Assembly (NCBI RefSeq): GCF_022049065.2
Contig: NZ_CP095745.1
Coordinates: 169,973 to 233,972 of the forward strand
From: Niallia sp. Man26
GTDB lineage: Bacteria; Bacillota; Bacilli; Bacillales; Cytobacillaceae
DNA length: 64,000 nucleotides
Direction of reading: 5' to 3'
Shown here: positions 1-64,000 of the stretch, piece after piece
How positions within the stretch are numbered: the stretch's first letter is position 1
How the letters are laid out: the number at the start of each line of letters is the position of its first letter
Program-made: the position numbers and the translations under genes
Notes under the pieces: generated by a model
Told to the model about the DNA's origin: nothing
The model's database searches: none
Seen by the model: only the letters and a program-made list of their open reading frames with translations

Positions 1-159
1 TATTGGTTAAAATATGACAATATAAGGAGAGAATCACTAGTATATAAAATCTTTTGATTTATAAACAAATTAAAAATTTTTGTCGAGTATTGATTAAATA
101 GACTTTTTTGGGGTTAACTTTTCAATGTTTTTCTCATTTAAATTGAGTAAATAGATTGA

Positions 160-187
160 TTGGACATTGCCAATTAAGTGGTAAAAT
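160..187 (+). promoter_or_regulatory. Putative SigA promoter of the LXG toxin operon
   Basis: TTGGAC at 160-165 and TAAAAT at 182-187 are separated by 16 bases, which fits a vegetative -35/-10 pair. It lies about 50 bases before the toxin gene, whose ribosome binding site (AAAGGAGAGG) is just ahead of the TTG start. Confidence 0.4.
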
Positions 188-236
188 TGAAATTATAATA
201 ACTGTTTTTTCTATCCTTTAAAGGAGAGGATGTAAT

Positions 237-2192
237 TTGAAAAGTTTAGATTCTTCTAGTTTGCAAGATACAATGGAAGAAAGAGCAAACCATTATAAAA
301 ATCTACGAGAGCAATTTATTCAATTAAAAACGAGATTCAGTGAAATAGTTGATTTAGAAGACTTCGAAGGTCAAGGTGCTGAAGCGATAAAGAGTTTTTA
401 TCAAGGGCAAATGGATGTGATAGAAGCCTGGCAACGGCTTGTAGATAGGCAAATAGCTTTTTTCGGGGGAGTTTCCGGTAAACTGCAAGATAAAGAGCTG
501 GGAGGCAATACAAGGGTTGAAACAAACTTCTTAGAGGACGACCTAGCTCAAAAAGAAAGACTAGCCGATGATATGGTTACAGAACAAAAGAAGGCTTTAG
601 ATGATATATTCCGAGAGATAGACGATTTAGTTTCTTTAAATTCATTCTCACGCTCCCAATTCGATGACCTAATGATGGACGTTAATAAAAAAAGAACGGA
701 TACATTAAAGGTCATTAATGAAGTAGACCAAGAACTGCAAGAAGAATATAATTCTTCTGAGGGAGAAGAGGGCTATGTTATCCAATTGTTTAGCGCTTTA
801 TTAGAAGCGACTAAGCAGGGTGATAGTATTACACCAATAAATTTTAATGCTGAGGCTTTTCATGCTAGTGAGGCTTACCAAGTTAAATCTGAAGCAGAAG
901 ATATTACAACTGGTTATCTTACATATAAAAAAGAAGAAAAAGAAGCAAGAGAAATAGAGAATCGTCCTTGGTATGAGGATTTATGGGAAGGGACCAAAAC
1001 GTTTGCTGGTGAGTTTAGTGGATATTATGATTATCTTAGAGCCACGGAAGGTGTAGATCCTGTAACTGGAGAAAAGCTTTCTACTACGCAAAGAGTAACT
1101 GCAGGGGCAATGGCATTAGCTGGCTTTATCCCTGTTGTTGGTTGGGCAGGAAGAGCAGTTAAAGGTGGTAAAGGTATCTATTCCGCTACGAGAGGAATAA
1201 GTGCTGCCGAACATGCTATGAGTGCCTATAAGAATGTCCATACATTTTCTGCATTAGAAAAAACGGAGATGGGTATCTATGGCCTTATATCTGCCAATGG
1301 TTTATCTGAATACCTAACAGGTAAAGACATGCTTGGTAATGAACTAACAGAAGAACAGCGGAATGCAAGCCTTGCACAAGGTATTTTTGCTGGGATGCCA
1401 TTTGTACCAAGTATAGCAAGGGAAGCTACTAGATTGGGAAAACAAGCAGTAAATGCGTCTGTACAGATAGGAAAACAAGGTAGCGAGATTTCCCGAGCAT
1501 GGCTAGACAACCTAAGTGATCAATTAAATAACTTTGGTCCACAGTTAAGTGCTGCTGGAGTTAATCATAATGTAAATCGTATTCTTCCTAGTGACAGAAA
1601 ACTAAATACCTCCAATGATAAATCAAAAGAACAACTTTTGAGTATGATTTCGGATCGAAGTAGTGGTGTTAGTAGAAGTTCAATAAAGATTGGGACTGAA
1701 GATATTTCTGCATTAAGGGGAAAATGGAATGTTCCTAAAACAGAAACAGTGGCTGTAGGTAAAACAGACGTGGAAGGATTAGAACATTTAACTTTTGTTG
1801 GGGGTTCTCCGAAGGTTAGAAAAGAAGCAGATCTTCCTGATTTAGATGAAGCCATGCCTAATAGAAATATAAAGGCACCTAGCAATAATCCGCTCTTTAC
1901 AAGACATGCAGAAGAAGGAGTTCTTAATGAGTTTGATGCCGCTGTTATGCAGAAGGGATTGAACCCAGAAGAAGTTACAGGTACATTAAGATTACATCAG
2001 TCTAATCCATCTGGTGTTTGTAGGAAGTGTTATCAAGGATTAGCTAATGATAAAGTACCCGCTGGCGTTTTAAAACAATTGAGTCAGCGCTATCCTAATT
2101 TAACCATTATAGTTACTTCTGAAACTAATGAAGCTGTTAAGGTTACAGGTAGGTTAGAATTAAATATTAGAAACGGAAAATATATAGAATAG
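237..2192 (+). CDS. LXG-domain polymorphic toxin with C-terminal HAE/CxxC deaminase domain
   Basis: This 651-residue protein has the architecture of type VII (Esx)-secreted LXG toxins. Residues 1 to about 200 form the helical LXG-type region. Residues about 270-390 hold a hydrophobic pre-toxin TG-like segment (around GAMALAGFIPVVGW). The last ~100 residues form the toxin. That tip has H557-A-E559 and, after an N-P-S-G motif, C595 and C598; these are the zinc ligands and catalytic glutamate expected of the cytidine-deaminase fold. The HAE...NPxGxCxxC order recalls DddA-like (SCP1.201) and BURPS668_1122-type toxin deaminases, but the 38-residue H-to-C spacing is longer than in DddA. The substrate (DNA, RNA or nucleotide) cannot be read from sequence. 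A TTG start follows a good ribosome binding site. The next gene, 22 bases downstream, is the likely immunity gene. Confidence 0.85.
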   Translation: MKSLDSSSLQDTMEERANHYKNLREQFIQLKTRFSEIVDLEDFEGQGAEAIKSFYQGQMDVIEAWQRLVDRQIAFFGGVSGKLQDKELGGNTRVETNFLEDDLAQKERLADDMVTEQKKALDDIFREIDDLVSLNSFSRSQFDDLMMDVNKKRTDTLKVINEVDQELQEEYNSSEGEEGYVIQLFSALLEATKQGDSITPINFNAEAFHASEAYQVKSEAEDITTGYLTYKKEEKEAREIENRPWYEDLWEGTKTFAGEFSGYYDYLRATEGVDPVTGEKLSTTQRVTAGAMALAGFIPVVGWAGRAVKGGKGIYSATRGISAAEHAMSAYKNVHTFSALEKTEMGIYGLISANGLSEYLTGKDMLGNELTEEQRNASLAQGIFAGMPFVPSIAREATRLGKQAVNASVQIGKQGSEISRAWLDNLSDQLNNFGPQLSAAGVNHNVNRILPSDRKLNTSNDKSKEQLLSMISDRSSGVSRSSIKIGTEDISALRGKWNVPKTETVAVGKTDVEGLEHLTFVGGSPKVRKEADLPDLDEAMPNRNIKAPSNNPLFTRHAEEGVLNEFDAAVMQKGLNPEEVTGTLRLHQSNPSGVCRKCYQGLANDKVPAGVLKQLSQRYPNLTIIVTSETNEAVKVTGRLELNIRNGKYIE

Positions 2193-2214
2193 AGAGATTA
2201 ATAGGAGGGATATT

Positions 2215-2676
2215 ATGGAAGAACATACATTTAGCCATTTAACAGATGAAGGAAAAGTACTCTTTTTTATTCTGCTTTCAAAAGAAATTTTAAGCGACTT
2301 TACACAAGTTGAAGATAGACAGCTAGCACAAAATGCTCTTTCAAAAAGTTTGGAATGGGTTAAAAACAAAGAAGAAATTGGTTACGAACTTTATGATTTG
2401 TTGGATGATGAAGAGAATGGAATCACAATTATTCAAGAGATGTCCGAAAATGAGAAAGATATCGCTGCATGGAATTGTATTATTGACACAGTTGCTTATA
2501 CAAGTCGAAAAGCAATGGAAATGGAGGGTGTAGAATACTTTCCAGAACCAATTGCTCTAGTAGATGATACATTAGTGGAACATTTTATTAGTTCTATTGA
2601 ACAAGTTAAAGGTGATTCTACTCTCCTAATAAAGAATACATACGAGCAACTTTTCTCAAACTTAGATAAAGCATAA
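2215..2676 (+). CDS. Probable immunity protein for the LXG deaminase toxin (Imm6-like)
   Basis: This 153-residue, acidic and probably all-helical protein has no signal peptide or membrane segment, as expected of a cytoplasmic immunity protein. It starts 22 bases after the toxin stop, with GGAGGG 6 bases ahead of the ATG, so the two genes are one operon. The composition and the internal 'AAWNCIIDTVAYTSR' region resemble the Imm6 family found beside polymorphic toxins, but that family match is from memory. The position supports the immunity role more strongly than the sequence does. A hairpin terminator follows the gene. Confidence 0.6.
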   Translation: MEEHTFSHLTDEGKVLFFILLSKEILSDFTQVEDRQLAQNALSKSLEWVKNKEEIGYELYDLLDDEENGITIIQEMSENEKDIAAWNCIIDTVAYTSRKAMEMEGVEYFPEPIALVDDTLVEHFISSIEQVKGDSTLLIKNTYEQLFSNLDKA

Positions 2677-2709
2677 AATATTTAATATTATTTCTTTATT
2701 TTTAAGGAT

Positions 2710-2745
2710 GATGCCGATATCATTGGATGTTGGCATTTTTTAAAT
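2710..2745 (+). terminator. Terminator of the toxin-immunity operon
   Basis: ATGCC and GGCAT arms with a short imperfect stem between them are followed by a run of T residues, 30 bases after the immunity gene. Confidence 0.5.
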
Positions 2746-3043
2746 AACATCCCTAAGAAAGAGGAGTCTGAGGCACGAAGACAAGACTTGGAGTTTAGCC
2801 ATACAGGAAAACTAGTTATTTTCATTCGTGAGGTTAATAGTATGTTAAACAGAAGTTAGGATTTTATAGAGAAGTAGCAAATGTAGTTCAAGAGGCATCC
2901 AAAGATAAATATAGAGTAAGGTTAATTAGAGAGAGTATACAACTACCACAGACCATTGGAAAAAGCAAATCCTAAAATGGACGACTCGAGATAATGAATA
3001 CCTAGAGTCAAATTATCTTGATATTGAAGTAGGAGGGGTACAG
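2741..3043 (+). pseudogene. Decayed coding remnant, unknown family
   Basis: Three reading-frame pieces can be joined across stops and frame changes. One includes EESEARRQDLEF, one GFYREVANVVQEA, and the last HWKKQILKWTTRDNEYLE, which stays open to a stop overlapping the next gene. The pieces have normal protein composition and run on the strand of the toxin operon, so this is probably a dead downstream gene of that operon. I do not recognise the family. Toxin and immunity loci often carry such orphan pieces. Confidence 0.4.
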
Positions 3044-3044
3044 G

Positions 3045-3326
3045 ATGAAGCTGTATTTTAAAGAAGAATATCTAGGTGATATACAGAATGCAAATAGAGA
3101 AGGCCCTTGGGTATATGGGACATTCAAACCGAAAGAGAACATTGAAAAGTATAAAATATTTTTAGAGGCCTTAACGAATGAAGACCATAAGTTTGAAGAA
3201 GAACAATTTGATGCAGAATGGTTAGATAAAAGGAACTGGTTTATTACCGATGACCAGGGGAATAGAGAAGGAATTGAAATTCCTGCTGTTTATCCAGATG
3301 GGGATATTAATTGGCGTTGGAGATAA
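3045..3326 (+). CDS. Small acidic hypothetical protein, possible orphan immunity protein
   Basis: This 93-residue soluble protein starts at an ATG with GGAGGGG about 6 bases upstream. It is acidic and rich in aromatic residues (W, Y, F) and has no signal peptide or membrane segment. I do not recognise the family. Its size, composition and position behind a toxin-immunity pair and a decayed gene fit an orphan immunity protein, but nothing in the sequence proves that. A weak hairpin, AGAGCTGCTATTTGTGGCTTTTTT, split as stem and T-run, follows at about 3343-3370. Confidence 0.5.
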   Translation: MKLYFKEEYLGDIQNANREGPWVYGTFKPKENIEKYKIFLEALTNEDHKFEEEQFDAEWLDKRNWFITDDQGNREGIEIPAVYPDGDINWRWR

Positions 3327-3803
3327 GAGAATAGTGAATTAGGGAAAGAGCTGCTATTTGTGGCTTTTTTCAGTTAGAAAAATACCAAATTCTTTCCTGT
3401 ATTAAAGTCAATAAAAAATAGGTTCGGTAAACAATTGCTATCACAAAACAAATTAAATGACGTAAGTATGACTATGAATATAATAACGGCCACTTTAAGG
3501 TTCATCTTTATAACCTGGCATCCAACCCCATTTTAATGGACTACATATGCTATTTGATGAAGTGGTTCAACAAACAAACAATAGAGGCATTATGTTAAGT
3601 GTCAATGAAGTTAGTAAATATGGCAATTACTTTTGAGCAAGTGAATCGCAAGACATTAAACTGAGTTATACCGCAAGAACCCTCATGTAAATTAGGGTTT
3701 CTCGTCTTAAATTTAAAAGCCTCACAATTTATTTAATCCTATACTATGGTTATTAAATCATGGTGTTTACATATGAGGGATAAAAATACAATAATCTAGT
3801 TAA
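3327..3803. other. Intergenic stretch without a supportable gene
   Basis: Short open stretches in several frames can be read but none is longer than about 40 codons or has a ribosome binding site. A hairpin at about 3673-3697 (AACCCT...AGGGTT followed by T-rich DNA) could be a terminator. The region looks like decayed sequence. Confidence 0.4.
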
Positions 3804-4166
3804 TTAACTAATTAATGAGGCAGAGTTATCGCCAAGTGTATCTAATTTCACTAAAGAAATCACAAAATTGAAGTGGTTTTTTAGTAAGAACCAATAATCT
3901 GGATAGATATAAACAAAGTCTTTCATCACCTCTTCGGAATAATATAGTAGATAATCTACTTTTTTTATTTCGAATTTTTCCAAATCATATAAAAGGGCGT
4001 GTTGGATGGTGTAATAATCATTAATTTGATAGATATTTGGTTTTACAATATTCAGGTTATTTGTTTGGATGTAGCTTAACAAATGCTGTTTTTGTAGGCC
4101 TACACTATCTTCTTTTGATAAACCTTCTAAGGATATCCGTTCATTTATAAAATAAATAGCATTCAT
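3804..4166 (-). CDS. Hypothetical protein resembling a degenerate serine-recombinase N-terminal domain
   Basis: This 120-residue protein has the layout of the N-terminal part of serine resolvases: a first beta strand, then 'LQKQHLLSYIQTNNLNIV', a segment near 'IKKVDYLLYYS', and a helix. It lacks the conserved catalytic Y/R-x-S start and the R-x-S-R motif, and it has no DNA-binding domain. Similar stand-alone proteins occur in Bacillus, so this could be a conserved non-catalytic family, not a pseudogene. GGAGG lies about 7 bases ahead of the ATG. The fold call is an inference from the spacing of conserved residues. Confidence 0.45.
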   Translation of the reverse strand: MNAIYFINERISLEGLSKEDSVGLQKQHLLSYIQTNNLNIVKPNIYQINDYYTIQHALLYDLEKFEIKKVDYLLYYSEEVMKDFVYIYPDYWFLLKNHFNFVISLVKLDTLGDNSASLIS

Positions 4167-4448
4167 GCATTTACCTCCGTATACAGTGTTATTTCAATGA
4201 TTGACAGAGTTTGTATGAAATATTCTTTTATTGGAAGATAAAGAAATTTTTATAATCAAATAGGATCATTAAATTTGGAATAATAGAGAGAGGTAATTAA
4301 CAAAATAACACCAGTTAAAGCAGAAGATAATGATTACTTAATTAAAGGAGAGGTAACGAGTTCAAGTTCACCGTAATAAAGAAGGGGGGGGAATTACTAA
4401 TTTCTAGCATGTAGTTAAGTTAGTAAGATTAGGTACGATGAATGAAAC

Positions 4449-4547
4449 AAAGAAGAATTATTTAGTATGATATCTGGGCGTAAGAATGGAGTAAGTAAAT
4501 CTAAAGTTAATTCTGTCCTAAATGATTCAGATTTAGATGCGAAGTAA
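4449..4547 (+). pseudogene. Relic of a second LXG toxin gene
   Basis: Thirty-two codons and a stop read KEELFSMISGRKNGVSKSK and onward. This matches the linker of the intact toxin (residues about 463-482, KEQLLSMISDRSSGVSRSS) at most positions. It is too short to be functional, and the DNA just upstream has no matching frame. The fragment shows that at least one more LXG gene once lay here and was deleted, which fits repeated toxin-tip exchange at this locus. Confidence 0.6.
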
Positions 4548-4623
4548 AATTTAATTGATATCGGCTGAATATTTGTATAATATTGTAATTAACAAAAATA
4601 TACAAATAAGGTTGGGGATAATC

Positions 4624-4944
4624 ATGAAACGTTTCATTGGTGGTATTATTTTTTTGATTTTGTTATCTGGTTGTGCAGAACAGAATAGCTCCTCCGTTGC
4701 AAGCGTAATAAATTACAATGATGAATTGTATATTGCTGCTCCAAAATTAGACAGTAATAATTACTCCATTGATAAAGAATTAGGTACTATACAAGACACA
4801 GTTTCACCAACAGATACGAAACCCCAGAAAAACTTTAGTTCGAACTATTATGAAAAAGGTACTGTCATATATTCTTCTAAAGAAGATGAAGATATTATAC
4901 TAGTTAAAGAAAATGATGAGGTAATTTTATACGAGAAGGAATAG
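4624..4944 (+). CDS. Small lipoprotein, unknown function
   Basis: This 106-residue protein starts at the ATG at 4624, where the signal peptide begins (MKRFIGG..., hydrophobic core, then lipobox LLSGC). An in-frame ATG lies further upstream but would place charged residues ahead of the signal. After the cysteine the protein is Ser/Asn-rich and then has a small domain with the pattern 'YEKGTVIYSSKEDEDIILV'. I do not recognise the family. It is expected to be anchored to the outer face of the membrane. A strong terminator overlaps the stop codon. Confidence 0.6.
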   Translation: MKRFIGGIIFLILLSGCAEQNSSSVASVINYNDELYIAAPKLDSNNYSIDKELGTIQDTVSPTDTKPQKNFSSNYYEKGTVIYSSKEDEDIILVKENDEVILYEKE

Positions 4945-4969
4945 AATATTTTTCTATTCCTTCTTTTTA
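4935..4969 (+). terminator. Terminator of the lipoprotein gene
   Basis: A perfect 10-bp stem, GAAGGAATAG paired with CTATTCCTTC, with an 8-base loop, is followed by TTTTTAT. Confidence 0.8.
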
Positions 4970-5031
4970 TTTCCATTTTTATGATGTATACTTTATTTTG
5001 TCAGAATATTAAATATTTAGGTGGTGTTTTA

Positions 5032-5582
5032 ATGAATGCTTGTAATGAGTTAAGTTTTATAAAGAAAGTAACATCCGTTTTATTGGGAATTATTTTGGGT
5101 TTATTAGTTTTGGATGGCTTTCTTTCCAGTGCAGCACCTACAACTGTACACTTGCTTTCAAGAAATGCAGTTGATGGAGGGAATAAGATTCACTATAGTG
5201 CTGCTACTGAATATGAGGACTATCTACCTTCTGGGATTTCAGGATGGAATAATCTAGGGGGTCCTAAGTTTGCAAAAGATACTGCTTCTACTGTTCAAGA
5301 TTTAAAAATTTCTGATGTATATTCAAAAGGTGAAGCTACTTATGGATTATATGTACCGATTATAGGAGGACAGGATAAAATTTACTTTAATATCTATATG
5401 ATGGACAAGCTACCTTCAACCAATCAAAAGAGTGTAGTAGCCCATGAATTGGTCATGCTATTGGTTTAGGAGATCACTATAGTGGATATTCCGGTGCTTT
5501 AATGTATGGTTATGGTAATTCTAATAAAAACACTAAACCACAATCTCATGATAAAAGTGACTTTAATAAACTTTGGAAGTAA
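5032..5582 (+). pseudogene. Matrixin-type zinc metalloprotease, broken by a single-base deletion in the active site
   Basis: The ATG at 5032 has AGGTGGTG 6 bases upstream and starts a protein with an N-terminal hydrophobic signal/anchor (about residues 12-35). It then has about 100 extracellular residues. At about 5451 the frame breaks inside the zinc motif: the first frame reads HEL then VMLLV and stop. Adding one G restores HELGHAIGLGDH, then ALMYG (a Met-turn) and a stop at 5580. HExxHxxGxxH/D plus the Met-turn identifies a metzincin/matrixin. The gene is therefore inactive unless the base is a sequencing error. The lesion in one G run makes an assembly error a real alternative. Confidence 0.75.
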
Positions 5583-5600
5583 AACAAGGGAGATATTAAT

Positions 5601-6146
5601 ATGAAATTTCATCTTAAATTTATAAAGGTAACCATTTTTTCTTTCATTAGTACTCTAGTATTGGGTAGTGGTGTATTTGGTGTTTATTCATACTTTTTTA
5701 AAGAAAAAGATTCTATTGTTAATGCAAACTATGCTTTTGACCCAAACGAAAAGGAAGAATTGGTGGGGTTCTCATCTAACGTTTTTGTTGGAACTGTTAT
5801 AAAGAAAGAGACGGAATATCCAGATGAGCCTTTACCACTAACTAGTTATCAAGTTCAAGTAGATGAAAATATTAAAGGAAACCTCACTGGGCAGGTTAAT
5901 GTTCTTCAAAGAATCGGCTATGATGAAAATAAAAATACTACTATAAAGTTCGAAAATGATGAATTTTTGTCAGAAGGGGAGCAATACTTGTTTTCTACTA
6001 ACGAAAAAAATGAATTTAATGGATATATAATTTCTACTCCTGTTTTTGGCAATGAACTGTTAACTAAAACAAATGAAGACCAAGTCGTGTCTGAGTTTAT
6101 AGTAGCAGAGGAAAATGAAGTGGATCCTATGGAAGAAATAGAGTAG
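5601..6146 (+). CDS. Membrane-anchored extracytoplasmic protein, unknown family
   Basis: This 181-residue protein has one N-terminal membrane segment (residues about 8-32) and an acidic external domain with alternating hydrophobic residues that suggests a beta-rich fold (SSNVFVGTVI..., YQVQVDENIKGN...). The C terminus is very acidic. GGGAGA lies 10 bases ahead of the ATG, and the gene follows the metalloprotease reading frame by 18 bases, so they probably shared a transcript. I do not recognise the family. A role beside a secreted protease is only suggested by position. Confidence 0.6.
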   Translation: MKFHLKFIKVTIFSFISTLVLGSGVFGVYSYFFKEKDSIVNANYAFDPNEKEELVGFSSNVFVGTVIKKETEYPDEPLPLTSYQVQVDENIKGNLTGQVNVLQRIGYDENKNTTIKFENDEFLSEGEQYLFSTNEKNEFNGYIISTPVFGNELLTKTNEDQVVSEFIVAEENEVDPMEEIE

Positions 6147-6625
6147 TATATTTTATTGAAAGAATAAGAGAACAAAGATTGATTTACTAATTTTTATAAA
6201 TTATTAAAATAATTTGCAACATGTTACTTTTGATTAGGTATTACCAATGAGGAAAAGTGGATTTTTAAAATACAGATTCATTCCTGTAAAACTCTAATAC
6301 AACCTCACATTTTAACGAATTAAATATTGTTTTAATTAAATAAAAACAGAGCCATTATTTTAACGGCTCTTTTTAAACTAATCAAGCATTATAACAAAAT
6401 CTGGGTTTGCAATACTAGCTTTTCTCATAGACATTTCGCTTATCAACCCTTTTTAAATATTAATTCTATTATACCTTTTCTAAATTCCATAATTTAAGTT
6501 GTCAACTAATTGCTAACTAAGCAACCATCTTATCTCTACTATGTATTTTTTGCCTAATTCTTAGTTTGGTTCAAACCTTTGAATACTTTTTTCTGAAATC
6601 ATTTTATTGGTTTAATCGAGTAATC
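6147..6625. other. Intergenic stretch with one terminator
   Basis: Between two convergent genes there is one clear hairpin (6348-6375). The rest is AT-rich and I see no gene, RNA or repeat in it. Confidence 0.4.
6348..6375 (+). terminator. Terminator
   Basis: AGAGCC and GGCTCT arms with a 12-base AT-rich loop, followed by a T run. It may serve the upstream gene or, in the other direction, the restriction gene. Confidence 0.6.
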
Positions 6626-8245
6626 TCATTCAAAAAATTCTTTTACTTGGTGGTACATATAATTTTTATTTAACCAGAGGGCTTGTTTTACCATATAATT
6701 ATCTGTCAAAATATCTTTCATATCCTCTGGTCTTTCTTTCCAATTTGCAGGAGATGGTAGCCGATCTGAATTTTTACTTTCAAAATAGTCCGACTCGACA
6801 GCTGAAGGTCGAATGTGAAGAATTTGAGGACCACTCACTTGGCTCGGCAGATTATTCTCTATTTGGTAACCCTTCTTACTCTTAACACGTTTATACGTTA
6901 ACTCGACACCATTAATGAGTGTTTGTTTAATAGTTTCCCATGTTTTTTTGACGGTACCCATGAGGTCGTCTTCTGGCATATACCAAAATTTCGCACCCTT
7001 GAATATCTCTCCTTCTGGTGTTTCCTCGTAAACAACTAATAAGAATTTTGTTGTGGAAAGGTAGTCATACACTCGGGTATCTTCCCAGTCTAGCATACTA
7101 ATATCTTTAATGAAGCTAACATTCGATTCAAGTTTAAATCCTTCAGTTGTGATTCTTTTTTCGGATGGTTTTTTTCTCTGATTAGCATTGACGGTAACTA
7201 TTTTTACAGCAATTCCAGCTTTCTTAAACTCATCTGTTTCTTCTAAATCACCTGTTAGATTAAACATCTTCTGAGCAATTAGCCTTGAACTTGCTTTGTC
7301 ATTCTTTTCCTTAATTTTTACACCAAATTTTTCTGCTAAGACTTTTTTATCCATATTGTAAAACGGTTTAAACTGATCGAGAATGATTTGTTCAAACGTT
7401 TTATGTTTTAACTCAGATAAATCTTTTATGATATGCTCTTGAGGACCAATTTGCTTAGCATCGATGGTTTTATGTAATTCAGGATAGTCATCTTGATAAG
7501 AAGAGTAAGTAATTGAACTCTTTAATTCGCCCTGTACAATTCGTTTTGTAATTTCCTTCATGTACGATGGCCTTAAAGAAAAGGCTCTTCTATGTGCCTT
7601 CTTATCACTAAAAGGTTGTTTTGTTTGATTCTCTTCACTTTTACTTCCTTTTGTCACTGCGCCAAGGTATTGAGTCATGCCTTCGGAAATATCCTCAGCT
7701 TTTCCCTGACGAATCATATCCATTATAATGTTCCAATCATTTTCAATGATTGCCCAATCATCATCTAATAAATCGTTCAAATTAAAAAGAATTGCGTGAG
7801 TCATTAAGAAATCTGGATAGATTGGGTATTCTTTTCCTTCAAATTGATAAAAGTTAACTGGATCATATTTATACAACAGGAGTTCTATAAGCTTTGATTT
7901 CTTTAAAAAAGAAGAATTTCGAAACTCTCTCTTGTATTCTTCATTGTAATCAAAAATGTTAAGAACTAGTCTTTCTTTGGCCCCCCAGGAGTTTTCTTTT
8001 TTGAAAAATTTGAGCCCCGCACATTTGAGCTCTACACCTAGATTATTGAAATCTGCCTCAGGTCGACTGTTATTCGCTAGCCCGAACCAATCTTTTTCAA
8101 CAGCATTTCCAAGCCAACCTTTATTTCTTGGGCTAGCGTACCACTTATTGACATTCTCTTGTGTGACAAGCTCCTTTATCATTTTACCAACAGCAGCTTC
8201 ACCACGTTCTTTTATTTCTCGAATTGTTTTATATTCTCTATCCAT
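6626..8245 (-). CDS. Sau3AI-like type II restriction endonuclease
   Basis: The protein (539 residues from the preferred start) resembles Sau3AI, which cuts at GATC and is built from two MutH-like domains. The N-terminal domain shows the catalytic D...ExK pattern: PEADFNNLGVELKCAG near residue 60-75, with E-L-K as the metal site. The C-terminal half corresponds to the allosteric domain. The start at 8245 is chosen because AAGGAG sits 6 bases ahead of that ATG; starts at 8251 and 8290 are also in frame but worse placed. It is transcribed away from the regulator and methyltransferase. The cut site GATC is inferred from the family. Confidence 0.8.
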   Translation of the reverse strand: MDREYKTIREIKERGEAAVGKMIKELVTQENVNKWYASPRNKGWLGNAVEKDWFGLANNSRPEADFNNLGVELKCAGLKFFKKENSWGAKERLVLNIFDYNEEYKREFRNSSFLKKSKLIELLLYKYDPVNFYQFEGKEYPIYPDFLMTHAILFNLNDLLDDDWAIIENDWNIIMDMIRQGKAEDISEGMTQYLGAVTKGSKSEENQTKQPFSDKKAHRRAFSLRPSYMKEITKRIVQGELKSSITYSSYQDDYPELHKTIDAKQIGPQEHIIKDLSELKHKTFEQIILDQFKPFYNMDKKVLAEKFGVKIKEKNDKASSRLIAQKMFNLTGDLEETDEFKKAGIAVKIVTVNANQRKKPSEKRITTEGFKLESNVSFIKDISMLDWEDTRVYDYLSTTKFLLVVYEETPEGEIFKGAKFWYMPEDDLMGTVKKTWETIKQTLINGVELTYKRVKSKKGYQIENNLPSQVSGPQILHIRPSAVESDYFESKNSDRLPSPANWKERPEDMKDILTDNYMVKQALWLNKNYMYHQVKEFFE

Positions 8246-8301
8246 TGCCATCTCCTTAATAGAAAAACTTAATCTACGGTGCAAATTCATTATAAAATAC
8301 C

Positions 8302-8355
8302 TTCAACTTTTTGTCTGTATAGGTTATAATAATTCAATGATACGATATCCCGTAT
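8302..8355 (+). promoter_or_regulatory. Promoter and candidate operator between the divergent R and C/M genes
   Basis: TTCAAC at 8302-8307 and TATAAT at 8325-8330, 17 bases apart, form a promoter for the regulator-methyltransferase operon. Just downstream, ATACG (8340-8344) and CGTAT (8351-8355) form an inverted repeat with a 6-base spacer, between the promoter and the ribosome binding site. That is a sensible operator for the HTH protein encoded next. The operator role is inferred. Confidence 0.45.
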
Positions 8356-8376
8356 TTTTTAAGGGGAGTAAAAGCT

Positions 8377-8595
8377 ATGATTAAACTACGCTTGAATGAA
8401 ATTCTCAAAGAGAGAGAAATGCGCCAAAAGGACTTAGCAAAAGCTAGTGGGCTTCGTGAAAGTTCTATTAGCGATATGGTTCGAGGCATCCGTACTACGG
8501 TAAATTTAGAACAACTCGAGAAGGTGATGGACTGTTTGGAAATTACCGATTACAACGAAATCTTTGAGAAAGTTGAGGAAAAAGTGAATGTCTAA
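8377..8595 (+). CDS. Small Cro/CI-type HTH regulator of the restriction-modification system
   Basis: The 72-residue protein is almost wholly a helix-turn-helix domain (MRQKDLAKASGLRESSISDM). It has the size and place of controller (C) proteins that time restriction and methyltransferase expression. GGGGAG is 8 bases ahead of its ATG, and its end overlaps the methyltransferase start by 8 bases, so the two are translationally coupled. It probably binds the inverted repeat at 8340-8355 and controls the divergent endonuclease gene; this is inferred from position. Confidence 0.75.
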   Translation: MIKLRLNEILKEREMRQKDLAKASGLRESSISDMVRGIRTTVNLEQLEKVMDCLEITDYNEIFEKVEEKVNV

Positions 8596-9982
8596 ATATA
8601 AAGTATTTTCAATGTTTGACGGGGTTGGGGGCTTCGTGGTAGGTCTTGATAACGCAAACTTAACACTCAAAGAAACGTTCTTTGAAACAACAAACACTAA
8701 TCAATTTGAACCATCTCGTAAATCACAAGATGCCTTTGAAGTAGGTGTCTATAATTATCCGCATGTTCATCACAGTAATGTTGATATCATGCAGGTTCCA
8801 AATGAATATTTCGAGGAAATGAAAGATCAGGGTGTAAACATGATAGTTGGTGGATTCCCTTGCCAAGACTATTCTGTTGCTCGTTCTAAAAAACATGAAT
8901 TGGGTATCCAAGGGAAAAAAGGTGTTCTCTTTTGGGAAATTATTCGTGCGGTTAACCATATGAAACCTGAATATTTGATTTTAGAAAACGTTGATCGTTT
9001 ACTAAAATCACCATCTTCACAACGTGGACGAGACTTTGCAATTATGCTTGGGGCATTTGCTCAACTTGGTTACTCTGTTGAATGGCGTGTGATTAACGCT
9101 GCTGATTATGGACGAGCTCAACGCCGTCGCCGTGTTTTCTTTTACGTGTATCGAAATGACACACCATTTGCCTTGGCAATGGATGCAAAGTATGGAAAAC
9201 CTGAGAAAGAGCATAATGACATAACATTTGATGAAGCGACTTTTGATAACTACATCTTCCAAGATGGGTTGTTCGCCCGTCAATTTCCAATTGAACAAGA
9301 TGCATACAAGAAACGTCACTACTCAGATACATTGTCTATTAAGGACATTCTCAACGAAGAGTACATCGTAGACATTTCTGACAATTTCACAGGTACTATT
9401 TGGAATACTGGTATTATGCGTTACGGCCAATACTTCACGATAGATACGGAACCAGTTAAGGAAGCACCAAAAACATTGGGGGAAATTGTTCAGGAAGCGA
9501 AAGAATATTATGTCCATAAAAATGGAGAAGAAGCGTACAACCAATATATTGCAAAATATCAGTTTGACGATGAAGACCAAAAGCTTAAGAAATTTGAATA
9601 CTTACGTGGTCCTAAAAAAATTGAGCGAGTAGCTGAAAATGGCCATAAATATACTTTTAGTGAAGGTGGGATGAGTCCGTATGATTCTCTTGACTTGCCG
9701 GGACGTACAATGCTTACAAGTGAAGGTTCTGTAAACCGATCAACACATTTGCTTAAAGTCGATGGAAGATACCGACTGCTCACACCGATTGAAGCTGAAT
9801 TATTGCAAGATTTCCCACCAGACTGGACAAAGCTCAAGAAAGATAGTCTTGGAAATGTTCATGAGGTTTCAGACCGTATGCGTTTGTTCTTCATGGGAAA
9901 TGCCTTAGTTACAGGAATTGTTGAACGTATAGGTATTGAGTTAGGAGAAATCGTACGAGAGTATAGTACAGTAGAAGTTTAA
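8588..9982 (+). CDS. DNA (cytosine-5-)-methyltransferase of the Sau3AI-like system
   Basis: This 464-residue protein has the C5-methyltransferase motifs in order: motif I FSMFDGVGGF near residue 7, motif IV GGFPCQDYS with the catalytic Cys near residue 95, motif VI ENVDRL, motif VIII QRRRR, and C-terminal motifs IX and X (LLTPIEAELLQDFPPDW..., FMGNALV). Together with the adjacent Sau3AI-like nuclease it would protect GATC by methylating its cytosine. Codon use is richer in C/G than the surroundings (for example repeated CGT and GGT codons), which suggests the system was acquired by transfer. Confidence 0.9.
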   Translation: MSKYKVFSMFDGVGGFVVGLDNANLTLKETFFETTNTNQFEPSRKSQDAFEVGVYNYPHVHHSNVDIMQVPNEYFEEMKDQGVNMIVGGFPCQDYSVARSKKHELGIQGKKGVLFWEIIRAVNHMKPEYLILENVDRLLKSPSSQRGRDFAIMLGAFAQLGYSVEWRVINAADYGRAQRRRRVFFYVYRNDTPFALAMDAKYGKPEKEHNDITFDEATFDNYIFQDGLFARQFPIEQDAYKKRHYSDTLSIKDILNEEYIVDISDNFTGTIWNTGIMRYGQYFTIDTEPVKEAPKTLGEIVQEAKEYYVHKNGEEAYNQYIAKYQFDDEDQKLKKFEYLRGPKKIERVAENGHKYTFSEGGMSPYDSLDLPGRTMLTSEGSVNRSTHLLKVDGRYRLLTPIEAELLQDFPPDWTKLKKDSLGNVHEVSDRMRLFFMGNALVTGIVERIGIELGEIVREYSTVEV

Positions 9983-10001
9983 AAGAATATGGTGTTTAGC
10001 T

Positions 10002-10025
10002 AAAGGACTCATAATCGAGTCCTTA
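10002..10025. terminator. Bidirectional terminator between methyltransferase and EcsC-family gene
   Basis: TAAGGACTC-type stem (AAGGACTC paired with GAGTCCTT, 6-base loop) lies between convergent genes. Confidence 0.6.
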
Positions 10026-10030
10026 TCTAG

Positions 10031-10720
10031 CTATACCATATCAATAATTTCAGGGTCATCATTACTATTAATGCTTGGGTCTTGAATAAACAGCTTGAAT
10101 GCAACATTCCCTATAGTATTTGTAGCAACCGCATCTACGGTACCGCCAATAATTCCTCCTGCAAAAGGCACCATCTTACCTAAATTTATGACTCCTTTTT
10201 CTCCAAACTTTGTTAGTAAACGAAAGCCTACAGTTTGGTTGATTTTTTTTATTACTTCGAAAGGGATTTTTTTAATACCGGTTACTGCAAGTTTTTTTCC
10301 TAACTGAACACCAGCATTTTTAAGAATATCTTTAGCTCCATTTCCGGCTAAACAGGCATAAACAAAAGATTTAACCTGGTCATCTTTTACATCATAGCCA
10401 CCCATATGTGCAATAGCTGCGACCATTCTCATTTGAACTAAAATAACGCTAGTTATATTAACGGGTACAGCAACAGGTAATGTAATAAGTCCTCCCAAAC
10501 CTGTTAAAAATCCACTTGTAGCACTTTTAGTGTTTTGCCATAATATTAAATTTTTAACTTTTTCATCTAAGGTTCCACTTTTATGTAAGTAACTATCAGC
10601 TAATTCTATGGCCGTGTCCATTCCAGGCACACCACCATTAATTGCTTTATCATAAGACCAATCTAAAGCCTTCATTATTGTGTCGTGTGTTAAAGATTTA
10701 GTTTTAGACAATTTCCTCAC
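10031..10720 (-). CDS. EcsC family protein
   Basis: The 229-residue protein has the EcsC layout: an N-terminal helical part with WSYDKAINGGVPGMD, then a glycine-rich amphipathic/hydrophobic stretch (TSGFLTGLGGLITLP) near residues 70-110, and a second Gly-rich hydrophobic stretch (VPFAGGIIGGTVDAVA) near the C terminus. These are thought to associate with membranes. AGGTGAGG lies ahead of the ATG. It converges on the restriction-modification operon, so it is a passenger of the same island. Its biochemical role is unknown. Confidence 0.7.
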   Translation of the reverse strand: MRKLSKTKSLTHDTIMKALDWSYDKAINGGVPGMDTAIELADSYLHKSGTLDEKVKNLILWQNTKSATSGFLTGLGGLITLPVAVPVNITSVILVQMRMVAAIAHMGGYDVKDDQVKSFVYACLAGNGAKDILKNAGVQLGKKLAVTGIKKIPFEVIKKINQTVGFRLLTKFGEKGVINLGKMVPFAGGIIGGTVDAVATNTIGNVAFKLFIQDPSINSNDDPEIIDMV

Positions 10721-10890
10721 CTTTCTCTTAGAGAAATTATGGTAATATTATACTATAAAACCAAGTGCGAAAAATACTATTTTTCTCTTAAATAATAATA
10801 AATGATGTGTGAGTTTGCCTATAGAAGTTTGGATATGGAAGGTAAATGGCGGTAAAAGGTAGATATTTCTGTAATTGAATCAGATAAAAG

Positions 10891-11198
10891 TTAGAAGATA
10901 TATTGTCGGTAGATTTCTCTATTCTATCTAAAAATCTTTTAAAAGTTCAAACAGAGTATGGAAAATATATAGATATGCTCGCAATAGATGAAGAGGGAAA
11001 CCTACATATTATTGAATTAAAGAACAAATGAGCACCAAAAGAAGAAGTAGCTCAAGCATTAGGCTATGCTTCCTGGTACAAAATCTTTCATATGAACAAG
11101 TATTAAGAAATTTTGAGGATGAAAATAACGGACCCTTTGAAGAAGCATTTGCTGGAAAAACGGATATAGAAGCTGTTAAAGAAAACTGGATAAGATGA
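10891..11198 (+). pseudogene. Decayed PD-(D/E)XK nuclease (DUF91/NucS-like)
   Basis: Frames can be joined across a stop at about 11030 and a frame change near 11080. The first part reads LEDILSVDFSILSKNL..., then YGKYIDMLAID (the D of PD), and 13 residues later the ExK motif IIELK. After the stop it reads APKEEVAQALGYASW, then FEDENNGPFEEAF in another frame. The D...ExK spacing and the following Q-A-x-x-Y helix are typical of PD-(D/E)XK nucleases, closest in feel to DUF91/NucS-type proteins. It is dead, and its place beside the restriction system suggests a lost defence gene. Confidence 0.6.
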
Positions 11199-11260
11199 AG
11201 TCTAAAACTAGAAAAGAGAAAGAAACAGTTATTGAAAGTGGAACTTCTTTTTAGTGAGGT

Positions 11261-11818
11261 ATGAATATGTTGAAAAATAATAATACATCAGTTGAGAATT
11301 TAGTTTATAAAAGGGCTGTAGATTGGTTAGTAATAAACTATAATGCAATAAAATTAATGGATCCAGAATCTAGACATACCTTTCAAAATAGTACGAATTT
11401 TATCCAAGGTTTCGTATATAGATGTTTAAGGTCCTCTGCAAAAGAAACTTTAGATATTAATTATGATTGGAATGGTATAGGGGTACATAAATATATTTCC
11501 CCAATAGCTTTAGAATTGTATGATAATAACAAAAAAACTTCATACATAAAGGAACACGTAGTATGTAAAAATATATATTTCAAAGATATAATTAAGGAAC
11601 TAAAAAAAGATTCTCCTGATGAAGGGACCATTGGTAATGTCCTATTAAAGTATTACTTTACAGCTCTCATAACTAAAGAAGAGGATAAAAAATTAGATGA
11701 AAAAGGTCTAAGAAGGGTAATGTGTGTAAATGAGGAATGGGATTATGAAAGTTTGTTTATAAGGTATGAAATAGCAGGGGTCGAATTAGTTGAAAATCCA
11801 TACTATGTCTTAAAGTAG
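11261..11818 (+). CDS. Hypothetical protein, possible defence-island passenger
   Basis: This 185-residue soluble protein has many aromatic and charged residues, and I recognise no motif. It starts at ATG 11261 with GTGAGG about 6 bases upstream. There is no signal peptide or membrane segment. It follows the decayed nuclease on the same strand, so it may have been its partner. An alternative start six bases on (11267) is possible. I assign no function. Confidence 0.5.
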   Translation: MNMLKNNNTSVENLVYKRAVDWLVINYNAIKLMDPESRHTFQNSTNFIQGFVYRCLRSSAKETLDINYDWNGIGVHKYISPIALELYDNNKKTSYIKEHVVCKNIYFKDIIKELKKDSPDEGTIGNVLLKYYFTALITKEEDKKLDEKGLRRVMCVNEEWDYESLFIRYEIAGVELVENPYYVLK

Positions 11819-12150
11819 AGTTTAAAAGTGTTGTTGATGATAATGGAAATTATAAGAAAAACACCAACAATGAACACTACTGACCGCTCGTTAGCACAAA
11901 ATGATTCCGCTTTAAGGAAAGGTTTCAGCTTATTCCCTTTTTCGTGAAGAAGACCGAGGGCGTTCTGAAGAAATTATCAGAAAAAAGGATAACTATTTGT
12001 TTTCGTATTCTTTATATCTCATTTGTTCACCTCTTTTTTAATAGTCCAGTAAAGGGTTTTATTCCTATTTAATAAGTTGATTTCATTTTTTGTGATAATC
12101 TGGTAAATTGTTTAAAGTAAGAAGTTGCTTTTAAACAGGGGGACATTAGA
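11819..12150. other. Intergenic stretch without a supportable gene
   Basis: Only short open frames occur here. A piece reading VVDDNGNYKKNTNNEHY directly after the upstream stop, in another frame, might be a frame-shifted tail of that gene. I see no RNA gene or clear repeat. Confidence 0.3.
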
Positions 12151-12384
12151 TTGGAAAAAAAACTAGTGAAAACGGGGATTTATACATTTATTGTTTCATT
12201 TTGCCTATTAGTAATCTTTAAGAATCGAGAAATAAGTGAGACAGATGAAGAGGGTTGGACATCAGTTACTGAAATCCCTTATTCTGAGCATTTCTTTGCT
12301 ATTTTTAAGTATTCTATCATTATTTCTCTCATCGCTGTTTTAGTCATGTTGTTATGTATATTTGCAAAAAAGACTAAATCATAA
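12151..12384 (+). CDS. Small two-helix membrane protein
   Basis: The 77-residue protein has two hydrophobic segments (about residues 8-25 and 48-70) joined by an acidic loop with SETDEEGW. The start is TTG with AGGGGGAC about 6 bases upstream. It resembles small Bacillus membrane proteins of unknown function. A terminator follows at 12399, so it is probably transcribed alone. Confidence 0.55.
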   Translation: MEKKLVKTGIYTFIVSFCLLVIFKNREISETDEEGWTSVTEIPYSEHFFAIFKYSIIISLIAVLVMLLCIFAKKTKS

Positions 12385-12398
12385 ATATTAAAGACATT

Positions 12399-12420
12399 AG
12401 CTGCTTTGGCAGCTTTTTTA
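12399..12420 (+). terminator. Terminator
   Basis: AGCTGC and GCAGCT arms with a 4-base loop, followed by six T residues. Confidence 0.8.
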
Positions 12421-12501
12421 TTCCTTTTTTTAACAAAAAAAAGGAATAGTTGTAACTGTAAACCTGTGATAAACTAACCATAAAAATATCATGAAGCGAG
12501 A

Positions 12502-14670
12502 GTGGAAAACAATACTATGAAAAAGGTATTCTGTTACGGACTAATTTTTTCCTTAATATTATTATTATTACCTCATCAATCATTGGCAGATAATAAGATT
12601 GAGAATACAATTAAGTATATTCCTAATAAAGATAATTTATTAACAGGGGCTATTGAACAAGAAGGGCAAATTAATACTTATGAAATAACTCCTACGTCAA
12701 GTGGAGACATGGCTATTACTCAGATAGATGATGCTAGGATATGGGCGGTCCTTTATGATGAAAATATGAATTCTATGGATATGATTCGCGATCCTTCTGT
12801 TTTTCAAGTTGAAAAAGGACATCGTTACTACTTAAAGGTCAAAATGTTAATTAATATCCCTGAAAAGACGAGTAATTACCAATTTAAAGTTATTATGCCT
12901 AATGATAATCCAAGTTGGGACGAATGGAATGAACCTAATGACACTAATGGTTTAGCTTACCCTCTCCAAAGCGGGAAGGAAGCTGCGAGTAAGTTAGAGT
13001 ATAAAGGTGATCGTAATATATATAAGATTAACGTCACAAAGGAAGGACAAATTTTTGGAACAGTATCAAATGAAAAACCATTTATTCAAGTGTATGATAG
13101 TACCGGGAAAAATGTAACTTGGAGGATGGGACATAATCCTGATGGACAATATATAGAGCCATTTGCTTGGGTAACTCCTGGAATTTATTATATAACTGTT
13201 GGATCTCCCACAGATGAACTGGAATCCTATAATATAAAGTTCACTTATCCTACAGATGTTAAAGTAGAGCAAGACGTGTTCGGTGAACCAAATGATGTTT
13301 TACAAGAAGCAAAACTTATAGAGCCAGATAAGATGTATAATTTTAAATTTGAAGATGAATTTGATGTTGACTGGTATAAGTTTGTTTTAACAGAACCTAA
13401 AAAAGTAGCTTTTGAGGGCAACCATGACCAATTAGATATTGGTATTATTAAGGGATTGAATGAACAAGGTGAATTTATAGAAGAAATATATGGAGAATCC
13501 AAAATAGGAAAAGATAAATTCCAGCAAACTTCTGATGTGTTACAACCTGGAACCTACTATTTTAAAGTTTATAGATACAATAGTTGGGGAGGACAGGAAA
13601 AAAGTCTAAAGAAAGGTAACTACACATTAAAACTAACTTACGTATCTCCTAATGATGTTAATACTATAGACTTGCCCTTAGAACAACCATTTACATCTAC
13701 AATAGATTATTCTTTTGACAAAGATGGTTATTATTATCATGATCCTAATTTTACTGGAGTAATGCAAATACGTATAAAGTCAAAAACACCTGTTGATATT
13801 TCAGTATCCAACCCATATGTAAAACCAGTAATCACCAAAGAAGGGGAAGAAACAGTCTATACTTTCTTTGTATGGAAACAAGAAAGGTATGCTATTGTGG
13901 TCTCCTCTCCAAAAGGTGAGTATGGGGACACAGCAACTTATACATTCACTGCAACTAGAAAAGAAAAAACTACCGGACCTGAGATAAGTGGAGTACAAGA
14001 CGTTTCTATTCCGATGGGAGGGTCTTTTGACGCTAAAGAGGGTGTCACAGCCTTTGATATTTCAGAAGGTAACCTAACCAGATGGATTGACATAAGTGGA
14101 GAAGTTGATGTTAAAATGCCTGGTACTTATAAAATAATATATTCAGCGCAAGACAGTTTTGAAAATAAAACGATAATTACTAGAAAAATTACTGTTTATG
14201 ATAATGTGAGACCTGTTCTACGTGGGGTCAAAGATAAAACAATCAATATTAATTCTAAATTTGATCCAAAAGAGGGAGTATCTGCAGAAGATAATATAGA
14301 TGGGAATATCTCTAAAAATATTATAGTCACTGGAAAAGTAAACACTAAGGTTAAAGGAGTTTATACTCTTACTTATAGTATAAAAGACAACAAGGGTAAT
14401 ACTTCCAAGCTTACACGTAAAGTAACTGTAAGAGATAATGTTAAGCCAGTAATATCAGGAGCGAACAACAAAACAATTAAAAAACACTCCTCATTTAACC
14501 CCCAAAAAGGAGTTACAGCGAAAGATAATGTAGACGGTAATTTGACCAAAAACATTAAAATAACTGGTATAGTGAATACGAATAGGAAGGGGAGTTACAC
14601 AGTAACATACTCTGTTATTGACAAGTCAGGAAATAAAACTACTGTAAAAAGAAAGATAACAGTAAAATAG
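12502..14670 (+). CDS. Secreted surface protein with PPC-like and DUF5011 Ig-like repeats
   Basis: This 722-residue protein carries a signal peptide (the run beginning MKKVFCYG, cleavage near SLADN). Two pre-peptidase C-like regions each contain an E-P-N-D motif (about residues 145-245 and 262-380). The C terminus holds three tandem Ig-like DUF5011 repeats of about 75 residues, starting near residues 493, 568 and 645, each with the pattern PxIsGxxdxxI...F...GVxAxDnxdGnlTk. There is no LPXTG sorting signal and no catalytic domain, so it is probably a cell-wall-associated adhesin or matrix protein. The GTG at 12502 or the ATG at 12517 could be the start; neither has a strong ribosome binding site. 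Confidence 0.75.
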   Translation: MENNTMKKVFCYGLIFSLILLLLPHQSLADNKIENTIKYIPNKDNLLTGAIEQEGQINTYEITPTSSGDMAITQIDDARIWAVLYDENMNSMDMIRDPSVFQVEKGHRYYLKVKMLINIPEKTSNYQFKVIMPNDNPSWDEWNEPNDTNGLAYPLQSGKEAASKLEYKGDRNIYKINVTKEGQIFGTVSNEKPFIQVYDSTGKNVTWRMGHNPDGQYIEPFAWVTPGIYYITVGSPTDELESYNIKFTYPTDVKVEQDVFGEPNDVLQEAKLIEPDKMYNFKFEDEFDVDWYKFVLTEPKKVAFEGNHDQLDIGIIKGLNEQGEFIEEIYGESKIGKDKFQQTSDVLQPGTYYFKVYRYNSWGGQEKSLKKGNYTLKLTYVSPNDVNTIDLPLEQPFTSTIDYSFDKDGYYYHDPNFTGVMQIRIKSKTPVDISVSNPYVKPVITKEGEETVYTFFVWKQERYAIVVSSPKGEYGDTATYTFTATRKEKTTGPEISGVQDVSIPMGGSFDAKEGVTAFDISEGNLTRWIDISGEVDVKMPGTYKIIYSAQDSFENKTIITRKITVYDNVRPVLRGVKDKTININSKFDPKEGVSAEDNIDGNISKNIIVTGKVNTKVKGVYTLTYSIKDNKGNTSKLTRKVTVRDNVKPVISGANNKTIKKHSSFNPQKGVTAKDNVDGNLTKNIKITGIVNTNRKGSYTVTYSVIDKSGNKTTVKRKITVK

Positions 14671-14829
14671 CACAGCATGGATTAAAGAAATCCTAAGAAG
14701 ATATTTGTCACTTATTTAGAGTTTAATAACTAAAAATACTCGATATATTACTAGAAGCATTGATCCAGTAGGATTAATGCTTTTCTTTTTAGAGTTTTAT
14801 CTGTACCTAAGGTGGGAAGCCAAACTTTT

Positions 14830-15345
14830 ATTATTAAGAAGTTTCATTAGGAAAGGTAATTATGAATTGAAACGAATTGATTCTATCATGAAAGATTATG
14901 GGCTTGTATCTTCCTACAAAGTAGCACACCGTTCAAGCCACAGAAAACTCCCTGTGTAATGATTCAGCTCAGCCAAACGAATAGAAATGTAAGTTTCAGC
15001 AAACAGAAGTAAAAAAAATAGTCGTCAGTAATTTAGCATACGATAAAGTCAAAAATAATGGCATTACGTTACGTATGTATCTTTGACGATTTCTATCGCG
15101 AAATCATTGGCTTCAGCACAGGGCCCAACAAAGATTCGAGCCTTGTCTCACGAGCTTTTTTCCATTCAAGGTGATCTGCGGGATATACAGCTGTTTCACA
15201 CCGACCATGGTAGCAAGTTTAAAAATCACCTTATCAACTAAACCTTAGCGGTCTTCCAGATTGGCCGCTCTCTAAGTATGAAAGGATTCCCAAATAATAA
15301 CGTTGTGGCGGAATCTACATTTAGTTTCGGGAATATAAAGATTAT
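14830..15345 (+). pseudogene. Degenerate IS3-family transposase (OrfB) remnant
   Basis: Broken frames reproduce the order of an IS3 OrfB: LKRIDSIMKDYGLVSSYKVA near 14865, then FYREIIGFSTGPNKDSS near 15090, QLFHTDHGSKFKNHL near 15190, and GRSLSMKGFPNN...VAEST near 15270. The same motifs occur in the intact IS3 copies at 19.2 and 49.7 kb (NREIIGYSAGPNKTAD, FHTDRGKEF), but this copy is clearly more divergent. Several stops and frame changes make it inactive. Confidence 0.8.
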
Positions 15346-15429
15346 TAGCAAAAAGCATGTTTCTATTCTATGTTTTCTTTGCTCTGCATAATAATTAATA
15401 TTCTAAAATTAGAATAGGAGTGATTAGTA

Positions 15430-15954
15430 ATGACTTCTACAAGACAAGATGCCTGGAAAGAGGAAGAAGACAAATTATTAGTAGATGTTGTTCTCCGTTT
15501 AATCAAAGAAGGTGGAACACAACTTCAGGCATTTGAAGAAGTGGGGAGAGAATTATCTAGATCGTCTGCTGCTTGCGGATTTCGTTGGAACTCATTTCTT
15601 CGGAAACAATATAAGGATGACATTACGATTGCAAAAAATCATAGAAAGCAGCTCAAAAAAGGAGTACTTATTACAATTGAAAAACCAATATTAGAAGAGA
15701 AAGAAGAACAACTCCCTGCTTCAGCAATAAAAGATGATGATGAGTTTGAACAGATTATACAATATTTAAAAGTGATAAATAAGAAGGCTTTAGAGCTTCA
15801 TAAAGTAGAGGAATTTGAAAAAACTATATCTGACTTACTTACTGAAAATAAAAAGCTCCAAAAGGAACTTTCTGAGTTAAATACCTCACATAAAGATTTA
15901 TTAAGCTTGATGGAGAAGGCAAGGGAAATGGTCCTTTTTGAAAGAAGAAATTAA
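15430..15954 (+). CDS. rsfA: RsfA-family prespore-specific transcriptional regulator
   Basis: The 174-residue protein begins with the characteristic RsfA region ([18 protein letters not shown], then [20 protein letters not shown]), a Myb/SANT-like DNA-binding segment. It ends in a coiled-coil of about 60 residues ([16 protein letters not shown]). In Bacillus subtilis RsfA is made in the forespore under SigmaF and adjusts that regulon; several paralogs are usual. This supports a spore-forming host. TAGGAGTG lies 8 bases ahead of the ATG, and a strong terminator follows. Whether this is the true ortholog or a paralog cannot be decided here. Confidence 0.8.
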
Positions 15955-15983
15955 ACATGTTACCGTAACTAACTTATTGATAA

Positions 15984-16022
15984 AATAAGCAGCTTGGTTG
16001 CACCTTGCTGCTTATTTGCATT
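15984..16022 (+). terminator. Terminator of rsfA
   Basis: AATAAGCAGC pairs with GCTGCTTATT around a 13-base loop, followed by T-rich DNA. Confidence 0.8.
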
Positions 16023-16134
16023 ATTTTTTTCAGCCATAAACAATTAAGTAGTAAATAATTTATTTTGTTTATTTTTTAAGATAGTAGTAAAAGAAACTCA
16101 AGAATCAATCCAACAGTTTAATTGATTTATAACA

Positions 16135-16850
16135 CTAGCAATGCGTTTCAAGCTTTCTTTCATACCATTGTTTAGGGATGATATTCCTTTCTAATTCTAA
16201 TAATCCCTCAATGATTTGTTCTGCATCAGCAATGGAGTTAACAAGAGGATCTGTCAACATGGCTCTTCTAAGCTTGTTATAGCTTCCTTCAACAACTACT
16301 TCAGCTGTATGTTCATGTGTATCCAACACTAACTCTTCCATGCCTCGAATTCCTCGGGGCATTTCACCACTAAGTAAAGGTATTATTCCATCCATATTGA
16401 CTTCGCATAACAATTCAAGGAAAGATTCATCATTCATATTGGTTATGGCACCTTGATTAAGTGTGTTATGGTAGAACGTTTTCCCTAATCCGCCCACCAT
16501 ACTTTCAATAATATCTGTAGCATGATCTGGTCCAAATGTATTCATATACTCGCTGTTAGGTGTTTTACCACTAAGGAAGCTATCAATCTGGTGCCACATC
16601 TCATTATGTCGTTTATAACGGTCTTCCGTTTCCCAAATGGATAATGGTGGTATCGTATCTTTTAGCTTTCCGAGCCCTTGCCAATAAGGAACATATTCCT
16701 TGGTATGAGAAGTACAGGTTGGTACATAGCCAAAAATATTGTATAGTTGGTAGCTTATGAAATCGTTGTAAAGAGCCTTGCACCAGTATCATCACCTACA
16801 GTTTCTGTCTCCGCTGTAAGTCTCAATGATTCAGCAATGGAAGAAACCCG
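16135..16850 (-). pseudogene. 5'-truncated GH4-family glycosidase (LplD-like alpha-galacturonidase) fragment
   Basis: The C-terminal part of a glycoside hydrolase family 4 enzyme can be read: YNDFISYQLYNIFGYVPTC, YVPYWQ, LCEVNMDGIIPLLSGEMPRG, then LELERNIIPKQWYE at the end. The CEVN/GIIPL region and the Arg-Gly segment are typical of the GH4 C-terminal domain of LplD-type alpha-galacturonidases. Near 16785 the frame changes, and a further 20 codons upstream (AETETVGDDTGA) read in another frame. The NAD-binding N-terminal half is absent. The fragment is therefore a relic. The uronic-acid substrate is a family inference. Confidence 0.65.
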
Positions 16851-17035
16851 GAAGGTTAACCTAAAAAATTAAACTATTTTTGTGAAACCTAATTAATAAA
16901 TAAACGTATAGAAATAAACAAGATAATACTATTTTGTAAAACATGGTGAGAGAAGTACTATATACAACTAAAAGGTGAGAAGATATCTTGATGGCTCATG
17001 TTAATTAAAAGATTAGACGAAATATTATTAAATGT

Positions 17036-17072
17036 AGAGCTTTACTTATTAGGTAAGGCTCTTTTTTATTTT
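17036..17072 (+). terminator. Terminator-like hairpin without a gene upstream
   Basis: GAGCTTTACTTA-type stem (AGAGC...GGCTCT) followed by a T run. No intact gene precedes it, which suggests the gene it served has decayed. Confidence 0.5.
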
Positions 17073-17141
17073 ATATAAACAATTAACATTTTTGTATACA
17101 TAGTCAGCTCAGTTTCGTTATAAGTGATGAAAGGAGTGAAA

Positions 17142-17426
17142 ATGGTGCAGCCCTCAAATGAAGAAATAACAAAATTATCAAACGAAATATATCAATAGCT
17201 ATGCTCGATGGGGGAAAATCCTCAAGATGCTAAGGAAATTGTTCAAGAATCTTAATATCGGGGTTTCTTGTACATAGAAGGGATAAACACAAGCTCATTT
17301 ATATTTTGGCTTTACAGAGTTTCCATTAATCAATATTACGATATATATAGGAAAAACAAACGTTATACAATCATAAATCCCCCTCTTTTTTTCATGAACA
17401 AAAGCACTACTCTACAAACTATGTAA
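17142..17426 (+). pseudogene. Decayed ECF/sigma-70-family sigma factor
   Basis: After AAGGAGTG and an ATG at 17142 the frame reads ITKLSNEIYQ, a stop, then LCSMGENPQDAKEIVQES, another stop, and FLYIEGINTSS...WLYRVSINQYYD...RKNKR. This is sigma region 2 of an ECF factor (the xxDAxDIVQExF and WLYRIaxNxxxDxxR signatures), with two point stops. Region 4 is missing. It lies 186 bases ahead of an intact ECF sigma gene but is a different family member, so it is a relic and not a duplicate of the neighbour. Confidence 0.65.
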
Positions 17427-17554
17427 CAATTTTTTAGATAGAGAGTGTTATTCAGGCTATTTTAGAGATTTCCTTCGAGTTTTAAAAAATCCCACCCACT
17501 TTTTTTTAATTAACTTTCCATTTAACTTTTGTAATAGTTATTTTTTAAAAAAGT

Positions 17555-17560
17555 TGAAAC
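17555..17560 (+). promoter_or_regulatory. Possible ECF-type -35 box (TGAAAC)
   Basis: TGAAAC is the typical -35 element of Bacillus ECF sigma promoters (SigW/X/M/V class). It lies about 50 bases before the sigma gene, as expected for autoregulation, but the -10 region is not a clear CGTC. Confidence 0.3.
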
Positions 17561-17611
17561 GAATTGAAATGTTCATTTATCTAACAGTTAGTAAAGAAAG
17601 GAGAGGCAAAA

Positions 17612-18175
17612 GTGGAAGAAAAGCTGAAATTAATAATCAAGGCTAAAAAAGGGGATGCAGTTGCTTTTCAAGAATTGATCCATATGGAAAAAGAGAAACT
17701 ATATAAAATGGCCTATATATACATGAAAAATGAAGATGAGGCTTTGGAAGTTTTCCAGGAAACGGTTTATCTGGCTTTTAAATCAATAAAAAAGCTCAAA
17801 GAGGAACTGTATTTTTCAACATGGATTATCAGAATTCTAATCAATACATCAATTTCAACTCTACGAAAGAAGAAGAATGTGGTATTGCTAAACAAAGAAA
17901 TATTAGACAATATGGCTAGTTACAAAATGGAGGATAGAACGGATGTTCAAATTGACTTAATTAATGCATTAAACGAAATAGATGAGAAATATAAGACAGT
18001 CTTGTTACTAAGGTACTATCAGGATTATACAATCCCACAGATTGCTGTTATTTTAGAATGCCCAGAAGGCACTGTTAAGACGAATATTAGCAGGGGAATT
18101 GAGGTACTCAAGGGGAAAATGAAGGGGGTTTACAAAGATGACAGACAAATTTCCATCATTCAAGGAAGAGTTTGA
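17612..18175 (+). CDS. ECF-family RNA polymerase sigma factor
   Basis: The 187-residue protein has sigma region 2 (KMAYIYMKNEDEALEVFQE, then FSTWIIRILINTSI) in the first half. Region 4 follows in the second half, with LLRYYQDYTIPQIAVIL and CPEGTVKTNISRG as the helix-turn-helix. It lacks extra domains, so it is a classical ECF factor resembling SigV/SigX-like members. GTG start with AAAGGAGAGG upstream. The next gene begins inside its last codons (38-base overlap) and encodes a membrane anti-sigma-like protein; the pair should respond to an envelope signal. Confidence 0.85.
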   Translation: MEEKLKLIIKAKKGDAVAFQELIHMEKEKLYKMAYIYMKNEDEALEVFQETVYLAFKSIKKLKEELYFSTWIIRILINTSISTLRKKKNVVLLNKEILDNMASYKMEDRTDVQIDLINALNEIDEKYKTVLLLRYYQDYTIPQIAVILECPEGTVKTNISRGIEVLKGKMKGVYKDDRQISIIQGRV

Positions 18176-19139
18176 TTCTATTCATGTTCCAACAGAAAAG
18201 TTAGACGTAATCATATCTAAAATCGGTTCGGAGAAGAAGATAAAGAGAAAAAAAACTCTATTAAGTAAAGTTACTATTTGTGTTGGAGCAGCAGCATTGG
18301 GGTTTAGCATTCTTATAGGCTCCGCATCTGTTTCACCTGCAATGGCACAAGTTGTTTCGTCTATTCCATTAATTGGTCAAATCTATAAAAACATAGGTGA
18401 TATTGGATTGAAAAATGTTTCTGAAGCAGGGTTTACTGATTTTTCAGGAGAATCTAAAACTATCAATGGAATTACAATAACATTTGGAGAAGTCTATTTT
18501 GATGATGCAAGGGCAACAGCAAGCTTTTCAATTGATTCTGAGAATCCAATCGACTCAGATTATTTTAATATTAATCATAATTGGAAAGGGGAACTCCCTT
18601 CATCTAATGCTGGGGTTACATTAAGCAAAAGTTCACTAACAAATTGGACAGGAATTTTACATATTAATTACTATAGTTTTAACCCTGATACACTTGAATT
18701 AGGAGTAACATTTGAAGGTAAACAAGGAGAGTTATTTGAGTTTAAGAAGACAGTTGTAAAAGCCCAATATGAAAATAAGATAGATATTTCAAAGTCTCAA
18801 CAAGTAGATAACTTGAAGTATGAGATACATAATTTTAAGTGGGGAACTCCTGGATTACTTATTTCATATGATGCCCAGTATAAGGAAAAAAATAATCTAA
18901 CCGATGTTATTAGTGAATATGCAAGAGACGTAGCAATTGAATTTCAGGTTGTCGATTCCTCTAACAAACAGTTAAAGGAAATTAGCTCAAAGTACGGTAA
19001 ACAATTATTTGAACCAATCGGTCCTAATGTGGATGAATTGACAGTTATCCCTTATGCTAAATTTGAAATTCAAAAGGGCGATGATCATAGAGAATGGAAA
19101 GAATATAAGTTGGAACCATTTAAGGTAGCAATTCCATAA
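18138..19139 (+). CDS. DUF4179-type membrane anti-sigma protein
   Basis: This 333-residue protein has a short cytoplasmic N terminus (about 45 residues), a single membrane segment (about residues 47-72, VCIGAAALGFSILIGSA-like) and a large external domain starting with the conserved QVVSSIPLIGQIYKNIGD region. This layout belongs to DUF4179/DUF5643 proteins that are co-transcribed with ECF sigma factors in Bacillus and hold them at the membrane. Gene overlap with the sigma factor supports that partnership. The signal sensed and the site of any regulated proteolysis are unknown. The IS3 copy starts 46 bases after the stop. Confidence 0.75.
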   Translation: MTDKFPSFKEEFDSIHVPTEKLDVIISKIGSEKKIKRKKTLLSKVTICVGAAALGFSILIGSASVSPAMAQVVSSIPLIGQIYKNIGDIGLKNVSEAGFTDFSGESKTINGITITFGEVYFDDARATASFSIDSENPIDSDYFNINHNWKGELPSSNAGVTLSKSSLTNWTGILHINYYSFNPDTLELGVTFEGKQGELFEFKKTVVKAQYENKIDISKSQQVDNLKYEIHNFKWGTPGLLISYDAQYKEKNNLTDVISEYARDVAIEFQVVDSSNKQLKEISSKYGKQLFEPIGPNVDELTVIPYAKFEIQKGDDHREWKEYKLEPFKVAIP

Positions 19140-19214
19140 ATACTAGTCTTGGCGAGAAGTCCTTATGTTGTGAGACAATACTAGCTGGAATGTCAACACC
19201 AAACTGGACAACTT

Positions 19215-20054
19215 TTATAAGGCCTGTTTCTTGAATTCTACTGGCGTTAAGTAACCGAGTGTTCCATGAATTCGAATATGGTTAAACCAATGAACATAAT
19301 CATTTAATTCCAGTTTTAGCTGTTCAAGAGAAGTAAAATGTGCTCCATTTGCGAATTCCGTTTTGAAGACTTTGAACATGGCTTCGGCGACGGCGTTATC
19401 GTATGGACATCCCTTTGTACTCAAAGATCTTTGAATCCCAAATGTTTCTAAAGCCTCGGAAAGTAGTTTATTATCAAACTCTTTTCCTCGGTCTGTATGA
19501 AACATTTGAATGTTATGCAAGTTACCTTTAATGCTTGCCAATGCTTTATATACCAGGTCAGCTGTCTTATTTGGACCAGCACTATAGCCGATAATTTCTC
19601 GGTTGAAAAGATCGACAAATAAGCATACGTAATGCCATTTTTTCTCGACACGGACGTATGTTAAATCACTTACAACTACTGTTAATGCTTCTTCTTGGTT
19701 AAATGGACGTTTTAACTCGTTTCGGGTAGGAGCTTCATTACTGGATTGTTTATATGGCTTGTATTGTGCCACCGTATAATTCGATACCAAGCCTAGTTGT
19801 TTCATAATCCGACCGATTCGACGACGAGAAACGATCCAGTTTTGCTTCTTTAACTCTACTTTGAGTTTGCGAGTACCATAGTTACAACGACTTCCCTTAA
19901 AAATGCGTTGAATTTCATTGGAAAGCTCCACTTCTTCTCTTTCATGGGCTTCTTTTTCGCACAAATTGGCTTGATAGTAGTAACTACTTTTGGGTATATG
20001 GAGGACGTTACACATTGCTGATACTGAATATTTGTGTGTGTTATTTCGAATCAC
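19215..20054 (-). CDS. IS3-family transposase OrfB (DDE domain), copy 1
   Basis: This 279-residue protein has an N-terminal HTH_21-like region (CNYGTRKLKVELKK) and the integrase core with the three acidic residues: D in VVSDLTYVRV, D in FHTDRGKEFDN, and E in VAEAMFKVFKTE. It is identical in sequence to OrfB at 50060-50899. It is normally made as an OrfAB fusion by -1 frameshifting at the A-rich end of orfA (GAAAATAAATG). Both reading frames are intact, so the element may be active. Confidence 0.9.
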   Translation of the reverse strand: MIRNNTHKYSVSAMCNVLHIPKSSYYYQANLCEKEAHEREEVELSNEIQRIFKGSRCNYGTRKLKVELKKQNWIVSRRRIGRIMKQLGLVSNYTVAQYKPYKQSSNEAPTRNELKRPFNQEEALTVVVSDLTYVRVEKKWHYVCLFVDLFNREIIGYSAGPNKTADLVYKALASIKGNLHNIQMFHTDRGKEFDNKLLSEALETFGIQRSLSTKGCPYDNAVAEAMFKVFKTEFANGAHFTSLEQLKLELNDYVHWFNHIRIHGTLGYLTPVEFKKQAL

Positions 20055-20056
20055 AT

Positions 20057-20338
20057 TTATTTTCGTCCCATGATCAGCGCAGCTTGCTTTAAAATGTCAT
20101 TCTCCATCATTAAGCGTTGGTTTTCTTTGCGCAATCTCATTAACTCGTTCTCTTCCTCTGTACGATTATCTTTCGCAGAAAAGGATCCAGTTTCTTGATG
20201 ATTTTTAATCCAACGATCTAATGAGGATGGTGTGATTTCATACTCTCGGCAGATATCCGCACGGGACTTTCCATTTTCATATAGCTTTACTAATGGAAGT
20301 TTAAATTCGGCTGTAAAAGTTCTACGTTGGCGCGGCAT
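20057..20338 (-). CDS. IS3-family transposase OrfA, copy 1
   Basis: The 93-residue protein has an N-terminal helix-turn-helix (KSRADICREYEITPSSLDRW) followed by a leucine-zipper helix (ENELMRLRKENQRLMMEN). It differs from copy 2 by one residue (KLPLVKLY here, KLQLVKLY there). AAAGGAGC lies ahead of the ATG. Confidence 0.9.
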   Translation of the reverse strand: MPRQRRTFTAEFKLPLVKLYENGKSRADICREYEITPSSLDRWIKNHQETGSFSAKDNRTEEENELMRLRKENQRLMMENDILKQAALIMGRK

Positions 20339-20416
20339 TGTACCAAGCTCCTTTAGGTTAGTATGTTTAGTGTACTAGCCCTTATAAATTCTGTCCAACT
20401 TAGTGTAGCCGATTCA

Positions 20417-20656
20417 GAAGGTATGGCTTTAGGCTATGAGAAAATTATAGTTGATCTGCAAGTAATCCTCCATTCTGAGGCGAATAATAAGCTGTCACTT
20501 TTAAAGGTTAACGCAGATAAGTTTGAAAAGTTAGCGGAATTATTTAAGGATAAATGGAAAGAGGATGAGATGGATTACAGAAGTGGATTTATGCAAGGGG
20601 AAATGTCTGCATACACCCTAATCAGCATAGAAATGAAAGAGATTTTGTCTATATAG
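20417..20656 (+). pseudogene. Gene fragment truncated at its 5' end by IS3 copy 1
   Basis: An open frame runs out of the insertion sequence and continues for about 80 residues (GYEKIIVDLQVILHSE, then MQGEMSAYTLISIEMK) to the stop at 20656. No start with a usable ribosome binding site exists after the element end; the ATG at 20423 has AGAAGG only one base upstream. I infer that the 5' part was lost on insertion. The family is not recognised; the remainder is helical and soluble. Confidence 0.5.
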
Positions 20657-20689
20657 TTCCTAAATTTAAAAAGTTAAGGGAGTGATTAT

Positions 20690-20896
20690 TTGAGTATTCT
20701 ACATTGGTATGATTGGATACAACCTACAAATTCATACGCTTCCTTGTTTTTCGGATTAATTTTTACCATTATCATGGCAATAACAGTTTGGTTTAATACA
20801 AGAAAAAAGACAAGTACAGGTTTTGCAGTTTTAACGGGAATTTCTTTTTCAGCAATATTGGTATATATTTTAGTATTAACAGGATTTTATAGCTAA
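20690..20896 (+). CDS. Small two-helix membrane protein
   Basis: The 68-residue protein starts at TTG with AAGGGAGTG 6 bases upstream. It has two hydrophobic segments (about residues 17-36 and 44-66) and a short basic loop (NTRKKTST), so both ends are probably outside the cell. I recognise no family. It follows the truncated fragment by 33 bases and may have been in its operon. Confidence 0.55.
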   Translation: MSILHWYDWIQPTNSYASLFFGLIFTIIMAITVWFNTRKKTSTGFAVLTGISFSAILVYILVLTGFYS

Positions 20897-20925
20897 ATTA
20901 ATTTTATATCACAACATAAGACAGA

Positions 20926-21021
20926 AAGTAAATGTACTAAGATATCGGGGACATTAATCCATAAAGGATAAATGTCCTTTTTTGTTTCGGCACTAACATG
21001 GCAGAATAGTGAAAGAAGTGG
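20926..21021 (+). repeat. Interspersed intergenic repeat, copy at 20.9 kb
   Basis: This copy has a left block like GTAAATGTACTAAGATATCGGGG, shortened by decay, then a palindromic centre ATTAATCC...GGATAAAT with a T run, and a right block CACTAACATGGCAGAATAGTGAAAGAAG split over 20991-21019. The blocks recur between most genes from 20 to 48 kb. Confidence 0.6.
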
Positions 21022-21078
21022 TTATTGGAAAATAGTGGATAATCACATATCCTTAATAAGTTTTTTGGAGGGGTTCTT

Positions 21079-21224
21079 TTGAGTGCACGATTACAACCAG
21101 GTAAGTGGTATATCGAAATGAAAAAGTGGAATTTTTGCTTGAAGGTGACGTTACGTTACCATGTACAATGAAATTTGTAGAATGTATTGAAGGAGATTTC
21201 GTGATAAAGGAGGGAAGGTTTTGA
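21079..21224 (+). pseudogene. Short frameshifted gene ahead of the MerR-methyltransferase
   Basis: After GGAGGGG a TTG at 21079 opens SARLQPGKWYIE. The frame changes at about 21120, after which EFLLEGDVTLPCTMKFVE and [13 protein letters not shown] run to a TGA that overlaps the next start codon. One inserted or deleted base separates the two parts. As a whole it would be a 47-residue soluble protein of unknown function, translationally coupled to the next gene. Confidence 0.45.
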
Positions 21225-22414
21225 CGAAAAAAAGAGATTATTTGACGACCGGACAACTTGCTAAAAGTACTGGGATAACCGTTAGGACATTACGATATTA
21301 TGATCAAATTGGTCTATTAATTCCCCAAGAATATGGTACAGGTTCAACTCGTTTGTATACAAAGGAAGACATAATACGACTTCAGCGGATTCATGTACTG
21401 AAGTATTTAGGTCTGTCTCTTCAAGAAATTCAGGACATTCTGGATACTGATACTCAATCTAAAGGAGAGATTAAACACTCTTTACAGGCGCAACGTGATG
21501 TTATTTACCAGAAAATCGCTCATATGGTACACGTTGTTCGCGCAATTCAAAAAATAATGGAGATTACGACAAATGGATCCCATGAAATAGATCAATTGGT
21601 AGATGTTATTCAAGCCATACAGATGGAGCAGAACTGGGGGGAGCAGTATCGTACTGCGTCCCTACTTCAATCCAGGATAAACCTGTACGATAAGTTCAGT
21701 ACCAACCCTCTTGGCTGGCATCGTTGGGTTTTTAATCAGTTAAAGGTAGGCAACAACGATGCCCATGTTCTCGAATTAGGCTGTGGAGATGGTACCTTTT
21801 GGGTAAGAAACGCTGAAATACTTCCAAGCAATTGGCGCATCACGCTTACTGATATTTCGATTGGGATGGTGGAGGAAGCACGGTGCAACTTGGCTGGTAG
21901 AGAAGCGCAGTTTAAATTTTTGGCTGTTGATACGCAGCAAATCCCTTTTCATGACGGACAGTTTGATTTGGTCATCGCGAACAATATGCTCTATCACGTA
22001 CCTGATATGCCAAGGGCGCTCCAAGAGATGAATCGTGTATTAAAACCAGGCGGTGTGGTGTGTCTCTCTACTATGAGCACGCGGCATCTTCAAGAAATAG
22101 ACCATTTAGCTGCGGGGTTCGATTCCCAATTACGCGTTCTAGACGACGTCATTTATCGATTTCACCTTGATAACGGAGAAAGATTATTGTCGGATTACTT
22201 CAAAGATATCCAACTACTCCAATATGAAGATCGTCTACTGGTCACCGAAGCTGAAACTCTAATTAACTATATGATATCGACACCCATGATCATCCGTGAA
22301 AAGCTTTCTGGAGATGCGATTGACGAATTTCGCTCTTATATCAACCAAACTCTTAAGCAGAGTGGAATAATGGAAATGACAAAAGAGAATGGAATTTTTC
22401 TAGGGAGGAAATGA
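21221..22414 (+). CDS. MerR-family regulator fused to a SAM-dependent methyltransferase
   Basis: In this 397-residue protein, residues 8-75 are a MerR winged helix ([20 protein letters not shown], then [12 protein letters not shown]), followed by a coiled-coil. From about residue 150 a class I methyltransferase follows, with motif [13 protein letters not shown] near residue 180 and the typical [15 protein letters not shown] and NRVLKPGG segments. No second HTH is present. Such fusions probably link ligand sensing to methylation of a small molecule. TTG start with AAAGGAGGG upstream. The last codon overlaps the NUDIX gene (ATGA), so they are one operon. Codon use is more GC-rich than its neighbours. 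Confidence 0.85.
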
Positions 22415-22938
22415 CGATGACAATGGAAAACGAAAAACTAAGAGTAAGAAACATAAACGAAGAACTTCTATCGAATAATTGGTACTTGCTTAAAAAGGTT
22501 ACGTTTGATTATAAAAAGGAAAACGAAGAGTGGGAGACACAATCCCGTGAAGTTTATGACCGCGGGAACGGTGCTACGATTTTGCTGTATAATCGGCAAA
22601 AACAAACTGTGGTACTGACTAAACAGTTTCGGATGCCTACTTATCAAAATGGCAATGAGTCGGGAATGCTTATTGAAACCTGTGCAGGTCTTCTTGATAA
22701 AGAAACACCAGAAGAAAGTATTTTGAGAGAGACTAGGGAAGAAACGGGATACCAAGTCAACCGTGTTCAAAAGGTTGGCGAGGCTTATATGTCACCGGGA
22801 TCCGTAACAGAACTTCTGTACTTTTTTGTGGCTGAGTATACGGAGGATCTGCTAGAGGGACAGGGTGGAGGTTTGGAAGAGGAGCAGGAAAACATCGAAG
22901 TGATCGAACTTCCGTTTCATAAAGCTCCAAACCGGTGA
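22411..22938 (+). pseudogene. NudK-like NUDIX hydrolase, C terminus out of frame
   Basis: The frame has a NudK/ADP-ribose-pyrophosphatase type NUDIX box: [19 protein letters not shown], with preceding beta strands and SPGSVTE afterwards. After IELPFHKA it stops abruptly. The family's usual ending TGEIRDGKT...LLQY lies in the next frame, immediately after the stop, with a few codons missing. A small deletion with frameshift near 22925 is therefore likely. The NUDIX box itself is complete, so partial activity cannot be excluded. The best-spaced start is the ATG at 22417; 22411 is only two bases from GGAGG. Confidence 0.65.
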
Positions 22939-22960
22939 AATCCGGGACGGCAAAACGATC

Positions 22961-23416
22961 ATGTTGCTTCAATACCTGCAAATCCATGGACTACTTAAGG
23001 TAAAGAAAAAGCTTCAGAAACCTCTACATATCCTTGTTGCAGGTCCTTACCGTTCCGGTACAAATGACGACCCTAAATTAATTGAACAGCATGTCCAATT
23101 TATGAATGAAATTGCTCTTCAAGTTTACGAACTAGGACACTTGCCGGTCCTTGGGGAATGGTATGCACTACCTATTATCGCGACAGCCGGATCAACGAAT
23201 ATTGGGGATGAAATTTTTAATCGAATTTTCCATCCTTCTTCTGTTCGGCTACTTGACCACTGTAACGCAGTGCTACGGGTTGGAGGAGTGTCGCAAGGAG
23301 CTGATGAAATGGTAAAGGTGGCAAGGGAGAAGGGCCTTCAAGTTTATAAACGAATTGAGGATATTCCACTAGTAGTAAAGACAATGGATAAGAAGAGCAA
23401 CCAAGTGTGTATTTGA
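22961..23416 (+). CDS. DUF4406 / nucleoside 2-deoxyribosyltransferase-like protein
   Basis: From about residue 20 the protein shows LHILVAGPYRSGTND, the first strand and loop of nucleoside deoxyribosyltransferase-like (DUF4406) proteins, then GHLPVLGEWYALP and LLDHCNAVLRVGG and a C-terminal VYKRIEDIP. The first 15 residues (MLLQYLQIHGLLK) are the displaced end of the upstream NUDIX protein. Either the two were once one fused polypeptide, or this gene now uses a chance ATG without a clear ribosome binding site. The pairing of the two domains suggests nucleotide-sugar or modified-nucleotide metabolism. Confidence 0.65.
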   Translation: MLLQYLQIHGLLKVKKKLQKPLHILVAGPYRSGTNDDPKLIEQHVQFMNEIALQVYELGHLPVLGEWYALPIIATAGSTNIGDEIFNRIFHPSSVRLLDHCNAVLRVGGVSQGADEMVKVAREKGLQVYKRIEDIPLVVKTMDKKSNQVCI

Positions 23417-23559
23417 AATTAAGTTGAACCGTTTTAAAAAAGAGAGAGCTTCTCAAAAAACTGAACAGGCAATAACTATATTGGCATTTTAGTTAAGATG
23501 GAGTATTAATGGATAAGAAGAATATTGATTTTTAGATACATGTTAAAGGGGTGTTGAGA

Positions 23560-24003
23560 GTGGAGAATATAATTAATGAAATAAACCACTGGATACAAGC
23601 ATTACCAAAGAAATACAACTCTATGTCAGATATAGAAATATCAAATCGTCCATTACCAAATAAATGGTCTAAAAAAGAGATATTAGGACATCTTTGTGAC
23701 TCTGCAATAAATAATATTCAGAGGTTTGTAGAGATTCAATATACGGAGCAACCTTATGTCATCAAATCGTATAATCAAGAACAATGGGTCGTAGTTCAGA
23801 ATTATCAAGAAAGACCACTTGATGAAATACTGACTCTTTTTCAAAACCTCAATAAGCAAGTGATTAATATCATTAAGAATATTCCTTCCGAGAAATTAAC
23901 CTATCTTTGTGATATTGGGAATACTCAAAAAACATTACAATGGCTTATACAGGACTACCTTAACCATATGGAGCATCATATTAACAAGCAAATCTTGATT
24001 TAA
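23560..24003 (+). CDS. DinB-like (DUF664 class) four-helix protein
   Basis: The protein (about 147 residues) has a DinB-type four-helix bundle with the metal-ligand histidines in GHLCDSA (residue about 50) and HMEHH near the C terminus. Members include bacillithiol S-transferases and stress-induced proteins, but the substrate is open. The GTG at 23560 is preferred because AAAGGGG lies 8 bases ahead; the GTG at 23551 overlaps that site. A terminator and a repeat follow. Confidence 0.75.
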   Translation: MENIINEINHWIQALPKKYNSMSDIEISNRPLPNKWSKKEILGHLCDSAINNIQRFVEIQYTEQPYVIKSYNQEQWVVVQNYQERPLDEILTLFQNLNKQVINIIKNIPSEKLTYLCDIGNTQKTLQWLIQDYLNHMEHHINKQILI

Positions 24004-24016
24004 TTGAGTTAACGGG

Positions 24017-24050
24017 GCATTACTGAAGCATCAGTAATGCTTTTTTCTAC
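24017..24050 (+). terminator. Terminator of the DinB-like gene
   Basis: GCATTACTGA and TCAGTAATGC arms with a 4-base loop, followed by six T residues. Confidence 0.85.
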
Positions 24051-24148
24051 TTTAAGTAACAGGGCAGCATTCCTGTAATAACTGAAAATAACCACTCTTA
24101 TGTCACAATCAGGGCAGGATACTTTAAGTAGATTTATTCACAAAGTAT
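24049..24148 (+). repeat. Interspersed intergenic repeat, copy at 24.05 kb
   Basis: This copy has GGCAGCATTCCTGTAATAA, then CTTATGTCAC, GGGCAGGAT and at its end GATTTATTCACAAAGT, the reverse complement of the family's left block. It is a hybrid of two copies in opposite orientation. Confidence 0.65.
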
Positions 24149-24229
24149 CTATAACTTTGAATATTAGAGATTGAAAAAATATGTGTTATTATTACTTATA
24201 CTTCAAGAGCAAAAATAGGAGGATTTAGT

Positions 24230-24766
24230 GTGGTTCGATGGAAATTTGATAACGGCTCCAAAAAGAAAGTTAGGGGTTTTAGGAGAAGATACAATACTTT
24301 TGTAGAGGATTTAACTGACTTAACCAAAACAATGCCTAATCCCAATGATTATGGTTTAGGTTATTGGCATTTACACTTACCATTCAGCCAAGAGTACATA
24401 GATTCGATAAACACTCCGAACAAATTCAGACGAGATATTATGCAAAAATTAATTGAACGGGTCGAACATTTAATAAACAAAAAGACGAAAGAACAAAGTG
24501 ATTATTGCATTTATGCGATTGTATCATTACCCCATTTGTTTGACTCACAGATTGTAGTAATTCCAGATAAAAGTTGGTTTGATAGTTTTTTCGAGAGAAA
24601 CTCAACAGAACAAAAATGGATACCCCTTGGTTGTGAAAGAAATTTATTAAAAGAGTGGAATATTGTTTTATCTTCTGATTTAAATGTTCGGGGTTTCAAG
24701 GAAATAGTTTCAGACCATGACTTCAATCATGAAGGAGAAATCTGGTTTATTGGTGAGTTAAATTAG
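24230..24766 (+). CDS. DUF3916 family protein
   Basis: The 178-residue soluble protein shows the DUF3916 signature: an N-terminal basic RGFRRRYNT, GYWHLHLPFSQEYIDS near residue 45, LPHLFDSQIVV in the centre, WIPLGCERN, and the ending EGEIWFIGEL. The family is widespread in Bacillus, often near toxin or immunity genes, and has no known activity. GTG start with AGGAGG 9 bases upstream. It stands alone between two repeats. Confidence 0.7.
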   Translation: MVRWKFDNGSKKKVRGFRRRYNTFVEDLTDLTKTMPNPNDYGLGYWHLHLPFSQEYIDSINTPNKFRRDIMQKLIERVEHLINKKTKEQSDYCIYAIVSLPHLFDSQIVVIPDKSWFDSFFERNSTEQKWIPLGCERNLLKEWNIVLSSDLNVRGFKEIVSDHDFNHEGEIWFIGELN

Positions 24767-24812
24767 ATTAATAGTATTCTTAAAACCAAGCTGCTACTAT
24801 ACTTTTATAACT

Positions 24813-24918
24813 TTGTGAAATCTTACACTTAAAGTACTCAGGGATTTAATCGAATAAGGATTAATGCCCTTTTGTTAAATTTCTTATGGCCCTATAATGG
24901 CAGTTTAGCGCAAGAAGG
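24813..24918 (+). repeat. Interspersed intergenic repeat, full-length copy at 24.8 kb
   Basis: About 105 bp: left block TTGTGAAATCTTACACTTAA, centre CGAATAAGGATTAATGCCCT with a short T run, and right block TTCTTATGG...ATGGCAGTTTAGCGCAAGA. This copy shows the whole repeat unit. Confidence 0.7.
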
Positions 24919-25015
24919 ATAGTTTAAAATAACCTAAGATAAGTATCTAGATTGAATAATTGGAAGAGCTACAAATAGTAGCAAGAAGAATCATTACATA
25001 AAAATTACATAAAAG

Positions 25016-25046
25016 AAAAGAGCAATTTAATAATTGCTCTTTATTT
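25016..25046 (-). terminator. Terminator of the small membrane protein gene
   Basis: AAAGAGCAATT and AATTGCTCTTT arms, reading as a terminator for the gene on the minus strand. Confidence 0.6.
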
Positions 25047-25053
25047 AGAATTA

Positions 25054-25248
25054 TTATTTGGATTTTTTAATCTCTATTATTTTAACAATAGTGAATGTAA
25101 CTAAAGATACAGCAATAATACCTAATAGTATATTTGTTACATTAAATATGTTAATTAATTGTTCGGTTAGGTTATTGGTACCATTAGTAAGGTTATCAGA
25201 CATTACACCTATATAGTCTATTAGTGTGTTCCCTTGTTCTTCATTCAT
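25054..25248 (-). CDS. Small single-pass membrane protein
   Basis: With the start at 25248 (GGAGG 8 bases upstream on the minus strand) the protein has 64 residues. It has an Asn/Thr-rich N terminus (TNGTNNLTEQ) and one membrane helix near the C terminus, ending in a basic tail (EIKKSK). An in-frame upstream start would add 17 residues but lacks a ribosome binding site. The family is not recognised. Holin-like size is a coincidence of length only. Confidence 0.5.
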   Translation of the reverse strand: MNEEQGNTLIDYIGVMSDNLTNGTNNLTEQLINIFNVTNILLGIIAVSLVTFTIVKIIEIKKSK

Positions 25249-25417
25249 TTTTATTCCTCCTTCATAATAATGGAAAAATTTATGATTAATAAAAAACAAT
25301 TATGTGAAAATATGTTAATTTCTATAAATTATATCACAAGTATCTGAAGACAAGACTGGTAAAATATATGGCTATAAAGGTTGATGAAACCTATAACGTA
25401 GTAAGAAAAGGGAGAAA

Positions 25418-25560
25418 TTTGTAAAGAGATACACTTATACTATAGGGGGCTTTTCTTAAATACAGGGGAAGCCTTTTGTTATGTCACAAACAGGGCAGCA
25501 TTCCTGTAATAAATGAAAACTGCTTATGGAAGTAAAGGGCAGTTTAGTTGAACAAGAAGA
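25418..25560 (+). repeat. Interspersed intergenic repeat, composite copy at 25.4 kb
   Basis: It holds the left block (GTAAAGAGATACACTTATAC), a GGGGGCTTTTC centre with a complementary GGGGAAGCC arm, then GGGCAGCATTCCTGTAATAA, CTTATGG and the right block GGGCAGTTTAGTTGAACAAG. Confidence 0.7.
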
Positions 25561-25624
25561 AAAGAAAATCAATCCATATATACCCACTAGTGTTAAAATA
25601 TAGGTATAAATATGGAGGGATGAT

Positions 25625-26665
25625 ATGGGACTTGTTAATAAAAATATTAAAGAGAGTATGGATTTTTATAACGTAACGGGTTTAAGCCTTTCGGTAATTA
25701 AAAATAGTCAAATTAGTTTGGAACATTATGGTGAGCTTGAAGCTGGATCGGCTAAATTCATAAATAGTAATACTATTTTTAGTGCATGTTCTATTAGTAA
25801 GTTTATAACAGGCATACTTGTAATGTTACTAACAGAACAAGGTCTTGTTAATTTAGATGAGAATATTAATAAAAAGCTAAAAACGTGGAAAATACCTGAG
25901 AATAAATTTACTAAAAATAAAAAGGTCACATTAAGAAACTTGCTTTGTCACCAATCTGGAATAGTGGATCCTGACGGAAGTTTTACTGAACTTAATTCGA
26001 ATGATGATTTTTCTTCAATAGTTGATTTATTAAATGGAAAGTCATCCTACTATAAAGTACCTATTGAATTGCAATATGAGCCAGGAAGTGATTTTCAATA
26101 TTCAGATGCTGGATATTGTATTATACAACTACTAGTAGAAGAAGCTACCGGAAAGTCTTTTAAAGATATAGTAAGGGAACTAATATTCCAACCATTAGAG
26201 ATGCACAACAGTACATTTACAATGTCTATTTCAGAAATTGAAGGAATAAACTTTTCTCGTGGTCACGATAAAAATGGAGACCTAGTAGCTGGCAAATATA
26301 CAATTTATCCCTATCCTGCAGCATCAGGACTTTGGACAACATCTTCGGATTTATCTATTCTAGTTACGGAATTAATCAATTCTTTAAAGGGTAGGAGTAA
26401 AATTGGATTATCGTTAAGTAAAGCACAAGAAATGATAACTCCTCAAGGTTGTAAAGACTGGAGTGGACTAGGTTTATTTTTAGATGATGCAAAAGGGCAA
26501 CTTGAAATATCATCGCTTGGTTGGGGAGTGGGATTCCAAAGTATGATAGTTGCATATCCTTATTTAGAAAATGGTTTGATTGTAATGACTAATACGGATT
26601 TGGGTGTCCATCAGCTTAATGGAATTATTGGTGATATATATAAATCTTACGATTTTGGTTTGTGA
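25625..26665 (+). CDS. Serine hydrolase of the beta-lactamase/class C PBP fold
   Basis: The 346-residue protein has the SxxK motif S56-I-S-K59, the YxN-equivalent Y-S-D-A-G-Y near residue 160, and a late Gly-rich LGWGVGFQSM strand in the place of the KTG box. This is the beta-lactamase-related (EstB/CubicO-like) family; members are esterases, peptidases or D-amino-acid hydrolases. No signal peptide is present, so the enzyme is probably cytoplasmic and not an antibiotic-resistance beta-lactamase. ATG with GGAGGG 5 bases upstream. It stands alone between two repeat copies. Confidence 0.8.
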   Translation: MGLVNKNIKESMDFYNVTGLSLSVIKNSQISLEHYGELEAGSAKFINSNTIFSACSISKFITGILVMLLTEQGLVNLDENINKKLKTWKIPENKFTKNKKVTLRNLLCHQSGIVDPDGSFTELNSNDDFSSIVDLLNGKSSYYKVPIELQYEPGSDFQYSDAGYCIIQLLVEEATGKSFKDIVRELIFQPLEMHNSTFTMSISEIEGINFSRGHDKNGDLVAGKYTIYPYPAASGLWTTSSDLSILVTELINSLKGRSKIGLSLSKAQEMITPQGCKDWSGLGLFLDDAKGQLEISSLGWGVGFQSMIVAYPYLENGLIVMTNTDLGVHQLNGIIGDIYKSYDFGL

Positions 26666-26715
26666 AAAATGCAACTTAAACTGATGTTCATCGAACCAAG
26701 AAGGGATTTATGACT

Positions 26716-26786
26716 TATATTTTCAAGTAACTTAGGAACAATAGGGCTGCATTCCTGTAATAAGTGAAGCCTTCTTATGGTAGAGG
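26716..26786 (+). repeat. Interspersed intergenic repeat, copy at 26.7 kb
   Basis: AAGTAACTTAGGAAC is followed by GGGCTGCATTCCTGTAATAA, GTGAAG and CTTATGGTAGAGG. The right block is missing. Confidence 0.6.
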
Positions 26787-26842
26787 AGTTTAATAAGGAA
26801 AAAGTATAAGGGATGATGGTTAAAACTATAGGGGTTGATAAA

Positions 26843-27064
26843 ATGCGAAATGACAGAGGTATTCCTGAAGTGAAAAGAGAAAAAATGAGACAAGAAGAAT
26901 TAAAAAGTCCTTCTAGTAGTATTCACGGGAGCAATCTTGCTGATTTAGTGGGGGGGTTAAATTGGAAAGTTACTGGGATACTTATTTTCGTAGTAATTAT
27001 TGGTGGTGTATATTTTTTATTGAAAATTAATCCACCTTTGGAGATTGGCACTTGCTTCAAATGA
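26843..27064 (+). CDS. DUF6366-like small membrane protein
   Basis: The start at 26843 (GGGG 8 bases upstream) gives 73 residues. A charged N terminus (PEVKREKMRQEELK) and the segment SNLADLVGGLNWK precede one membrane helix (VTGILIFVVIIGGVYFLL). This is the usual pattern of DUF6366 proteins. The last 15 residues (INPPLEIGTC...) do not belong to that family and match the membrane-proximal part of the next gene's product in another frame. The two genes appear to have been joined by a deletion. Confidence 0.6.
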   Translation: MRNDRGIPEVKREKMRQEELKSPSSSIHGSNLADLVGGLNWKVTGILIFVVIIGGVYFLLKINPPLEIGTCFK

Positions 27065-27425
27065 AGATAATAACTCAGTTGTAGTTGGAATTGGTAACAA
27101 TGGTTTTCGTGATGTGAAAATATTAGATGTTTCTGTAAATAACAATGAAAAGCCTTTAGAAACGAAATTACAAGTTAGTAATTCATTACAAGGTTTTGTC
27201 TTAACAGATGATTATAAGAGTGAGGAAGCGAAAGCATATGGTTTTACTAACATAGATGAGGTAGCTATAAAAGCTGGTACTTCATTAGATGATGAAACTG
27301 TTTCAAAAGATGATGAAATTTATGGGGTTAGTATCATTTCTAATGAAGAAATAAATAATGTTAATATAGAATATAGCTATTTTGGAATGACATTTAATGA
27401 CACTGTGTATTTTAACAATTATTGA
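27045..27425 (+). pseudogene. External domain of a membrane protein that has lost its own N terminus
   Basis: The frame opens at a TTG at 27045 without a ribosome binding site, and overlaps the previous gene by 20 bases. Its product (126 residues) is an acidic soluble domain: SVVVGIGNNGFRDVKILDV, LQGFVLTDDYKSEEA, YSYFGMTFNDTV. Such domains normally follow an N-terminal membrane helix and a Pro-rich stalk like the INPPLEI now read in the upstream frame. I infer that a deletion and frameshift fused the promoter part of a DUF6366 gene to this one. Family function is unknown. Confidence 0.5.
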
Positions 27426-27448
27426 TATATAGGGGTTTTTAAAGCCAT

Positions 27449-27525
27449 TTTCTCAAGTAACTGGAGCTTTTCTTATGTTACTAACTAATGGCAGGATAGT
27501 GTAAGTACACTTCTTCACAAAGTAG
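27449..27525 (+). repeat. Interspersed intergenic repeat, hybrid copy at 27.45 kb
   Basis: CTTATGTTACTAACTAATGG and GGCAGGATAGTG run into CTTCTTCACAAAGTAG, which is the reverse complement of the left block. Two oppositely oriented copies seem to have recombined here. Confidence 0.6.
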
Positions 27526-27584
27526 TTGATTTATATTACATTTGTATAAATTATATAAATGTAGAAGTTAAAAGGAGCAAATAT

Positions 27585-27974
27585 ATGAATTTTAATAAAT
27601 TAATACCAGAATTATCAGTTAAGGATATTCAGCAATCAAAAGAATTTTATCTAGGTGTATTGGGTTTTAAACTCGAATATGAACGCAAAGAAGATAAATT
27701 TGCTTTTATTTCACTAAATGGAGCACAGATGATGATTGAGCAATATAATGGCTTTTGGCAAACTGGTGAGCTTAATTACCCATATGGACGAGGCATTAAT
27801 TTTCAAATAGAAGTAGAGGATATAGAGGAGATTCTAAATGGAATTAAGAAATATAATATTCTGCTCTTTAAAGAAGTTATGGTAAGTACCTATAGTGAAT
27901 ACATACAAAAAGAATTTTTAGTTCAAGATCCAGATGGTTATTTGTTGAGATTTTCACAAAATATTAGACCATAA
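27585..27974 (+). CDS. VOC-family (glyoxalase/bleomycin-resistance-like) protein
   Basis: The 129-residue protein has the two beta-alpha-beta-beta-beta modules of the vicinal oxygen chelate fold: LIPELSVKDIQQSKEFYLGV at the start and VQDPDGYLLRFSQ at the end. The second-module glutamate is replaced by L-R-F in this motif, while an E occurs earlier (MMIEQY). Close relatives are bleomycin-binding-like proteins. AAAAGGAGC lies 8 bases ahead of the ATG. It could bind a drug or metabolite, but the ligand cannot be read. Confidence 0.75.
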   Translation: MNFNKLIPELSVKDIQQSKEFYLGVLGFKLEYERKEDKFAFISLNGAQMMIEQYNGFWQTGELNYPYGRGINFQIEVEDIEEILNGIKKYNILLFKEVMVSTYSEYIQKEFLVQDPDGYLLRFSQNIRP

Positions 27975-28054
27975 TTTTTATATTTATTCATATCTAATGT
28001 AGTAAGGGGAACAAAAGATGGAATATACAAGTGTATACTAACTGCCGAATGGAT

Positions 28055-28098
28055 AGTTTTTTTATGTAACAATAATGGCAGGTTAGTCAAAGAAGGAT
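28055..28098 (+). repeat. Interspersed intergenic repeat, right block at 28.05 kb
   Basis: TTTATGTAACAATAATGG is followed by GGCAGGTTAGTCAAAGAAGG, the best match to the right-block consensus. Confidence 0.65.
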
Positions 28099-28105
28099 TA
28101 AGTAA

Positions 28106-28136
28106 AACCATCAATGCTAATTATTGATGGCTTTAC
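28106..28136. terminator. Bidirectional terminator
   Basis: AAAACCATCAAT and ATTGATGG arms lie between the VOC gene and the convergent arsR-type gene. Confidence 0.6.
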
Positions 28137-28411
28137 TTATATTTTTCTTCCTCCACTTTATTCATCAACTTCATAAACCATCCCATAATTTCATGAAGGA
28201 CAGTCAAATTCAATGAATATTTGACATACTTTCCTTCTTTACTGGATTCAATTAACCCACTGTTTTTTAAAATAGAGAGATGATGAGATATACTTGGCTG
28301 CGATATGTTAAAATACCCCGTAATTTCATTTACAGTCATATCCCGTTCCTTCAGAAGTTCTAGAATTTTTCTTCTAGTAGTATCTGAAAGTGCTTTATAA
28401 GCATCAATCAC
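28133..28411 (-). CDS. ArsR-family transcriptional regulator
   Basis: The 92-residue protein is a winged helix of ArsR type: YKALSDTTRRKILELLKERD, then ISQPSISHHLSILKNSGLI as the recognition part and YVKYSLN for the wing. The metal-binding CxC motif of ArsR/SmtB sensors is absent from helix 3, so it is more like the SdpR/YczG-type autorepressors. GTG start with AAGGGAG upstream. The gene that it controlled is not next to it, unless autoregulation is its role. Confidence 0.8.
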   Translation of the reverse strand: MIDAYKALSDTTRRKILELLKERDMTVNEITGYFNISQPSISHHLSILKNSGLIESSKEGKYVKYSLNLTVLHEIMGWFMKLMNKVEEEKYK

Positions 28412-28606
28412 ATTATCTAACTCCCTTCACAATAACAAATAGTTATTTAACTATATGTTATTGTGAATACAATTAAAAGTAAATGGGGCTAAAAAATAAA
28501 TAGAAATTGCAATAAGGGCAATTCTTGAGATTTTTACTTGAATGCGAGATTTTTGTCTAATCATTAATAGTCATAACTTAAGGATTACTACACTATGTTA
28601 TGATAC

Positions 28607-28686
28607 AAATATGGAAGCATTCCTGATAAACGAAGAATTAGTAGCTTATGGAAGAAACAGGGCGGATTAGTGCAATAAGTATGCGG
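28607..28686 (+). repeat. Interspersed intergenic repeat, copy at 28.6 kb
   Basis: GGAAGCATTCCTGATAAACG, CTTATGG and GGGCGGATTAGTGCAATAAG follow each other in the family order, with more decay than elsewhere. Confidence 0.55.
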
Positions 28687-28968
28687 AGCGAAATATATGA
28701 AAATTTTTCGTGTGTTTTATCAGTTTTAACTGTTTTATTAGCTTATTATGAACTAATAACGAAAAATTGTGAGTTTAACTCGATCAATCAAGAATTGTAG
28801 AAAAACAATTTGATTTAAAAGATGTAATTTATTTGAGGTAGTTAGCCGGATATTAGCGAACATATTTTTGAAGATAAATGGAAAATTCATGTTTAAATTA
28901 TTAAAGAATTTGTATGACTGTTTTTTTGAACAAAACGAACCAGATGAATTAAACCAATGAGGTGTGAT
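28687..28968. other. Decayed stretch between repeat and lipoprotein gene
   Basis: Short hydrophobic frames broken by stops (starting ATGAAAATTTTTCG near 28697) and a 23-codon frame at 28890-28961 are visible. None has enough length or signal to be called a gene. A lost small membrane protein gene is possible. Confidence 0.3.
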
Positions 28969-29433
28969 ATGAAATTATTTTTTAAATTATTCATAGGAAC
29001 GCTCTTTGTTTTTACACTAACAGGGTGTTTTGGCGAAGACTATGATGTGGGAGTTCCAACTGCTCATTTAAATTTCGATATTTCATCTGTTCAGTTAACA
29101 GAAGCAAATATCAGTTGGAATACCGCAAGTGAGGATGTGCATGAAACAATTGAAGATATCGAAGAATACGCATCATCACTGGACGAAATAAAGGTATTTT
29201 CAGGTCAAAAGGTGTTTTTAGATTTTAAAGAGAACGAAGAAAATGGTGGAGATATTTGGACTGACCCAAAGATAACAGTTGCCCTATTAAAAGATAACAA
29301 ACAAACAGAAATCTCATTGGATGACTCAAGAGAATTTAAATTTCCAACAGACAAAGGGAATTATGTATTAGAGGTTGAATTTATTAATTCGGCGGGCAGT
29401 GCTCAATATGTAGGGAATGTTGTTATTGAGTAA
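28969..29433 (+). CDS. Lipoprotein with an Ig/beta-sandwich-like domain
   Basis: From the ATG at 28969 (GAGGTG 6 bases upstream) the protein has 154 residues: a signal peptide with lipobox LTGC at residues 16-19, then about 130 residues rich in beta-strand pattern and acidic residues, ending GNYVLEVEFINSAGSAQYVG, typical of an Ig-like last strand. An in-frame ATG 12 bases earlier would add MRCD before the signal and is less likely. Function unknown; it should sit on the outer membrane face. Confidence 0.65.
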   Translation: MKLFFKLFIGTLFVFTLTGCFGEDYDVGVPTAHLNFDISSVQLTEANISWNTASEDVHETIEDIEEYASSLDEIKVFSGQKVFLDFKENEENGGDIWTDPKITVALLKDNKQTEISLDDSREFKFPTDKGNYVLEVEFINSAGSAQYVGNVVIE

Positions 29434-29446
29434 GTTATTTCACCTC

Positions 29447-29480
29447 AAAAAACGCTCAGAGTAAACTGAGCGTTTTTACT
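29447..29480 (+). terminator. Terminator of the lipoprotein gene
   Basis: AAAAACGCTCAG and CTGAGCGTTTTT form a near-perfect stem with a short loop. Confidence 0.9.
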
Positions 29481-29637
29481 TGCCATTTATATTGCTAATT
29501 ATGTTAGTTCCAGTGCTAATAAGTATATTACTTACATTTTTATAGCAATTTTCTCTTTCAAAACGGAACCCGGATGGCTAAGTAGTTGTTAAATAAAGGC
29601 TGATTTTCTTATTAAAAGAAGTATTTTCCTTATTAAT

Positions 29638-29708
29638 TATCAGGCAGCATCCTGTAATAAGTTAAACCTGGCTTATAGTAGAAAAAGGGCAGGTTAGCGA
29701 AAGAGCGA
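29638..29708 (+). repeat. Interspersed intergenic repeat, copy at 29.6 kb
   Basis: GGCAGCATCCTGTAATAAG, CTTATAGTAG and GGGCAGGTTAGCGAAAGA lie in the family order within 70 bp. Confidence 0.65.
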
Positions 29709-29778
29709 AAAACAAAAGGGGAAATTATGTAGATGTGTAGAAAGTTATAGTAAACAGTTATTGAAGGGAGCAATTTTT

Positions 29779-30036
29779 ATGACTGAAGTAAGGTCTCTGT
29801 CCATTCCTGATCCAATTACAGCATTAATGCAAAATTACTTTTTGACTATCGAAAGGTTATATTTAATCTATACAATGTTACCAGATAAGGATATAAAAGA
29901 TAACCCGTTATATGAGTGCGCTGAAGAGTACTACAGTGCCTTGAAGTATTTAACACAAGGAATGTATAAAGATTATCCGGAGAAGATTTTAACCGTAGAA
30001 GAGTTCTTATTAGAAATAGCTGAGAGAACTGATTGA
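29779..30036 (+). CDS. Small helical hypothetical protein
   Basis: The ATG at 29779 has AAGGGAG 8 bases upstream and gives 85 residues; the TTG at 29761 is upstream of that site. The protein is acidic and helical (LMQNYFLTIERLYLIYTMLP, YYSALKYLTQGMY) with no membrane segment. I do not recognise the family. It lies between two repeats like other single-gene units here. Confidence 0.5.
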   Translation: MTEVRSLSIPDPITALMQNYFLTIERLYLIYTMLPDKDIKDNPLYECAEEYYSALKYLTQGMYKDYPEKILTVEEFLLEIAERTD

Positions 30037-30087
30037 TATTAATTAATGAGATTTAAATTAGATAACTCGAGACCTCATTAATGGAAG

Positions 30088-30158
30088 ATTTTCTGAATAA
30101 ATGAAAAAATAGCTTATGGAAGAAACGTGGCAGCATTCCTGTAATAAGTGAAAATGCG
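30088..30158 (+). repeat. Interspersed intergenic repeat next to the IS110 element
   Basis: CTTATGG, GTGGCAGCATTCCTG and TAATAAGTGAAAAT lie about 100 bp ahead of the IS110 transposase start. The bases GTGGCAGCAT (30127-30136) recur at 31648-31657 downstream of the transposase. Confidence 0.65.
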
Positions 30159-30247
30159 GTTTGAAAGAAAAAAGACCTCTTGATAAGATAAATGTGTCCT
30201 GAGCCAGCCAGCTAAAAGGGACAAAATATTTATTCGGAGGTCTCATC

Positions 30248-31543
30248 ATGAATTATAACCAAAATCATAAAATAGCTCAAATCACACCTAAAACCTTAGT
30301 GGTTGGTATTGATATTGCCAAACATCATCATGTAGCTAGAGCTCAGGATTATCGTGGAATGGAGCTAGGTTCTACTTGCTTTTTTGATAATACCCAAGAA
30401 GGATTTAGGACATTTATTGATTGGATTAATCAAATAAAAGAGTCATGCGAAATGGATTCTGTCATTACTGGAATGGAGCCTACAGGCCATTATTGGCTTA
30501 ATTTAGCTCATATTCTAAAGGAGGAACAGATTAAGTTCGTAACGGTCAACCCTTTACACGTCAAGCACAGTAAGGAGTTAGATGATAACTCTCCAACAAA
30601 AAATGATGTAAAAGACGCAAAAGTCATTGCACAGCTAGTCAAAGATGGTAGATACGCCGAACCAACGATACCACAAGGAGTTTTTGCGGAACTACGTGTG
30701 GCTAAGAAATTACGTGATCTATTAAATGTAGACTTACAAATTGTGCAAGGACAGGTACACAACTGGATTGATCGATACTTTCCAGAGTTCTTTACCGCTT
30801 TTAAAAGTTGGGAAGGCAAGGCAGCTTTACATTTATTAAAACTCGAAGCTTTACCTTACGAACTAGGTGAATATACAGATGAAGAACTACTGGATTATCT
30901 AAGGCAAGCAGTGAAAAAAAGTGTAGGAATAAAGAAGATTCGTGCCTTAAAAGAAGCCGCCAATCGCTCGATTGGCATTCGTCAGGGTGCCATGATGGCT
31001 AAAATGGAATTAAGAACGTTAATTCAAAAGTATGAACTCATTCAAGCCAAGTTCGAAGAGCTTGACCAAACTCTGGATACACTACTTCAAGATATTCCAG
31101 GCGTTGATCAAATGTTAGAGATAACAGGAATTGGACGCGATACAGTGGCGGGTTTCTTCGCTGAAGTAGGCGATTTGAGTGAATACAATCATCCTCGCCA
31201 GATAACCAAACTGGCAGGACTTAGCTTAAAAGAAAATACATCAGGTAAGCATAAAGGGAGGACCAGAATAACCAAACGTGGTCGAAAGAAATTACGAGCA
31301 TTGTTATTCCGGGCATCTATGATTCTAGTAGCCAAGAACAAAGCCTTTAAAGCCCTACATCTTTACTACACAACGAGACCTGACAATCCGTTGAAAAAGA
31401 TGCAGTCTTTAATTGCTTTGTGTAATAAGCTCATCCGTATACTCTTCTCTATTGGTAAGAAACAGTTTGTATTTCAAGAGGAGAAGATGTTGAAGGACAT
31501 CCCTCATATGCATGCATTTATCCAAGAACCAATAGCAGCTTAA
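30248..31543 (+). CDS. IS110-family transposase (DEDD recombinase)
   Basis: The 431-residue protein has the RuvC-like N-terminal domain (VVGIDIAKHHHVARA with the first Asp near residue 21; GMEPTGHYW; VNPLHVKH; DVKDAKVIAQL) and the C-terminal Tnp domain (ITGIGRDTVAGFFAEVGD, then LAGLSLKENTSG and the catalytic Ser region LRALLFRASMIL). The frame is intact. GGAGG lies 9 bases ahead of the ATG. IS110-family recombinases are known to use an element-encoded bridge (seek) RNA to choose their target; the structured DNA downstream is the likely RNA source here. Confidence 0.9.
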   Translation: MNYNQNHKIAQITPKTLVVGIDIAKHHHVARAQDYRGMELGSTCFFDNTQEGFRTFIDWINQIKESCEMDSVITGMEPTGHYWLNLAHILKEEQIKFVTVNPLHVKHSKELDDNSPTKNDVKDAKVIAQLVKDGRYAEPTIPQGVFAELRVAKKLRDLLNVDLQIVQGQVHNWIDRYFPEFFTAFKSWEGKAALHLLKLEALPYELGEYTDEELLDYLRQAVKKSVGIKKIRALKEAANRSIGIRQGAMMAKMELRTLIQKYELIQAKFEELDQTLDTLLQDIPGVDQMLEITGIGRDTVAGFFAEVGDLSEYNHPRQITKLAGLSLKENTSGKHKGRTRITKRGRKKLRALLFRASMILVAKNKAFKALHLYYTTRPDNPLKKMQSLIALCNKLIRILFSIGKKQFVFQEEKMLKDIPHMHAFIQEPIAA

Positions 31544-31589
31544 TCACTATAAAACTAACTTTTAATAAATAGATTTGGAAAGATGAACG

Positions 31590-31800
31590 GACAAAATCAG
31601 CATGGGATTAGTCGGCAACGGAACTAACGTAAGGACAACGATCCTGTGTGGCAGCATGACCGACATCCACCTTATGGAAAGGTTGAACGAAGGAATGTAG
31701 GAGCGTAGACTCTGTGAGACTTGGGAGGGTAGACCCCCGTAAGATATGTGGACATCCATTGGTGCGTACATACCTATTTATCCAACTTTTTGAAATGAAC
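31590..31800 (+). ncRNA. Candidate bridge/seek RNA of the IS110-family element
   Basis: This non-coding DNA begins about 50 bases after the transposase stop. Conserved blocks CATCCACC, AACGAAGGAATG, GTGAGACTTGGGAGGG and GACCCCC also occur, with changes, behind the transposase relic at 61609-61764. Conservation between two divergent elements at the same distance from the stop points to an RNA. The RNA boundaries and fold were not computed. Confidence 0.5.
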
Positions 31801-31943
31801 CGAAGGTTGGCTAGTTTCTTGCGCTCATTTTCTTTATAAGTTGTTTATTTATGATCTTTTCACAATAACCAAATCTATAAAGTTAAACAAGTTAGATAGC
31901 AATATGGAGAATAACTGCGTATTTAAGAGATAAGTGTTTATTT
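31650..31943 (+). repeat. 294-bp repeat, copy 1 (IS110 downstream region)
   Basis: Near-identical to 60509-60802 in reverse orientation over its whole length, with scattered base changes. It covers the candidate RNA's main part and about 140 bases beyond it. The second copy has no transposase beside it. Confidence 0.85.
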
Positions 31944-32079
31944 ATGGCTCTTTACGTAAAGTTTGTTGTTTTTTAGTATATAGGTTTCTAAGTTAAAGTT
32001 ATGTTATAGAAACATTTGGAGGATTTGACTCGTCTAAATAGAAAGGTAGTTAAAAATAAACTTTTGGAGGTAATTTTAC

Positions 32080-32538
32080 TTGAAGAAAAATATTCTTTTG
32101 ATGGTTTTCATAATATCCATTTCTTCAATTCTTCTTGCTTGTCAATCGAAAGGAATCACTACTGAAATCTCTGCAAATCCAACTGCTAAATCGGAAAATG
32201 ATAAAAGACTATCAATCAAAAATGATTTTAAAAGCATTAGCATTTCAAAAACAAACGGTGTCAATGAAATCACCTTTGATGACAAAGATACCTTAAAAGC
32301 CTTTCAAGTCATCTTTTCAAGTGCAGTAAGAGAACCTGGTATAGTTGATATGGCTGCCCCCGAATTTTATATGGATGTCGTTTATGATAAGGACAATCAA
32401 CAAAGTTTATATTTATGGATAGGCGAAAAAGGACAAAGAAGCACATTTATGAAAACGGAAGATACAAATACTATCTATACCGTTTCAAATGATATGACTG
32501 ATAAATTAATTGAATTAGTAGAATCTCGATTTAATTAA
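32080..32538 (+). CDS. YhfM-like lipoprotein
   Basis: The 152-residue protein starts at TTG with GGAGG 9 bases upstream. It has a signal peptide with lipobox LLAC (Cys near residue 21). The mature part matches the YhfM-like domain pattern: KSISISKTNG, FQVIFSSAVREPGIVDMAAPEFYMDV, LWIGEKGQRSTFM, TNTIYTVS. The function of YhfM is unknown. It should be attached to the outer membrane face. A perfect terminator starts at the stop codon. Confidence 0.7.
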   Translation: MKKNILLMVFIISISSILLACQSKGITTEISANPTAKSENDKRLSIKNDFKSISISKTNGVNEITFDDKDTLKAFQVIFSSAVREPGIVDMAAPEFYMDVVYDKDNQQSLYLWIGEKGQRSTFMKTEDTNTIYTVSNDMTDKLIELVESRFN

Positions 32539-32564
32539 GACTTCGTACGAAGTCTTTTTTTATG
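32538..32564 (+). terminator. Terminator of the YhfM-like gene
   Basis: AAGACTTCGTACGAAGTCTT is a perfect palindrome followed by a T run. Confidence 0.85.
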
Positions 32565-33552
32565 CACTTCTTAGCATTTCAACAGTAGTCTTATTGGATT
32601 TTCGACAGGCTGAAACAAGCATTTGTTCTACTCGTTTATCAAATGCTAAGTTTTTCCCTAATTCAAGCCAACGGAACCAGTAGAGGTAGTTATCAAGATA
32701 TTTGGTAGCTACACCTTGAAACCTAACCATCCAATCTTCCAAGCGTTTATGAACGTGGTATATACCCTTTTTGACATACCCTTCTTTACTGACATTAACC
32801 GTTTCGTGTTTTAACCCCTTAATCAAAGCGAACTTTTTATAATTCGTTGCTGTATCTGTACATAACAAAGCAGAGGGGTCTATATGTTCCCCAATTACGG
32901 CATCTATTTCTTCTGCTCGTACACGCCCACGACCAGCCTTTCGTGCAACTACACTACCATTACGGTCTTGGGCTACAACCACTGCAATTTTAAGGTTGGA
33001 AATGCCCCTCTTTTGGTCTTTACCACCACGCTCTTTCGGTTCTCTATGTGTTAATTTTCGTTTTCCTTTCATAGACTCTTTAAGGAATGTTTCATCGCTT
33101 TCAACAATCCCTTTGAGTTGGTCAAATCCGAGACTACCTAATGCGTTCAAGATTTTATGTCTCCAATAAAATGCAGTGGAGATGTGTATTTTAAGGCGTT
33201 CAGCGATTTTAGGCAAAGTATAGCCTTCTACCATTAATTCAATGTACTTAACCCATCTTTCGGGATAACGAGAACCTGAAAACGGGGTGTTTGTCATATC
33301 GTTAAAGGTCTTCCCGCAATCCTTACATAGATAACGTTGGCGTGTTTTGTATTTGCCGTTCCGCTTAACAGAAGTGCTTCCACAATGAAGACAACCCATT
33401 CCTGACGCAAAACGAGCTTCACGAATATCTTTCAATAGCTTCGTAATTCTGCTTGGGTCATCTGGGAATAGGTCTTGATTCATTGCATTGAACAACGCTA
33501 TCTTCTCAGAATCGGTTAATTCGCCAAACTGCTCATAAACATCTAACCACAT
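32560..33552 (-). CDS. IS1595-family transposase
   Basis: The 330-residue protein has an N-terminal zinc ribbon (CLHCGSTSVKRNGKYKTRQRYLCKDCG) with four cysteines, written here in parts: CLHCG and CKDCG. A helix-turn-helix near IAERLKIHISTAFYWRHK follows, then a DDE core: D in GIVESDETFL, D in LCTDTATNY, and the His/Glu region YHVHKRLEDWM. This is the ISXO2-like (IS1595) family. The frame is intact. Terminal inverted repeats and target duplications could not be found by eye, so the element's limits are not given. Confidence 0.9.
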   Translation of the reverse strand: MWLDVYEQFGELTDSEKIALFNAMNQDLFPDDPSRITKLLKDIREARFASGMGCLHCGSTSVKRNGKYKTRQRYLCKDCGKTFNDMTNTPFSGSRYPERWVKYIELMVEGYTLPKIAERLKIHISTAFYWRHKILNALGSLGFDQLKGIVESDETFLKESMKGKRKLTHREPKERGGKDQKRGISNLKIAVVVAQDRNGSVVARKAGRGRVRAEEIDAVIGEHIDPSALLCTDTATNYKKFALIKGLKHETVNVSKEGYVKKGIYHVHKRLEDWMVRFQGVATKYLDNYLYWFRWLELGKNLAFDKRVEQMLVSACRKSNKTTVEMLRSA

Positions 33553-33720
33553 AATTGAACGCCTCCTGACCGCATTATATCAACCTTTTTACAGTATGGT
33601 CAAGATAGTAACAATCTATGCGAAAACAGCCTTATTTATTGAGGGAGTTTTGTTAAAGAAGGAAAATCATTATTTCTATAGAAATAATATTAACTACTAT
33701 ATTGTTAGGGGTTAATAAAC

Positions 33721-33825
33721 ATGGCTTATATCAGAGGAAATGAAGTGTTTTCAAATTCGGTTTCAAGAGCTAAAAGGAATTTTGAAAAACATTATTTTAA
33801 TAATGAAAGTTATGTGGTTGAGTAA
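33721..33825 (+). CDS. 34-residue small protein, possible leader of the NUDIX gene
   Basis: ATG at 33721 with AGGGG 9 bases upstream opens MAYIRGNEVFSNS and then SRAKRNFEKHYFNNESYVVE. Its TAA overlaps the ATG of the next gene (TAATG), which suggests translational coupling. It may be a real small gene or the end of a lost longer one. No family is recognised. Confidence 0.35.
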   Translation: MAYIRGNEVFSNSVSRAKRNFEKHYFNNESYVVE

Positions 33826-34204
33826 TGCGAATTAGAGGTTCAGTGGTAATAGTTGAAAATGCAAAGGTTGCTTTAATAAAGAGAGAAAGAAATGATTCCT
33901 TTTATTATGTTTTTCCTGGTGGTGGAATTGAAAAGGGAGAAACATTAGAAGATGGGACAAAAAGAGAAGCATTTGAGGAATTAGGGTTAGAAGTGAAGCT
34001 CAATAAATGCATTGCAACATATGAATTTAATGGTTTACAGTATTTTTATCATTGTGATGTAATACAGGTACTGGTGAAGAATTTACAAATAAAATAAGAG
34101 AAAGAGGATCATATCAACCTATTTGGATGGATATTAAAAAACTCTTATATATTGATGTAAGGCCTAAAGAAGTAGCTTTAAAGGTATTTGCATTATTTAA
34201 GTAA
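33825..34204 (+). pseudogene. NUDIX hydrolase broken by a frameshift
   Basis: The first 85 residues carry a MutT-like NUDIX domain with the box GGGIEKGETLEDGTKREAF.EELG, here at residues 30-53 (written with a dot to split it). After CDVIQ at about 34070 the frame is lost. The missing end (GTGEEFTNKIRERGSY, PIWMDIKKLLYIDVRPKEVA) continues in another frame to a stop at 34202. A few bases were deleted. The catalytic box is intact but the last strand and helix are lost. Confidence 0.7.
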
Positions 34205-34263
34205 AATAAAGGTTTTTTTACCGAATTATTTATATTCAACAAACGATAAAGGGGTAGTGTAAT

Positions 34264-34665
34264 TTGGAAAAAGTCAGTTCGAAAACTATTCATTCATCAA
34301 TCCGTGAACTTCTTTCCTTTGCAACTACATATTCTAAGGTTGATTATGAATATGAAAAGTACTTAAATACATCTAACAGAGAGTTATTCTGTCTTCAACA
34401 ATACGGGGAAATTGTTGGTTGCATCGGAATAGAGATTGTTAGTCCAAACGAGTGTGTAATTAAACATATTACAGTATCTACAAAACAAAGAGGAAAATCT
34501 TTTGGTAGCCAGATGATTAACTTCCTTTCTCAACAGTATAGAGTTATTTCGGCTGAAACAGACAATGATGCAGTGGGATTTTACCGGAAAACTGGATTTA
34601 AAATAATAAGTTTAGGTGAAAAATACCCAAGTGTAGAACGGTTCTTATGCAACTATACGAATTAA
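34264..34665 (+). CDS. GNAT-family N-acetyltransferase
   Basis: The 133-residue protein has the GNAT core: IVGCIGIEIV (beta 4), IKHITVSTKQRGKSFGSQMI, with Q-R-G-K-S-F-G as the acetyl-CoA loop (R/Q-x-x-G-x-G/A), and AVGFYRKTGFKI near the end. TTG start with AGGGGTAG upstream. The substrate cannot be deduced. It stands 60 bases after the broken NUDIX gene. Confidence 0.8.
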   Translation: MEKVSSKTIHSSIRELLSFATTYSKVDYEYEKYLNTSNRELFCLQQYGEIVGCIGIEIVSPNECVIKHITVSTKQRGKSFGSQMINFLSQQYRVISAETDNDAVGFYRKTGFKIISLGEKYPSVERFLCNYTN

Positions 34666-34742
34666 AATATTTCAATAATGGAAACGTGGCACTATGCTAA
34701 AATGAATGAAATATTAGTTATGGTGGGGGGGTAGTAAAGTAA

Positions 34743-34994
34743 ATGATACATAAACATTTTCTTAATAAAAAATGCGAAGGTAATAATTGTAAGTTAAGAG
34801 GTAGTCGCCCCTTAAAGAATTGGAAGATGACAGAAATGAATTGGTATTGTGAAGAACACTTTCATGAATATGCTGAATTAAGAAATCAAAAGTTAAGTGC
34901 TTTTATAGAAAAAAATAGAGATTCTGAACAGAGGAAAAGTCTTAGTGAAGAAGAATTAAAAGTATACAAACATTACACGGAAGAAAATTCTTAA
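34743..34994 (+). CDS. Small hypothetical protein with possible metal-binding Cys/His residues
   Basis: The 83-residue protein has an N-terminal CEGNNC, then W-Y-C-E-E-H-F-H in the middle, so two Cys-containing knuckles might bind zinc. The second half is a charged helix (EQRKSLSEEELKVYKH). GGTGGGGGGG lies ahead of the ATG at a distance of about 9 bases. A terminator follows. I recognise no family. Confidence 0.5.
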   Translation: MIHKHFLNKKCEGNNCKLRGSRPLKNWKMTEMNWYCEEHFHEYAELRNQKLSAFIEKNRDSEQRKSLSEEELKVYKHYTEENS

Positions 34995-35025
34995 TGCCAA
35001 TTATTATAATTGGCATTTTATTTGT
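34993..35025 (+). terminator. Terminator
   Basis: AATGCCAATTAT and ATAATTGGCATT form a near-perfect stem followed by TTATTT. Confidence 0.8.
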
Positions 35026-35029
35026 ATTA

Positions 35030-35261
35030 TGTTCATAACTTAATGGTTACTGAGGATATCTTGTGGTATTAAAGGGGCAGTTTCGCTGAATAAGAATTTT
35101 TATGAAACCATTAAAATAGCCATTCGTAGATAATAAGAGGGTTTTAACTTAACATAAACTTTAATAAGTTAAATGAATGATTACATTAAATACGGTTGCA
35201 TAGATCCAGTTAGATTAATGCCGTTGCTGGTACTAACATGGAGGTTAGTTCAACAAGAAAT
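35030..35261 (+). repeat. Two tandem interspersed-repeat remnants
   Basis: The first (35030-35102) has GGGGCAGTTTCGCTGAATAAG. In the second (35199-35261) ATCCAGTTAGATTAATGCC is followed by TGGTACTAACATGG and GGAGGTTAGTTCAACAAG. The second leads directly into the DUF2716 gene. Confidence 0.6.
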
Positions 35262-35306
35262 GATATAATAATATCCAATAAAAGCATCGTAAAGGTGGCT
35301 ATTCAA

Positions 35307-35810
35307 ATGGAAAATTGGGTTGAATTATCTACATTAGAATATAAAGAGGTATGGGATAGGATATATGATGACTTTAATTTTGAACCAAGCATATCAAACT
35401 TCCCATCTTTTGATGTTCACAAGCCATTTATAACTTATGATGTATCCTCATATATAAATTGGTCTGGAGATATAGATACTTATAATGAGATGTATTATGA
35501 CCTAGAGGATAAGTCATTGCTAGTATTTCAAGAACTCACACAGAAGAATGAATATATGTATGCGTTAGATTGGCATCATCCAGGTTATTGGATAAACCCC
35601 CGTTTAGAGTTTTTAAAAAGTGAGTTTGATGAATGGACAGTACCCATCTTTCCAAACGGTGATTATTACTTTTTTATTCATAAGAATTTTGAATGGGGAT
35701 TATTGGGACACCCTTGGGAAAGAACCATCACTATTTTTGGAAAAGAATTGATAAAAGGTTTTGAAAAACATCAACCGAGGATGTTTCAAAAGATATTACG
35801 TCAGGGATAA
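35307..35810 (+). CDS. DUF2716 family protein
   Basis: The ATG at 35307 has AAAGGTGG 8 bases upstream and gives 167 residues beginning MENWVELSTLEYKEVWD, the usual DUF2716 start. Further conserved parts are ITYDVS, NEMYYDLEDK, ALDWHHPGYW and the ending WERTITIFGKEL. An upstream ATG would add 23 residues made of repeat DNA and is unlikely. The family occurs singly in Bacillus and Paenibacillus near toxin-immunity genes; no function is known. Its damaged twin is at 43936-44438. Confidence 0.75.
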   Translation: MENWVELSTLEYKEVWDRIYDDFNFEPSISNFPSFDVHKPFITYDVSSYINWSGDIDTYNEMYYDLEDKSLLVFQELTQKNEYMYALDWHHPGYWINPRLEFLKSEFDEWTVPIFPNGDYYFFIHKNFEWGLLGHPWERTITIFGKELIKGFEKHQPRMFQKILRQG

Positions 35811-35818
35811 TTTAATTG

Positions 35819-35850
35819 TGGCTTTCCTTAATAAAAGGAAAGGCTTTTTC
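35819..35850 (+). terminator. Terminator of the DUF2716 gene
   Basis: GGCTTTCCTT and AAGGAAAGGC arms with a short loop, then TTTTTC. The same hairpin, damaged, follows the inverted copy. Confidence 0.75.
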
Positions 35851-36028
35851 TTTATGTTGCAGAAGGATTCCTCACAATTTGCATTGAATTATTATATTTA
35901 TTACATACACCTTAAGACAATGTGTTAACGGTACATTTTGTTATAGATACTGATGCAGATATAATTAAAGGCATCGTCTTTTTATGCAGTCCAATTACTT
36001 AGTCAAACAACAAGATAGGAGTTTAAAT

Positions 36029-36841
36029 ATGGTTGATAAGAAAGCAGTTAAAATACTCTTTAAGCGTTATTGGTCTTCTGCTGGATGGACAAATACCCAC
36101 CTTAGTAAAGAGGAATTACAATACGCCAAAGAAGCAAGGATTATGTTCGAACCAATAGAACAATCCCATGATGAAATTATCCATAACGTTAATGAATTTG
36201 TAAATATATTAGATTTAAAGGAAATTATTGAACAATTTATTGCAAGTTTATCTACAAGAAGACTTGACCTTCGATCCGCTTTAGGGTCTTACATAGTAGG
36301 CAAGCATCTATTAACACACACATTTACAGGGACGGAAACTTATTGTATTTATTGTGGATCATATAGTAAAACCCAAGAAAGACAAGATTTAAATATACTT
36401 AATTTTGAAAGGTTTAAATGGGGTGGAATACGTCACTTAGACCCTTTATATATAGCCTTTGATTTGAATCAATACTCAAATTCAGAAAAACTGGTACCTA
36501 CCTCAGAAGATTATGAAATCTTAAATAAGATATTAATTGCTATAAATGAACTCCCTCCAGAAGGAAAAATAAGAAATTTGGAAAAAGCACTTACTAAAAT
36601 TATTAAATCAAATAAAGAGGAAAGGGAAGTATTACTACAAATATTAGGTTATTGTTCTATATTGTCAAATAAAGAATATCCAGGTTTTATTAATAAGTTT
36701 ATTCCATTTGTCGAAAGGGAAGAGCCCAATCATTATAAAAATGATTGGACATATCCAGTTTGCTTTTGGACTGGTAAAAGTGGATTGAATAGAGAAGCTT
36801 TAAAGATAATTTTTCCTAATGCTATAGAATTTGTAAATTGA
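36029..36841 (+). CDS. Hypothetical protein with a CxxC motif, in duplicated segment
   Basis: TAGGAG lies 7 bases ahead of the ATG at 36029, giving 270 residues; the ATG at 35984 has no such site. The protein is soluble with a central YCIYCGSYSK (possible zinc knuckle) and WGGIRHLDPLYIAFDL, then a helical region (LEKALTKIIKSNKEERE) and the ending GKSGLNREALKIIFP. Similar proteins occur beside polymorphic-toxin immunity genes in Bacillus, but I cannot name a family. A truncated inverted copy lies at 41786-42212 and 43631-43711. Confidence 0.55.
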   Translation: MVDKKAVKILFKRYWSSAGWTNTHLSKEELQYAKEARIMFEPIEQSHDEIIHNVNEFVNILDLKEIIEQFIASLSTRRLDLRSALGSYIVGKHLLTHTFTGTETYCIYCGSYSKTQERQDLNILNFERFKWGGIRHLDPLYIAFDLNQYSNSEKLVPTSEDYEILNKILIAINELPPEGKIRNLEKALTKIIKSNKEEREVLLQILGYCSILSNKEYPGFINKFIPFVEREEPNHYKNDWTYPVCFWTGKSGLNREALKIIFPNAIEFVN

Positions 36842-36855
36842 AAAAGTATTTCCAC

Positions 36856-36960
36856 CACTTTGTGAAGAAATGCACTTAAATATTGGGGGCTTTCCTTAAA
36901 AAAGGAATGTTTTTTCTTAGTTCTTATGTCGTTAAAGTGACAGGTTACTGAAAGAAGGAA
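36856..36960 (+). repeat. Interspersed intergenic repeat, full-length copy at 36.9 kb
   Basis: About 105 bp: left block TTTGTGAAGAAATGCACTTA, centre GGGGGCTTTCCTTAAAAAAG with complementary arm, right block TTCTTATGTCGTTAAAGTG and ACAGGTTACTGAAAGAAGG. Together with 24813-24918 it defines the unit. Confidence 0.75.
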
Positions 36961-37019
36961 GCTAATTATAAATACCGAATTAGTAATTAAAAGACCAGAT
37001 AAATAGAGGGAAAAATAGT

Positions 37020-37601
37020 ATGAAAAAAATAATTGAAAAAGCGTTAAATTATAATGGTCCAATCGAGCAGTTTAAACAGAGTGGGTTAACTATTATCTAT
37101 CTTTCACAAGAGTTGAAAGAGGATAAGAAAATTGTTTTTCCCGACAATGTTGCTCATGCATTTTTTTCACCAGTAACAGATGAATTAATCTTACAAACCG
37201 AAAAAGAGCATAATATTAAGTTTCCAACTATCTATAAGGAACTAATTAAAGTGAGCAATGGTTTTTCATTAGAAAGTGGATATTTAGCCTTTTTTGGACT
37301 GCCATTAGGGTTATGGAAAGGTTTTTCTCAAAAGGAAAAAGCCTTTTTTTACCACGACATAATTCAAGTAAATAAGTCCGATGCTCCTAAGAAAATAACG
37401 AATAGATACTTTGTAATAGGTCAGGACTATGGTAATAATAATTGGTTCGGAATTAAGGATAATAAAATATTTGTTATTAATAAGTACGGTAAGCAGTTAG
37501 GAGAAATTGATTTTATTAACGAATGTATAAAATCGGTTGAGAAATATAATAGCAACTCTGATGAAGCAATCGCTTATATTAAGGATTTATTTGAAAATTG
37601 A
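37020..37601 (+). CDS. SMI1/KNR4-family protein (probable immunity protein)
   Basis: The 193-residue protein carries the SMI1/KNR4 (SUKH) pattern: EKEHNIKFPTIYKELIKVSNG near residue 60, a central F-G-L-P-L segment, YFVIGQDYGNNNWFGI, and the last strand with a helix (IDFINECI). In bacteria most SUKH proteins are immunity proteins of polymorphic toxins. No toxin gene is adjacent, so it is an orphan immunity gene. ATG with AGAGGG about 9 bases upstream. Confidence 0.8.
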   Translation: MKKIIEKALNYNGPIEQFKQSGLTIIYLSQELKEDKKIVFPDNVAHAFFSPVTDELILQTEKEHNIKFPTIYKELIKVSNGFSLESGYLAFFGLPLGLWKGFSQKEKAFFYHDIIQVNKSDAPKKITNRYFVIGQDYGNNNWFGIKDNKIFVINKYGKQLGEIDFINECIKSVEKYNSNSDEAIAYIKDLFEN

Positions 37602-37617
37602 AGTTAATCTTATTGTG

Positions 37618-37698
37618 CTAACGAGGGCGTTAATCCAGTAAGAATCAATGCTTCTTTATTGCTCTGGTACTAACGAGAGTTTAATGGCATAAGGAATG
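37618..37698 (+). repeat. Interspersed intergenic repeat, copy at 37.6 kb
   Basis: CGTTAATCCAGTAAGAATCA is followed by CTCTGGTACTAACGAGAG and TTTAATGGCATAAGGAATG, matching the centre and right block of the family with decay. Confidence 0.5.
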
Positions 37699-37731
37699 TT
37701 ATAATAATTTCTAAAAAGAGGGAAAATCAGC

Positions 37732-37971
37732 ATGACTATTTTAATGATTATTTTGGGTCTTTTTTCATTTTTTGGTTTGATATTTTTTTCCTTTAAAAAT
37801 AAAGAATTTTATCAAGAGGAAAGTTTCGATAATATTGGCTCTTCAGGAATTTTAGCTGAAATATTGCTTTATATAATTAGTTTATTACCTTGGTATTTAA
37901 TAAAGTTGTTTATGATTCTTCTTTTCTTAGGTATGTGCATATTTTGCTTGTGTTATTTTATTTATGCTTAG
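37732..37971 (+). CDS. Small two-helix membrane protein
   Basis: The 79-residue protein has a first hydrophobic segment at residues 2-21 (ILMIILGLFSFFGLIFFSF) and a second covering residues 45-78, joined by an acidic loop (YQEESFDNIGSSG). AGAGGG lies 11 bases ahead of the ATG. It resembles small membrane-type immunity proteins only in size; the family is not recognised. The next gene starts 75 bases later on the same strand. Confidence 0.55.
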   Translation: MTILMIILGLFSFFGLIFFSFKNKEFYQEESFDNIGSSGILAEILLYIISLLPWYLIKLFMILLFLGMCIFCLCYFIYA

Positions 37972-38046
37972 AAAAGACAAAGGAAACATTAGTCATAGAA
38001 AAGAGAAGAATAAAAATGCAAATTTTGAGGAAGAGTGGGTTGTTAA

Positions 38047-38463
38047 ATGAACAAAGAAATAGAAGAAATTATTGTTAAATCTTTCTTTGAAAAAAGATTA
38101 CAAAAAAGAGTGCTATTCGAATTAACGTCCCCCAAAAAACGAAGTAATGCATTAGATAGATTGAACCACAATTATCTAATTACACTTCGCAAGGAATTTT
38201 TGATTGAAATTGCCAAACCAAATTCAGACCCGTATGAAATAGAAAAAATAATGAGAAAGCAAGGAGCTGGTAATAGTTGTTATGTAATGTCGTGTGATTC
38301 TAGTTTGGATGGGAAAGAACTGCCTACATCAACGGCAATAGAACAATTAATTTGGTATCAAGCTGCTTCAATTATATCCTTTATACCTGGAAAATTAGCA
38401 TATTTTCAAGCAGAGTTGGATTACGGATTTCTCCCTAGATTTATTTTAAAAAGTTCATTATAA
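38047..38463 (+). CDS. Hypothetical protein of the immunity-array type
   Basis: The 138-residue soluble protein begins MNKEIEEIIVKSFFEKR, continues FELTSPKKRSNALDRLNHNY and YEIEKIMRKQGAGNSCYVMS, and ends in an aromatic segment (WYQAASIISFIPGKLAYFQAE). I have the impression of a Bacillus family that occurs singly beside toxin and immunity genes, but I cannot name it. It lies between repeats like its neighbours. Start choice is by frame; the ribosome binding site (AGAGTGGG) is weak. Confidence 0.5.
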   Translation: MNKEIEEIIVKSFFEKRLQKRVLFELTSPKKRSNALDRLNHNYLITLRKEFLIEIAKPNSDPYEIEKIMRKQGAGNSCYVMSCDSSLDGKELPTSTAIEQLIWYQAASIISFIPGKLAYFQAELDYGFLPRFILKSSL

Positions 38464-38549
38464 AGGTAATCAAATTATTATCATTTAGTGACTTAATAAG
38501 GGGAAGAACTGTTTTTGCTATTCTTTTTTAACGTCTGAAAGTAAGAGTG

Positions 38550-38597
38550 TGAAGAAATGCACTTAAGCTATCGGGGGCTATAGTGAAATAAGGGGAT
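38550..38597 (+). repeat. Interspersed intergenic repeat, left half at 38.55 kb
   Basis: GTGTGAAGAAATGCACTTAA is followed by CTATCGGGGGCTATAGTGAA and AATAAGGGG; the right block is missing. Confidence 0.6.
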
Positions 38598-38736
38598 GTA
38601 ATTTGATTTCCCTAAGAGTTCAGGGAAATCAGGGGTGAAATTGACTCAATATACTCAGTTATCCGCTAAACAAGAACAATTGTTCGTATAATACAATTGT
38701 TACGAATAATTGTTTACATAATATTTTTATGGTTTA

Positions 38737-39135
38737 TTAAAACGAATTGATTGTCTTAGTATATTCAAAAAAATCAACTAAATTAGTATCTAGGATTGTT
38801 TGTAGATCAACTAAGTTAATTCCATTACAATCTTTAACAGCTACCTTACAAAATGCGACTAAATCCTTCATTTTACTTGAAAGACAAGGAGAGAGAATAC
38901 CTTCTAGTAAATTAAAAGCATCTAGAGTAATATGCGGAAGCCCGAGCCTAAGTATAGCCACTATGTGCATTGCAAGATTAATACTAGCTTCGCAAGCTCT
39001 TTGTAGATTCAAAATAATGGAATCCTGTTTGGTGTAATTCTCTAAGTTTTTTGGATTTTGGTTATATTCCTCAGAAATCCGACTAATACAACGTTCAATA
39101 ATAGCTACCTTATTTAAAATTAGATCACTTTTCAT
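38737..39135 (-). CDS. hepT: HepT-like protein with destroyed active site, no MntA partner
   Basis: The 132-residue helical protein matches HepT (HEPN toxin, DUF86): an N-terminal CISRISEEY helix, RACEASINLAMHI, and the last two helices (GINLVDLQTILDT, LVDFFEYTKTI). In active HepT the R-x4-H-x-Y motif between helices forms the ribonuclease site, and its Tyr is AMPylated by MntA. Here the segment reads C-K-V-A-V-K-D-C: Arg, His and Tyr are all replaced. No nucleotidyltransferase gene is adjacent. The reading frame is open, so this is an inactive survivor and not an obvious pseudogene. Confidence 0.75.
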   Translation of the reverse strand: MKSDLILNKVAIIERCISRISEEYNQNPKNLENYTKQDSIILNLQRACEASINLAMHIVAILRLGLPHITLDAFNLLEGILSPCLSSKMKDLVAFCKVAVKDCNGINLVDLQTILDTNLVDFFEYTKTINSF

Positions 39136-39455
39136 ATATAATCACACTCTCAATTATTTGTAAGATCAGTTAAACCAAAGAGAAAATTTCAACGACTGCT
39201 GCTAATTTGTAGATATTAATGATAGATTGTATTTGCATATTACATAGGAAAAATAGATATGTCTATTTCAAAACCTATTACATGTTTACACCTGTATCTA
39301 AAAGTTTATTTATAAACTGTTCTTCTTAATCTCTCTTATACTATTCGTAAAATATGGATTATACGAATAGTATTAAATTTCCTATTTTATAATTAAACCA
39401 AATAATTTATGTGCACAATGAAAAAGAGACTCGTTTAATTCGAGGCTCTAGCTTC
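39136..39455. other. Intergenic stretch, no mntA gene
   Basis: The place where an mntA antitoxin gene would lie, ahead of hepT on the minus strand, has only AT-rich DNA with no open frame of note. A GAGACTC...GAGGCTC hairpin near 39427-39450 may be the terminator of the doc operon. Confidence 0.4.
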
Positions 39456-39845
39456 TTACTTATGATACGTATTTTTCCTTATAATTTCTACTGTCTCTTC
39501 AAAAGTTATTCTACCTGTAACAAAATCCACCGTTAAATCGGCTGCATGTTTCTCGTTCATTACACAAACATGACCATTGATGAATAGAAAGTAAGTCATA
39601 CAAGCAAAAGCAGTTCGCTTATTTGCGTTGTGAAAAACATGATTTTTGGCAATTGACTCAAACAAAGCAACAGCCTTCTCAAAAATGTCCTTATATAAGG
39701 AATCCCCAAACATGGTTTGAAATGGACGATTAATTGCACTATCCAATAAATTAGGCTCCTTAACTCCGACCATTTCTCCTTCGCTATATCTTTCAATTAA
39801 CTTTCGATTAATCTCATATGCTATCTCAGCAGATAGATACTTCAT
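39456..39845 (-). CDS. doc: Doc-family (Fic fold) toxin
   Basis: The 129-residue protein has the Doc/Fic motif HVFHNANKRTA (H-x-F-x-x-A/G-N-K-R) near residue 70 and the typical start YLSAEIAYEINRKLIE. Doc toxins phosphorylate elongation factor EF-Tu and halt translation. All catalytic residues are present, so it may be active. Its start codon overlaps the stop of the upstream small gene, the usual order antitoxin then toxin. It lies 320 bases from the hepT gene on the same strand. Confidence 0.85.
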   Translation of the reverse strand: MKYLSAEIAYEINRKLIERYSEGEMVGVKEPNLLDSAINRPFQTMFGDSLYKDIFEKAVALFESIAKNHVFHNANKRTAFACMTYFLFINGHVCVMNEKHAADLTVDFVTGRITFEETVEIIRKNTYHK

Positions 39846-39976
39846 CTTTCCACCAAATCCTTGAAGGTCTCGTCATACAAGCGAAAAACAACGTCTAAGG
39901 CTTCTTGATCAATCTTTTTTTCTAACTGAACCTCTTCATTTTTCTCGTTTCTTTTGTTCTTTTCAAATTCGCTCAT
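39842..39976 (-). CDS. Small antitoxin of the Doc system
   Basis: With the start at 39976 (GGGTGATG upstream on the minus strand) the protein has 44 residues, highly charged (EKNKRNEKNEEVQLEKKID) and ending LYDETFKDLVER. This last part looks like the C-terminal Doc-neutralising helix of Phd antitoxins, but the N-terminal DNA-binding domain of Phd is missing. An in-frame upstream start at 40027 would add 17 residues without giving such a domain. Autoregulation is therefore doubtful. The four-base overlap with doc supports coupled translation. Confidence 0.6.
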   Translation of the reverse strand: MSEFEKNKRNEKNEEVQLEKKIDQEALDVVFRLYDETFKDLVER

Positions 39977-40139
39977 GTCATCACCCGTTTTCTCCAAATT
40001 TCTTACCTTTATTATACCAAAAAGCAAAGCTCCATACTTATTTTACCTTTAAACTTATCTTTGTCTTACACCCATTTCTTAAAGAACATTTTCACCTGAA
40101 CCAATTCGGTGAAAATCAAGAACTGGATCATACGTAGCC

Positions 40140-40174
40140 ATTTATTACTGGAATGCTGCCAAGTTTGTTCTAAC
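40140..40174 (-). repeat. Interspersed repeat remnant on the minus strand
   Basis: TTACTGGAATGCTGCCAAG is the reverse complement of the GGCAGCATTCC block, followed by TTTGTTCTAAC. Confidence 0.5.
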
Positions 40175-40231
40175 AAGGAAAAAAACTAAAATAGAATATA
40201 TAACAAAAAAACATTCTAAGGAGTACTTCAA

Positions 40232-40648
40232 ATGGCTTCTATTGAAAGAAAGAAAATGGATAATGCTTTAAAACAGGTAGTAATTCCAGTATTAAGAGAA
40301 CAAGGTTTCAAAGGTTCTTTAACTCATTTTAGAAGAATGAATGAAAATAATATTGATTTATTAACATTTGAATTCAATAAATGGGGTGGGTCATTTACTG
40401 TGGCGGTAGGAATATGTCCCAAAGAAGGTGTAACATGGGAGGGAGAAAAAATACCATTAAATAAAATTAACGTTTACGATGTAGAAGATCGGTTAAAATT
40501 GGGAAACAAAACTTTTGCTGATGGTAATACTATTGTTTTTGATTATGAAAATGCAAAAACAGAAGAAGATTACAAACGAGTTGCTGAAGAAGTTCTTAGT
40601 TTATTAAAGACATCAGACGTTTCTTGGATTACTTCATTAGTTAAATAA
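40232..40648 (+). CDS. DUF4304 family protein (immunity-like)
   Basis: The 138-residue soluble protein shows the DUF4304 pattern: an N-terminal helix ending VIPVLREQGFKGSLTHFRR, then LLTFEFNKWGGSFTVAVGI, and a later YDVEDRLKLG. The family is common beside toxin immunity genes but its role is not proven. AAGGAG lies 9 bases ahead of the ATG. A weak hairpin and a repeat remnant follow at 40681-40752. Confidence 0.7.
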   Translation: MASIERKKMDNALKQVVIPVLREQGFKGSLTHFRRMNENNIDLLTFEFNKWGGSFTVAVGICPKEGVTWEGEKIPLNKINVYDVEDRLKLGNKTFADGNTIVFDYENAKTEEDYKRVAEEVLSLLKTSDVSWITSLVK

Positions 40649-40680
40649 AATACCACTAATAATAGACCCTTACATTTAGA

Positions 40681-40752
40681 GAAGCCGTTCTTTCAAGAAG
40701 GGCTTTTTTACTTATTGATCTATTACAGAAATGCTGCCCGGTTTGTACCATA
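40681..40752. repeat. Hairpins and a minus-strand repeat remnant
   Basis: AGCC...GGGCT with a T run (40681-40708) could end the DUF4304 gene. ATTACAGAAATGCTGCCCGG (40720-40739) is the reverse-complement repeat block. ACCACC...GGTGGT just after it (40758-40773) could end the minus-strand gene beyond. Confidence 0.5.
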
Positions 40753-40786
40753 AAAAAACCACCAACGAGGTGGTCATTGAAACCAT

Positions 40787-40978
40787 TTATTTATCTAAGA
40801 AACGATAGTAAAGTGCTATTACATAATTACCTATAATAAATACTGCATACATTTTAAACATAAATGCAAAGAAACCTTTGTTTTTGAAATTTAATAACAG
40901 ATAAAGAATAGACATTACTAATACAAGAATATATAAAGGTGCTATTACTAACTTTGAATATAGATCTGGTAACGTCAT
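40787..40978 (-). CDS. Small two-helix membrane protein
   Basis: This 63-residue protein has two hydrophobic segments (residues about 10-30, PLYILVLVMSILYLLL; and 36-58) with a short NFKNKG loop, and a basic C terminus. No strong ribosome binding site is visible: the nearest purine run is AAAGAAAAAAATG on the minus strand. It may be a real small gene, but this is uncertain. Confidence 0.4.
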   Translation of the reverse strand: MTLPDLYSKLVIAPLYILVLVMSILYLLLNFKNKGFFAFMFKMYAVFIIGNYVIALYYRFLDK

Positions 40979-41269
40979 TTTTTTCTTTCACCCTAGTTGA
41001 GATATTTCTTTTTTGCTTGCAATGAGTTTATTATATCTCTAGACGACATCCTTTGAATACTTTAACTTATTGGATTTCTGATTGCAATAATCTGCCATTC
41101 CTGTTTTATAAACGGAAGACCTTCCCTTTTTGCAGCAATACTACCCTGTTTTTTTATGTCTTTTACCAATAGTCCTCACATTTAATTTATATCATTAAAT
41201 GCCTAAACATAATTGTCCATTTGCTTTTTTTGTCTGATAATTATTAGTAAAGGGAGTGAATGGTGAAAA

Positions 41270-41539
41270 ATGAAGAAATTTCAAGTACATCTAAGTTTAA
41301 AGAATGGTAATAAACATACCTTTATTGAGTGGGCTCTAGGAGATCGAGAAATTATAAATAGAATTACAAACTCAGCTCTCGGTCGTTGGTATGTATTCAC
41401 CGAAAACTATGTTAGGTACCAAGTATTAAAAGAAGAAATAGTAAGTATAGGCATAACCTTAACAAATGAGCAAATGAATGATTACAACAAACAGCAAAAT
41501 GATTATTTACAACAATATGGTGATAGTGAATCCTATTAA
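41270..41539 (+). CDS. Small hypothetical protein
   Basis: The 89-residue protein begins KKFQVHLSLKNGNKHTFIEW, has WYVFTENYVRYQVLKEEIVSI in the middle and a Gln/Asn/Tyr-rich C terminus (YNKQQNDYLQQYG). It is soluble with a short beta-rich start. AAAGGGAG lies 13 bases ahead of the ATG, rather far. The family is not recognised. A strong terminator follows. Confidence 0.5.
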   Translation: MKKFQVHLSLKNGNKHTFIEWALGDREIINRITNSALGRWYVFTENYVRYQVLKEEIVSIGITLTNEQMNDYNKQQNDYLQQYGDSESY

Positions 41540-41548
41540 GAATAAGAA

Positions 41549-41581
41549 AAGACATCCCTTTCGAGAAGGATGTCTTTTTAG
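41549..41581 (+). terminator. Terminator
   Basis: AAAGACATCC and GGATGTCTTTTT arms with a loop of about 10 bases. Confidence 0.85.
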
Positions 41582-41785
41582 TTTGAGAGCTAGGAAGGAT
41601 TAATAACTGTCACTGGTGACAAAACACTACACTATCAATGGCTTCCTTTTATTAACTTTGTGAATAAATGTACTTAAATAAAACTGTCACTTTAACGCCA
41701 TAAGATCTAAGAAAAAACTTTCCTTTTTTAAGGAAAGCCCCCAAGGTTTAAGTACATTTCTTCACAAAGTGGTCGAAATACTTTT

Positions 41786-42212
41786 TCAATTTACTGATTC
41801 TATAGCATTAGGAAAAATTATCTTTAAAGCTTCTCTATTCAATCCATTTTTACCAGTCCAACAGCAAACTGGATATGTCCAATCATTTTTATAATGATTG
41901 GGCTCTTCCCTTTCAACAAATGGAATAAACTTATTAATAAAACCTGGATATTCTTTATTTGATAATATAGAACAATAACCTAATATTTGTAGTAATACCT
42001 CCCTTTCCTCTTTATTTGATTTAATAATTTTAGTAAGTGCTTTTTCCAAATCTCTTATTTTTCCTTCAGGAGGGAGTTCATTTATAGCAATTAATATCTT
42101 ATTCAAGATTTCATAATCTTCTGAGGTAGGTACCAGTTTTTTTGAATTTGAGTATTGATTCAAATCAAAGGCTATATATAAAGGGTCTAAGTGACGTATT
42201 CCACCCCATTTA
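41786..42212 (-). pseudogene. 3' part of the duplicated CxxC-motif gene, truncated by IS21-type element
   Basis: The last ~140 residues are nearly identical to those of the gene at 36029-36841 (YPVCCWTGKNGLNREALKI here, YPVCFWTGKSGLNREALKI there). Identity ends at CCCCATTTA at 42212, where the foreign block starts. The first 27 codons of the gene are found on the other side of the block at 43631-43711. The middle part is deleted. Confidence 0.85.
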
Positions 42213-42251
42213 GGTTTCTTAATAACTGTTGATAATTAGTAGATGGATTCA

Positions 42252-43540
42252 TTATTTATACACTTCTCCAATCGTTGCTAAATTTTTCTTTGCCAAATCA
42301 TCGATTTCAGGATAGTTATAGTAAGGCGCTGAAACAGCCAAACTTGCTTTGTAATGTGCCTCTTGATAATTTAGCTTCGCTTTGCTGATTGGATGCTGTG
42401 CAATGAGTTTCATGTTATAATAAATCCATAAATAGTTATCGTACACTTGTAAACCTACATTCTTCCCTTGATATTCTGGTGGTACGGAGTACTGGTTTGA
42501 TTTGTAGGAGATCATGTTGGATGCATTGACCTTTACTTGTGTATGCTTAATGCGATAGGAATCTCTTACTTTTTCAGTTGGTAGCTGGAGTAAGTGGTTC
42601 CTTTCTTTTTTAAATTCAATGATCGGGATTTTCCCTGTCCCTTGGTGAATCTGACGATTCACTCGGTTGGCTAAATCCAGTATAAATTGTTGCAGCTCCT
42701 CTAATGTGAATTGACCTTGATAGGCATGTATTTCGTCTAACAATTTCATTGTCGTTTCTATTTTCCCCTTTGTCCTTGGGCGTCCAGCGATACAAGCTTT
42801 TACTTTAAAACCAAAGTCTTTTGCGAATTGCTCAAACTTCGCATTTACTTTACCTGAAGAATGTTCTGTTCTTGCTTCATCCATCACTGTTTTCATATTA
42901 TCTGTAAGGAGTTCCGCAGGAACACCTCCAAGCGTTTCAAAAACTTCTGTTAGAAAGGAAAATAATGTACTTTGTGACTTTGAGATACTCATGTAGAATA
43001 CTCGTAATCTTGAGGTCGATAGAATGAGTGCAGCTACATTTATCTCGATCTGTTTACCATCTTTTGTTTCATATCGGATATTCTCCTTCCAATCTAATTG
43101 AGCTTGCTTACCTAGGGGAGTTTCATAACGAACAGTCCCATTGGGAGAAGCAATACGTTTATCTTCTCTAAAGTAAGCATTAAATTCGGGTATGCGTGCA
43201 ATATAAGCACGAAAGGTCGAAGCACCGCATTCTAATCCATGATTATCCTTTAAGTACTGCCAAAGTATCCTCCGATAATAAAACACCTGTTTAGAATCCT
43301 CTGATAAAAGTGCAGCGATTACTTCATAGTATTCATCAATCTTTGAAGACTTTTTCCGTGTCCTCTTAGGAACAAAACCATTTAAGTATTTGTCAACTGT
43401 TCGGCGGTCTACCCTTAATTCCTTGCCAATTTACTCTTATTAATTTTCATTTTCATATGCTCCATTATTTGTTTAAATTTTGGTAAGTCTGAAAGACTAT
43501 TAATCTCAAAATCAACATCGACATTAAATGATATATACAT
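42252..43540 (-). pseudogene. istA: IS21-family transposase IstA with a frameshift; istB absent
   Basis: From the ATG at 43540 (GAGGTGA upstream) the frame reads an N-terminal domain of about 38 residues. At about 43430 it shifts, after which ELRVDRRTVDKYLNG (HTH) and the rve integrase core follow: QAQLDWKENIRYE (first Asp), AELLTDNMKTVMDEA (second Asp), and the glutamate in RTKGKIETTMKLLDE, then the C-terminal SH3-like region. IstA is normally followed by the ATPase gene istB; no istB is present. The foreign block spans about 42213-43630, and TGTACATATTTA occurs twice near its right end (43584 and 43612), as IS21 ends have. Confidence 0.8.
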
Positions 43541-43935
43541 AGCTAGTCACCTCAAGACTAGTATGTAAAATGAAAGCAACTTTGTACATATTTATTCAAG
43601 CATTAATGTACATATTTAAAATAGCATTTCTACTAAGGTGGGTATTTGTCCATCCAGTGGTAGACCAATAACGCTTAAAGAGTATTTTAACTGCTTTCTT
43701 ATCAACCATATTTAAATTTAAACCCCTATCTTGTTTGATTAAGTAATTGAACTATATAAAAAGACGATAAAGTTAATTATATCTGCATCAGTATATATAA
43801 CAAAATCTACCTTTAACACATTGTCTTAAGGTGTATGTAATTGCTAATAAATATAATATTTCAATGCAAATTGTGAGGAATCCTTCTGCAACATAAAGAA
43901 AAAGCCTTCCCTTTTATTAAGGAAAGACAATTAAA

Positions 43936-44438
43936 TTATCCCTGACGTAATATCTTTTGAAACATTCTCGGTTGATGTTTTTCAAAACCTTTTATCAATT
44001 CTTTTCCAAAAATAGTGATGGTTCTTTCCCAAGGGTGTCCCAATAATCCCCATTCAAAATTCTTATGAATAAAAAGTAATAGTCACCGTTTGGAAAGATG
44101 GGTACTGTCCATTCATCAAACTCACTTTTTGAAAACTCTAAACGTGGGTTTATCCAATAACCTGGATGCTGCCAATCTAACGCATACATATATTCATTCT
44201 TCTGTGTGAGTTCTTGAAATGCTAGCAATGACTTATCCTCTAGGTCATAATACATCTCATTATAAGTATCTATATCTCCAGACCAATTTATATAGGAGGA
44301 TACATCATAAGTTATAAATGGCTTGTGAACATCAAAAGATGGGAAGTTTGATATGCTTGGTTCAAAATTAAGGTCATCATATATCCTATCCCATACCTCT
44401 TTATATTCTAATGTAGATAATTCAACCCAATTCTCCAT
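43936..44438 (-). pseudogene. Frameshifted second copy of the DUF2716 gene
   Basis: The first ~140 residues are almost identical to the gene at 35307-35810. A small deletion in the A-rich stretch near 44075 (coding FIHKN in the intact copy) shifts the frame, and the last 30 residues are lost in frame though the DNA remains recognisable to the stop at 43936. Confidence 0.85.
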
Positions 44439-44654
44439 TTGAATAGCCACCTTTACGATGCTTTTATTAGATGTTATTATATCATTTCTTGTTGAACTAA
44501 CCTGCCAAGATTGTTACATAAGCACGATTCCATGTTTGTCCAACTAGTGTTCTGTATTAATGTATTGCGACAAAAAATTTTCAGGGTTTTAAAGGTATTT
44601 CTCTTCTTTTATTGAATTCTGTAAATTGACTCCTATTTAAAGGTGGACTGTTCT

Positions 44655-45038
44655 ATGAATTCAATTTCTTCTCCTATTGCTTGTAAAGTAAATAATGTTT
44701 TTATCCATGTTAGTAACCTAGAAAAATCATCTGAATGGTACAGTGACTTACTTGGACTACCATTCACTAAGGACAATGTTGAATCACCTGTTTACAACAT
44801 TCCCATTACTTCTGAAACTGGACTTACTTTGGACGATCACACATTTGACCCAGAGTTTAAACTAAATCCTTCTGACCACGTTTTATTTAATTTTTTTGTT
44901 CCAAATATTGATGAAGCTTATGAATTTGTAAAAAGCAAAGGGATTACAATTGTTAGAGAAATTGAGCGAATTGGTGATTTTGCTTATTTTAACTTTAAAG
45001 ACCTAGATGGAAATGTACTAATGATTTGTAATTGCTAA
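44655..45038 (+). CDS. VOC-family (glyoxalase/dioxygenase superfamily) protein
   Basis: The ATG at 44655 has AAAGGTGG 8 bases upstream and gives 127 residues. It has the VOC start NNVFIHVSNLEKSSEWYSDL and end FAYFNFKDLDGNVLMI, with a glutamate/histidine set consistent with weak metal binding. The partner ligand is unknown. It is the only plus-strand gene in a region of minus-strand genes. Confidence 0.75.
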   Translation: MNSISSPIACKVNNVFIHVSNLEKSSEWYSDLLGLPFTKDNVESPVYNIPITSETGLTLDDHTFDPEFKLNPSDHVLFNFFVPNIDEAYEFVKSKGITIVREIERIGDFAYFNFKDLDGNVLMICNC

Positions 45039-45045
45039 CGGTCTA

Positions 45046-45080
45046 AGCTATGGTTATTTGAACCATAGCTTCTTTTTTGA
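45046..45080 (+). terminator. Terminator of the VOC gene
   Basis: AAGCTATGGTT and AACCATAGCTT form a perfect stem around a 4-base loop, followed by a T run. Confidence 0.9.
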
Positions 45081-45103
45081 CAATTATGAGTTTAAAATTT
45101 CTT

Positions 45104-45170
45104 CTTCCACAAACCTGCCATGATAGTGCTATAAAAATGGTTTAGTTATTACAGGAATGCTGCCATTTTA
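45104..45170 (-). repeat. Interspersed repeat on the minus strand at 45.1 kb
   Basis: AACCTGCCATGATAGTGC and TTATTACAGGAATGCTGCC are the reverse complements of the right block and the GGCAGCATTCC block. Confidence 0.6.
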
Positions 45171-45248
45171 GCTCCAGAAGACTCCCTATTATCTTTGATA
45201 ATCAAAAGTTTCTCTTTATGTACCCTTAGTTATTCACCTACTTAAAAA

Positions 45249-45663
45249 CTATTTAGTAAATAAATATTTATTGCTACCAGGCTGTTTCTTGATTTCATTC
45301 CAAGCTTTAATAGCTTTCTCACGACTTACTCCTTGATTCTTAGGATCTGAATAAAAATCACGAATGAATTGATTATATTCAAATTGAGGGGCTATGGTTT
45401 TCTTAAACGAAGGATTTTTCTTTAGTTCTTCCTCTTCATTCCAGGCTTTAACTACTTCACGATATGTTTTTCCAACATTTTTGGGACAACCGTCTTAAAA
45501 AAAATTCTCTTACATTTTGACTGCAACGATGGTTTTCAGTGATAACTGTATCCAAACTTAAGTTTCCTTGGGGCTGAGGCTTCTTATTCATATTTGATTT
45601 TCTCAAAGGTTTTTTAATTTCCCCTGTTCGAAGGAATGTTTCAATCCTATTGGTAATCTCTAT
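45249..45663 (-). pseudogene. Truncated SAP/DUF6434-domain gene cut by a lost IS3 element
   Basis: Read on the minus strand, the DNA encodes TNRIETFLRTGEIKKP (end of a SAP helix-extension-helix), LSLDTVITENHRCSQNVREFF, a frame change near 45495, then VGKTYREVVKAWNEEEELK, KKTIAPQFEYNQFIRDF and REKAIKAWNEIKKQPG to a stop. This is the SAP plus DUF6434 arrangement found in Bacillus, with about 15 residues deleted in the middle. The 5' part is cut off exactly at an IS3-type end (45664-45700). Confidence 0.7.
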
Positions 45664-45700
45664 TTAACTTTTTTGTGTCCAAATTATTGACTCAAATCCA
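45664..45700 (-). repeat. Orphan 37-bp end of the second IS3-family element
   Basis: These 37 bases are identical, in reverse complement, to 51184-51220, the left end of the IS3 element at 51.2 kb (TGGATTTGAGTCAATAA and onward). No transposase lies beside it. It marks an earlier insertion that truncated the SAP/DUF6434 gene and then was deleted. Confidence 0.85.
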
Positions 45701-46159
45701 ATTTTTGTTTATGTAGTTATTTAGCTCCCAAATGTCCTATTTATCTAAGAGAAAAAGGCAATTAATTCTACGTTTAATCCCCCTTTATTATTTAAAAAAA
45801 TGATCTTAAAATAGCGTTAAAGTCCTTAATATCAGCAACTACTATATTAAGGGAATTCTATTATATTTGGCTATATTTTTGAAGGATAGCAAAGGATTGG
45901 TATGTAAATGTCCTATATAAGTTCCGATAATTTATATTTCAAAAATCTATTAATTTGTAGAAGTAATCCTTAAACTAATCCCATAAAAGGCAAACGCTTC
46001 CACGAAACCAACTTACAAAATTCCGATATCAAGAATGTAGGCAGGTAACATTCTTTTTTATTTAATGGAAATAATTAAACTAGCACAGTAAGTATGTAAA
46101 TTATATCTACGATTCCTTTAACAAAGGTAATAGTGTATTAGTTTAACATTATATTTTTG
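45701..46159. other. Intergenic stretch without a supportable gene
   Basis: AT-rich DNA, presumably the far side of the lost IS3 insertion. I see no gene, RNA or repeat. AGAATGT...ACATTCTTTTTT at about 46033-46060 may be a terminator for the plus strand. Confidence 0.35.
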
Positions 46160-47194
46160 TTAAATAGGGATCTCTATTGTAAAAACAGTTCCTTTCCCTT
46201 CCTCGCTATCAATCCAAATTCTACCATTATGACTTTCGATTATATTATATGTTACCATTAGACCTAATCCAGTTCCTTCTGGTTTATTTGTAATAAATGA
46301 CTTTCCAATACTATCAATTAGTCTCCTTGGTATACCAGTTCCATTATCTCTAACGCTAATCCTCACATCATCCCTATTCTTAATTACATTAATATGTATT
46401 TTTCCGTTATCTGAAATAGATTCTATTGCATTTTTTAATAAATTTAAAAATACCTGCTTTAGTTGAGTTTTATCACCTTGAATATATATTTTTTCGGAAC
46501 ACTTTTCCAAAAAAATCTCAACATTTCTTTTAAGAGTTTTTGTCCCAAATAAATTGATAGATTCCTGTAAAATTGGTATAATATCTATCCTCCTAAAATT
46601 AGTTTGTTTAGGTTTGGATAAATGTAATAATTCATTTGTTATATTCTCGATTTGCTTAAGCTCCGTAAGAACAATATCAGCATATTCGTTTTTCGGAAAG
46701 TCATTTTTTAGCAATTGTAAAAAACCCCTTATGGATGTCAAAGGATTGCGAATTTCATGTACAATTCCTGCGGCCAATTCTCCTATTAGTGAGAGTTTCT
46801 CTGTTTGCATTATTCTATTTTGAATCTCTTTTTTTTCTGTAATGTCTTTTATTATGACCTGTGCTAATGTTTTGTCAGCATGGCTGTAAGGTGTTGCTGT
46901 AATTTCTACATCAATAATTTTTCCATCTAATTGAATCATTTTCTGTTCCATTAAAGGCACACTTTCTTTATACTCTATAACCCTCTTTAGTCGTTCTTTA
47001 CAAATTGAATGGAAATCTTTATGTAGAAACAGATCAAAACTTTGATTGATTATATCTCGTTTGGAATTTAAAGATAATAGTTCTATAGTTGCCATGTTGG
47101 CGTATACTACATTTCTATTATCAAGAACCAAATGGGAATTCAAGCTATTTTCCATTAGTTCATGAAAGTTAAGGTTATCTATTACTGCATTCAC
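46160..47194 (-). CDS. PAS-domain sensor histidine kinase (sporulation-kinase type orphan)
   Basis: The 344-residue protein has one PAS domain (residues about 8-120, DVEITATPYSHADKTLAQVII) and then the HisKA region with the phosphorylated His in GIVHEIRNPLTSIRGF. The HATPase boxes follow: N (NLLKNAIESI), G1 (DNGTGIP) and G2 (GTGLGLMV). No membrane segment or response regulator gene is present. This is the layout of orphan kinases such as KinE or KinA relatives that feed the Spo0 phosphorelay. GGGAGAGG lies ahead of the GTG start. The signal is unknown. Confidence 0.85.
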   Translation of the reverse strand: MNAVIDNLNFHELMENSLNSHLVLDNRNVVYANMATIELLSLNSKRDIINQSFDLFLHKDFHSICKERLKRVIEYKESVPLMEQKMIQLDGKIIDVEITATPYSHADKTLAQVIIKDITEKKEIQNRIMQTEKLSLIGELAAGIVHEIRNPLTSIRGFLQLLKNDFPKNEYADIVLTELKQIENITNELLHLSKPKQTNFRRIDIIPILQESINLFGTKTLKRNVEIFLEKCSEKIYIQGDKTQLKQVFLNLLKNAIESISDNGKIHINVIKNRDDVRISVRDNGTGIPRRLIDSIGKSFITNKPEGTGLGLMVTYNIIESHNGRIWIDSEEGKGTVFTIEIPI

Positions 47195-47732
47195 AAGATC
47201 TTCCTCTCCCTTAATTAATTGTCAGATTATTTATTATAATATAATTTCAAGTAGCAATAAGTAAAGGATTTATCAAATATTAATTAATACTTTGATATGC
47301 AAAGCGTAAATGCCACTACATCCGCGAAATGGGATTATTAACCAGAATAAAAATATAATACAAATGAAAGTTTCCTTTCTTCCTACAAAACTTCAGTAAG
47401 ATGGAAATTATGAGTAAATAGCTACACATAAAGAATTTTCTCTACATTAATAAATCTTAGTACAAGGCACCAAAAGCTCGTCAACTAGTGGGGATAATAT
47501 AAAGTAACAACCTGGGGTTAATGATAGCTTATTTCCTTCTTTAGGTAAAACCTACCTTTGAAATCTTAAGAATTACATTTGGGCTAGTTACTTGAATGAT
47601 TAAATAAAAAACGTGTTATTAAAAGAAAACAATAAAAGCGAACTAATTTTTATTATTTTCTTTTAAAAACCTTGTAGCATAAGATCTATAACATTCTTAA
47701 GAATTATTATTTGGGATTTTATATGTATTCTC
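47195..47732. other. Intergenic stretch without a supportable gene
   Basis: No open frame of note. An inverted repeat AAAAGAAAACAATAAAAG...TTATTATTTTCTTTT at about 47621-47667 could act as a terminator for either direction. Confidence 0.35.
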
Positions 47733-47969
47733 CTAAGTTTCAAATAACAGGATGAAAATAGACCCAATTATATAGAAACCACCTAGCAGCAACATTATAA
47801 CCGGAGCAATTTTCCTTTCTTTCATTATTTCAGTAAATCCTATAACTAAAAATAATAATCCAAGAAATAAAAACATTAAAGCCAATATTAGAGTACTACC
47901 AGTTACAGTTCCGATAAGGGCTAGTAAAGCTGCGAAAATGGCAAAAACAACTTTTAAACCTCCGGACAA
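47733..47969 (-). CDS. DUF3953-like small membrane protein, paralog 1
   Basis: The TTG at 47969 with GGAGGGG 8 bases upstream gives 78 residues, the same length as paralog 2 at 53853-54089. Three hydrophobic segments fill the protein (VFAIFAALLALIGT, LALMFLFLGLLFLVIGF, VIMLLLGGFYIIGSIFILL). A conserved hairpin lies 30 bases ahead of the start in both paralogs. Starting at 48014 would place the start inside the hairpin, so it is rejected. Function unknown. Confidence 0.65.
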   Translation of the reverse strand: MSGGLKVVFAIFAALLALIGTVTGSTLILALMFLFLGLLFLVIGFTEIMKERKIAPVIMLLLGGFYIIGSIFILLFET

Positions 47970-47996
47970 ACTATATTCCCCTCCTATACAAAAAAA

Positions 47997-48034
47997 CCTG
48001 TTACCAAAAGACATAGATGTCCCTCGGTGACAGG
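47997..48034 (-). promoter_or_regulatory. Conserved 5' leader hairpin of DUF3953 paralog 1
   Basis: CCTGTTACC and GGTGACAGG arms enclose AAAAGACATAGATGTCCCTC, which itself has a GACAT/ATGTC pair. The same structure with other bases stands at 54117-54154 ahead of paralog 2, with a shared ATGCTAACAT element about 40 bases further upstream. Compensating changes between the two copies support an RNA structure. Confidence 0.5.
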
Positions 48035-48100
48035 CTCCTCCAATTAAAGTGATATATTATCCACCATGTTAGCATATTCAGTTAAAAAGGTCTAGTTAAA

Positions 48101-48270
48101 CAACCCATTAGTCCAGTCCTCTGTTTTTGCTTTGGTAACGGGCATCTTGAGTCAACTCCGCCCTTTTTCCCTGAACCGTAGGAAGATCTCCTACCTTTCA
48201 ATTCAATAGCTACTTATTGCGCTAAAGCCCCCGATTGTTTAAGTGAATTACTTCACAAAATTATATTTAA
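48101..48270 (-). repeat. Upstream region of DUF3953 paralog 1 with repeat left block
   Basis: At 48222-48262 the minus strand reads GAAGTAATTCACTTAAACAA then TCGGGGGCTTTAGCGCAATA, the left block and centre of the interspersed repeat. Between it and the hairpin there is an open stretch reading MPVTKAKTEDWTNGLFN on the minus strand (48103-48155), with no ribosome binding site. I leave that unassigned. Confidence 0.5.
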
Positions 48271-48298
48271 ACACTTAATTTAAGCCATATTACACTCA

Positions 48299-48327
48299 TA
48301 AAAAGCAGCCATTTAATTGGCTGCTAC
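48299..48327 (-). terminator. Terminator of the 122-residue protein gene
   Basis: AAAAGCAGCCA and TGGCTGCT arms, T-rich on the minus-strand 3' side. Confidence 0.7.
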
Positions 48328-48334
48328 TCTAATT

Positions 48335-48694
48335 CTATTTATCAATTTTATATGTCATATTAACTCCACGATACGTAGATAGTGTGTATTGTGTCTGATA
48401 AACAAAACCTTCTGTATCCTTAGTATGAATTAATGGATGACAGCTTAAATTCCAACCATTAAGATGAGAGTCTTTTTCCTTATATTCATTTTTCAAATTA
48501 TTAAGTTCTTCCTGCGTGTTAACTTCAAAAACTGCAATACCACCTAGTGGTCTGTTTGCAAAATGTTCATGGTAAATTACTTTTCCTAATGCTTTGTTTT
48601 TGATCCATTCATTCAAAGCATAATTTGATCCTTTAGCGTTCAAATCTTTAGGCGCAATCCCATAAACTAAATAACATTTCTTCTTAAACATCAT
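48335..48694 (-). CDS. Hypothetical protein, possible dimeric alpha/beta-barrel (YCII/EthD-like) fold
   Basis: The ATG at 48694 (GAGGTG 8 bases upstream) gives 119 residues. The pattern CYLVYGIAPKDLNAKG, then LGKVIYHEHFANRPLGGIAVFEV and ELNNLKNEYKEKDSHLNGWN, fits a ferredoxin-like half-barrel with His residues in the cleft. The family assignment is a guess from secondary-structure pattern. It is divergently transcribed from the AraC-type regulator and is its likely target. Confidence 0.45.
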   Translation of the reverse strand: MMFKKKCYLVYGIAPKDLNAKGSNYALNEWIKNKALGKVIYHEHFANRPLGGIAVFEVNTQEELNNLKNEYKEKDSHLNGWNLSCHPLIHTKDTEGFVYQTQYTLSTYRGVNMTYKIDK

Positions 48695-48831
48695 TATTTT
48701 CACCTCAATAAATTAATACAAGTAACTTACCTTTATATTAATAATGAAGTAAAATTAAACAATAAACATTACATTAGTTGCTTTTATGAAGAGCAATTTT
48801 AGATGAAGAAAGGAGTTAAAACCTATTTAAG

Positions 48832-49650
48832 ATGATTGATTTTCACATAAAGTTACCAAACGTAAAGTTCCTACAGATTAGTGGACAAAATTGGTGTGAT
48901 TCTATTCATACACATGATGATGTTTATCAGATCTCTATCCCCATTAAAGGACAACTAAATACTGTAATAGAAAATAAAGAGACAGTTATATCATGTGGGC
49001 AATCAATTATAGCTAATCCTTTATCCGTACACGGTCATCAAATAAATAGTACTCCAAGTTCCTTTTTAATTATTGGTTTTAAAAGTGATGTGTTTAATAA
49101 CTGGGCTAAAGAAAATTTTTTAATAAAGCAAGAAATAGAATTTTCCAAAGAACAAAATCTCTTTATAAATGATTTGCAAAGCAACATGAAGTTGTGGTTA
49201 TCACCATACTTATTTAACGATAATCAATTTTCTAACACATTTTTGTATGATTTAGAAAATACTATCTTTAATTATTTATTTAAGACACTGAGGGGTAGCC
49301 AAAATAATAAAGAAATTAAACTCCAGCTATTATCTGATACATATCTGAATACTGTCTTAGATTTTATTCACTCAAATTATACAAGAGAAATTACCATTGA
49401 ACATTTATCTCAAATATCCAGACAAAGTAAATACCACTTCCTTAGAACTTTTAAGAAAACTACAAATTATACACCTCATCAATATATTTTAATATTACGT
49501 ATCAATAAGGGAAAAGAGTTATTAAAGAAGACAAATAAAACCATTTTAGAAATAGCAAATGAAGTTGGTTTTTCTTCAGAAACTCAATTTTATCGTAATT
49601 TTGTAAAACTAATGGCTTGTACACCAAGTAAATATAGAAAACAATTGTAG
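48832..49650 (+). CDS. AraC-family transcriptional regulator
   Basis: The 272-residue protein has an N-terminal cupin-like sensor (IHTHDDVYQISIPIKGQL, with metal-type histidines) and the C-terminal double HTH of AraC: ITIEHLSQISRQSKYHFLRTF and ILEIANEVGFSSETQFYRNFV, ending TPSKYRKQ. It probably binds a small molecule and controls the divergent gene at 48335-48694. AAAGGAG lies ahead of the ATG at 48832 by about 13 bases. The terminator after it lies 10 bases from the IS3 copy. Confidence 0.85.
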   Translation: MIDFHIKLPNVKFLQISGQNWCDSIHTHDDVYQISIPIKGQLNTVIENKETVISCGQSIIANPLSVHGHQINSTPSSFLIIGFKSDVFNNWAKENFLIKQEIEFSKEQNLFINDLQSNMKLWLSPYLFNDNQFSNTFLYDLENTIFNYLFKTLRGSQNNKEIKLQLLSDTYLNTVLDFIHSNYTREITIEHLSQISRQSKYHFLRTFKKTTNYTPHQYILILRINKGKELLKKTNKTILEIANEVGFSSETQFYRNFVKLMACTPSKYRKQL

Positions 49651-49651
49651 A

Positions 49652-49685
49652 AGACCCCCCTTGCAACCAAGGGGGTTCTTCTTCT
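49652..49685 (+). terminator. Terminator of the AraC-type gene
   Basis: GACCCCCCTTG and CAAGGGGGTTC arms with a 4-base loop, followed by TTCTTCTTT. Confidence 0.85.
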
Positions 49686-49775
49686 TTCGCTAAACTGTGA
49701 ATCGGCTACACTAAGTTGGACAGAATTTATAAGGGCTAGTACACTAAACATACTAACCTAAAGGAGCTTGGTACA

Positions 49776-50057
49776 ATGCCGCGCCAACGTAGAACTTTTA
49801 CAGCCGAATTTAAACTTCAATTAGTAAAGCTATATGAAAATGGAAAGTCCCGTGCGGATATCTGCCGAGAGTATGAAATCACACCATCCTCATTAGATCG
49901 TTGGATTAAAAATCATCAAGAAACAGGATCCTTTTCTGCGAAAGATAATCGTACAGAGGAAGAGAACGAGTTAATGAGATTGCGCAAAGAAAACCAACGC
50001 TTAATGATGGAGAATGACATTTTAAAGCAAGCTGCGCTGATCATGGGACGAAAATAA
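49776..50057 (+). CDS. IS3-family transposase OrfA, copy 2
   Basis: The 93-residue HTH plus leucine-zipper protein differs from copy 1 at one residue (Gln versus Pro in AEFKLQLVKL). Since a proline in a helix is the unusual state, copy 2 probably has the ancestral residue and copy 1 a mutation. Confidence 0.9.
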   Translation: MPRQRRTFTAEFKLQLVKLYENGKSRADICREYEITPSSLDRWIKNHQETGSFSAKDNRTEEENELMRLRKENQRLMMENDILKQAALIMGRK

Positions 50058-50059
50058 AT

Positions 50060-50899
50060 GTGATTCGAAATAACACACACAAATATTCAGTATCAGCAAT
50101 GTGTAACGTCCTCCATATACCCAAAAGTAGTTACTACTATCAAGCCAATTTGTGCGAAAAAGAAGCCCATGAAAGAGAAGAAGTGGAGCTTTCCAATGAA
50201 ATTCAACGCATTTTTAAGGGAAGTCGTTGTAACTATGGTACTCGCAAACTCAAAGTAGAGTTAAAGAAGCAAAACTGGATCGTTTCTCGTCGTCGAATCG
50301 GTCGGATTATGAAACAACTAGGCTTGGTATCGAATTATACGGTGGCACAATACAAGCCATATAAACAATCCAGTAATGAAGCTCCTACCCGAAACGAGTT
50401 AAAACGTCCATTTAACCAAGAAGAAGCATTAACAGTAGTTGTAAGTGATTTAACATACGTCCGTGTCGAGAAAAAATGGCATTACGTATGCTTATTTGTC
50501 GATCTTTTCAACCGAGAAATTATCGGCTATAGTGCTGGTCCAAATAAGACAGCTGACCTGGTATATAAAGCATTGGCAAGCATTAAAGGTAACTTGCATA
50601 ACATTCAAATGTTTCATACAGACCGAGGAAAAGAGTTTGATAATAAACTACTTTCCGAGGCTTTAGAAACATTTGGGATTCAAAGATCTTTGAGTACAAA
50701 GGGATGTCCATACGATAACGCCGTCGCCGAAGCCATGTTCAAAGTCTTCAAAACGGAATTCGCAAATGGAGCACATTTTACTTCTCTTGAACAGCTAAAA
50801 CTGGAATTAAATGATTATGTTCATTGGTTTAACCATATTCGAATTCATGGAACACTCGGTTACTTAACGCCAGTAGAATTCAAGAAACAGGCCTTATAA
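50060..50899 (+). CDS. IS3-family transposase OrfB, copy 2
   Basis: The 279-residue DDE transposase is identical in protein sequence to copy 1, with the three acidic residues in SDLTYV, TDRGKEF and AEAMFK. It overlaps the end of orfA closely, as expected for -1 frameshift fusion. Confidence 0.9.
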   Translation: MIRNNTHKYSVSAMCNVLHIPKSSYYYQANLCEKEAHEREEVELSNEIQRIFKGSRCNYGTRKLKVELKKQNWIVSRRRIGRIMKQLGLVSNYTVAQYKPYKQSSNEAPTRNELKRPFNQEEALTVVVSDLTYVRVEKKWHYVCLFVDLFNREIIGYSAGPNKTADLVYKALASIKGNLHNIQMFHTDRGKEFDNKLLSEALETFGIQRSLSTKGCPYDNAVAEAMFKVFKTEFANGAHFTSLEQLKLELNDYVHWFNHIRIHGTLGYLTPVEFKKQAL

Positions 50900-50957
50900 A
50901 AGTTGTCCAGTTTGGTGTTGACATTCCAGCTTCTTATTTAAAAACGAAGGAGGAGTG

Positions 50958-51115
50958 ATGCTAAAAAAAGGGGGCATTGTTACATATAAACGGAAAGAGT
51001 ATGAAATACTACATTTATATAGCAGTGGTTATGCAGAACTAAAAGAAAAAAAGAATATATCAACTTCTATAAAGTTCATTTAGTACCTCTATCACAACTC
51101 CAAAAAAGATAAATT
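50958..51115 (+). pseudogene. Small frameshifted gene between two IS3 elements
   Basis: GGAGGAG and an ATG at 50958 open LKKGGIVTYKRKEYEILHLY and SSGYAELKEKK. A few codons later the frame is lost, and VHLVPLSQLQKR follows in another frame to a stop at about 51108. The whole would be a 50-residue SH3-like small Bacillus protein of unknown function. Confidence 0.45.
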
Positions 51116-51223
51116 TATCCATTAACTAAACCTCCATTTGAGTCTTTAATAAAAAAACAAATAATAAATACTCCCATTCATTATGGATTTGAGTCAATAA
51201 TTTGGACACAAAAAAGTTAAGTA

Positions 51224-52140
51224 TTAAGCGGTTCTTCTAATCTGATCCTCCATAGCTTGAGGTGTTTGATAGCCGATGCTGCTGTGAATTCTGTTTCTGT
51301 TGTACCAGCCCTCTATAAACTGAAACATGGCCAGCTTCGCTGCCCGGTAGTCTGTGTACTGGGTATGATAGACTTCTTCTTTCTTTAATATGGCGTGAAA
51401 TGACTCTATACAGGCATTGTCATAAGGACAGCCTTTCTGACTGAAAGACTGCCTGATTCCGTATTTTTGGACATGCTGAGTAAACTCACTGCTGGTATAT
51501 TGTGAGCCAAGATCGGTATGAAGAATTAAGCCCTTTCGGGGCTTTTGAGAAAAACAGGCGTTTTGAAGTGCTTCGATCACTAATTCCGAAGTCATAAAAC
51601 GAGAAAAAGAATAGCCAACAATTTTTTTCGAATGCAGATCCAATACAGAGGCCAGATAGCACCAGCCGTCTTTTACCGTAGGAATATACGTAATATCCGC
51701 CACCCATTTCTCATTGATTGTGCAGGTAGAGAAGTCTCTTTTTAAAAGATTACCCAGCTGCACAACCTTTTCTTTTGAGGGGAAAGGACGGTATTTTTTC
51801 CTGGTAATCGAACGGATGCCTGCCTTTCTCATTAAGCGCTGGGACACGCTTCAGGCTTAAACAAACCCCGTTGTTTGATAAGGTCTTATGGATTTTCGGT
51901 GCGCCATAACGCGCCTTACTTTCCAGGTGAATCCGTTGGATTTCCTGCGTGAGTTCCTGGTTTTCCAGTTCACGTTTTGACGTCGTTTTTTCAAGGGAGC
52001 CATAGTAACTGCTTCTTGGCACGGCCAGTACTTCGCACATTTTCTGGACGGGATATTGATCCTTGTGTTCCTCGATAAAATCGATGAGCTCTGATTCGGT
52101 TACTTTTTCGCGAATATGGCCATAGCCTTTTTTAGGATTT
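51224..52140 (-). pseudogene. IS3-family transposase OrfB with internal frameshift
   Basis: Read on the minus strand, HTH_21-like PVQKMCEVLAVPRSSYYGS and RIHLESKARYGAPKIHKTL lie in one frame to about 51850. There one base is gained or lost, and RLMRKAGIRSITRKKY, WVADITYIPTV (Asp), LHTDLGSQYTSSEF (Asp) and NACIESFHAILKKE (Glu) continue in the next frame to the stop at 51224. All DDE residues are present but the protein cannot be made whole, so the element is inactive on its own. Confidence 0.85.
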
Positions 52141-52384
52141 CTACCTCCTGTTTTAACCGAAGGTTTTCTTTCTGAATCTCGGCTAACTCTTTTGGTGTCA
52201 GCGCCTCTTTTTCTGAACCAATAGGGGTAAAGTCTTTCACCCATTTATAAATCGTTACTTCTGATACGCCATATTCGCTGCTTAATTCTTTAACCGGGCT
52301 GCCGGAATGATACAAATCCACAATCGTTTTCTTAAAATCATCGTTATATTTTTTGCCTGCAGGTTTACGTTCCAATTCGGACAC
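52100..52384 (-). CDS. IS3-family transposase OrfA of the second element
   Basis: The 94-residue protein has an HTH (PVKELSSEYGVSEVTIYKWV) and a coiled-coil (AEIQKENLRLKQEVEILKKA). It ends FAKK at an A-rich stretch suited to -1 frameshifting into orfB. Intact. Confidence 0.9.
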   Translation of the reverse strand: MSELERKPAGKKYNDDFKKTIVDLYHSGSPVKELSSEYGVSEVTIYKWVKDFTPIGSEKEALTPKELAEIQKENLRLKQEVEILKKAMAIFAKK

Positions 52385-52447
52385 ATCCTCTCAAAATAAT
52401 TGTAAGGACTTAATTAAATTGTGTCCATGAAACTATACTAACTCCAA

Positions 52448-52930
52448 TTATTTGTTTTTTACTTTCTCCTTATCTAAATGTTCCATTCTTTTTATCAATT
52501 TATAAAACTGTAAAAGTATTAGAAAAAGTAAAATATCGATAATTGCAGAATATCTTAATTTCCACCATCCATAATGAAAAAATCCCCATGGCTCGGGCAG
52601 CAAGGTGAGTCCTTCATAAACTAAAATACCAATAACCCATAAAGTAATGTAAAAAAATTGCTTCCATTTCTTTTCATAGTAAGGATACCAATTTAGAAAC
52701 ATCATGTTAACTGATGGAATAAGTAGTGTATGAGCTAAAATTCCTACCCAATCAACTTCCTGATTGAAATACCAATAACCTTTATACTTGATTTCCACAA
52801 AAATATCAAAAATATTTTGAAATGCAATTGTAAAGGTCCAAATATTTAAAATTTGAACATTGGACAACTTAGTACAATATTTAAAGGCAATAGTATTGAA
52901 TAGTATAATGGAAAAAATTAGTCCTATCAT
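52448..52930 (-). CDS. CBO0543-family membrane protein
   Basis: This 160-residue protein has four to five membrane helices and the aromatic motifs of the CBO0543 family: FVEIKYKGYWYFNQEVDW, LPEPWGFFHYGWWKLRYS. It ends in a charged tail. AAAGGAA lies ahead of the ATG. The IS3 element's target site lies at its 3' end, so only the last bases border the insertion. Members are found beside germination genes in spore formers; function unknown. Three related genes follow in this window. Confidence 0.65.
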   Translation of the reverse strand: MIGLIFSIILFNTIAFKYCTKLSNVQILNIWTFTIAFQNIFDIFVEIKYKGYWYFNQEVDWVGILAHTLLIPSVNMMFLNWYPYYEKKWKQFFYITLWVIGILVYEGLTLLPEPWGFFHYGWWKLRYSAIIDILLFLILLQFYKLIKRMEHLDKEKVKNK

Positions 52931-52996
52931 GTTTATTTTCCTTTAGTATCCAAATTATAAAAATATTGGTTTATATCTTTATTTGGTAATTATATC

Positions 52997-53605
52997 TTAT
53001 TTTAAAGATTTATTATGTTTCTGATTATTTCTCCCTTTTAATTCTTGAAAAATGTTAGGGTTTTTATACTCATTATTATATTGAGTATTACTTTGATTTG
53101 ATTTGTTTTTTTCTTCTATCATAGCCATTAGTTTTTTAAAATCACTAATAGTTAGTGGCTTTGCTTCTTCTTTTAACTCATATCCTAATTGACCATTAGG
53201 TTCTATTGTTGCTGTTTGAATATCATTAATACTTGAAATACCTTTGGTTCTGATTCTCATCTCTAGTTGATCAACAGTCATGCGTATTTTTTTTAATGTT
53301 TTATAATCTATCTGTCCATTTTCTATAACAACCTTTGATTTTCCTGTAATAAATTTTTCAATAGCATTTACCTTAAGCTGTAGTACTTCTAAAATTAAAA
53401 TAGCAATAATGAAAACTACAGCACCACCAATTGCTTTTATTACACTCTTTTCAACAATTGGCTGAACAATGATTGTACCTAAAGAAATCATAATAATTGT
53501 TTGTGCTAACGTCATTTGTGAAATAGATTTTCTTCCAGATACCCTCAGCAATAGAATTCCAGTAATTATTAATACTGCAGATTTCCAAATAAATGATAAT
53601 TCCAT
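52997..53605 (-). CDS. DUF421 (YetF/YrbG-like) membrane protein
   Basis: The 202-residue protein has three N-terminal membrane helices and the DUF421 signature LLRVSGRKSISQMTLAQTIIMISLG. A cytoplasmic domain follows with VVIENGQIDYKTLKKIRMTVDQLE and IQTATIEPNGQLG. The tail is Asn/Lys-rich. YetF-type proteins occur in spore-germination and spoVA2mob-type operons. AAGGAGAA lies ahead of the ATG. It is 66 bases from the CBO0543 gene on the same strand, so the two are probably co-transcribed. Confidence 0.8.
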   Translation of the reverse strand: MELSFIWKSAVLIITGILLLRVSGRKSISQMTLAQTIIMISLGTIIVQPIVEKSVIKAIGGAVVFIIAILILEVLQLKVNAIEKFITGKSKVVIENGQIDYKTLKKIRMTVDQLEMRIRTKGISSINDIQTATIEPNGQLGYELKEEAKPLTISDFKKLMAMIEEKNKSNQSNTQYNNEYKNPNIFQELKGRNNQKHNKSLK

Positions 53606-53852
53606 TCTGTATTCTCCTTATCACTAATAAAGTCCTCAATATATTGAAAATAAAACCCCTAAATGGTTCATAAATAGAAGATTATTTATATATATCTTTT
53701 TGATATCTAATATAAAGGAGCTTACTCTTTATTATCCCTAAACCCCAAATTTATATACCAATACATCGGGTAGAAGTATCTTCTATGAACGGAGATGAAA
53801 GCTATCGAATGAAAAACAGAAAAAATATATTCTTACATTTTATAAACTCCTT

Positions 53853-54089
53853 TTATATTTGGAACAACATAATGTACAAGGATCCCAATATAAACAAACC
53901 AGCTAGAAGTATCATTAATATTGGAGCAACTTTTTGAATGCTCTTTAGTTCGGACAATCCTATTACTAAAAATAATAAACCAAGAAATAAATACATAAAA
54001 GAATATATAAGTGTACTATCTGTTATTGTTCCCAGAAGAGCTAGTATAGCAGCAAGAAAACCTAAAATAACTTTAAATTTCCCAAACAA
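53853..54089 (-). CDS. DUF3953-like small membrane protein, paralog 2
   Basis: 78 residues, three hydrophobic segments (VILGFLAAILALLGT, FMYLFLGLLFLVIGL, LMILLAGLFILGSLYIML), clearly related to the protein at 47733-47969. TTG start with GGAGGG 7 bases upstream. The upstream leader hairpin and the ATGCTAACAT element are also shared, so gene and regulation were duplicated together. Confidence 0.65.
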   Translation of the reverse strand: MFGKFKVILGFLAAILALLGTITDSTLIYSFMYLFLGLLFLVIGLSELKSIQKVAPILMILLAGLFILGSLYIMLFQI

Positions 54090-54116
54090 CTTAATTCCCT
54101 CCTATACCAAAAGAAA

Positions 54117-54154
54117 CCTATCATCAATAGACAAAAAATGTCCTTGATGACAGG
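54117..54154 (-). promoter_or_regulatory. Conserved 5' leader hairpin of DUF3953 paralog 2
   Basis: CCTATCATCAA and TTGATGACAGG arms enclose a second GACA...TGTC pair. It matches the hairpin at 47997-48034 in position and form but differs in sequence. Confidence 0.5.
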
Positions 54155-54403
54155 TTCCTCCCATTTCAGTTAATTTTATTATTACTATGTTAGCATATAT
54201 TGCTAAAAATTACATATCAAACAACAATATTTTAAATTTAATGGCTTCTTTTATGTTGATATTAAATCTAAATAAATTACTTACGTTTGAATTAAGATCA
54301 AGAAAGAGAATAATCCCATCAGGACTTGAAAAATGATAATTCTAATAATTTTTCAGAGGGTGTCTCTTGGCTTCCTAATATAAGAAATACCAACTTGATC
54401 AAT

Positions 54404-54438
54404 AAAGGCAGAAAAATTTCTAAGAATTTCTGCCTTTA
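54404..54438 (-). terminator. Terminator of the Ger(x)C gene
   Basis: AAAGGCAGAAA and TTTCTGCCTTT arms with AATTTCTTAGAAATT as inner stem and loop. Confidence 0.8.
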
Positions 54439-54502
54439 TATCCCTATCAAAAACATGCCTTGCAATATTCATTTAACTAAGATTTAGATTTAAACTAAAA
54501 GG

Positions 54503-55702
54503 CTAATTTGTAAGGAAACCACCTTTCCTTAATCCACTTCTTTTAATTTCCGAGTTGAAAGAAATATGCATTTTTGCATTAGCATATCCATCATCCCATG
54601 TATCTTTATATTTTTTAAAATTTTTATAATCCTGTTCTCTTAAGAGATCACCAAATCCAAAAATATCTGCATTAAATTGCTCTTTTGTTTTTATTATAAA
54701 GTCTTGTATTTCTCTTTCCATTATTTTATTTATAGATAATTCTAGTTTTTCAAAAGTACTTTTACCTTCTAACTTATTTGCACAAGTTGTACCATCCAAT
54801 ATTCCTTCTGTCTTAATTTTTATATAAAAATGTGGGATACCTTTCACCTCTTTGGCTGTTATTTTCGTACTTGAATGTGTAACTCGATATTCAAACTTTT
54901 TATCTCCTTCTTTAGCTCCGACTTCACAGTTTGCGGTAATAGCTGTATTTTTTATATTATCTTGGACGAAAAGCAAATCCCTTACCTCACGTAATGATGC
55001 ATACCCTACTAGTTTTCCATTTTTGAATGCTCCCAATGAGTTCACTTTAACTTGACTATCAGGGTCTTCACTTTTCAAATTTTCAACATTTCCACCTTTC
55101 TTCGGATCTCCGATTAATTGAACTGCAGGAAGGACTGGAGCCTGTCCTTCTGAATTATAAATACGAGTATAATCGTTCAACTTAATATCAGGTGCTCCTC
55201 CCCAATCTTTCTGCATCGTAGTTAATTGCGAAAATAATTTAAGAGAAGCACTTTTTTTGTACATATTATTTACTTTTAATATTTCTTCTGCTTTTCCTGC
55301 TCTTGCGATAACAATCATAAAGTCATCTCTAATTTGGCGATTCCGATCAAAAAAGTCCATAAAATCTAACATTCCATCTTTAGCAATTTCCTCGCTAATA
55401 ACCAAAACTCTCATATGAGAGTAAATGGGTATGGTCGCATTGACAATATTAAATTTGGAAGCAAGTTCCGCAACTGAATTCCCTTCTAAAGAAGCAATAT
55501 TAGAAGGAGCTAAGCCACTTGCAGTCTGTGGTGTCATCTCTCTTGCTTCTGTTGTTTCAATTGTTAGCTTATATTTAAAAGACTCCCCTTTATCAACTGC
55601 CATCCCAGTAACAATTGAAGTTTTGGATAACTCGGTTCTATCCCAACAACCTGATAAAAGGGGTATAAAACTTAACAGTATAAACCATTTTAACCATTTC
55701 AT
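54503..55702 (-). CDS. Ger(x)C-family spore germination lipoprotein
   Basis: The 399-residue protein starts with a signal peptide and lipobox LLSGCWDRTEL, the hallmark of GerAC-type C subunits of nutrient germinant receptors. The mid-part has IYSHMRVLVISEEIAKDGMLDF and the C-terminal domain HSSTKITAKEVKGIPHFYIKIK..., ending DIFGFGDLLREQDYKNFK. It should lie on the outer face of the spore inner membrane. No A or B subunit gene is next to it; the neighbouring DUF421 and CBO0543 genes often accompany such loci. AGGAGATT lies ahead of the ATG. Confidence 0.85.
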   Translation of the reverse strand: MKWLKWFILLSFIPLLSGCWDRTELSKTSIVTGMAVDKGESFKYKLTIETTEAREMTPQTASGLAPSNIASLEGNSVAELASKFNIVNATIPIYSHMRVLVISEEIAKDGMLDFMDFFDRNRQIRDDFMIVIARAGKAEEILKVNNMYKKSASLKLFSQLTTMQKDWGGAPDIKLNDYTRIYNSEGQAPVLPAVQLIGDPKKGGNVENLKSEDPDSQVKVNSLGAFKNGKLVGYASLREVRDLLFVQDNIKNTAITANCEVGAKEGDKKFEYRVTHSSTKITAKEVKGIPHFYIKIKTEGILDGTTCANKLEGKSTFEKLELSINKIMEREIQDFIIKTKEQFNADIFGFGDLLREQDYKNFKKYKDTWDDGYANAKMHISFNSEIKRSGLRKGGFLTN

Positions 55703-56018
55703 AAAATTAATCTCCTAAAATTGTTGCTTAGCTCCATTTTTTTATCTTGTGACTTATAAGTTAAAATTATCCAAGGAATACAATGAGAAATTATGAATTA
55801 AATGAGTTTTTTCAAACATTAATCCATCTATAAAACAGAAAACAAAATCAAGTGCTCGTCATTTTATTTTTTCTTAGAATATTTTCAGATTAATAAAATT
55901 TTTTAAAAAAATATTTTATTTAACAGCAAGCAAGTTAACGCTAGTAACCATAAGGGCTGATGTCAATTTTGTAATCTCACCCTTTAAAGAAACAACTGCA
56001 AAAGAACAGCAAATTTAT
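55703..56018. other. Intergenic region between divergent genes
   Basis: AT-rich DNA holding the upstream regions of the Ger(x)C gene and the symporter gene. I looked for glycine or lysine riboswitch features and found none. Confidence 0.35.
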
Positions 56019-56047
56019 TTGACAGATATAGTTTTTTTCGAGATAAT
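56019..56047 (+). promoter_or_regulatory. SigA-type promoter of the symporter gene
   Basis: Consensus TTGACA (56019-56024), 17-base spacer, GATAAT (56042-56047), 30 bases ahead of the GTG start. Confidence 0.65.
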
Positions 56048-56077
56048 CGGAAACATAAAATTTTTGGGAGGGGTTGC

Positions 56078-57508
56078 GTGAATATTATTGAAAAGTTTAT
56101 CACCGGTGGAAACACTGTACTTTGGGGGTATGTGCTTATTGCCGTCTTGTTACTATTAGGTGTTTATTTCACCATTGGATCGAGATTTGCACAAGTCAGG
56201 TATCTTAGGGAAATGTTCCGACTATTGAGAGTGAAAGAGAAAGATTCAGAAAACACCAGTAAAAAACAAATATCTTCTCTACAAGCATTTTTCGTAGGGG
56301 CAGGTACTCGAATTGGTACAGGCAATCTTGCAGGAGTAGCTATTGCCTTAGCAATTGGGGGACCTGGAGCAGTATTTTGGATGTGGATGGTTGCCATCCT
56401 TGGGAGTGCAAGTTCATTTGTTGAAAACACATTAGCTCAAATTTATAAAGCAAAAGATAACGGACAATTTAAAGGCGGTCCTGCCTACTATATGAAAAAA
56501 CAGCTAAATAAAAAATGGATGAGTTTCATTTTTGCTGTTATGATGATTCTGTCATATGGTACCACCTTTAATGCTGTTCAAAGTAATACTATAGCAGTTG
56601 CTTTAGAAAATTCTTTTGGTATCAGCCCAGTTATTGCTGGGGTTGCACTAGTAATTCTTACTAGCTTAGTTGTGTTTGGCGGTATAAAAAGAATTGCTGA
56701 TATTTCTTCTATTATTGTCCCTTTTATGGCCTTTGGCTATATTCTACTCGCTGTCTTTGTAGTAATTACAAATATTACAGAGATACCTCATGTTTTATCA
56801 TTAATCTTTAAAAGTGCTTTTGGAATGGAGCAAGTCGTTGGTGGAGGTATAGCTGCAGCTATTATGAACGGGGTAAAAAGAGGACTTTTCTCCAATGGTG
56901 CTGGAATTGGAGGAGATCCAATTGCCGCTGCTACAGCATCTGTCTCTCATCCAGCTAAACAAGGTTTTATTCAAGCTTTAGGTGTATTTTTTGATACTTT
57001 GCTTGTTTGTTCTGCTACAGCTTTTATTATTCTTACCTCAGATGCCTATGGATCAGGACTAACTGGTATTGAATTATCACAAGCAGCAATGGTTGAACAC
57101 TTTGGAACATGGGGTGGCATCTTTTTAGGAATAGCGATTTTTCTATTCGCCTTCACCTCCATTATTGGCTGTTATTATTATGGGGAAGCAAACTTGCCGT
57201 TTATCAGTAAAAGCAAAACCTTTTTAAACTTCTATCGTATACTGGCACTCGGAATGGTTATGTTTGGTGCAGTAGCTAACCTGCAAATCGTTTGGGATTT
57301 AGCGGACCTTACAATGGCAATTATGGCACTAGTTAATCTGACTGCAATCGCTATCCTCGGTCCTATTGCTTTTAAAGCGCTGGACCATTATATGAAACAG
57401 CGTAGACTGGGGAAAGAGCCCGTTTTTTATCGTGATGATATTAAGGGTTTAAAGGGTGTAGAAGCTTGGCCAATTAGAAAGAAAAAAAACATGAATAATG
57501 TGGTTTAA
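56078..57508 (+). CDS. alsT: Alanine/glycine:cation symporter (AgcS/AlsT family)
   Basis: The 476-residue protein has about 10-11 membrane helices and the AgcS motifs: VGAGTRIGTGNLAGVA near residue 72, GPGAVFWMWMVAILGSASSF, KGGPAYYMKK, GVKRGLFSNGAGIGG near residue 270, and GCYYYGE. Family members carry alanine, glycine or glutamine with Na+ or H+. The GTG start has GGGAGGGG 4 bases upstream. It has its own promoter and terminator. Confidence 0.9.
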   Translation: MNIIEKFITGGNTVLWGYVLIAVLLLLGVYFTIGSRFAQVRYLREMFRLLRVKEKDSENTSKKQISSLQAFFVGAGTRIGTGNLAGVAIALAIGGPGAVFWMWMVAILGSASSFVENTLAQIYKAKDNGQFKGGPAYYMKKQLNKKWMSFIFAVMMILSYGTTFNAVQSNTIAVALENSFGISPVIAGVALVILTSLVVFGGIKRIADISSIIVPFMAFGYILLAVFVVITNITEIPHVLSLIFKSAFGMEQVVGGGIAAAIMNGVKRGLFSNGAGIGGDPIAAATASVSHPAKQGFIQALGVFFDTLLVCSATAFIILTSDAYGSGLTGIELSQAAMVEHFGTWGGIFLGIAIFLFAFTSIIGCYYYGEANLPFISKSKTFLNFYRILALGMVMFGAVANLQIVWDLADLTMAIMALVNLTAIAILGPIAFKALDHYMKQRRLGKEPVFYRDDIKGLKGVEAWPIRKKKNMNNVV

Positions 57509-57568
57509 TGCGTTCCATAGAAACAAGTAGTTAGAAAAATCAATTGAATATTCCGGTTATATGCGTAC

Positions 57569-57607
57569 AAAAAATGATCTCTATAAATGATTAGAGATCA
57601 TTTTTTA
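57569..57607 (+). terminator. Terminator of the symporter gene
   Basis: AAAAAATGATCTCTA and TAGAGATCATTTTTT form a long stem with a 7-base loop. Confidence 0.9.
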
Positions 57608-57696
57608 TATCAACGTGGTATTAACAGTTATTTTACTGTGAAAAATACATAATCGGCGTTGGACATACATCAGAATTTTTTTACTAGTAATTGTAC

Positions 57697-58167
57697 TCAT
57701 TCCATTAATCCCCTTTTAAACCAAAAAACAAATTGTTTAACTATATATAGAATAATAATATTGCTAATTACACCTATAAAAAAGTTCCAATTTCTATATT
57801 CAATTAAAGAAATGAAAGTACTAATAGCATATGTAAAAATAGAAATTAAAATGGAAAAAATTATTATTTTTACTATTATAATTCTTTCTCTATTTAAATT
57901 TGATATAGATCGGATAAATAATACTGCAAATGTAGGATAAACAATATAGTGAAGAGTAAAGCTCATTTTTGTTGCTTTACTAAATTCTCTCCCTGGGAAT
58001 TCTAAGAATCCCATCACTAATTGAAAATATTGATATATCCAGGCTATTGTTGATGTAAATAAAAAAGTAACTAGGTACATCCGTATGTTTTTTTGGTGAA
58101 TGAAAATGACTAATATTAGAAATGAAACTAACCAAGAAATACTTAAAATGATTGGTTCAATTTTCAT
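57697..58167 (-). CDS. CBO0543-family membrane protein
   Basis: The 156-residue protein has five predicted membrane helices. The aromatic GFLEFPGREFSKATKMSFTL and LIEYRNWNFF motifs are in the places of the family's conserved W/Y-P segments. It overlaps the end of the next upstream gene by 11 bases, so the two are one operon and probably form a complex. Function unknown. Confidence 0.6.
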   Translation of the reverse strand: MKIEPIILSISWLVSFLILVIFIHQKNIRMYLVTFLFTSTIAWIYQYFQLVMGFLEFPGREFSKATKMSFTLHYIVYPTFAVLFIRSISNLNRERIIIVKIIIFSILISIFTYAISTFISLIEYRNWNFFIGVISNIIILYIVKQFVFWFKRGLME

Positions 58168-58654
58168 GTTCTCTCACCATAATAAGTCCTTTCTTGCACC
58201 ACCTGTAAAACAAATCGTTTATTAATAAAGAAATGATAACTGTTATAAAAGTCCAATACCACTTCCATTCATGATACGTTACTAAGGTCGTGGTTCTTTC
58301 TAATACCACTTCAAACATAGTAAAAAAACCTGAAACCCCTACATAATAAAGAAGAACCAAATACCAATATTTTCTTTTTGGAAAGTATAAGCTAAACATG
58401 ATTGCTACAATTGGAAAGAAGAAGAACTCAAAAGAGAAACTAGTTTTATTATAACTATTTGCATCAGGAAGTAACTGAGTAGGATATTCAATCCAACCCA
58501 TTTCAACTGCAATTAAGCCTGCTGGCCAAGTAATAACCTGAAGAAATAAAAATAATACCCAGGCATCTCTTTTTTTTTCTTTTGGAATGAACTTAATTAA
58601 AACTAACAAGCAAACAATTGAAAATATAACAAGGAACCATCTCTCTAAATTCAA
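58157..58654 (-). CDS. CBO0543-family membrane protein
   Basis: The TTG at 58654 with AAAAGGAG 8 bases upstream gives 165 residues; a start at 58714 would add 20 residues upstream of that site and is less likely. The protein has five membrane helices and the family motifs WPAGLIAVEMGWIEYPTQLL, SFSFEFFFFPIVAIMFSLYF and YHEWKWYWTFIT. It precedes and overlaps the related gene at 57697. Function unknown. Confidence 0.7.
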   Translation of the reverse strand: MNLERWFLVIFSIVCLLVLIKFIPKEKKRDAWVLFLFLQVITWPAGLIAVEMGWIEYPTQLLPDANSYNKTSFSFEFFFFPIVAIMFSLYFPKRKYWYLVLLYYVGVSGFFTMFEVVLERTTTLVTYHEWKWYWTFITVIISLLINDLFYRWCKKGLIMVREHEN

Positions 58655-59058
58655 CGTTCTATCTCCTTTTATCAAAATTAAAATACATATATTTAGTATG
58701 GATGTTAATAGCAAGATATAGTCACTATTTGCTATATTCGCTTATGCTTTTGGTAACCTATCTATGAAAGGAGAACTGATAATGATGTATAAGGGAAGGA
58801 AGTTTCGAACCTTTTCTTATTAATATTGCATTTGCATACATATCTTATTGGGCACCAGATTATTCATAACCATTAAAAAGTAAACAGCAAACAAATAATT
58901 TTGTTTAAAACATAATTCATCTCATTAGAAAAAACAGTAACTAGGCAATTCCTGAAGGATACGGTTCTTTTAATTAGATAATAAAAGTGAATTGTAGAAT
59001 ATAACAAAAAGGTGTACACTTCATTTGTATATATGCTATTACTATTGGAGGATACATT
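58655..59058. other. Intergenic region between divergent CBO0543 and potassium-channel genes
   Basis: AT-rich DNA. KtrAB genes in Bacillus are often preceded by a c-di-AMP (ydaO) riboswitch; I searched for its conserved blocks by eye and did not find them. Nothing else is supportable. Confidence 0.35.
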
Positions 59059-60417
59059 GTGAGAATAACTAAGCGAGAAAGTAATATGGGGAAATTAATA
59101 AAATTTAATCCGGCACAAATATTATCTATTGGTTTTCTATCACTCATTTTTATTGGTGCGCTTTTGCTTATGTTACCAATTTCAACTAATGATGGTCATG
59201 AACTTTCTTTTCTTGATGCTATCTTTGAAGCAACTTCTGCTGTGTGTGTTACCGGTTTAGTAGTAGTTGATACTGGAACTACCTTTACCATCTTTGGTCA
59301 ATGTGTTCTTTTGTTTTTAATCCAAACTGGCGGTTTGGGGTTTATGACAGTTGGTGTTGTGATTGCCATATTTCTTGGTAAGAACATTGGATTAAAAGGA
59401 AGATTGATGATTCAAGAATCGTTAAATCAGCTTTCACTAGAAGGTATGGTAAGATTAGTAAAGTTTATTCTTCTTTTCACCTTACTATTTGAAGCTATTG
59501 GTGCTTTGTTTTTATCTATTCGATGGTCTGTTGATCTTGGTTTCCCGACTTCTATCTATTATGGTATTTTTCACTCCATCTCTGCATTTAATAATGCAGG
59601 TTTTGATATAATGGGAGATTATCGAAGTATCACTAGTTATGCTGGAGACTTTATTGTAGTTTTTATCCTAACTTCTTTATTACTTATTGGTGGATTAGGC
59701 TACACGGTCATCCTAGATATTTGGCGAAAAAAATTCACGGGAAAACTTACTCTTCATACAAAATTAGTCCTATGGATTTCAGCAATTCTTATTGTTTTTC
59801 CTACTATCCTTATTTTTGTATTAGAATTTAAAAATCCTGGAACGTTAGGATCTTTATCTTTAAAAGACAAAGTTTTAGGTGCTTATTTTCACGCAGTTGT
59901 TCCAAGAACAGCAGGATTTAACAGTTTAAATATGTCTGAATTATCACTAAGCACTCAGTTTGTTACAATGGTTTTGATGTTCATTGGTGGAGGATCAGGT
60001 GGTACAGCTGGTGGAATTAAAGTGACAACATTTCTTATAATCCTTCTAGCTATTTGGAACCTAATTCGAGGGAATGATGATATAAATATTATGGAAAGAC
60101 GCATTTCTAAGGATTTAGTTTACCGATCATTTGCCATAACAGTTTATTCTATAGGGATCGTGTCCATTATTTCCTTTATTTTAACCATTACAGAGGATGC
60201 CCCATTAAATGTCATTTTATTTGAAGTTATCTCGGCTTTTGCAACGGTGGGTATGTCCTTGGGCTTAACGCCTGATTTAAGTCCGGTAGGAAAAATTGCT
60301 ATTTCACTACTTATGTTCATTGGACGGGTCGGACCATTGACAATAGCATTCGCATTAGCCAAAAAACAAAACAAATTACCTTATAAATACGCAGAAGAAA
60401 AGATAATGATTGGTTGA
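59059..60417 (+). CDS. ktrB: TrkH/KtrB-family potassium channel subunit
   Basis: The 452-residue protein has four M1-P-M2 repeats with the selectivity-filter glycines in TSAVCVTGLVV, FNNAGFDIMG, VPRTAGFNSL and FATVGMSLGL. It lacks the N-terminal extension of TrkH. This is the KtrB or KtrD type, which works with a RCK-domain KtrA/C protein; no such gene is nearby, as is usual for ktrCD. GTG start with GGAGG 7 bases upstream. A terminator follows. Confidence 0.9.
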   Translation: MRITKRESNMGKLIKFNPAQILSIGFLSLIFIGALLLMLPISTNDGHELSFLDAIFEATSAVCVTGLVVVDTGTTFTIFGQCVLLFLIQTGGLGFMTVGVVIAIFLGKNIGLKGRLMIQESLNQLSLEGMVRLVKFILLFTLLFEAIGALFLSIRWSVDLGFPTSIYYGIFHSISAFNNAGFDIMGDYRSITSYAGDFIVVFILTSLLLIGGLGYTVILDIWRKKFTGKLTLHTKLVLWISAILIVFPTILIFVLEFKNPGTLGSLSLKDKVLGAYFHAVVPRTAGFNSLNMSELSLSTQFVTMVLMFIGGGSGGTAGGIKVTTFLIILLAIWNLIRGNDDINIMERRISKDLVYRSFAITVYSIGIVSIISFILTITEDAPLNVILFEVISAFATVGMSLGLTPDLSPVGKIAISLLMFIGRVGPLTIAFALAKKQNKLPYKYAEEKIMIG

Positions 60418-60440
60418 TTTTCATAGTACGCTTTTAGCAT

Positions 60441-60466
60441 ACTCCTCCTATTCGGAGGAGTTTTTA
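60441..60466 (+). terminator. Terminator of the potassium-channel gene
   Basis: ACTCCTCC and GGAGGAGT arms with a 5-base loop, followed by TTTTTAT. Confidence 0.85.
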
Positions 60467-60508
60467 TCTACTTTGTGAATAAATGTACTTACACTATCCT
60501 CCCTCAAT

Positions 60509-60802
60509 AAACAAATACTTATCTCTTAAATACGCAGTTTTTCTCCATATGGCTATCTAACTTGTTTAACTCTATAGATTTGGTTAGTGTGAGAAGATCA
60601 TAAATAAGCAGTTTACAAAGAAAATGAGCGCAAGAAACTAACCAACCTTCGGTTCATGTCAAAAAGTTGGTTAAATAGGTATGTACACACCAATGGATGT
60701 CTACATCTCTTATGGGGGTCTACCCTCCCAAGTCTCACAGAGTCTACGCTCCTACATTCCATCGTTCAACCTTTCCATTAGGTAGATGTCGGTCATGCTG
60801 CC
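60509..60802 (-). repeat. 294-bp repeat, copy 2 (solo IS110 downstream region)
   Basis: Reverse complement of 31650-31943 with scattered changes over the same 294 bases. No transposase sequence accompanies it. On its minus-strand 5' side, at 60826-60845, lies GGAGTATTCCTGTATTAA, a decayed interspersed-repeat block. This looks like an IS110 element reduced to its non-coding end. Confidence 0.8.
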
Positions 60803-61380
60803 CCAATTGTTAATTAAGAATCTTATTTTAATACAGGAATACTCCCCCCGCCTTGCTCATCTTCATAAATTTAAATTAGACCTTTTTAGCATTATTTAAG
60901 TTATACTAAATAAAGTAGAAACGAAAAAACTCCTAAGTAGGTCTTACTGCTAATATAATTATGTATATTATTTCAGGTAATAATGTTATATTCAATCTAG
61001 GGCAAAGGTCTCCCAAGAACTTTCCTAAACATCTTCTCTGTTTTCTCGAGGGGATGTTTTCTGAAAAAAATTTCATTTAAATCTTGGTATAGTTTAATTA
61101 AAGAAATTTAATCTAATTCAACTACTTTACCTTTTTTTAACAGTGAATTAAAGAGTGAATAATAGAACAATATTTCTTTGATATAGTTCGCAATTTAATT
61201 TCTCTCCAACTCCCTCAGATTGATACGGATATCTCTCGAATGCTCACTTATTCGCAGGATTTCATAACCCTTTTAATCGGATAATATACGATGTTAATGA
61301 GTTCAGATTATTTTTGGCTTCGTGAAGGCATGGATAAATAAAGGAGGTAGCTAACACTCCATATTTTACCATATAATACA
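60803..61380. other. Stretch without a supportable gene
   Basis: Apart from the repeat remnant near 60830 I see only short broken frames. GGTTTATCCGATT-like fragments do not form a known RNA. Confidence 0.3.
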
Positions 61381-61880
61381 CTTCTCCGCCGCCCTGGAGG
61401 CTTTCCCTCCCATGTCTCAACGGGTCAATTGCCCTCTCATTCCTTCGTTATGCCTATCCAAGGGGTGGAGGCCAGTTATGCTATCCTGATGGGTCATAAT
61501 GCCCTTTAGTTGAAGAAACCTGGTACTCCGTACATATTTGAAATCCTACGAATAAGACAACACTTGATGGTTATATGTTCTCTTCTAGAACCCTATAATT
61601 AATTAAGCAACCAAATCTAAATATGGTTGAACCTTCTTGGCACAATATGCTTCGTTATTACGTGCTATTCCTACAAATACCCTTGCCAATTTACCGACTA
61701 ATTTCATAATGGATTTCATCTTTTTCATCTTGATTTTGTTTCTCTTGCATTTTAAAATTCATAGTAGGGTTCCTCCTAAGGTTGAGTTTTAGAGTGGTTT
61801 CTATACTCATATCTTACTGAGGAGCCCTATTTTTTTCAAAGTTGAAAAATAACGCTCTACAGGAATGCTATCCTGCCGAG
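61381..61880 (-). mobile_element. Internally deleted IS110-family element
   Basis: Minus strand, in order: a repeat block with CAGGATAGCATTCCTGTA (61860-61875 region), a leader with an AGGAGG site, a start codon, the C-terminal end of an IS110 transposase, about 110 non-coding bases, and an RNA-like region at 61381-61490 related to the one at 31650-31760. CAGGATAGCAT occurs at both ends (61865-61875 and 61478-61488). Confidence 0.65.
61609..61764 (-). pseudogene. C-terminal relic of an IS110-family transposase
   Basis: After AGGAGG and an ATG at 61764 the frame shifts within a few codons, then reads KSIMKLVGKLARVFVGIARN and NEAYCAKKVQPYLDLVA to a stop near 61611. This matches the last helices of IS110 transposases in pattern (MQSLIALCNKLIRILFSI in the intact one). 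The RuvC-like domain and most of the Tnp domain are missing. Confidence 0.6.
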
Positions 61881-61956
61881 TTTCTTGCATAAGAGAATAA
61901 TTCTACACAGGTGGGAAAAATTATAAAAGGTTTGATTAAAATTTTTTCCTTTCCAC

Positions 61957-61992
61957 GTTAACCCCTCACTATCCCAGTGGGGGTTTCTTTGC
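61957..61992 (+). terminator. Terminator-like hairpin
   Basis: AACCCCTCACT...AGTGGGGGTT stem followed by TCTTTG; no intact gene precedes it on the plus strand. Confidence 0.5.
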
Positions 61993-62176
61993 TTAATTTA
62001 ATGGTAAAATAATAAGATGGTAACTAAAAATCATGTATAGAACTTTATTGTTAGAAGAAAATAAATATATTCCTTCCAACTATGTCAGCCACCAATTTTT
62101 TTGGAGGAGGTATTTACTCTGCTCATAATTAATAGCTGGTATCGCTGGATACACAAATTTAAAAGGAGTTCTAAGG

Positions 62177-62647
62177 ATGTTTGTAACTATAACCAGAATT
62201 TTAATCATTTTAGTATCATGGTGTAGCCTTTTATTAGTCCCCAAGAAATCCTTTTTTAGGTTCTTACCTGTCACTCTATTTTCAACGATATTTCTATTAG
62301 TAGAAACATTTCTCTCCTTGAAATTCAAATGGTGGAAAGTTAAAGGAGGAATTCATGGAATGATTAATAGCGCCTTTACTTTTATCTTCGGTCCTTACTT
62401 TGTAGGAAATATACTCATTTTCCATTTCACATTTAAGAAATTTTGGTTGTATGCTATTATTAATGCCATAATGGATATTCTACTTGCTATACCACTTAAT
62501 AATTTTTTTGAAAAGCATGGATTTTATAAACTGAAAAAAGCAAACAAAGTTTTCCTATTTTCTTCTGCTTACCTTTATGCTATGTGTAATTACGGATTTC
62601 AAAAAATACTAGATAAAAACACAATGATTGAAGGGAAAAAGGAGTAG
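62177..62647 (+). CDS. Multi-helix membrane protein, CBO0543-like
   Basis: The 156-residue protein has four to five membrane helices and the aromatic KFKWWKVKGGIHGMINSAFT motif, which resembles the conserved W-rich region of the CBO0543 proteins at 52.4-58.7 kb. It has a basic C terminus. AAAGGAG lies 9 bases ahead of the ATG. Family membership is probable, not certain; function unknown. Confidence 0.55.
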   Translation: MFVTITRILIILVSWCSLLLVPKKSFFRFLPVTLFSTIFLLVETFLSLKFKWWKVKGGIHGMINSAFTFIFGPYFVGNILIFHFTFKKFWLYAIINAIMDILLAIPLNNFFEKHGFYKLKKANKVFLFSSAYLYAMCNYGFQKILDKNTMIEGKKE

Positions 62648-62855
62648 CCTTTTTTCCTTGTCAAACATTCCAATAAGAAGAGTTTACCCTTAATGTAGGA
62701 TGGACTACTCTTAAAAGACTCCGTAGTTACCCAGAAAGTTATATTAATTATATACTTTGTAAATTAATTCACTTAATACAGATAGGTAAGGGTTTGAGGT
62801 TATCGCTCCCTTTTGTCGGGTAGAAGGGCAACCTTTCAGCCACCGTCCCCCCTAA
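62648..62855. other. Intergenic DNA and 3' end of group II intron A
   Basis: No gene is visible. The intron's domain VI-like part (GGGTAGAAGGGCAACC) lies at about 62818-62833 and the intron's 3' end is somewhere near 62790-62815. Confidence 0.4.
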
Positions 62856-62889
62856 GAACCGTACGTGTTAGTTTCCCAACATACGGCTC
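62856..62889 (-). ncRNA. Domain V of group II intron A
   Basis: On the minus strand GAGCCGTATG and CACGTACGGTTC form the conserved 34-base domain V hairpin of bacterial group II introns, with a TTGGGAAACTAA top. It lies just after the end of the intron's reverse transcriptase gene. Confidence 0.8.
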
Positions 62890-62944
62890 AAGCATGCCTT
62901 TGTCCAAGCTTTGGCTAGATTAGTCATGATAGCTTCTTGTTTTT

Positions 62945-63805
62945 GATATATCTCTTCACGCTTTTGAGTTGAATATCATTTGGAGTTTCTCCTTTTGCGG
63001 GGAATACCTTGTGGTATTCAATGTGACAAGAGATATGAACTAATTCTAGATTTTTATATTCATTACTTCCGCCTTTAACTCTAGGGATTTTGTGATGTGT
63101 TTCTAACCCTTCAATCTGTTATTGAATGGCTACATATAGGGCATTTGTATTTTTGCTTTTTAGCTAACTTCTGCCTATAAGCTACATTATTTTTATCGAA
63201 CTCTTTAATATCACGTTTCTCAAAGTATCCTTTTAAGTATTTGTTAAAAGGACTGTAATCATATTTGATTTGTACAACCGGTGTCCAAGACATCCTTTTG
63301 AGTTGGTTATTAGTTATAGGGTCAGTAAGTATCCACTTACTCTTACTTTGACCACTTTTGTCTGGTTTGTAATACCTTTGACTAATCCATCGCCAACTCT
63401 TTTTTGGGTGTAGCCTTCTTAGGAACTTGTATTGAGTTCTCCATGAGAATCCATTTCGGTAAAGACTTCTTTGGCGACACTTGGGCTCCAATAATTTGCC
63501 GTACCTATGATTATAGGATTAAGTGTACTGACAAGTACTTGTACGTTTTTTCCATAGAATTGTCTTGTTTTATCGATTACTTTCTTTTTAGCAGCTTTGA
63601 TGCCATCTTTAGAAGCTTTGATAAGAATTTTATTCCCATTGTGAGTTTTGTATTTTCTTATGTTAAAACCCAAGAAATCAAACCCATATTTTCAATATGA
63701 TTTACTTTAGTTTTTTCTAATGCTAACTCTAAACCTCTAGTTGTTAAGTGTGGTTTTAGTTTGGTATATAAATCGTTAGCCTCTTCCTCAGATTCACACA
63801 TGATG
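62945..63805 (-). pseudogene. ltrA: Group II intron reverse transcriptase/maturase (LtrA-type), intron A, multiply frameshifted
   Basis: Read on the minus strand: VIMCESEEEANDLYTKL (just after the YADD box), TRGLELALEKTKVNHIEN, a frameshift, GFDFLGFNIRKYKTHNGNKI, the maturase domain (DKTRQFYGKNVQVLVSTLN, ANYWSPSVAK), a second frameshift, YKFLRRLHPKKSWRWISQRY, and an HNH endonuclease domain with CPIC, another shift, then LETHHKIPRVKGGSNEYKNL and LVHISCH. The 5' part is interrupted by intron B at about 63806. At least three frameshifts make it inactive. Confidence 0.8.
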
Positions 63806-63848
63806 ACGAGGCAAGTAGACCACTGGAACCTCCCCAGTAGTCCCTCTC

Positions 63849-63883
63849 AGAACCGGACGTGAACCTCTCAGCTCATCCGGCTC
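63849..63883 (-). ncRNA. Domain V of group II intron B
   Basis: On the minus strand GAGCCGGATG and CACGTCCGGTTCT frame a second domain V hairpin, followed by the 3' part ending GGTCTACTTG near 63811. Its sequence differs from domain V of intron A, so it is another intron. Confidence 0.8.
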
Positions 63884-63890
63884 CCATTAT

Positions 63891-64000
63891 TCAGCCGTAG
63901 GCTTAATACCTAATTCCCAATGTTTAAAGAACTTTGGGTTCTGATTTGCAATTCTACCTAAGAAATATTCAGCTCTTTTCTTGTGACGAGCCAACCTTTT
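63891..64000 (-). CDS. C-terminal end of the reverse transcriptase of intron B (partial)
   Basis: Thirty-six codons to a stop at 63891 read RLARHKKRAEYFLGRIAN and PKFFKHWELGIKPTAE, matching the well-known C terminus of a class of group II intron proteins (ending in A-R-x-P-x-L-F-x-H-W). It has no HNH domain after it. The gene continues beyond the window edge. Confidence 0.75.

Follow-up and report, generated by a model that had tools for sequence, protein, structure and literature searches.

What does the C-terminal tip of an LXG toxin from Niallia sp. Man26 do, and is the gene that follows the toxin its antidote? The locus lies in a window of 64,000 nucleotides (the whole stretch of DNA analysed here), which forms the end of contig C3 (233,972 bases) in a 5.7-Mb genome. 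The original prediction had described an LXG toxin with a deaminase-like tip and a plausible immunity gene behind it, and both reading frames were found as described. We conclude, with a probability of about 0.72, that the locus is a two-gene interbacterial toxin-immunity pair with a deaminase-type tip, which is likely a cytosine deaminase acting in nucleic acid. The parts of the locus are as follows.

237..2192, + strand: open reading frame of the LXG polymorphic toxin, 651 aa, TTG start
240..833, + strand: LXG domain, residues 2-199 (PF04740 of Pfam, E=1.5e-37)
975..1172, + strand: PT-TG pre-toxin domain, residues 247-312 (PF14449 of Pfam, E=1.1e-19)
1689..2189, + strand: predicted deaminase-type toxin domain, about residues 485-651 (conserved columns, PF14424 profile match and breakpoints against the LXG genes of the same genome)
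1905..1913, + strand: H557-A-E559, predicted zinc ligand and proton-shuttle glutamate (conservation; putative roles)
2019..2030, + strand: C595-R-K-C598, predicted zinc ligands (conservation; putative role)
2034..2063, + strand: insert of about 10 residues (roughly 600-609) after CxxC, a gap in hhalign against PF14424 (limits approximate)
2215..2676, + strand: open reading frame of the Imm6 family immunity protein, 153 aa, ATG start (PF14434)
2710..2737, + strand: terminator-like hairpin 3' of the toxin/Imm6 pair, with its position as the sole argument

The N-terminal PF04740 domain places the 651-residue protein among the LXG toxins, in agreement with the LXG body originally claimed. Upstream of its TTG start, the stretch AGGAGAGG resembles a ribosome site by eye, and the Imm6 frame starts 22 bases past the toxin stop codon. 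The hairpin scan found one hairpin, compared with a mean of 1.5 in shuffles. The codons of the four motif residues occupy 1905-1907 (H557), 1911-1913 (E559), 2019-2021 (C595) and 2028-2030 (C598). Proteins with a tip 98-99% identical to that of the window toxin bear the name Niallia taxi. When 12 kb of the window were compared with plasmids, one record matched, over 5%. Elsewhere in the window, not far from the toxin locus, the genes at 6626-9982 probably form a restriction-modification system; they encode a MutH-type nuclease (E=4.4e-18), a C5 cytosine methylase (E=4.3e-51) and a Cro-type regulator. The product of 12502-14670 has repeats of the bacterial surface Ig-like type (E=1.7e-51).

For delivery, the genome has a cluster encoding WXG100, YukD, YukC (E=6.1e-114) and FtsK/SpoIIIE ATPase proteins, together with YwqH-like and DUF5344 proteins and another LXG toxin, and it holds four LXG genes in all. 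The T7SSb genes looked for in the same genome as an LXG toxin are thus present. Upstream of the window toxin itself, no small LXG partner genes were recognised by eye. We infer that the type VII system of this genome exports the window toxin.

Next, we collected relatives of the tip. With residues 530-651 as query, 151 relatives were obtained at E<=0.01; a profile search returned 103 short proteins, and the divergent, eCIS-borne member L034 as query returned 8. The 252 sequences with the domain were reduced to 212 covering both motifs and to 56 after clustering at 80% identity. In these 56 non-redundant relatives the glutamate column is always E and both CxxC columns are always C, while the histidine column has H in 54 and N in the other 2. 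HAE followed by CxxC was observed in 53 of the 56, the remaining three having NAE (two) or HSE (one), and the positions after the cysteines are G in 56, Q in 53, S in 56, Y in 48 and P in 53. The motifs are conserved more than chance. A conserved H/C/D-x-E plus a conserved CxxC, the motif set of the zinc-dependent deaminase superfamily, is therefore present, and the HAE/CxxC tip of the original prediction was borne out, with the residue roles as putative assignments. Three proteins (L033, P0199 and P0203) have NAE in place of HAE and keep the E and CxxC; the change hits the presumed zinc ligand. The offset from H to C, read originally as 38 residues, is indeed 38 in the window toxin, and of the 53 relatives 32 have 38, 13 have 39, 5 have 37 and 3 have other values. 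This spacing is a trait of the tip family.

The domain had been placed at about residues 540-651, and this limit has to be moved, since it starts near residue 485. In the extended alignment, made from the 38 of the 56 clustered sequences with enough upstream sequence, the consensus ahead of the motifs is approximately 'TiAvgkTdvpGLe...FeGgSP', and near-invariant columns reach R494, T504, T510 and G514 (27 frames). The three other LXG toxins of the same genome share 62-65% BLASTP identity with the window toxin, ending at its residues 483, 486 and 449. Because the conserved columns reach about 485 and the similarity to the LXG toxins of the same genome stops at these points, the exchanged unit spans about residues 485-651.

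A deaminase label from Pfam was found on none of the 231 relatives listed (the best 120 of the 151, plus the 103 and the 8). Most of these are nameless, and the named ones are called hypothetical protein or carry whole-protein names of the LXG, YeeF or YwqJ type; names seen once include ADP-ribosyltransferase (P0030), toxin YxiD (P0210) and eCIS core. Scanning species genomes revealed 27 tip loci, by their titles from Bacillota, Pseudomonadota, Actinomycetota and Bacteroidota, and a scan of plasmids added three places, in Treponema, Paracoccus and Oscillatoria; the phages searched with the tip gave no match. The family was thus found in six phyla, namely these four, Spirochaetota (where the copy is a remnant) and Cyanobacteriota, and 30 loci with the tip were fetched (L005-L034). 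Among 27 frames, several of them cut by contig ends, the carrier domains were PT-TG in 7, LXG in 5 and PT-HINT in 2, with RHS repeats, eCIS core, VENN and DUF637 seen once each; PF05954 is a further carrier among the listed relatives. In two natural frames, P0206 (named Niallia taxi) and L005 (on the Treponema plasmid), part of the tip continues into Imm6, as if a decayed toxin had retained its immunity part.

Which known family is nearest to the tip was examined with single sequences and with profiles. Searched alone against Pfam and NCBIfam, the window tip gave nothing above cut-off and one Pfam hit at chance level. Across 23 members, PF14424 (BURPS668_1122 deaminases, Toxin-deaminase) gave weak matches in 7, more than any other family, with a best E of 0.051. 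In individual members some unrelated families equalled or surpassed this (LysR_substrate E=0.017, phage_tail_N E=0.02, BACON E=0.023). The curated PF14424 cut-off of 29.6 bits was reached by no member scanned (L034 scored 14.1 bits), nor did any member scanned pass another curated deaminase cut-off. Among 10 proteins scanned individually, PF14424 matched L007, L026, L033 and L034; the match of L026 covers both motifs (residues 38-108), and those of the other three cover 20 residues close to the C-terminus. The divergent member L007 also matched PF00383 (dCMP_cyt_deam_1) weakly, at E=0.042, and the PF14424 member L047 matched APOBEC4_like (E=5.8e-4) and APOBEC1 (E=0.0076), all below cut-off. 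A profile search of solved structures found no relative, the top hits being LysR-type regulators (E=0.27) through the last helix-strand. A match to subunit E'' of archaeal RNA polymerase (NCBIfam E=0.003; PDB 1ryq E=0.016), over 40-50 residues starting at CxxC, was seen in 1 of 23 members and was set aside.

We compared the tip alignment (56 sequences) with PF14424 by hhalign, using 21 of 30 PF14424 loci after omission of L064 (in-frame stop) and eight loci at <=55.4 bits. The score was 60.2 (probability 96.4), whereas shuffles gave 11.9+-2.0 and none of 100 reached it; the extended domain scored 71.0 (probability 97.2, 124 columns) against 12.6+-2.6 for shuffles (0/60). In the match, the E and both C are in register with those of PF14424. 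The C-terminal part needs care: its last 23 columns alone matched PF14424 with a probability of 97, but LysR regulators also matched this stretch of the tip family, at 50-54 (probability 93-95), and it is therefore unspecific. The deaminase case consequently rests on the part up to CxxC. For this part the short tip scored 25.8 (probability 34), against shuffles of 10.2+-2.3 with a maximum of 19.4 (0/100), and the extended domain scored 39.2 (probability 87.7), against 11.2+-2.1 (0/60). LysR reached 17.0 against the same part of the tip, a value within the range of the shuffled PF14424 (the yardstick used here in place of LysR shuffles), and the PF14424 profile against LysR gave 26.4 (probability 9). 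The LysR genes (L042-L045) are a biased control because they were chosen for matching, having surfaced in a genome search with the tip profile at E of about 1e-4 to 1e-3; Imm6 as a control gave about 10. A sequence-profile relation to a known deaminase family is thus found, with the caveat of the unspecific C-terminal stretch, and PF14424 is the nearest family found for the tip.

The likeness to PF14424 comprises an N-terminal stretch, a predicted helix with the catalytic E, a predicted G-x-hydrophobic strand and CxxC, followed by V-x-x-F/L-x-x-x-Y-P-N-x-x-I. The two differ in that the 21 PF14424 sequences have D-x-E, mostly DTE, where the tip family has HAE, and in the roughly 10 extra residues of the tip family after CxxC. 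In the accessible portions of three papers (PMC10469887, PMC4725963, PMC9424206), PF14424 proteins appear as predictions only.

A zinc-binding toxin of another fold, such as a metal-dependent nuclease, could in principle mimic a deaminase through HAE and CxxC, and it would account for the absence of any curated family cut-off passed. We regard this as very unlikely, as the E and cysteines stand in register with PF14424 and the shuffles fall short of the observed scores, even with the unspecific C-terminal stretch removed. Closeness to DddA, as suggested originally from the motif order, is likewise improbable, though slightly less so. A DddA-like (SCP1.201, PF14428) double-strand DNA cytosine deaminase would have the identical order of motifs, and the NPSG before the tip cysteines presumably resembles DddA as well. 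Yet PF14428 was detected at E<=10 in 0 of 23 members (with HMMER filters discarding most matches above about 0.1), and the 38-residue spacing belongs to the family as a whole. DddA has Phe1375 between its two cysteines, whereas in 21 tips the residues at this place are RK, KK, PT, TA, NT, NK or GG and never Phe. PF14428 sequences for a profile comparison were sought in 249 and in 17 genomes and found in none. Of the two families named originally for a profile check, PF14424 is the nearest one found, with weak matches in single members and a strong one between profiles, and PF14428 matched none of the 23 members. The interpretation of a deaminase-type tip on an LXG body, with an immunity gene and from a less studied clade, is supported; the proposed closeness to DddA is not.

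A YwqJ-clade deaminase, as already named in a 2012 survey, is a different matter; this identity is compatible with the main reading and we hold it to be possible, though doubtful. A table of that survey pairs Imm6 with 'YwqJ deaminases' in actinobacteria and firmicutes, which fits the range seen here (PMC3482391). The relative P0013 is called 'Putative ribonuclease YwqJ' in one source and 'ribonuclease YeeF family' elsewhere (both whole-protein names), and HAE and CxxC align in register with PF14431 (YwqJ) members. Against this, PF14431 was detected at E<=10 in 0 of 23 members, while the positive control L035 gave E=1e-21, and hhalign against PF14431, for which only 2 sequences were available, gave a score within the spread of the shuffles (41 of 100 reached it). 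Moreover, the PF14431 toxins found (L035 and L036) precede, by eye, an open reading frame with YwqK-like repeats, and in G104, the genome of L035, the PF14431 toxin and the single Imm6 gene are about 319 kb apart. The tip might also deaminate free nucleotides or other small molecules instead of nucleic acid. A study on YwqJ, another LXG toxin with a deaminase-like motif, reports that its induction spared the chromosome and rRNA, and its authors proposed small molecules (PMC8321402). This result does not tell editing from small-molecule action, as bases can be edited without breakage of DNA or rRNA; besides, membership of YwqJ in the tip family is not established, and C-to-T mutations arose in E. 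coli DNA through representatives of two further clades of toxin deaminases (PMC7901873). We therefore consider a small-molecule substrate unlikely. It is also conceivable, but again less than probable, that the tips form a separate toxin-deaminase clade in six phyla, missed by the searched models, with a substrate or context new for toxin deaminases; examples would be one particular RNA, or DNA within a novel sequence context, and the residues behind CxxC would help to determine this choice.

The neighbouring gene was assigned to Imm6 by PF14434 (E=7e-20, 71.5 bits, cut-off 25), in line with the immunity role originally suggested for it. In 24 of the 29 loci scanned, the window included, the first downstream frame is Imm6 (E<=0.01); the others comprise one Imm10, in agreement with the annotation of the Oscillatoria record, one LGT (the Aquimarina locus, by its length) and three without Imm6. 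The tip profile at E<=0.001 hit 9 of 193 genomes of the window's family, of which 4 are LysR genes and 5 real tips (one of these genomes holding a remnant with stops). Imm6 occurs in 9 of the 193 genomes, all 5 tip genomes among them (p=6e-8, ignoring shared descent). In Mantel tests, tip and Imm6 distances were correlated with r=0.897 in 21 pairs and with r=0.893 in 16 Bacillota pairs (0/9999 permutations in each, shared descent uncorrected). The 21 pairs are the rows common to row sets A2, which leaves out L005-L007, L011 (near copy), L019 (cut) and L030-L032 (broken or partial), and A3, which leaves out L005 (fused frame) and L022 (contig end), minus L034; row set A4 leaves out L005 and L030-L032. 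One Imm6 motif type goes with 11 CRKC/CKKC tips and another with five Bacillota CPTC tips. The 153-residue Imm6 is likely the cognate immunity protein of the toxin.

The search for Imm6 gave none in phages and two plasmid records. The same genome has three more Imm6 genes, at L097:3521-3961 and L097:2857-3321 (contig C2) and at L096:3821-4165 (contig C1), with no tip of the family among the open reading frames of the surrounding 10-12 kb, and these look like orphan immunity genes. One of them is 80% identical to the window Imm6 and lies beside a 72% identical copy of the window frame 3045-3326. A Niallia taxi record of 1.44 Mb that is listed among plasmids, NZ_CP102590, contains a gene for a protein 85% identical to the window Imm6, with no annotated feature beneath the match; this record may be the counterpart of the 1.35-Mb contig C2, the carrier of two Imm6 genes.

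From its sequence, the locus combines an LXG body, a tip with conserved deaminase-type motifs that is related by profile to PF14424, and an adjacent Imm6 gene, a type of neighbour that the tip also has at other loci. In the toxin-immunity reading that we prefer, the toxin would leave the cell through the type VII system, whose genes lie at another place in the genome, and its tip would enter a neighbouring cell. There, zinc would be bound by H557, C595 and C598, with E559 as the proton shuttle, and the tip would deaminate a base. The most likely target is cytosine in nucleic acid, with DNA somewhat ahead of RNA. Inside producer cells, Imm6 would bind and block the tip. That cytosine deamination of nucleic acid is the likeliest activity follows from analogy with the other toxin clades tested in PMC7901873.

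The kind of system, a polymorphic deaminase toxin with Imm6, is already known, since the survey of Zhang et al. 2012 (PMC3482391) lists Imm6 with 'YwqJ deaminases'. The tips share with that group the Imm6 partner, the occurrence in Firmicutes and Actinobacteria and, in what appears to be the deaminase row of its table, LXG among the carriers (PMC3482391), but the Pfam YwqJ model misses them. The B. subtilis pair YwqJ-YwqK (PMC8321402) is similar in its LXG body, deaminase-like motif and adjoining antidote gene, and differs in its tip and, by eye at the PF14431 loci L035 and L036, in the neighbouring frame. DddA (SCP1.201, PF14428) and SsdA (DYW-like subgroup) are also interbacterial deaminase toxins with an immunity protein, but they belong to other subfamilies, their DNA substrate is demonstrated (PMC7901873), and DddA is delivered by a T6SS. 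In a published account, the Phe1375 of DddA displaces bases and the zinc ligand His1345 contacts the -1 thymine (PMC10442228). What is new for the tip family, relative to the libraries searched, is its model, its limits and its nearest relative. The literature searched, a scope with subscription papers and preprints mostly outside it, gave no description of the activity of the family. Iyer et al. 2011 is reportedly the founding classification of these enzymes.

Deaminase toxins can mutate the survivors of bacterial combat (PMC7901873), and base editors are obtained from them. With its compact size of about 165 aa and no Pfam or NCBIfam model that picks it up, the tip family would escape deaminase screens that set out from database labels, the InterPro-based AlphaFold screen of PMC10847098 being one example. 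The extent of the tip, its likely natural inhibitor and its predicted catalytic residues are now defined well enough for a direct test of its substrate.
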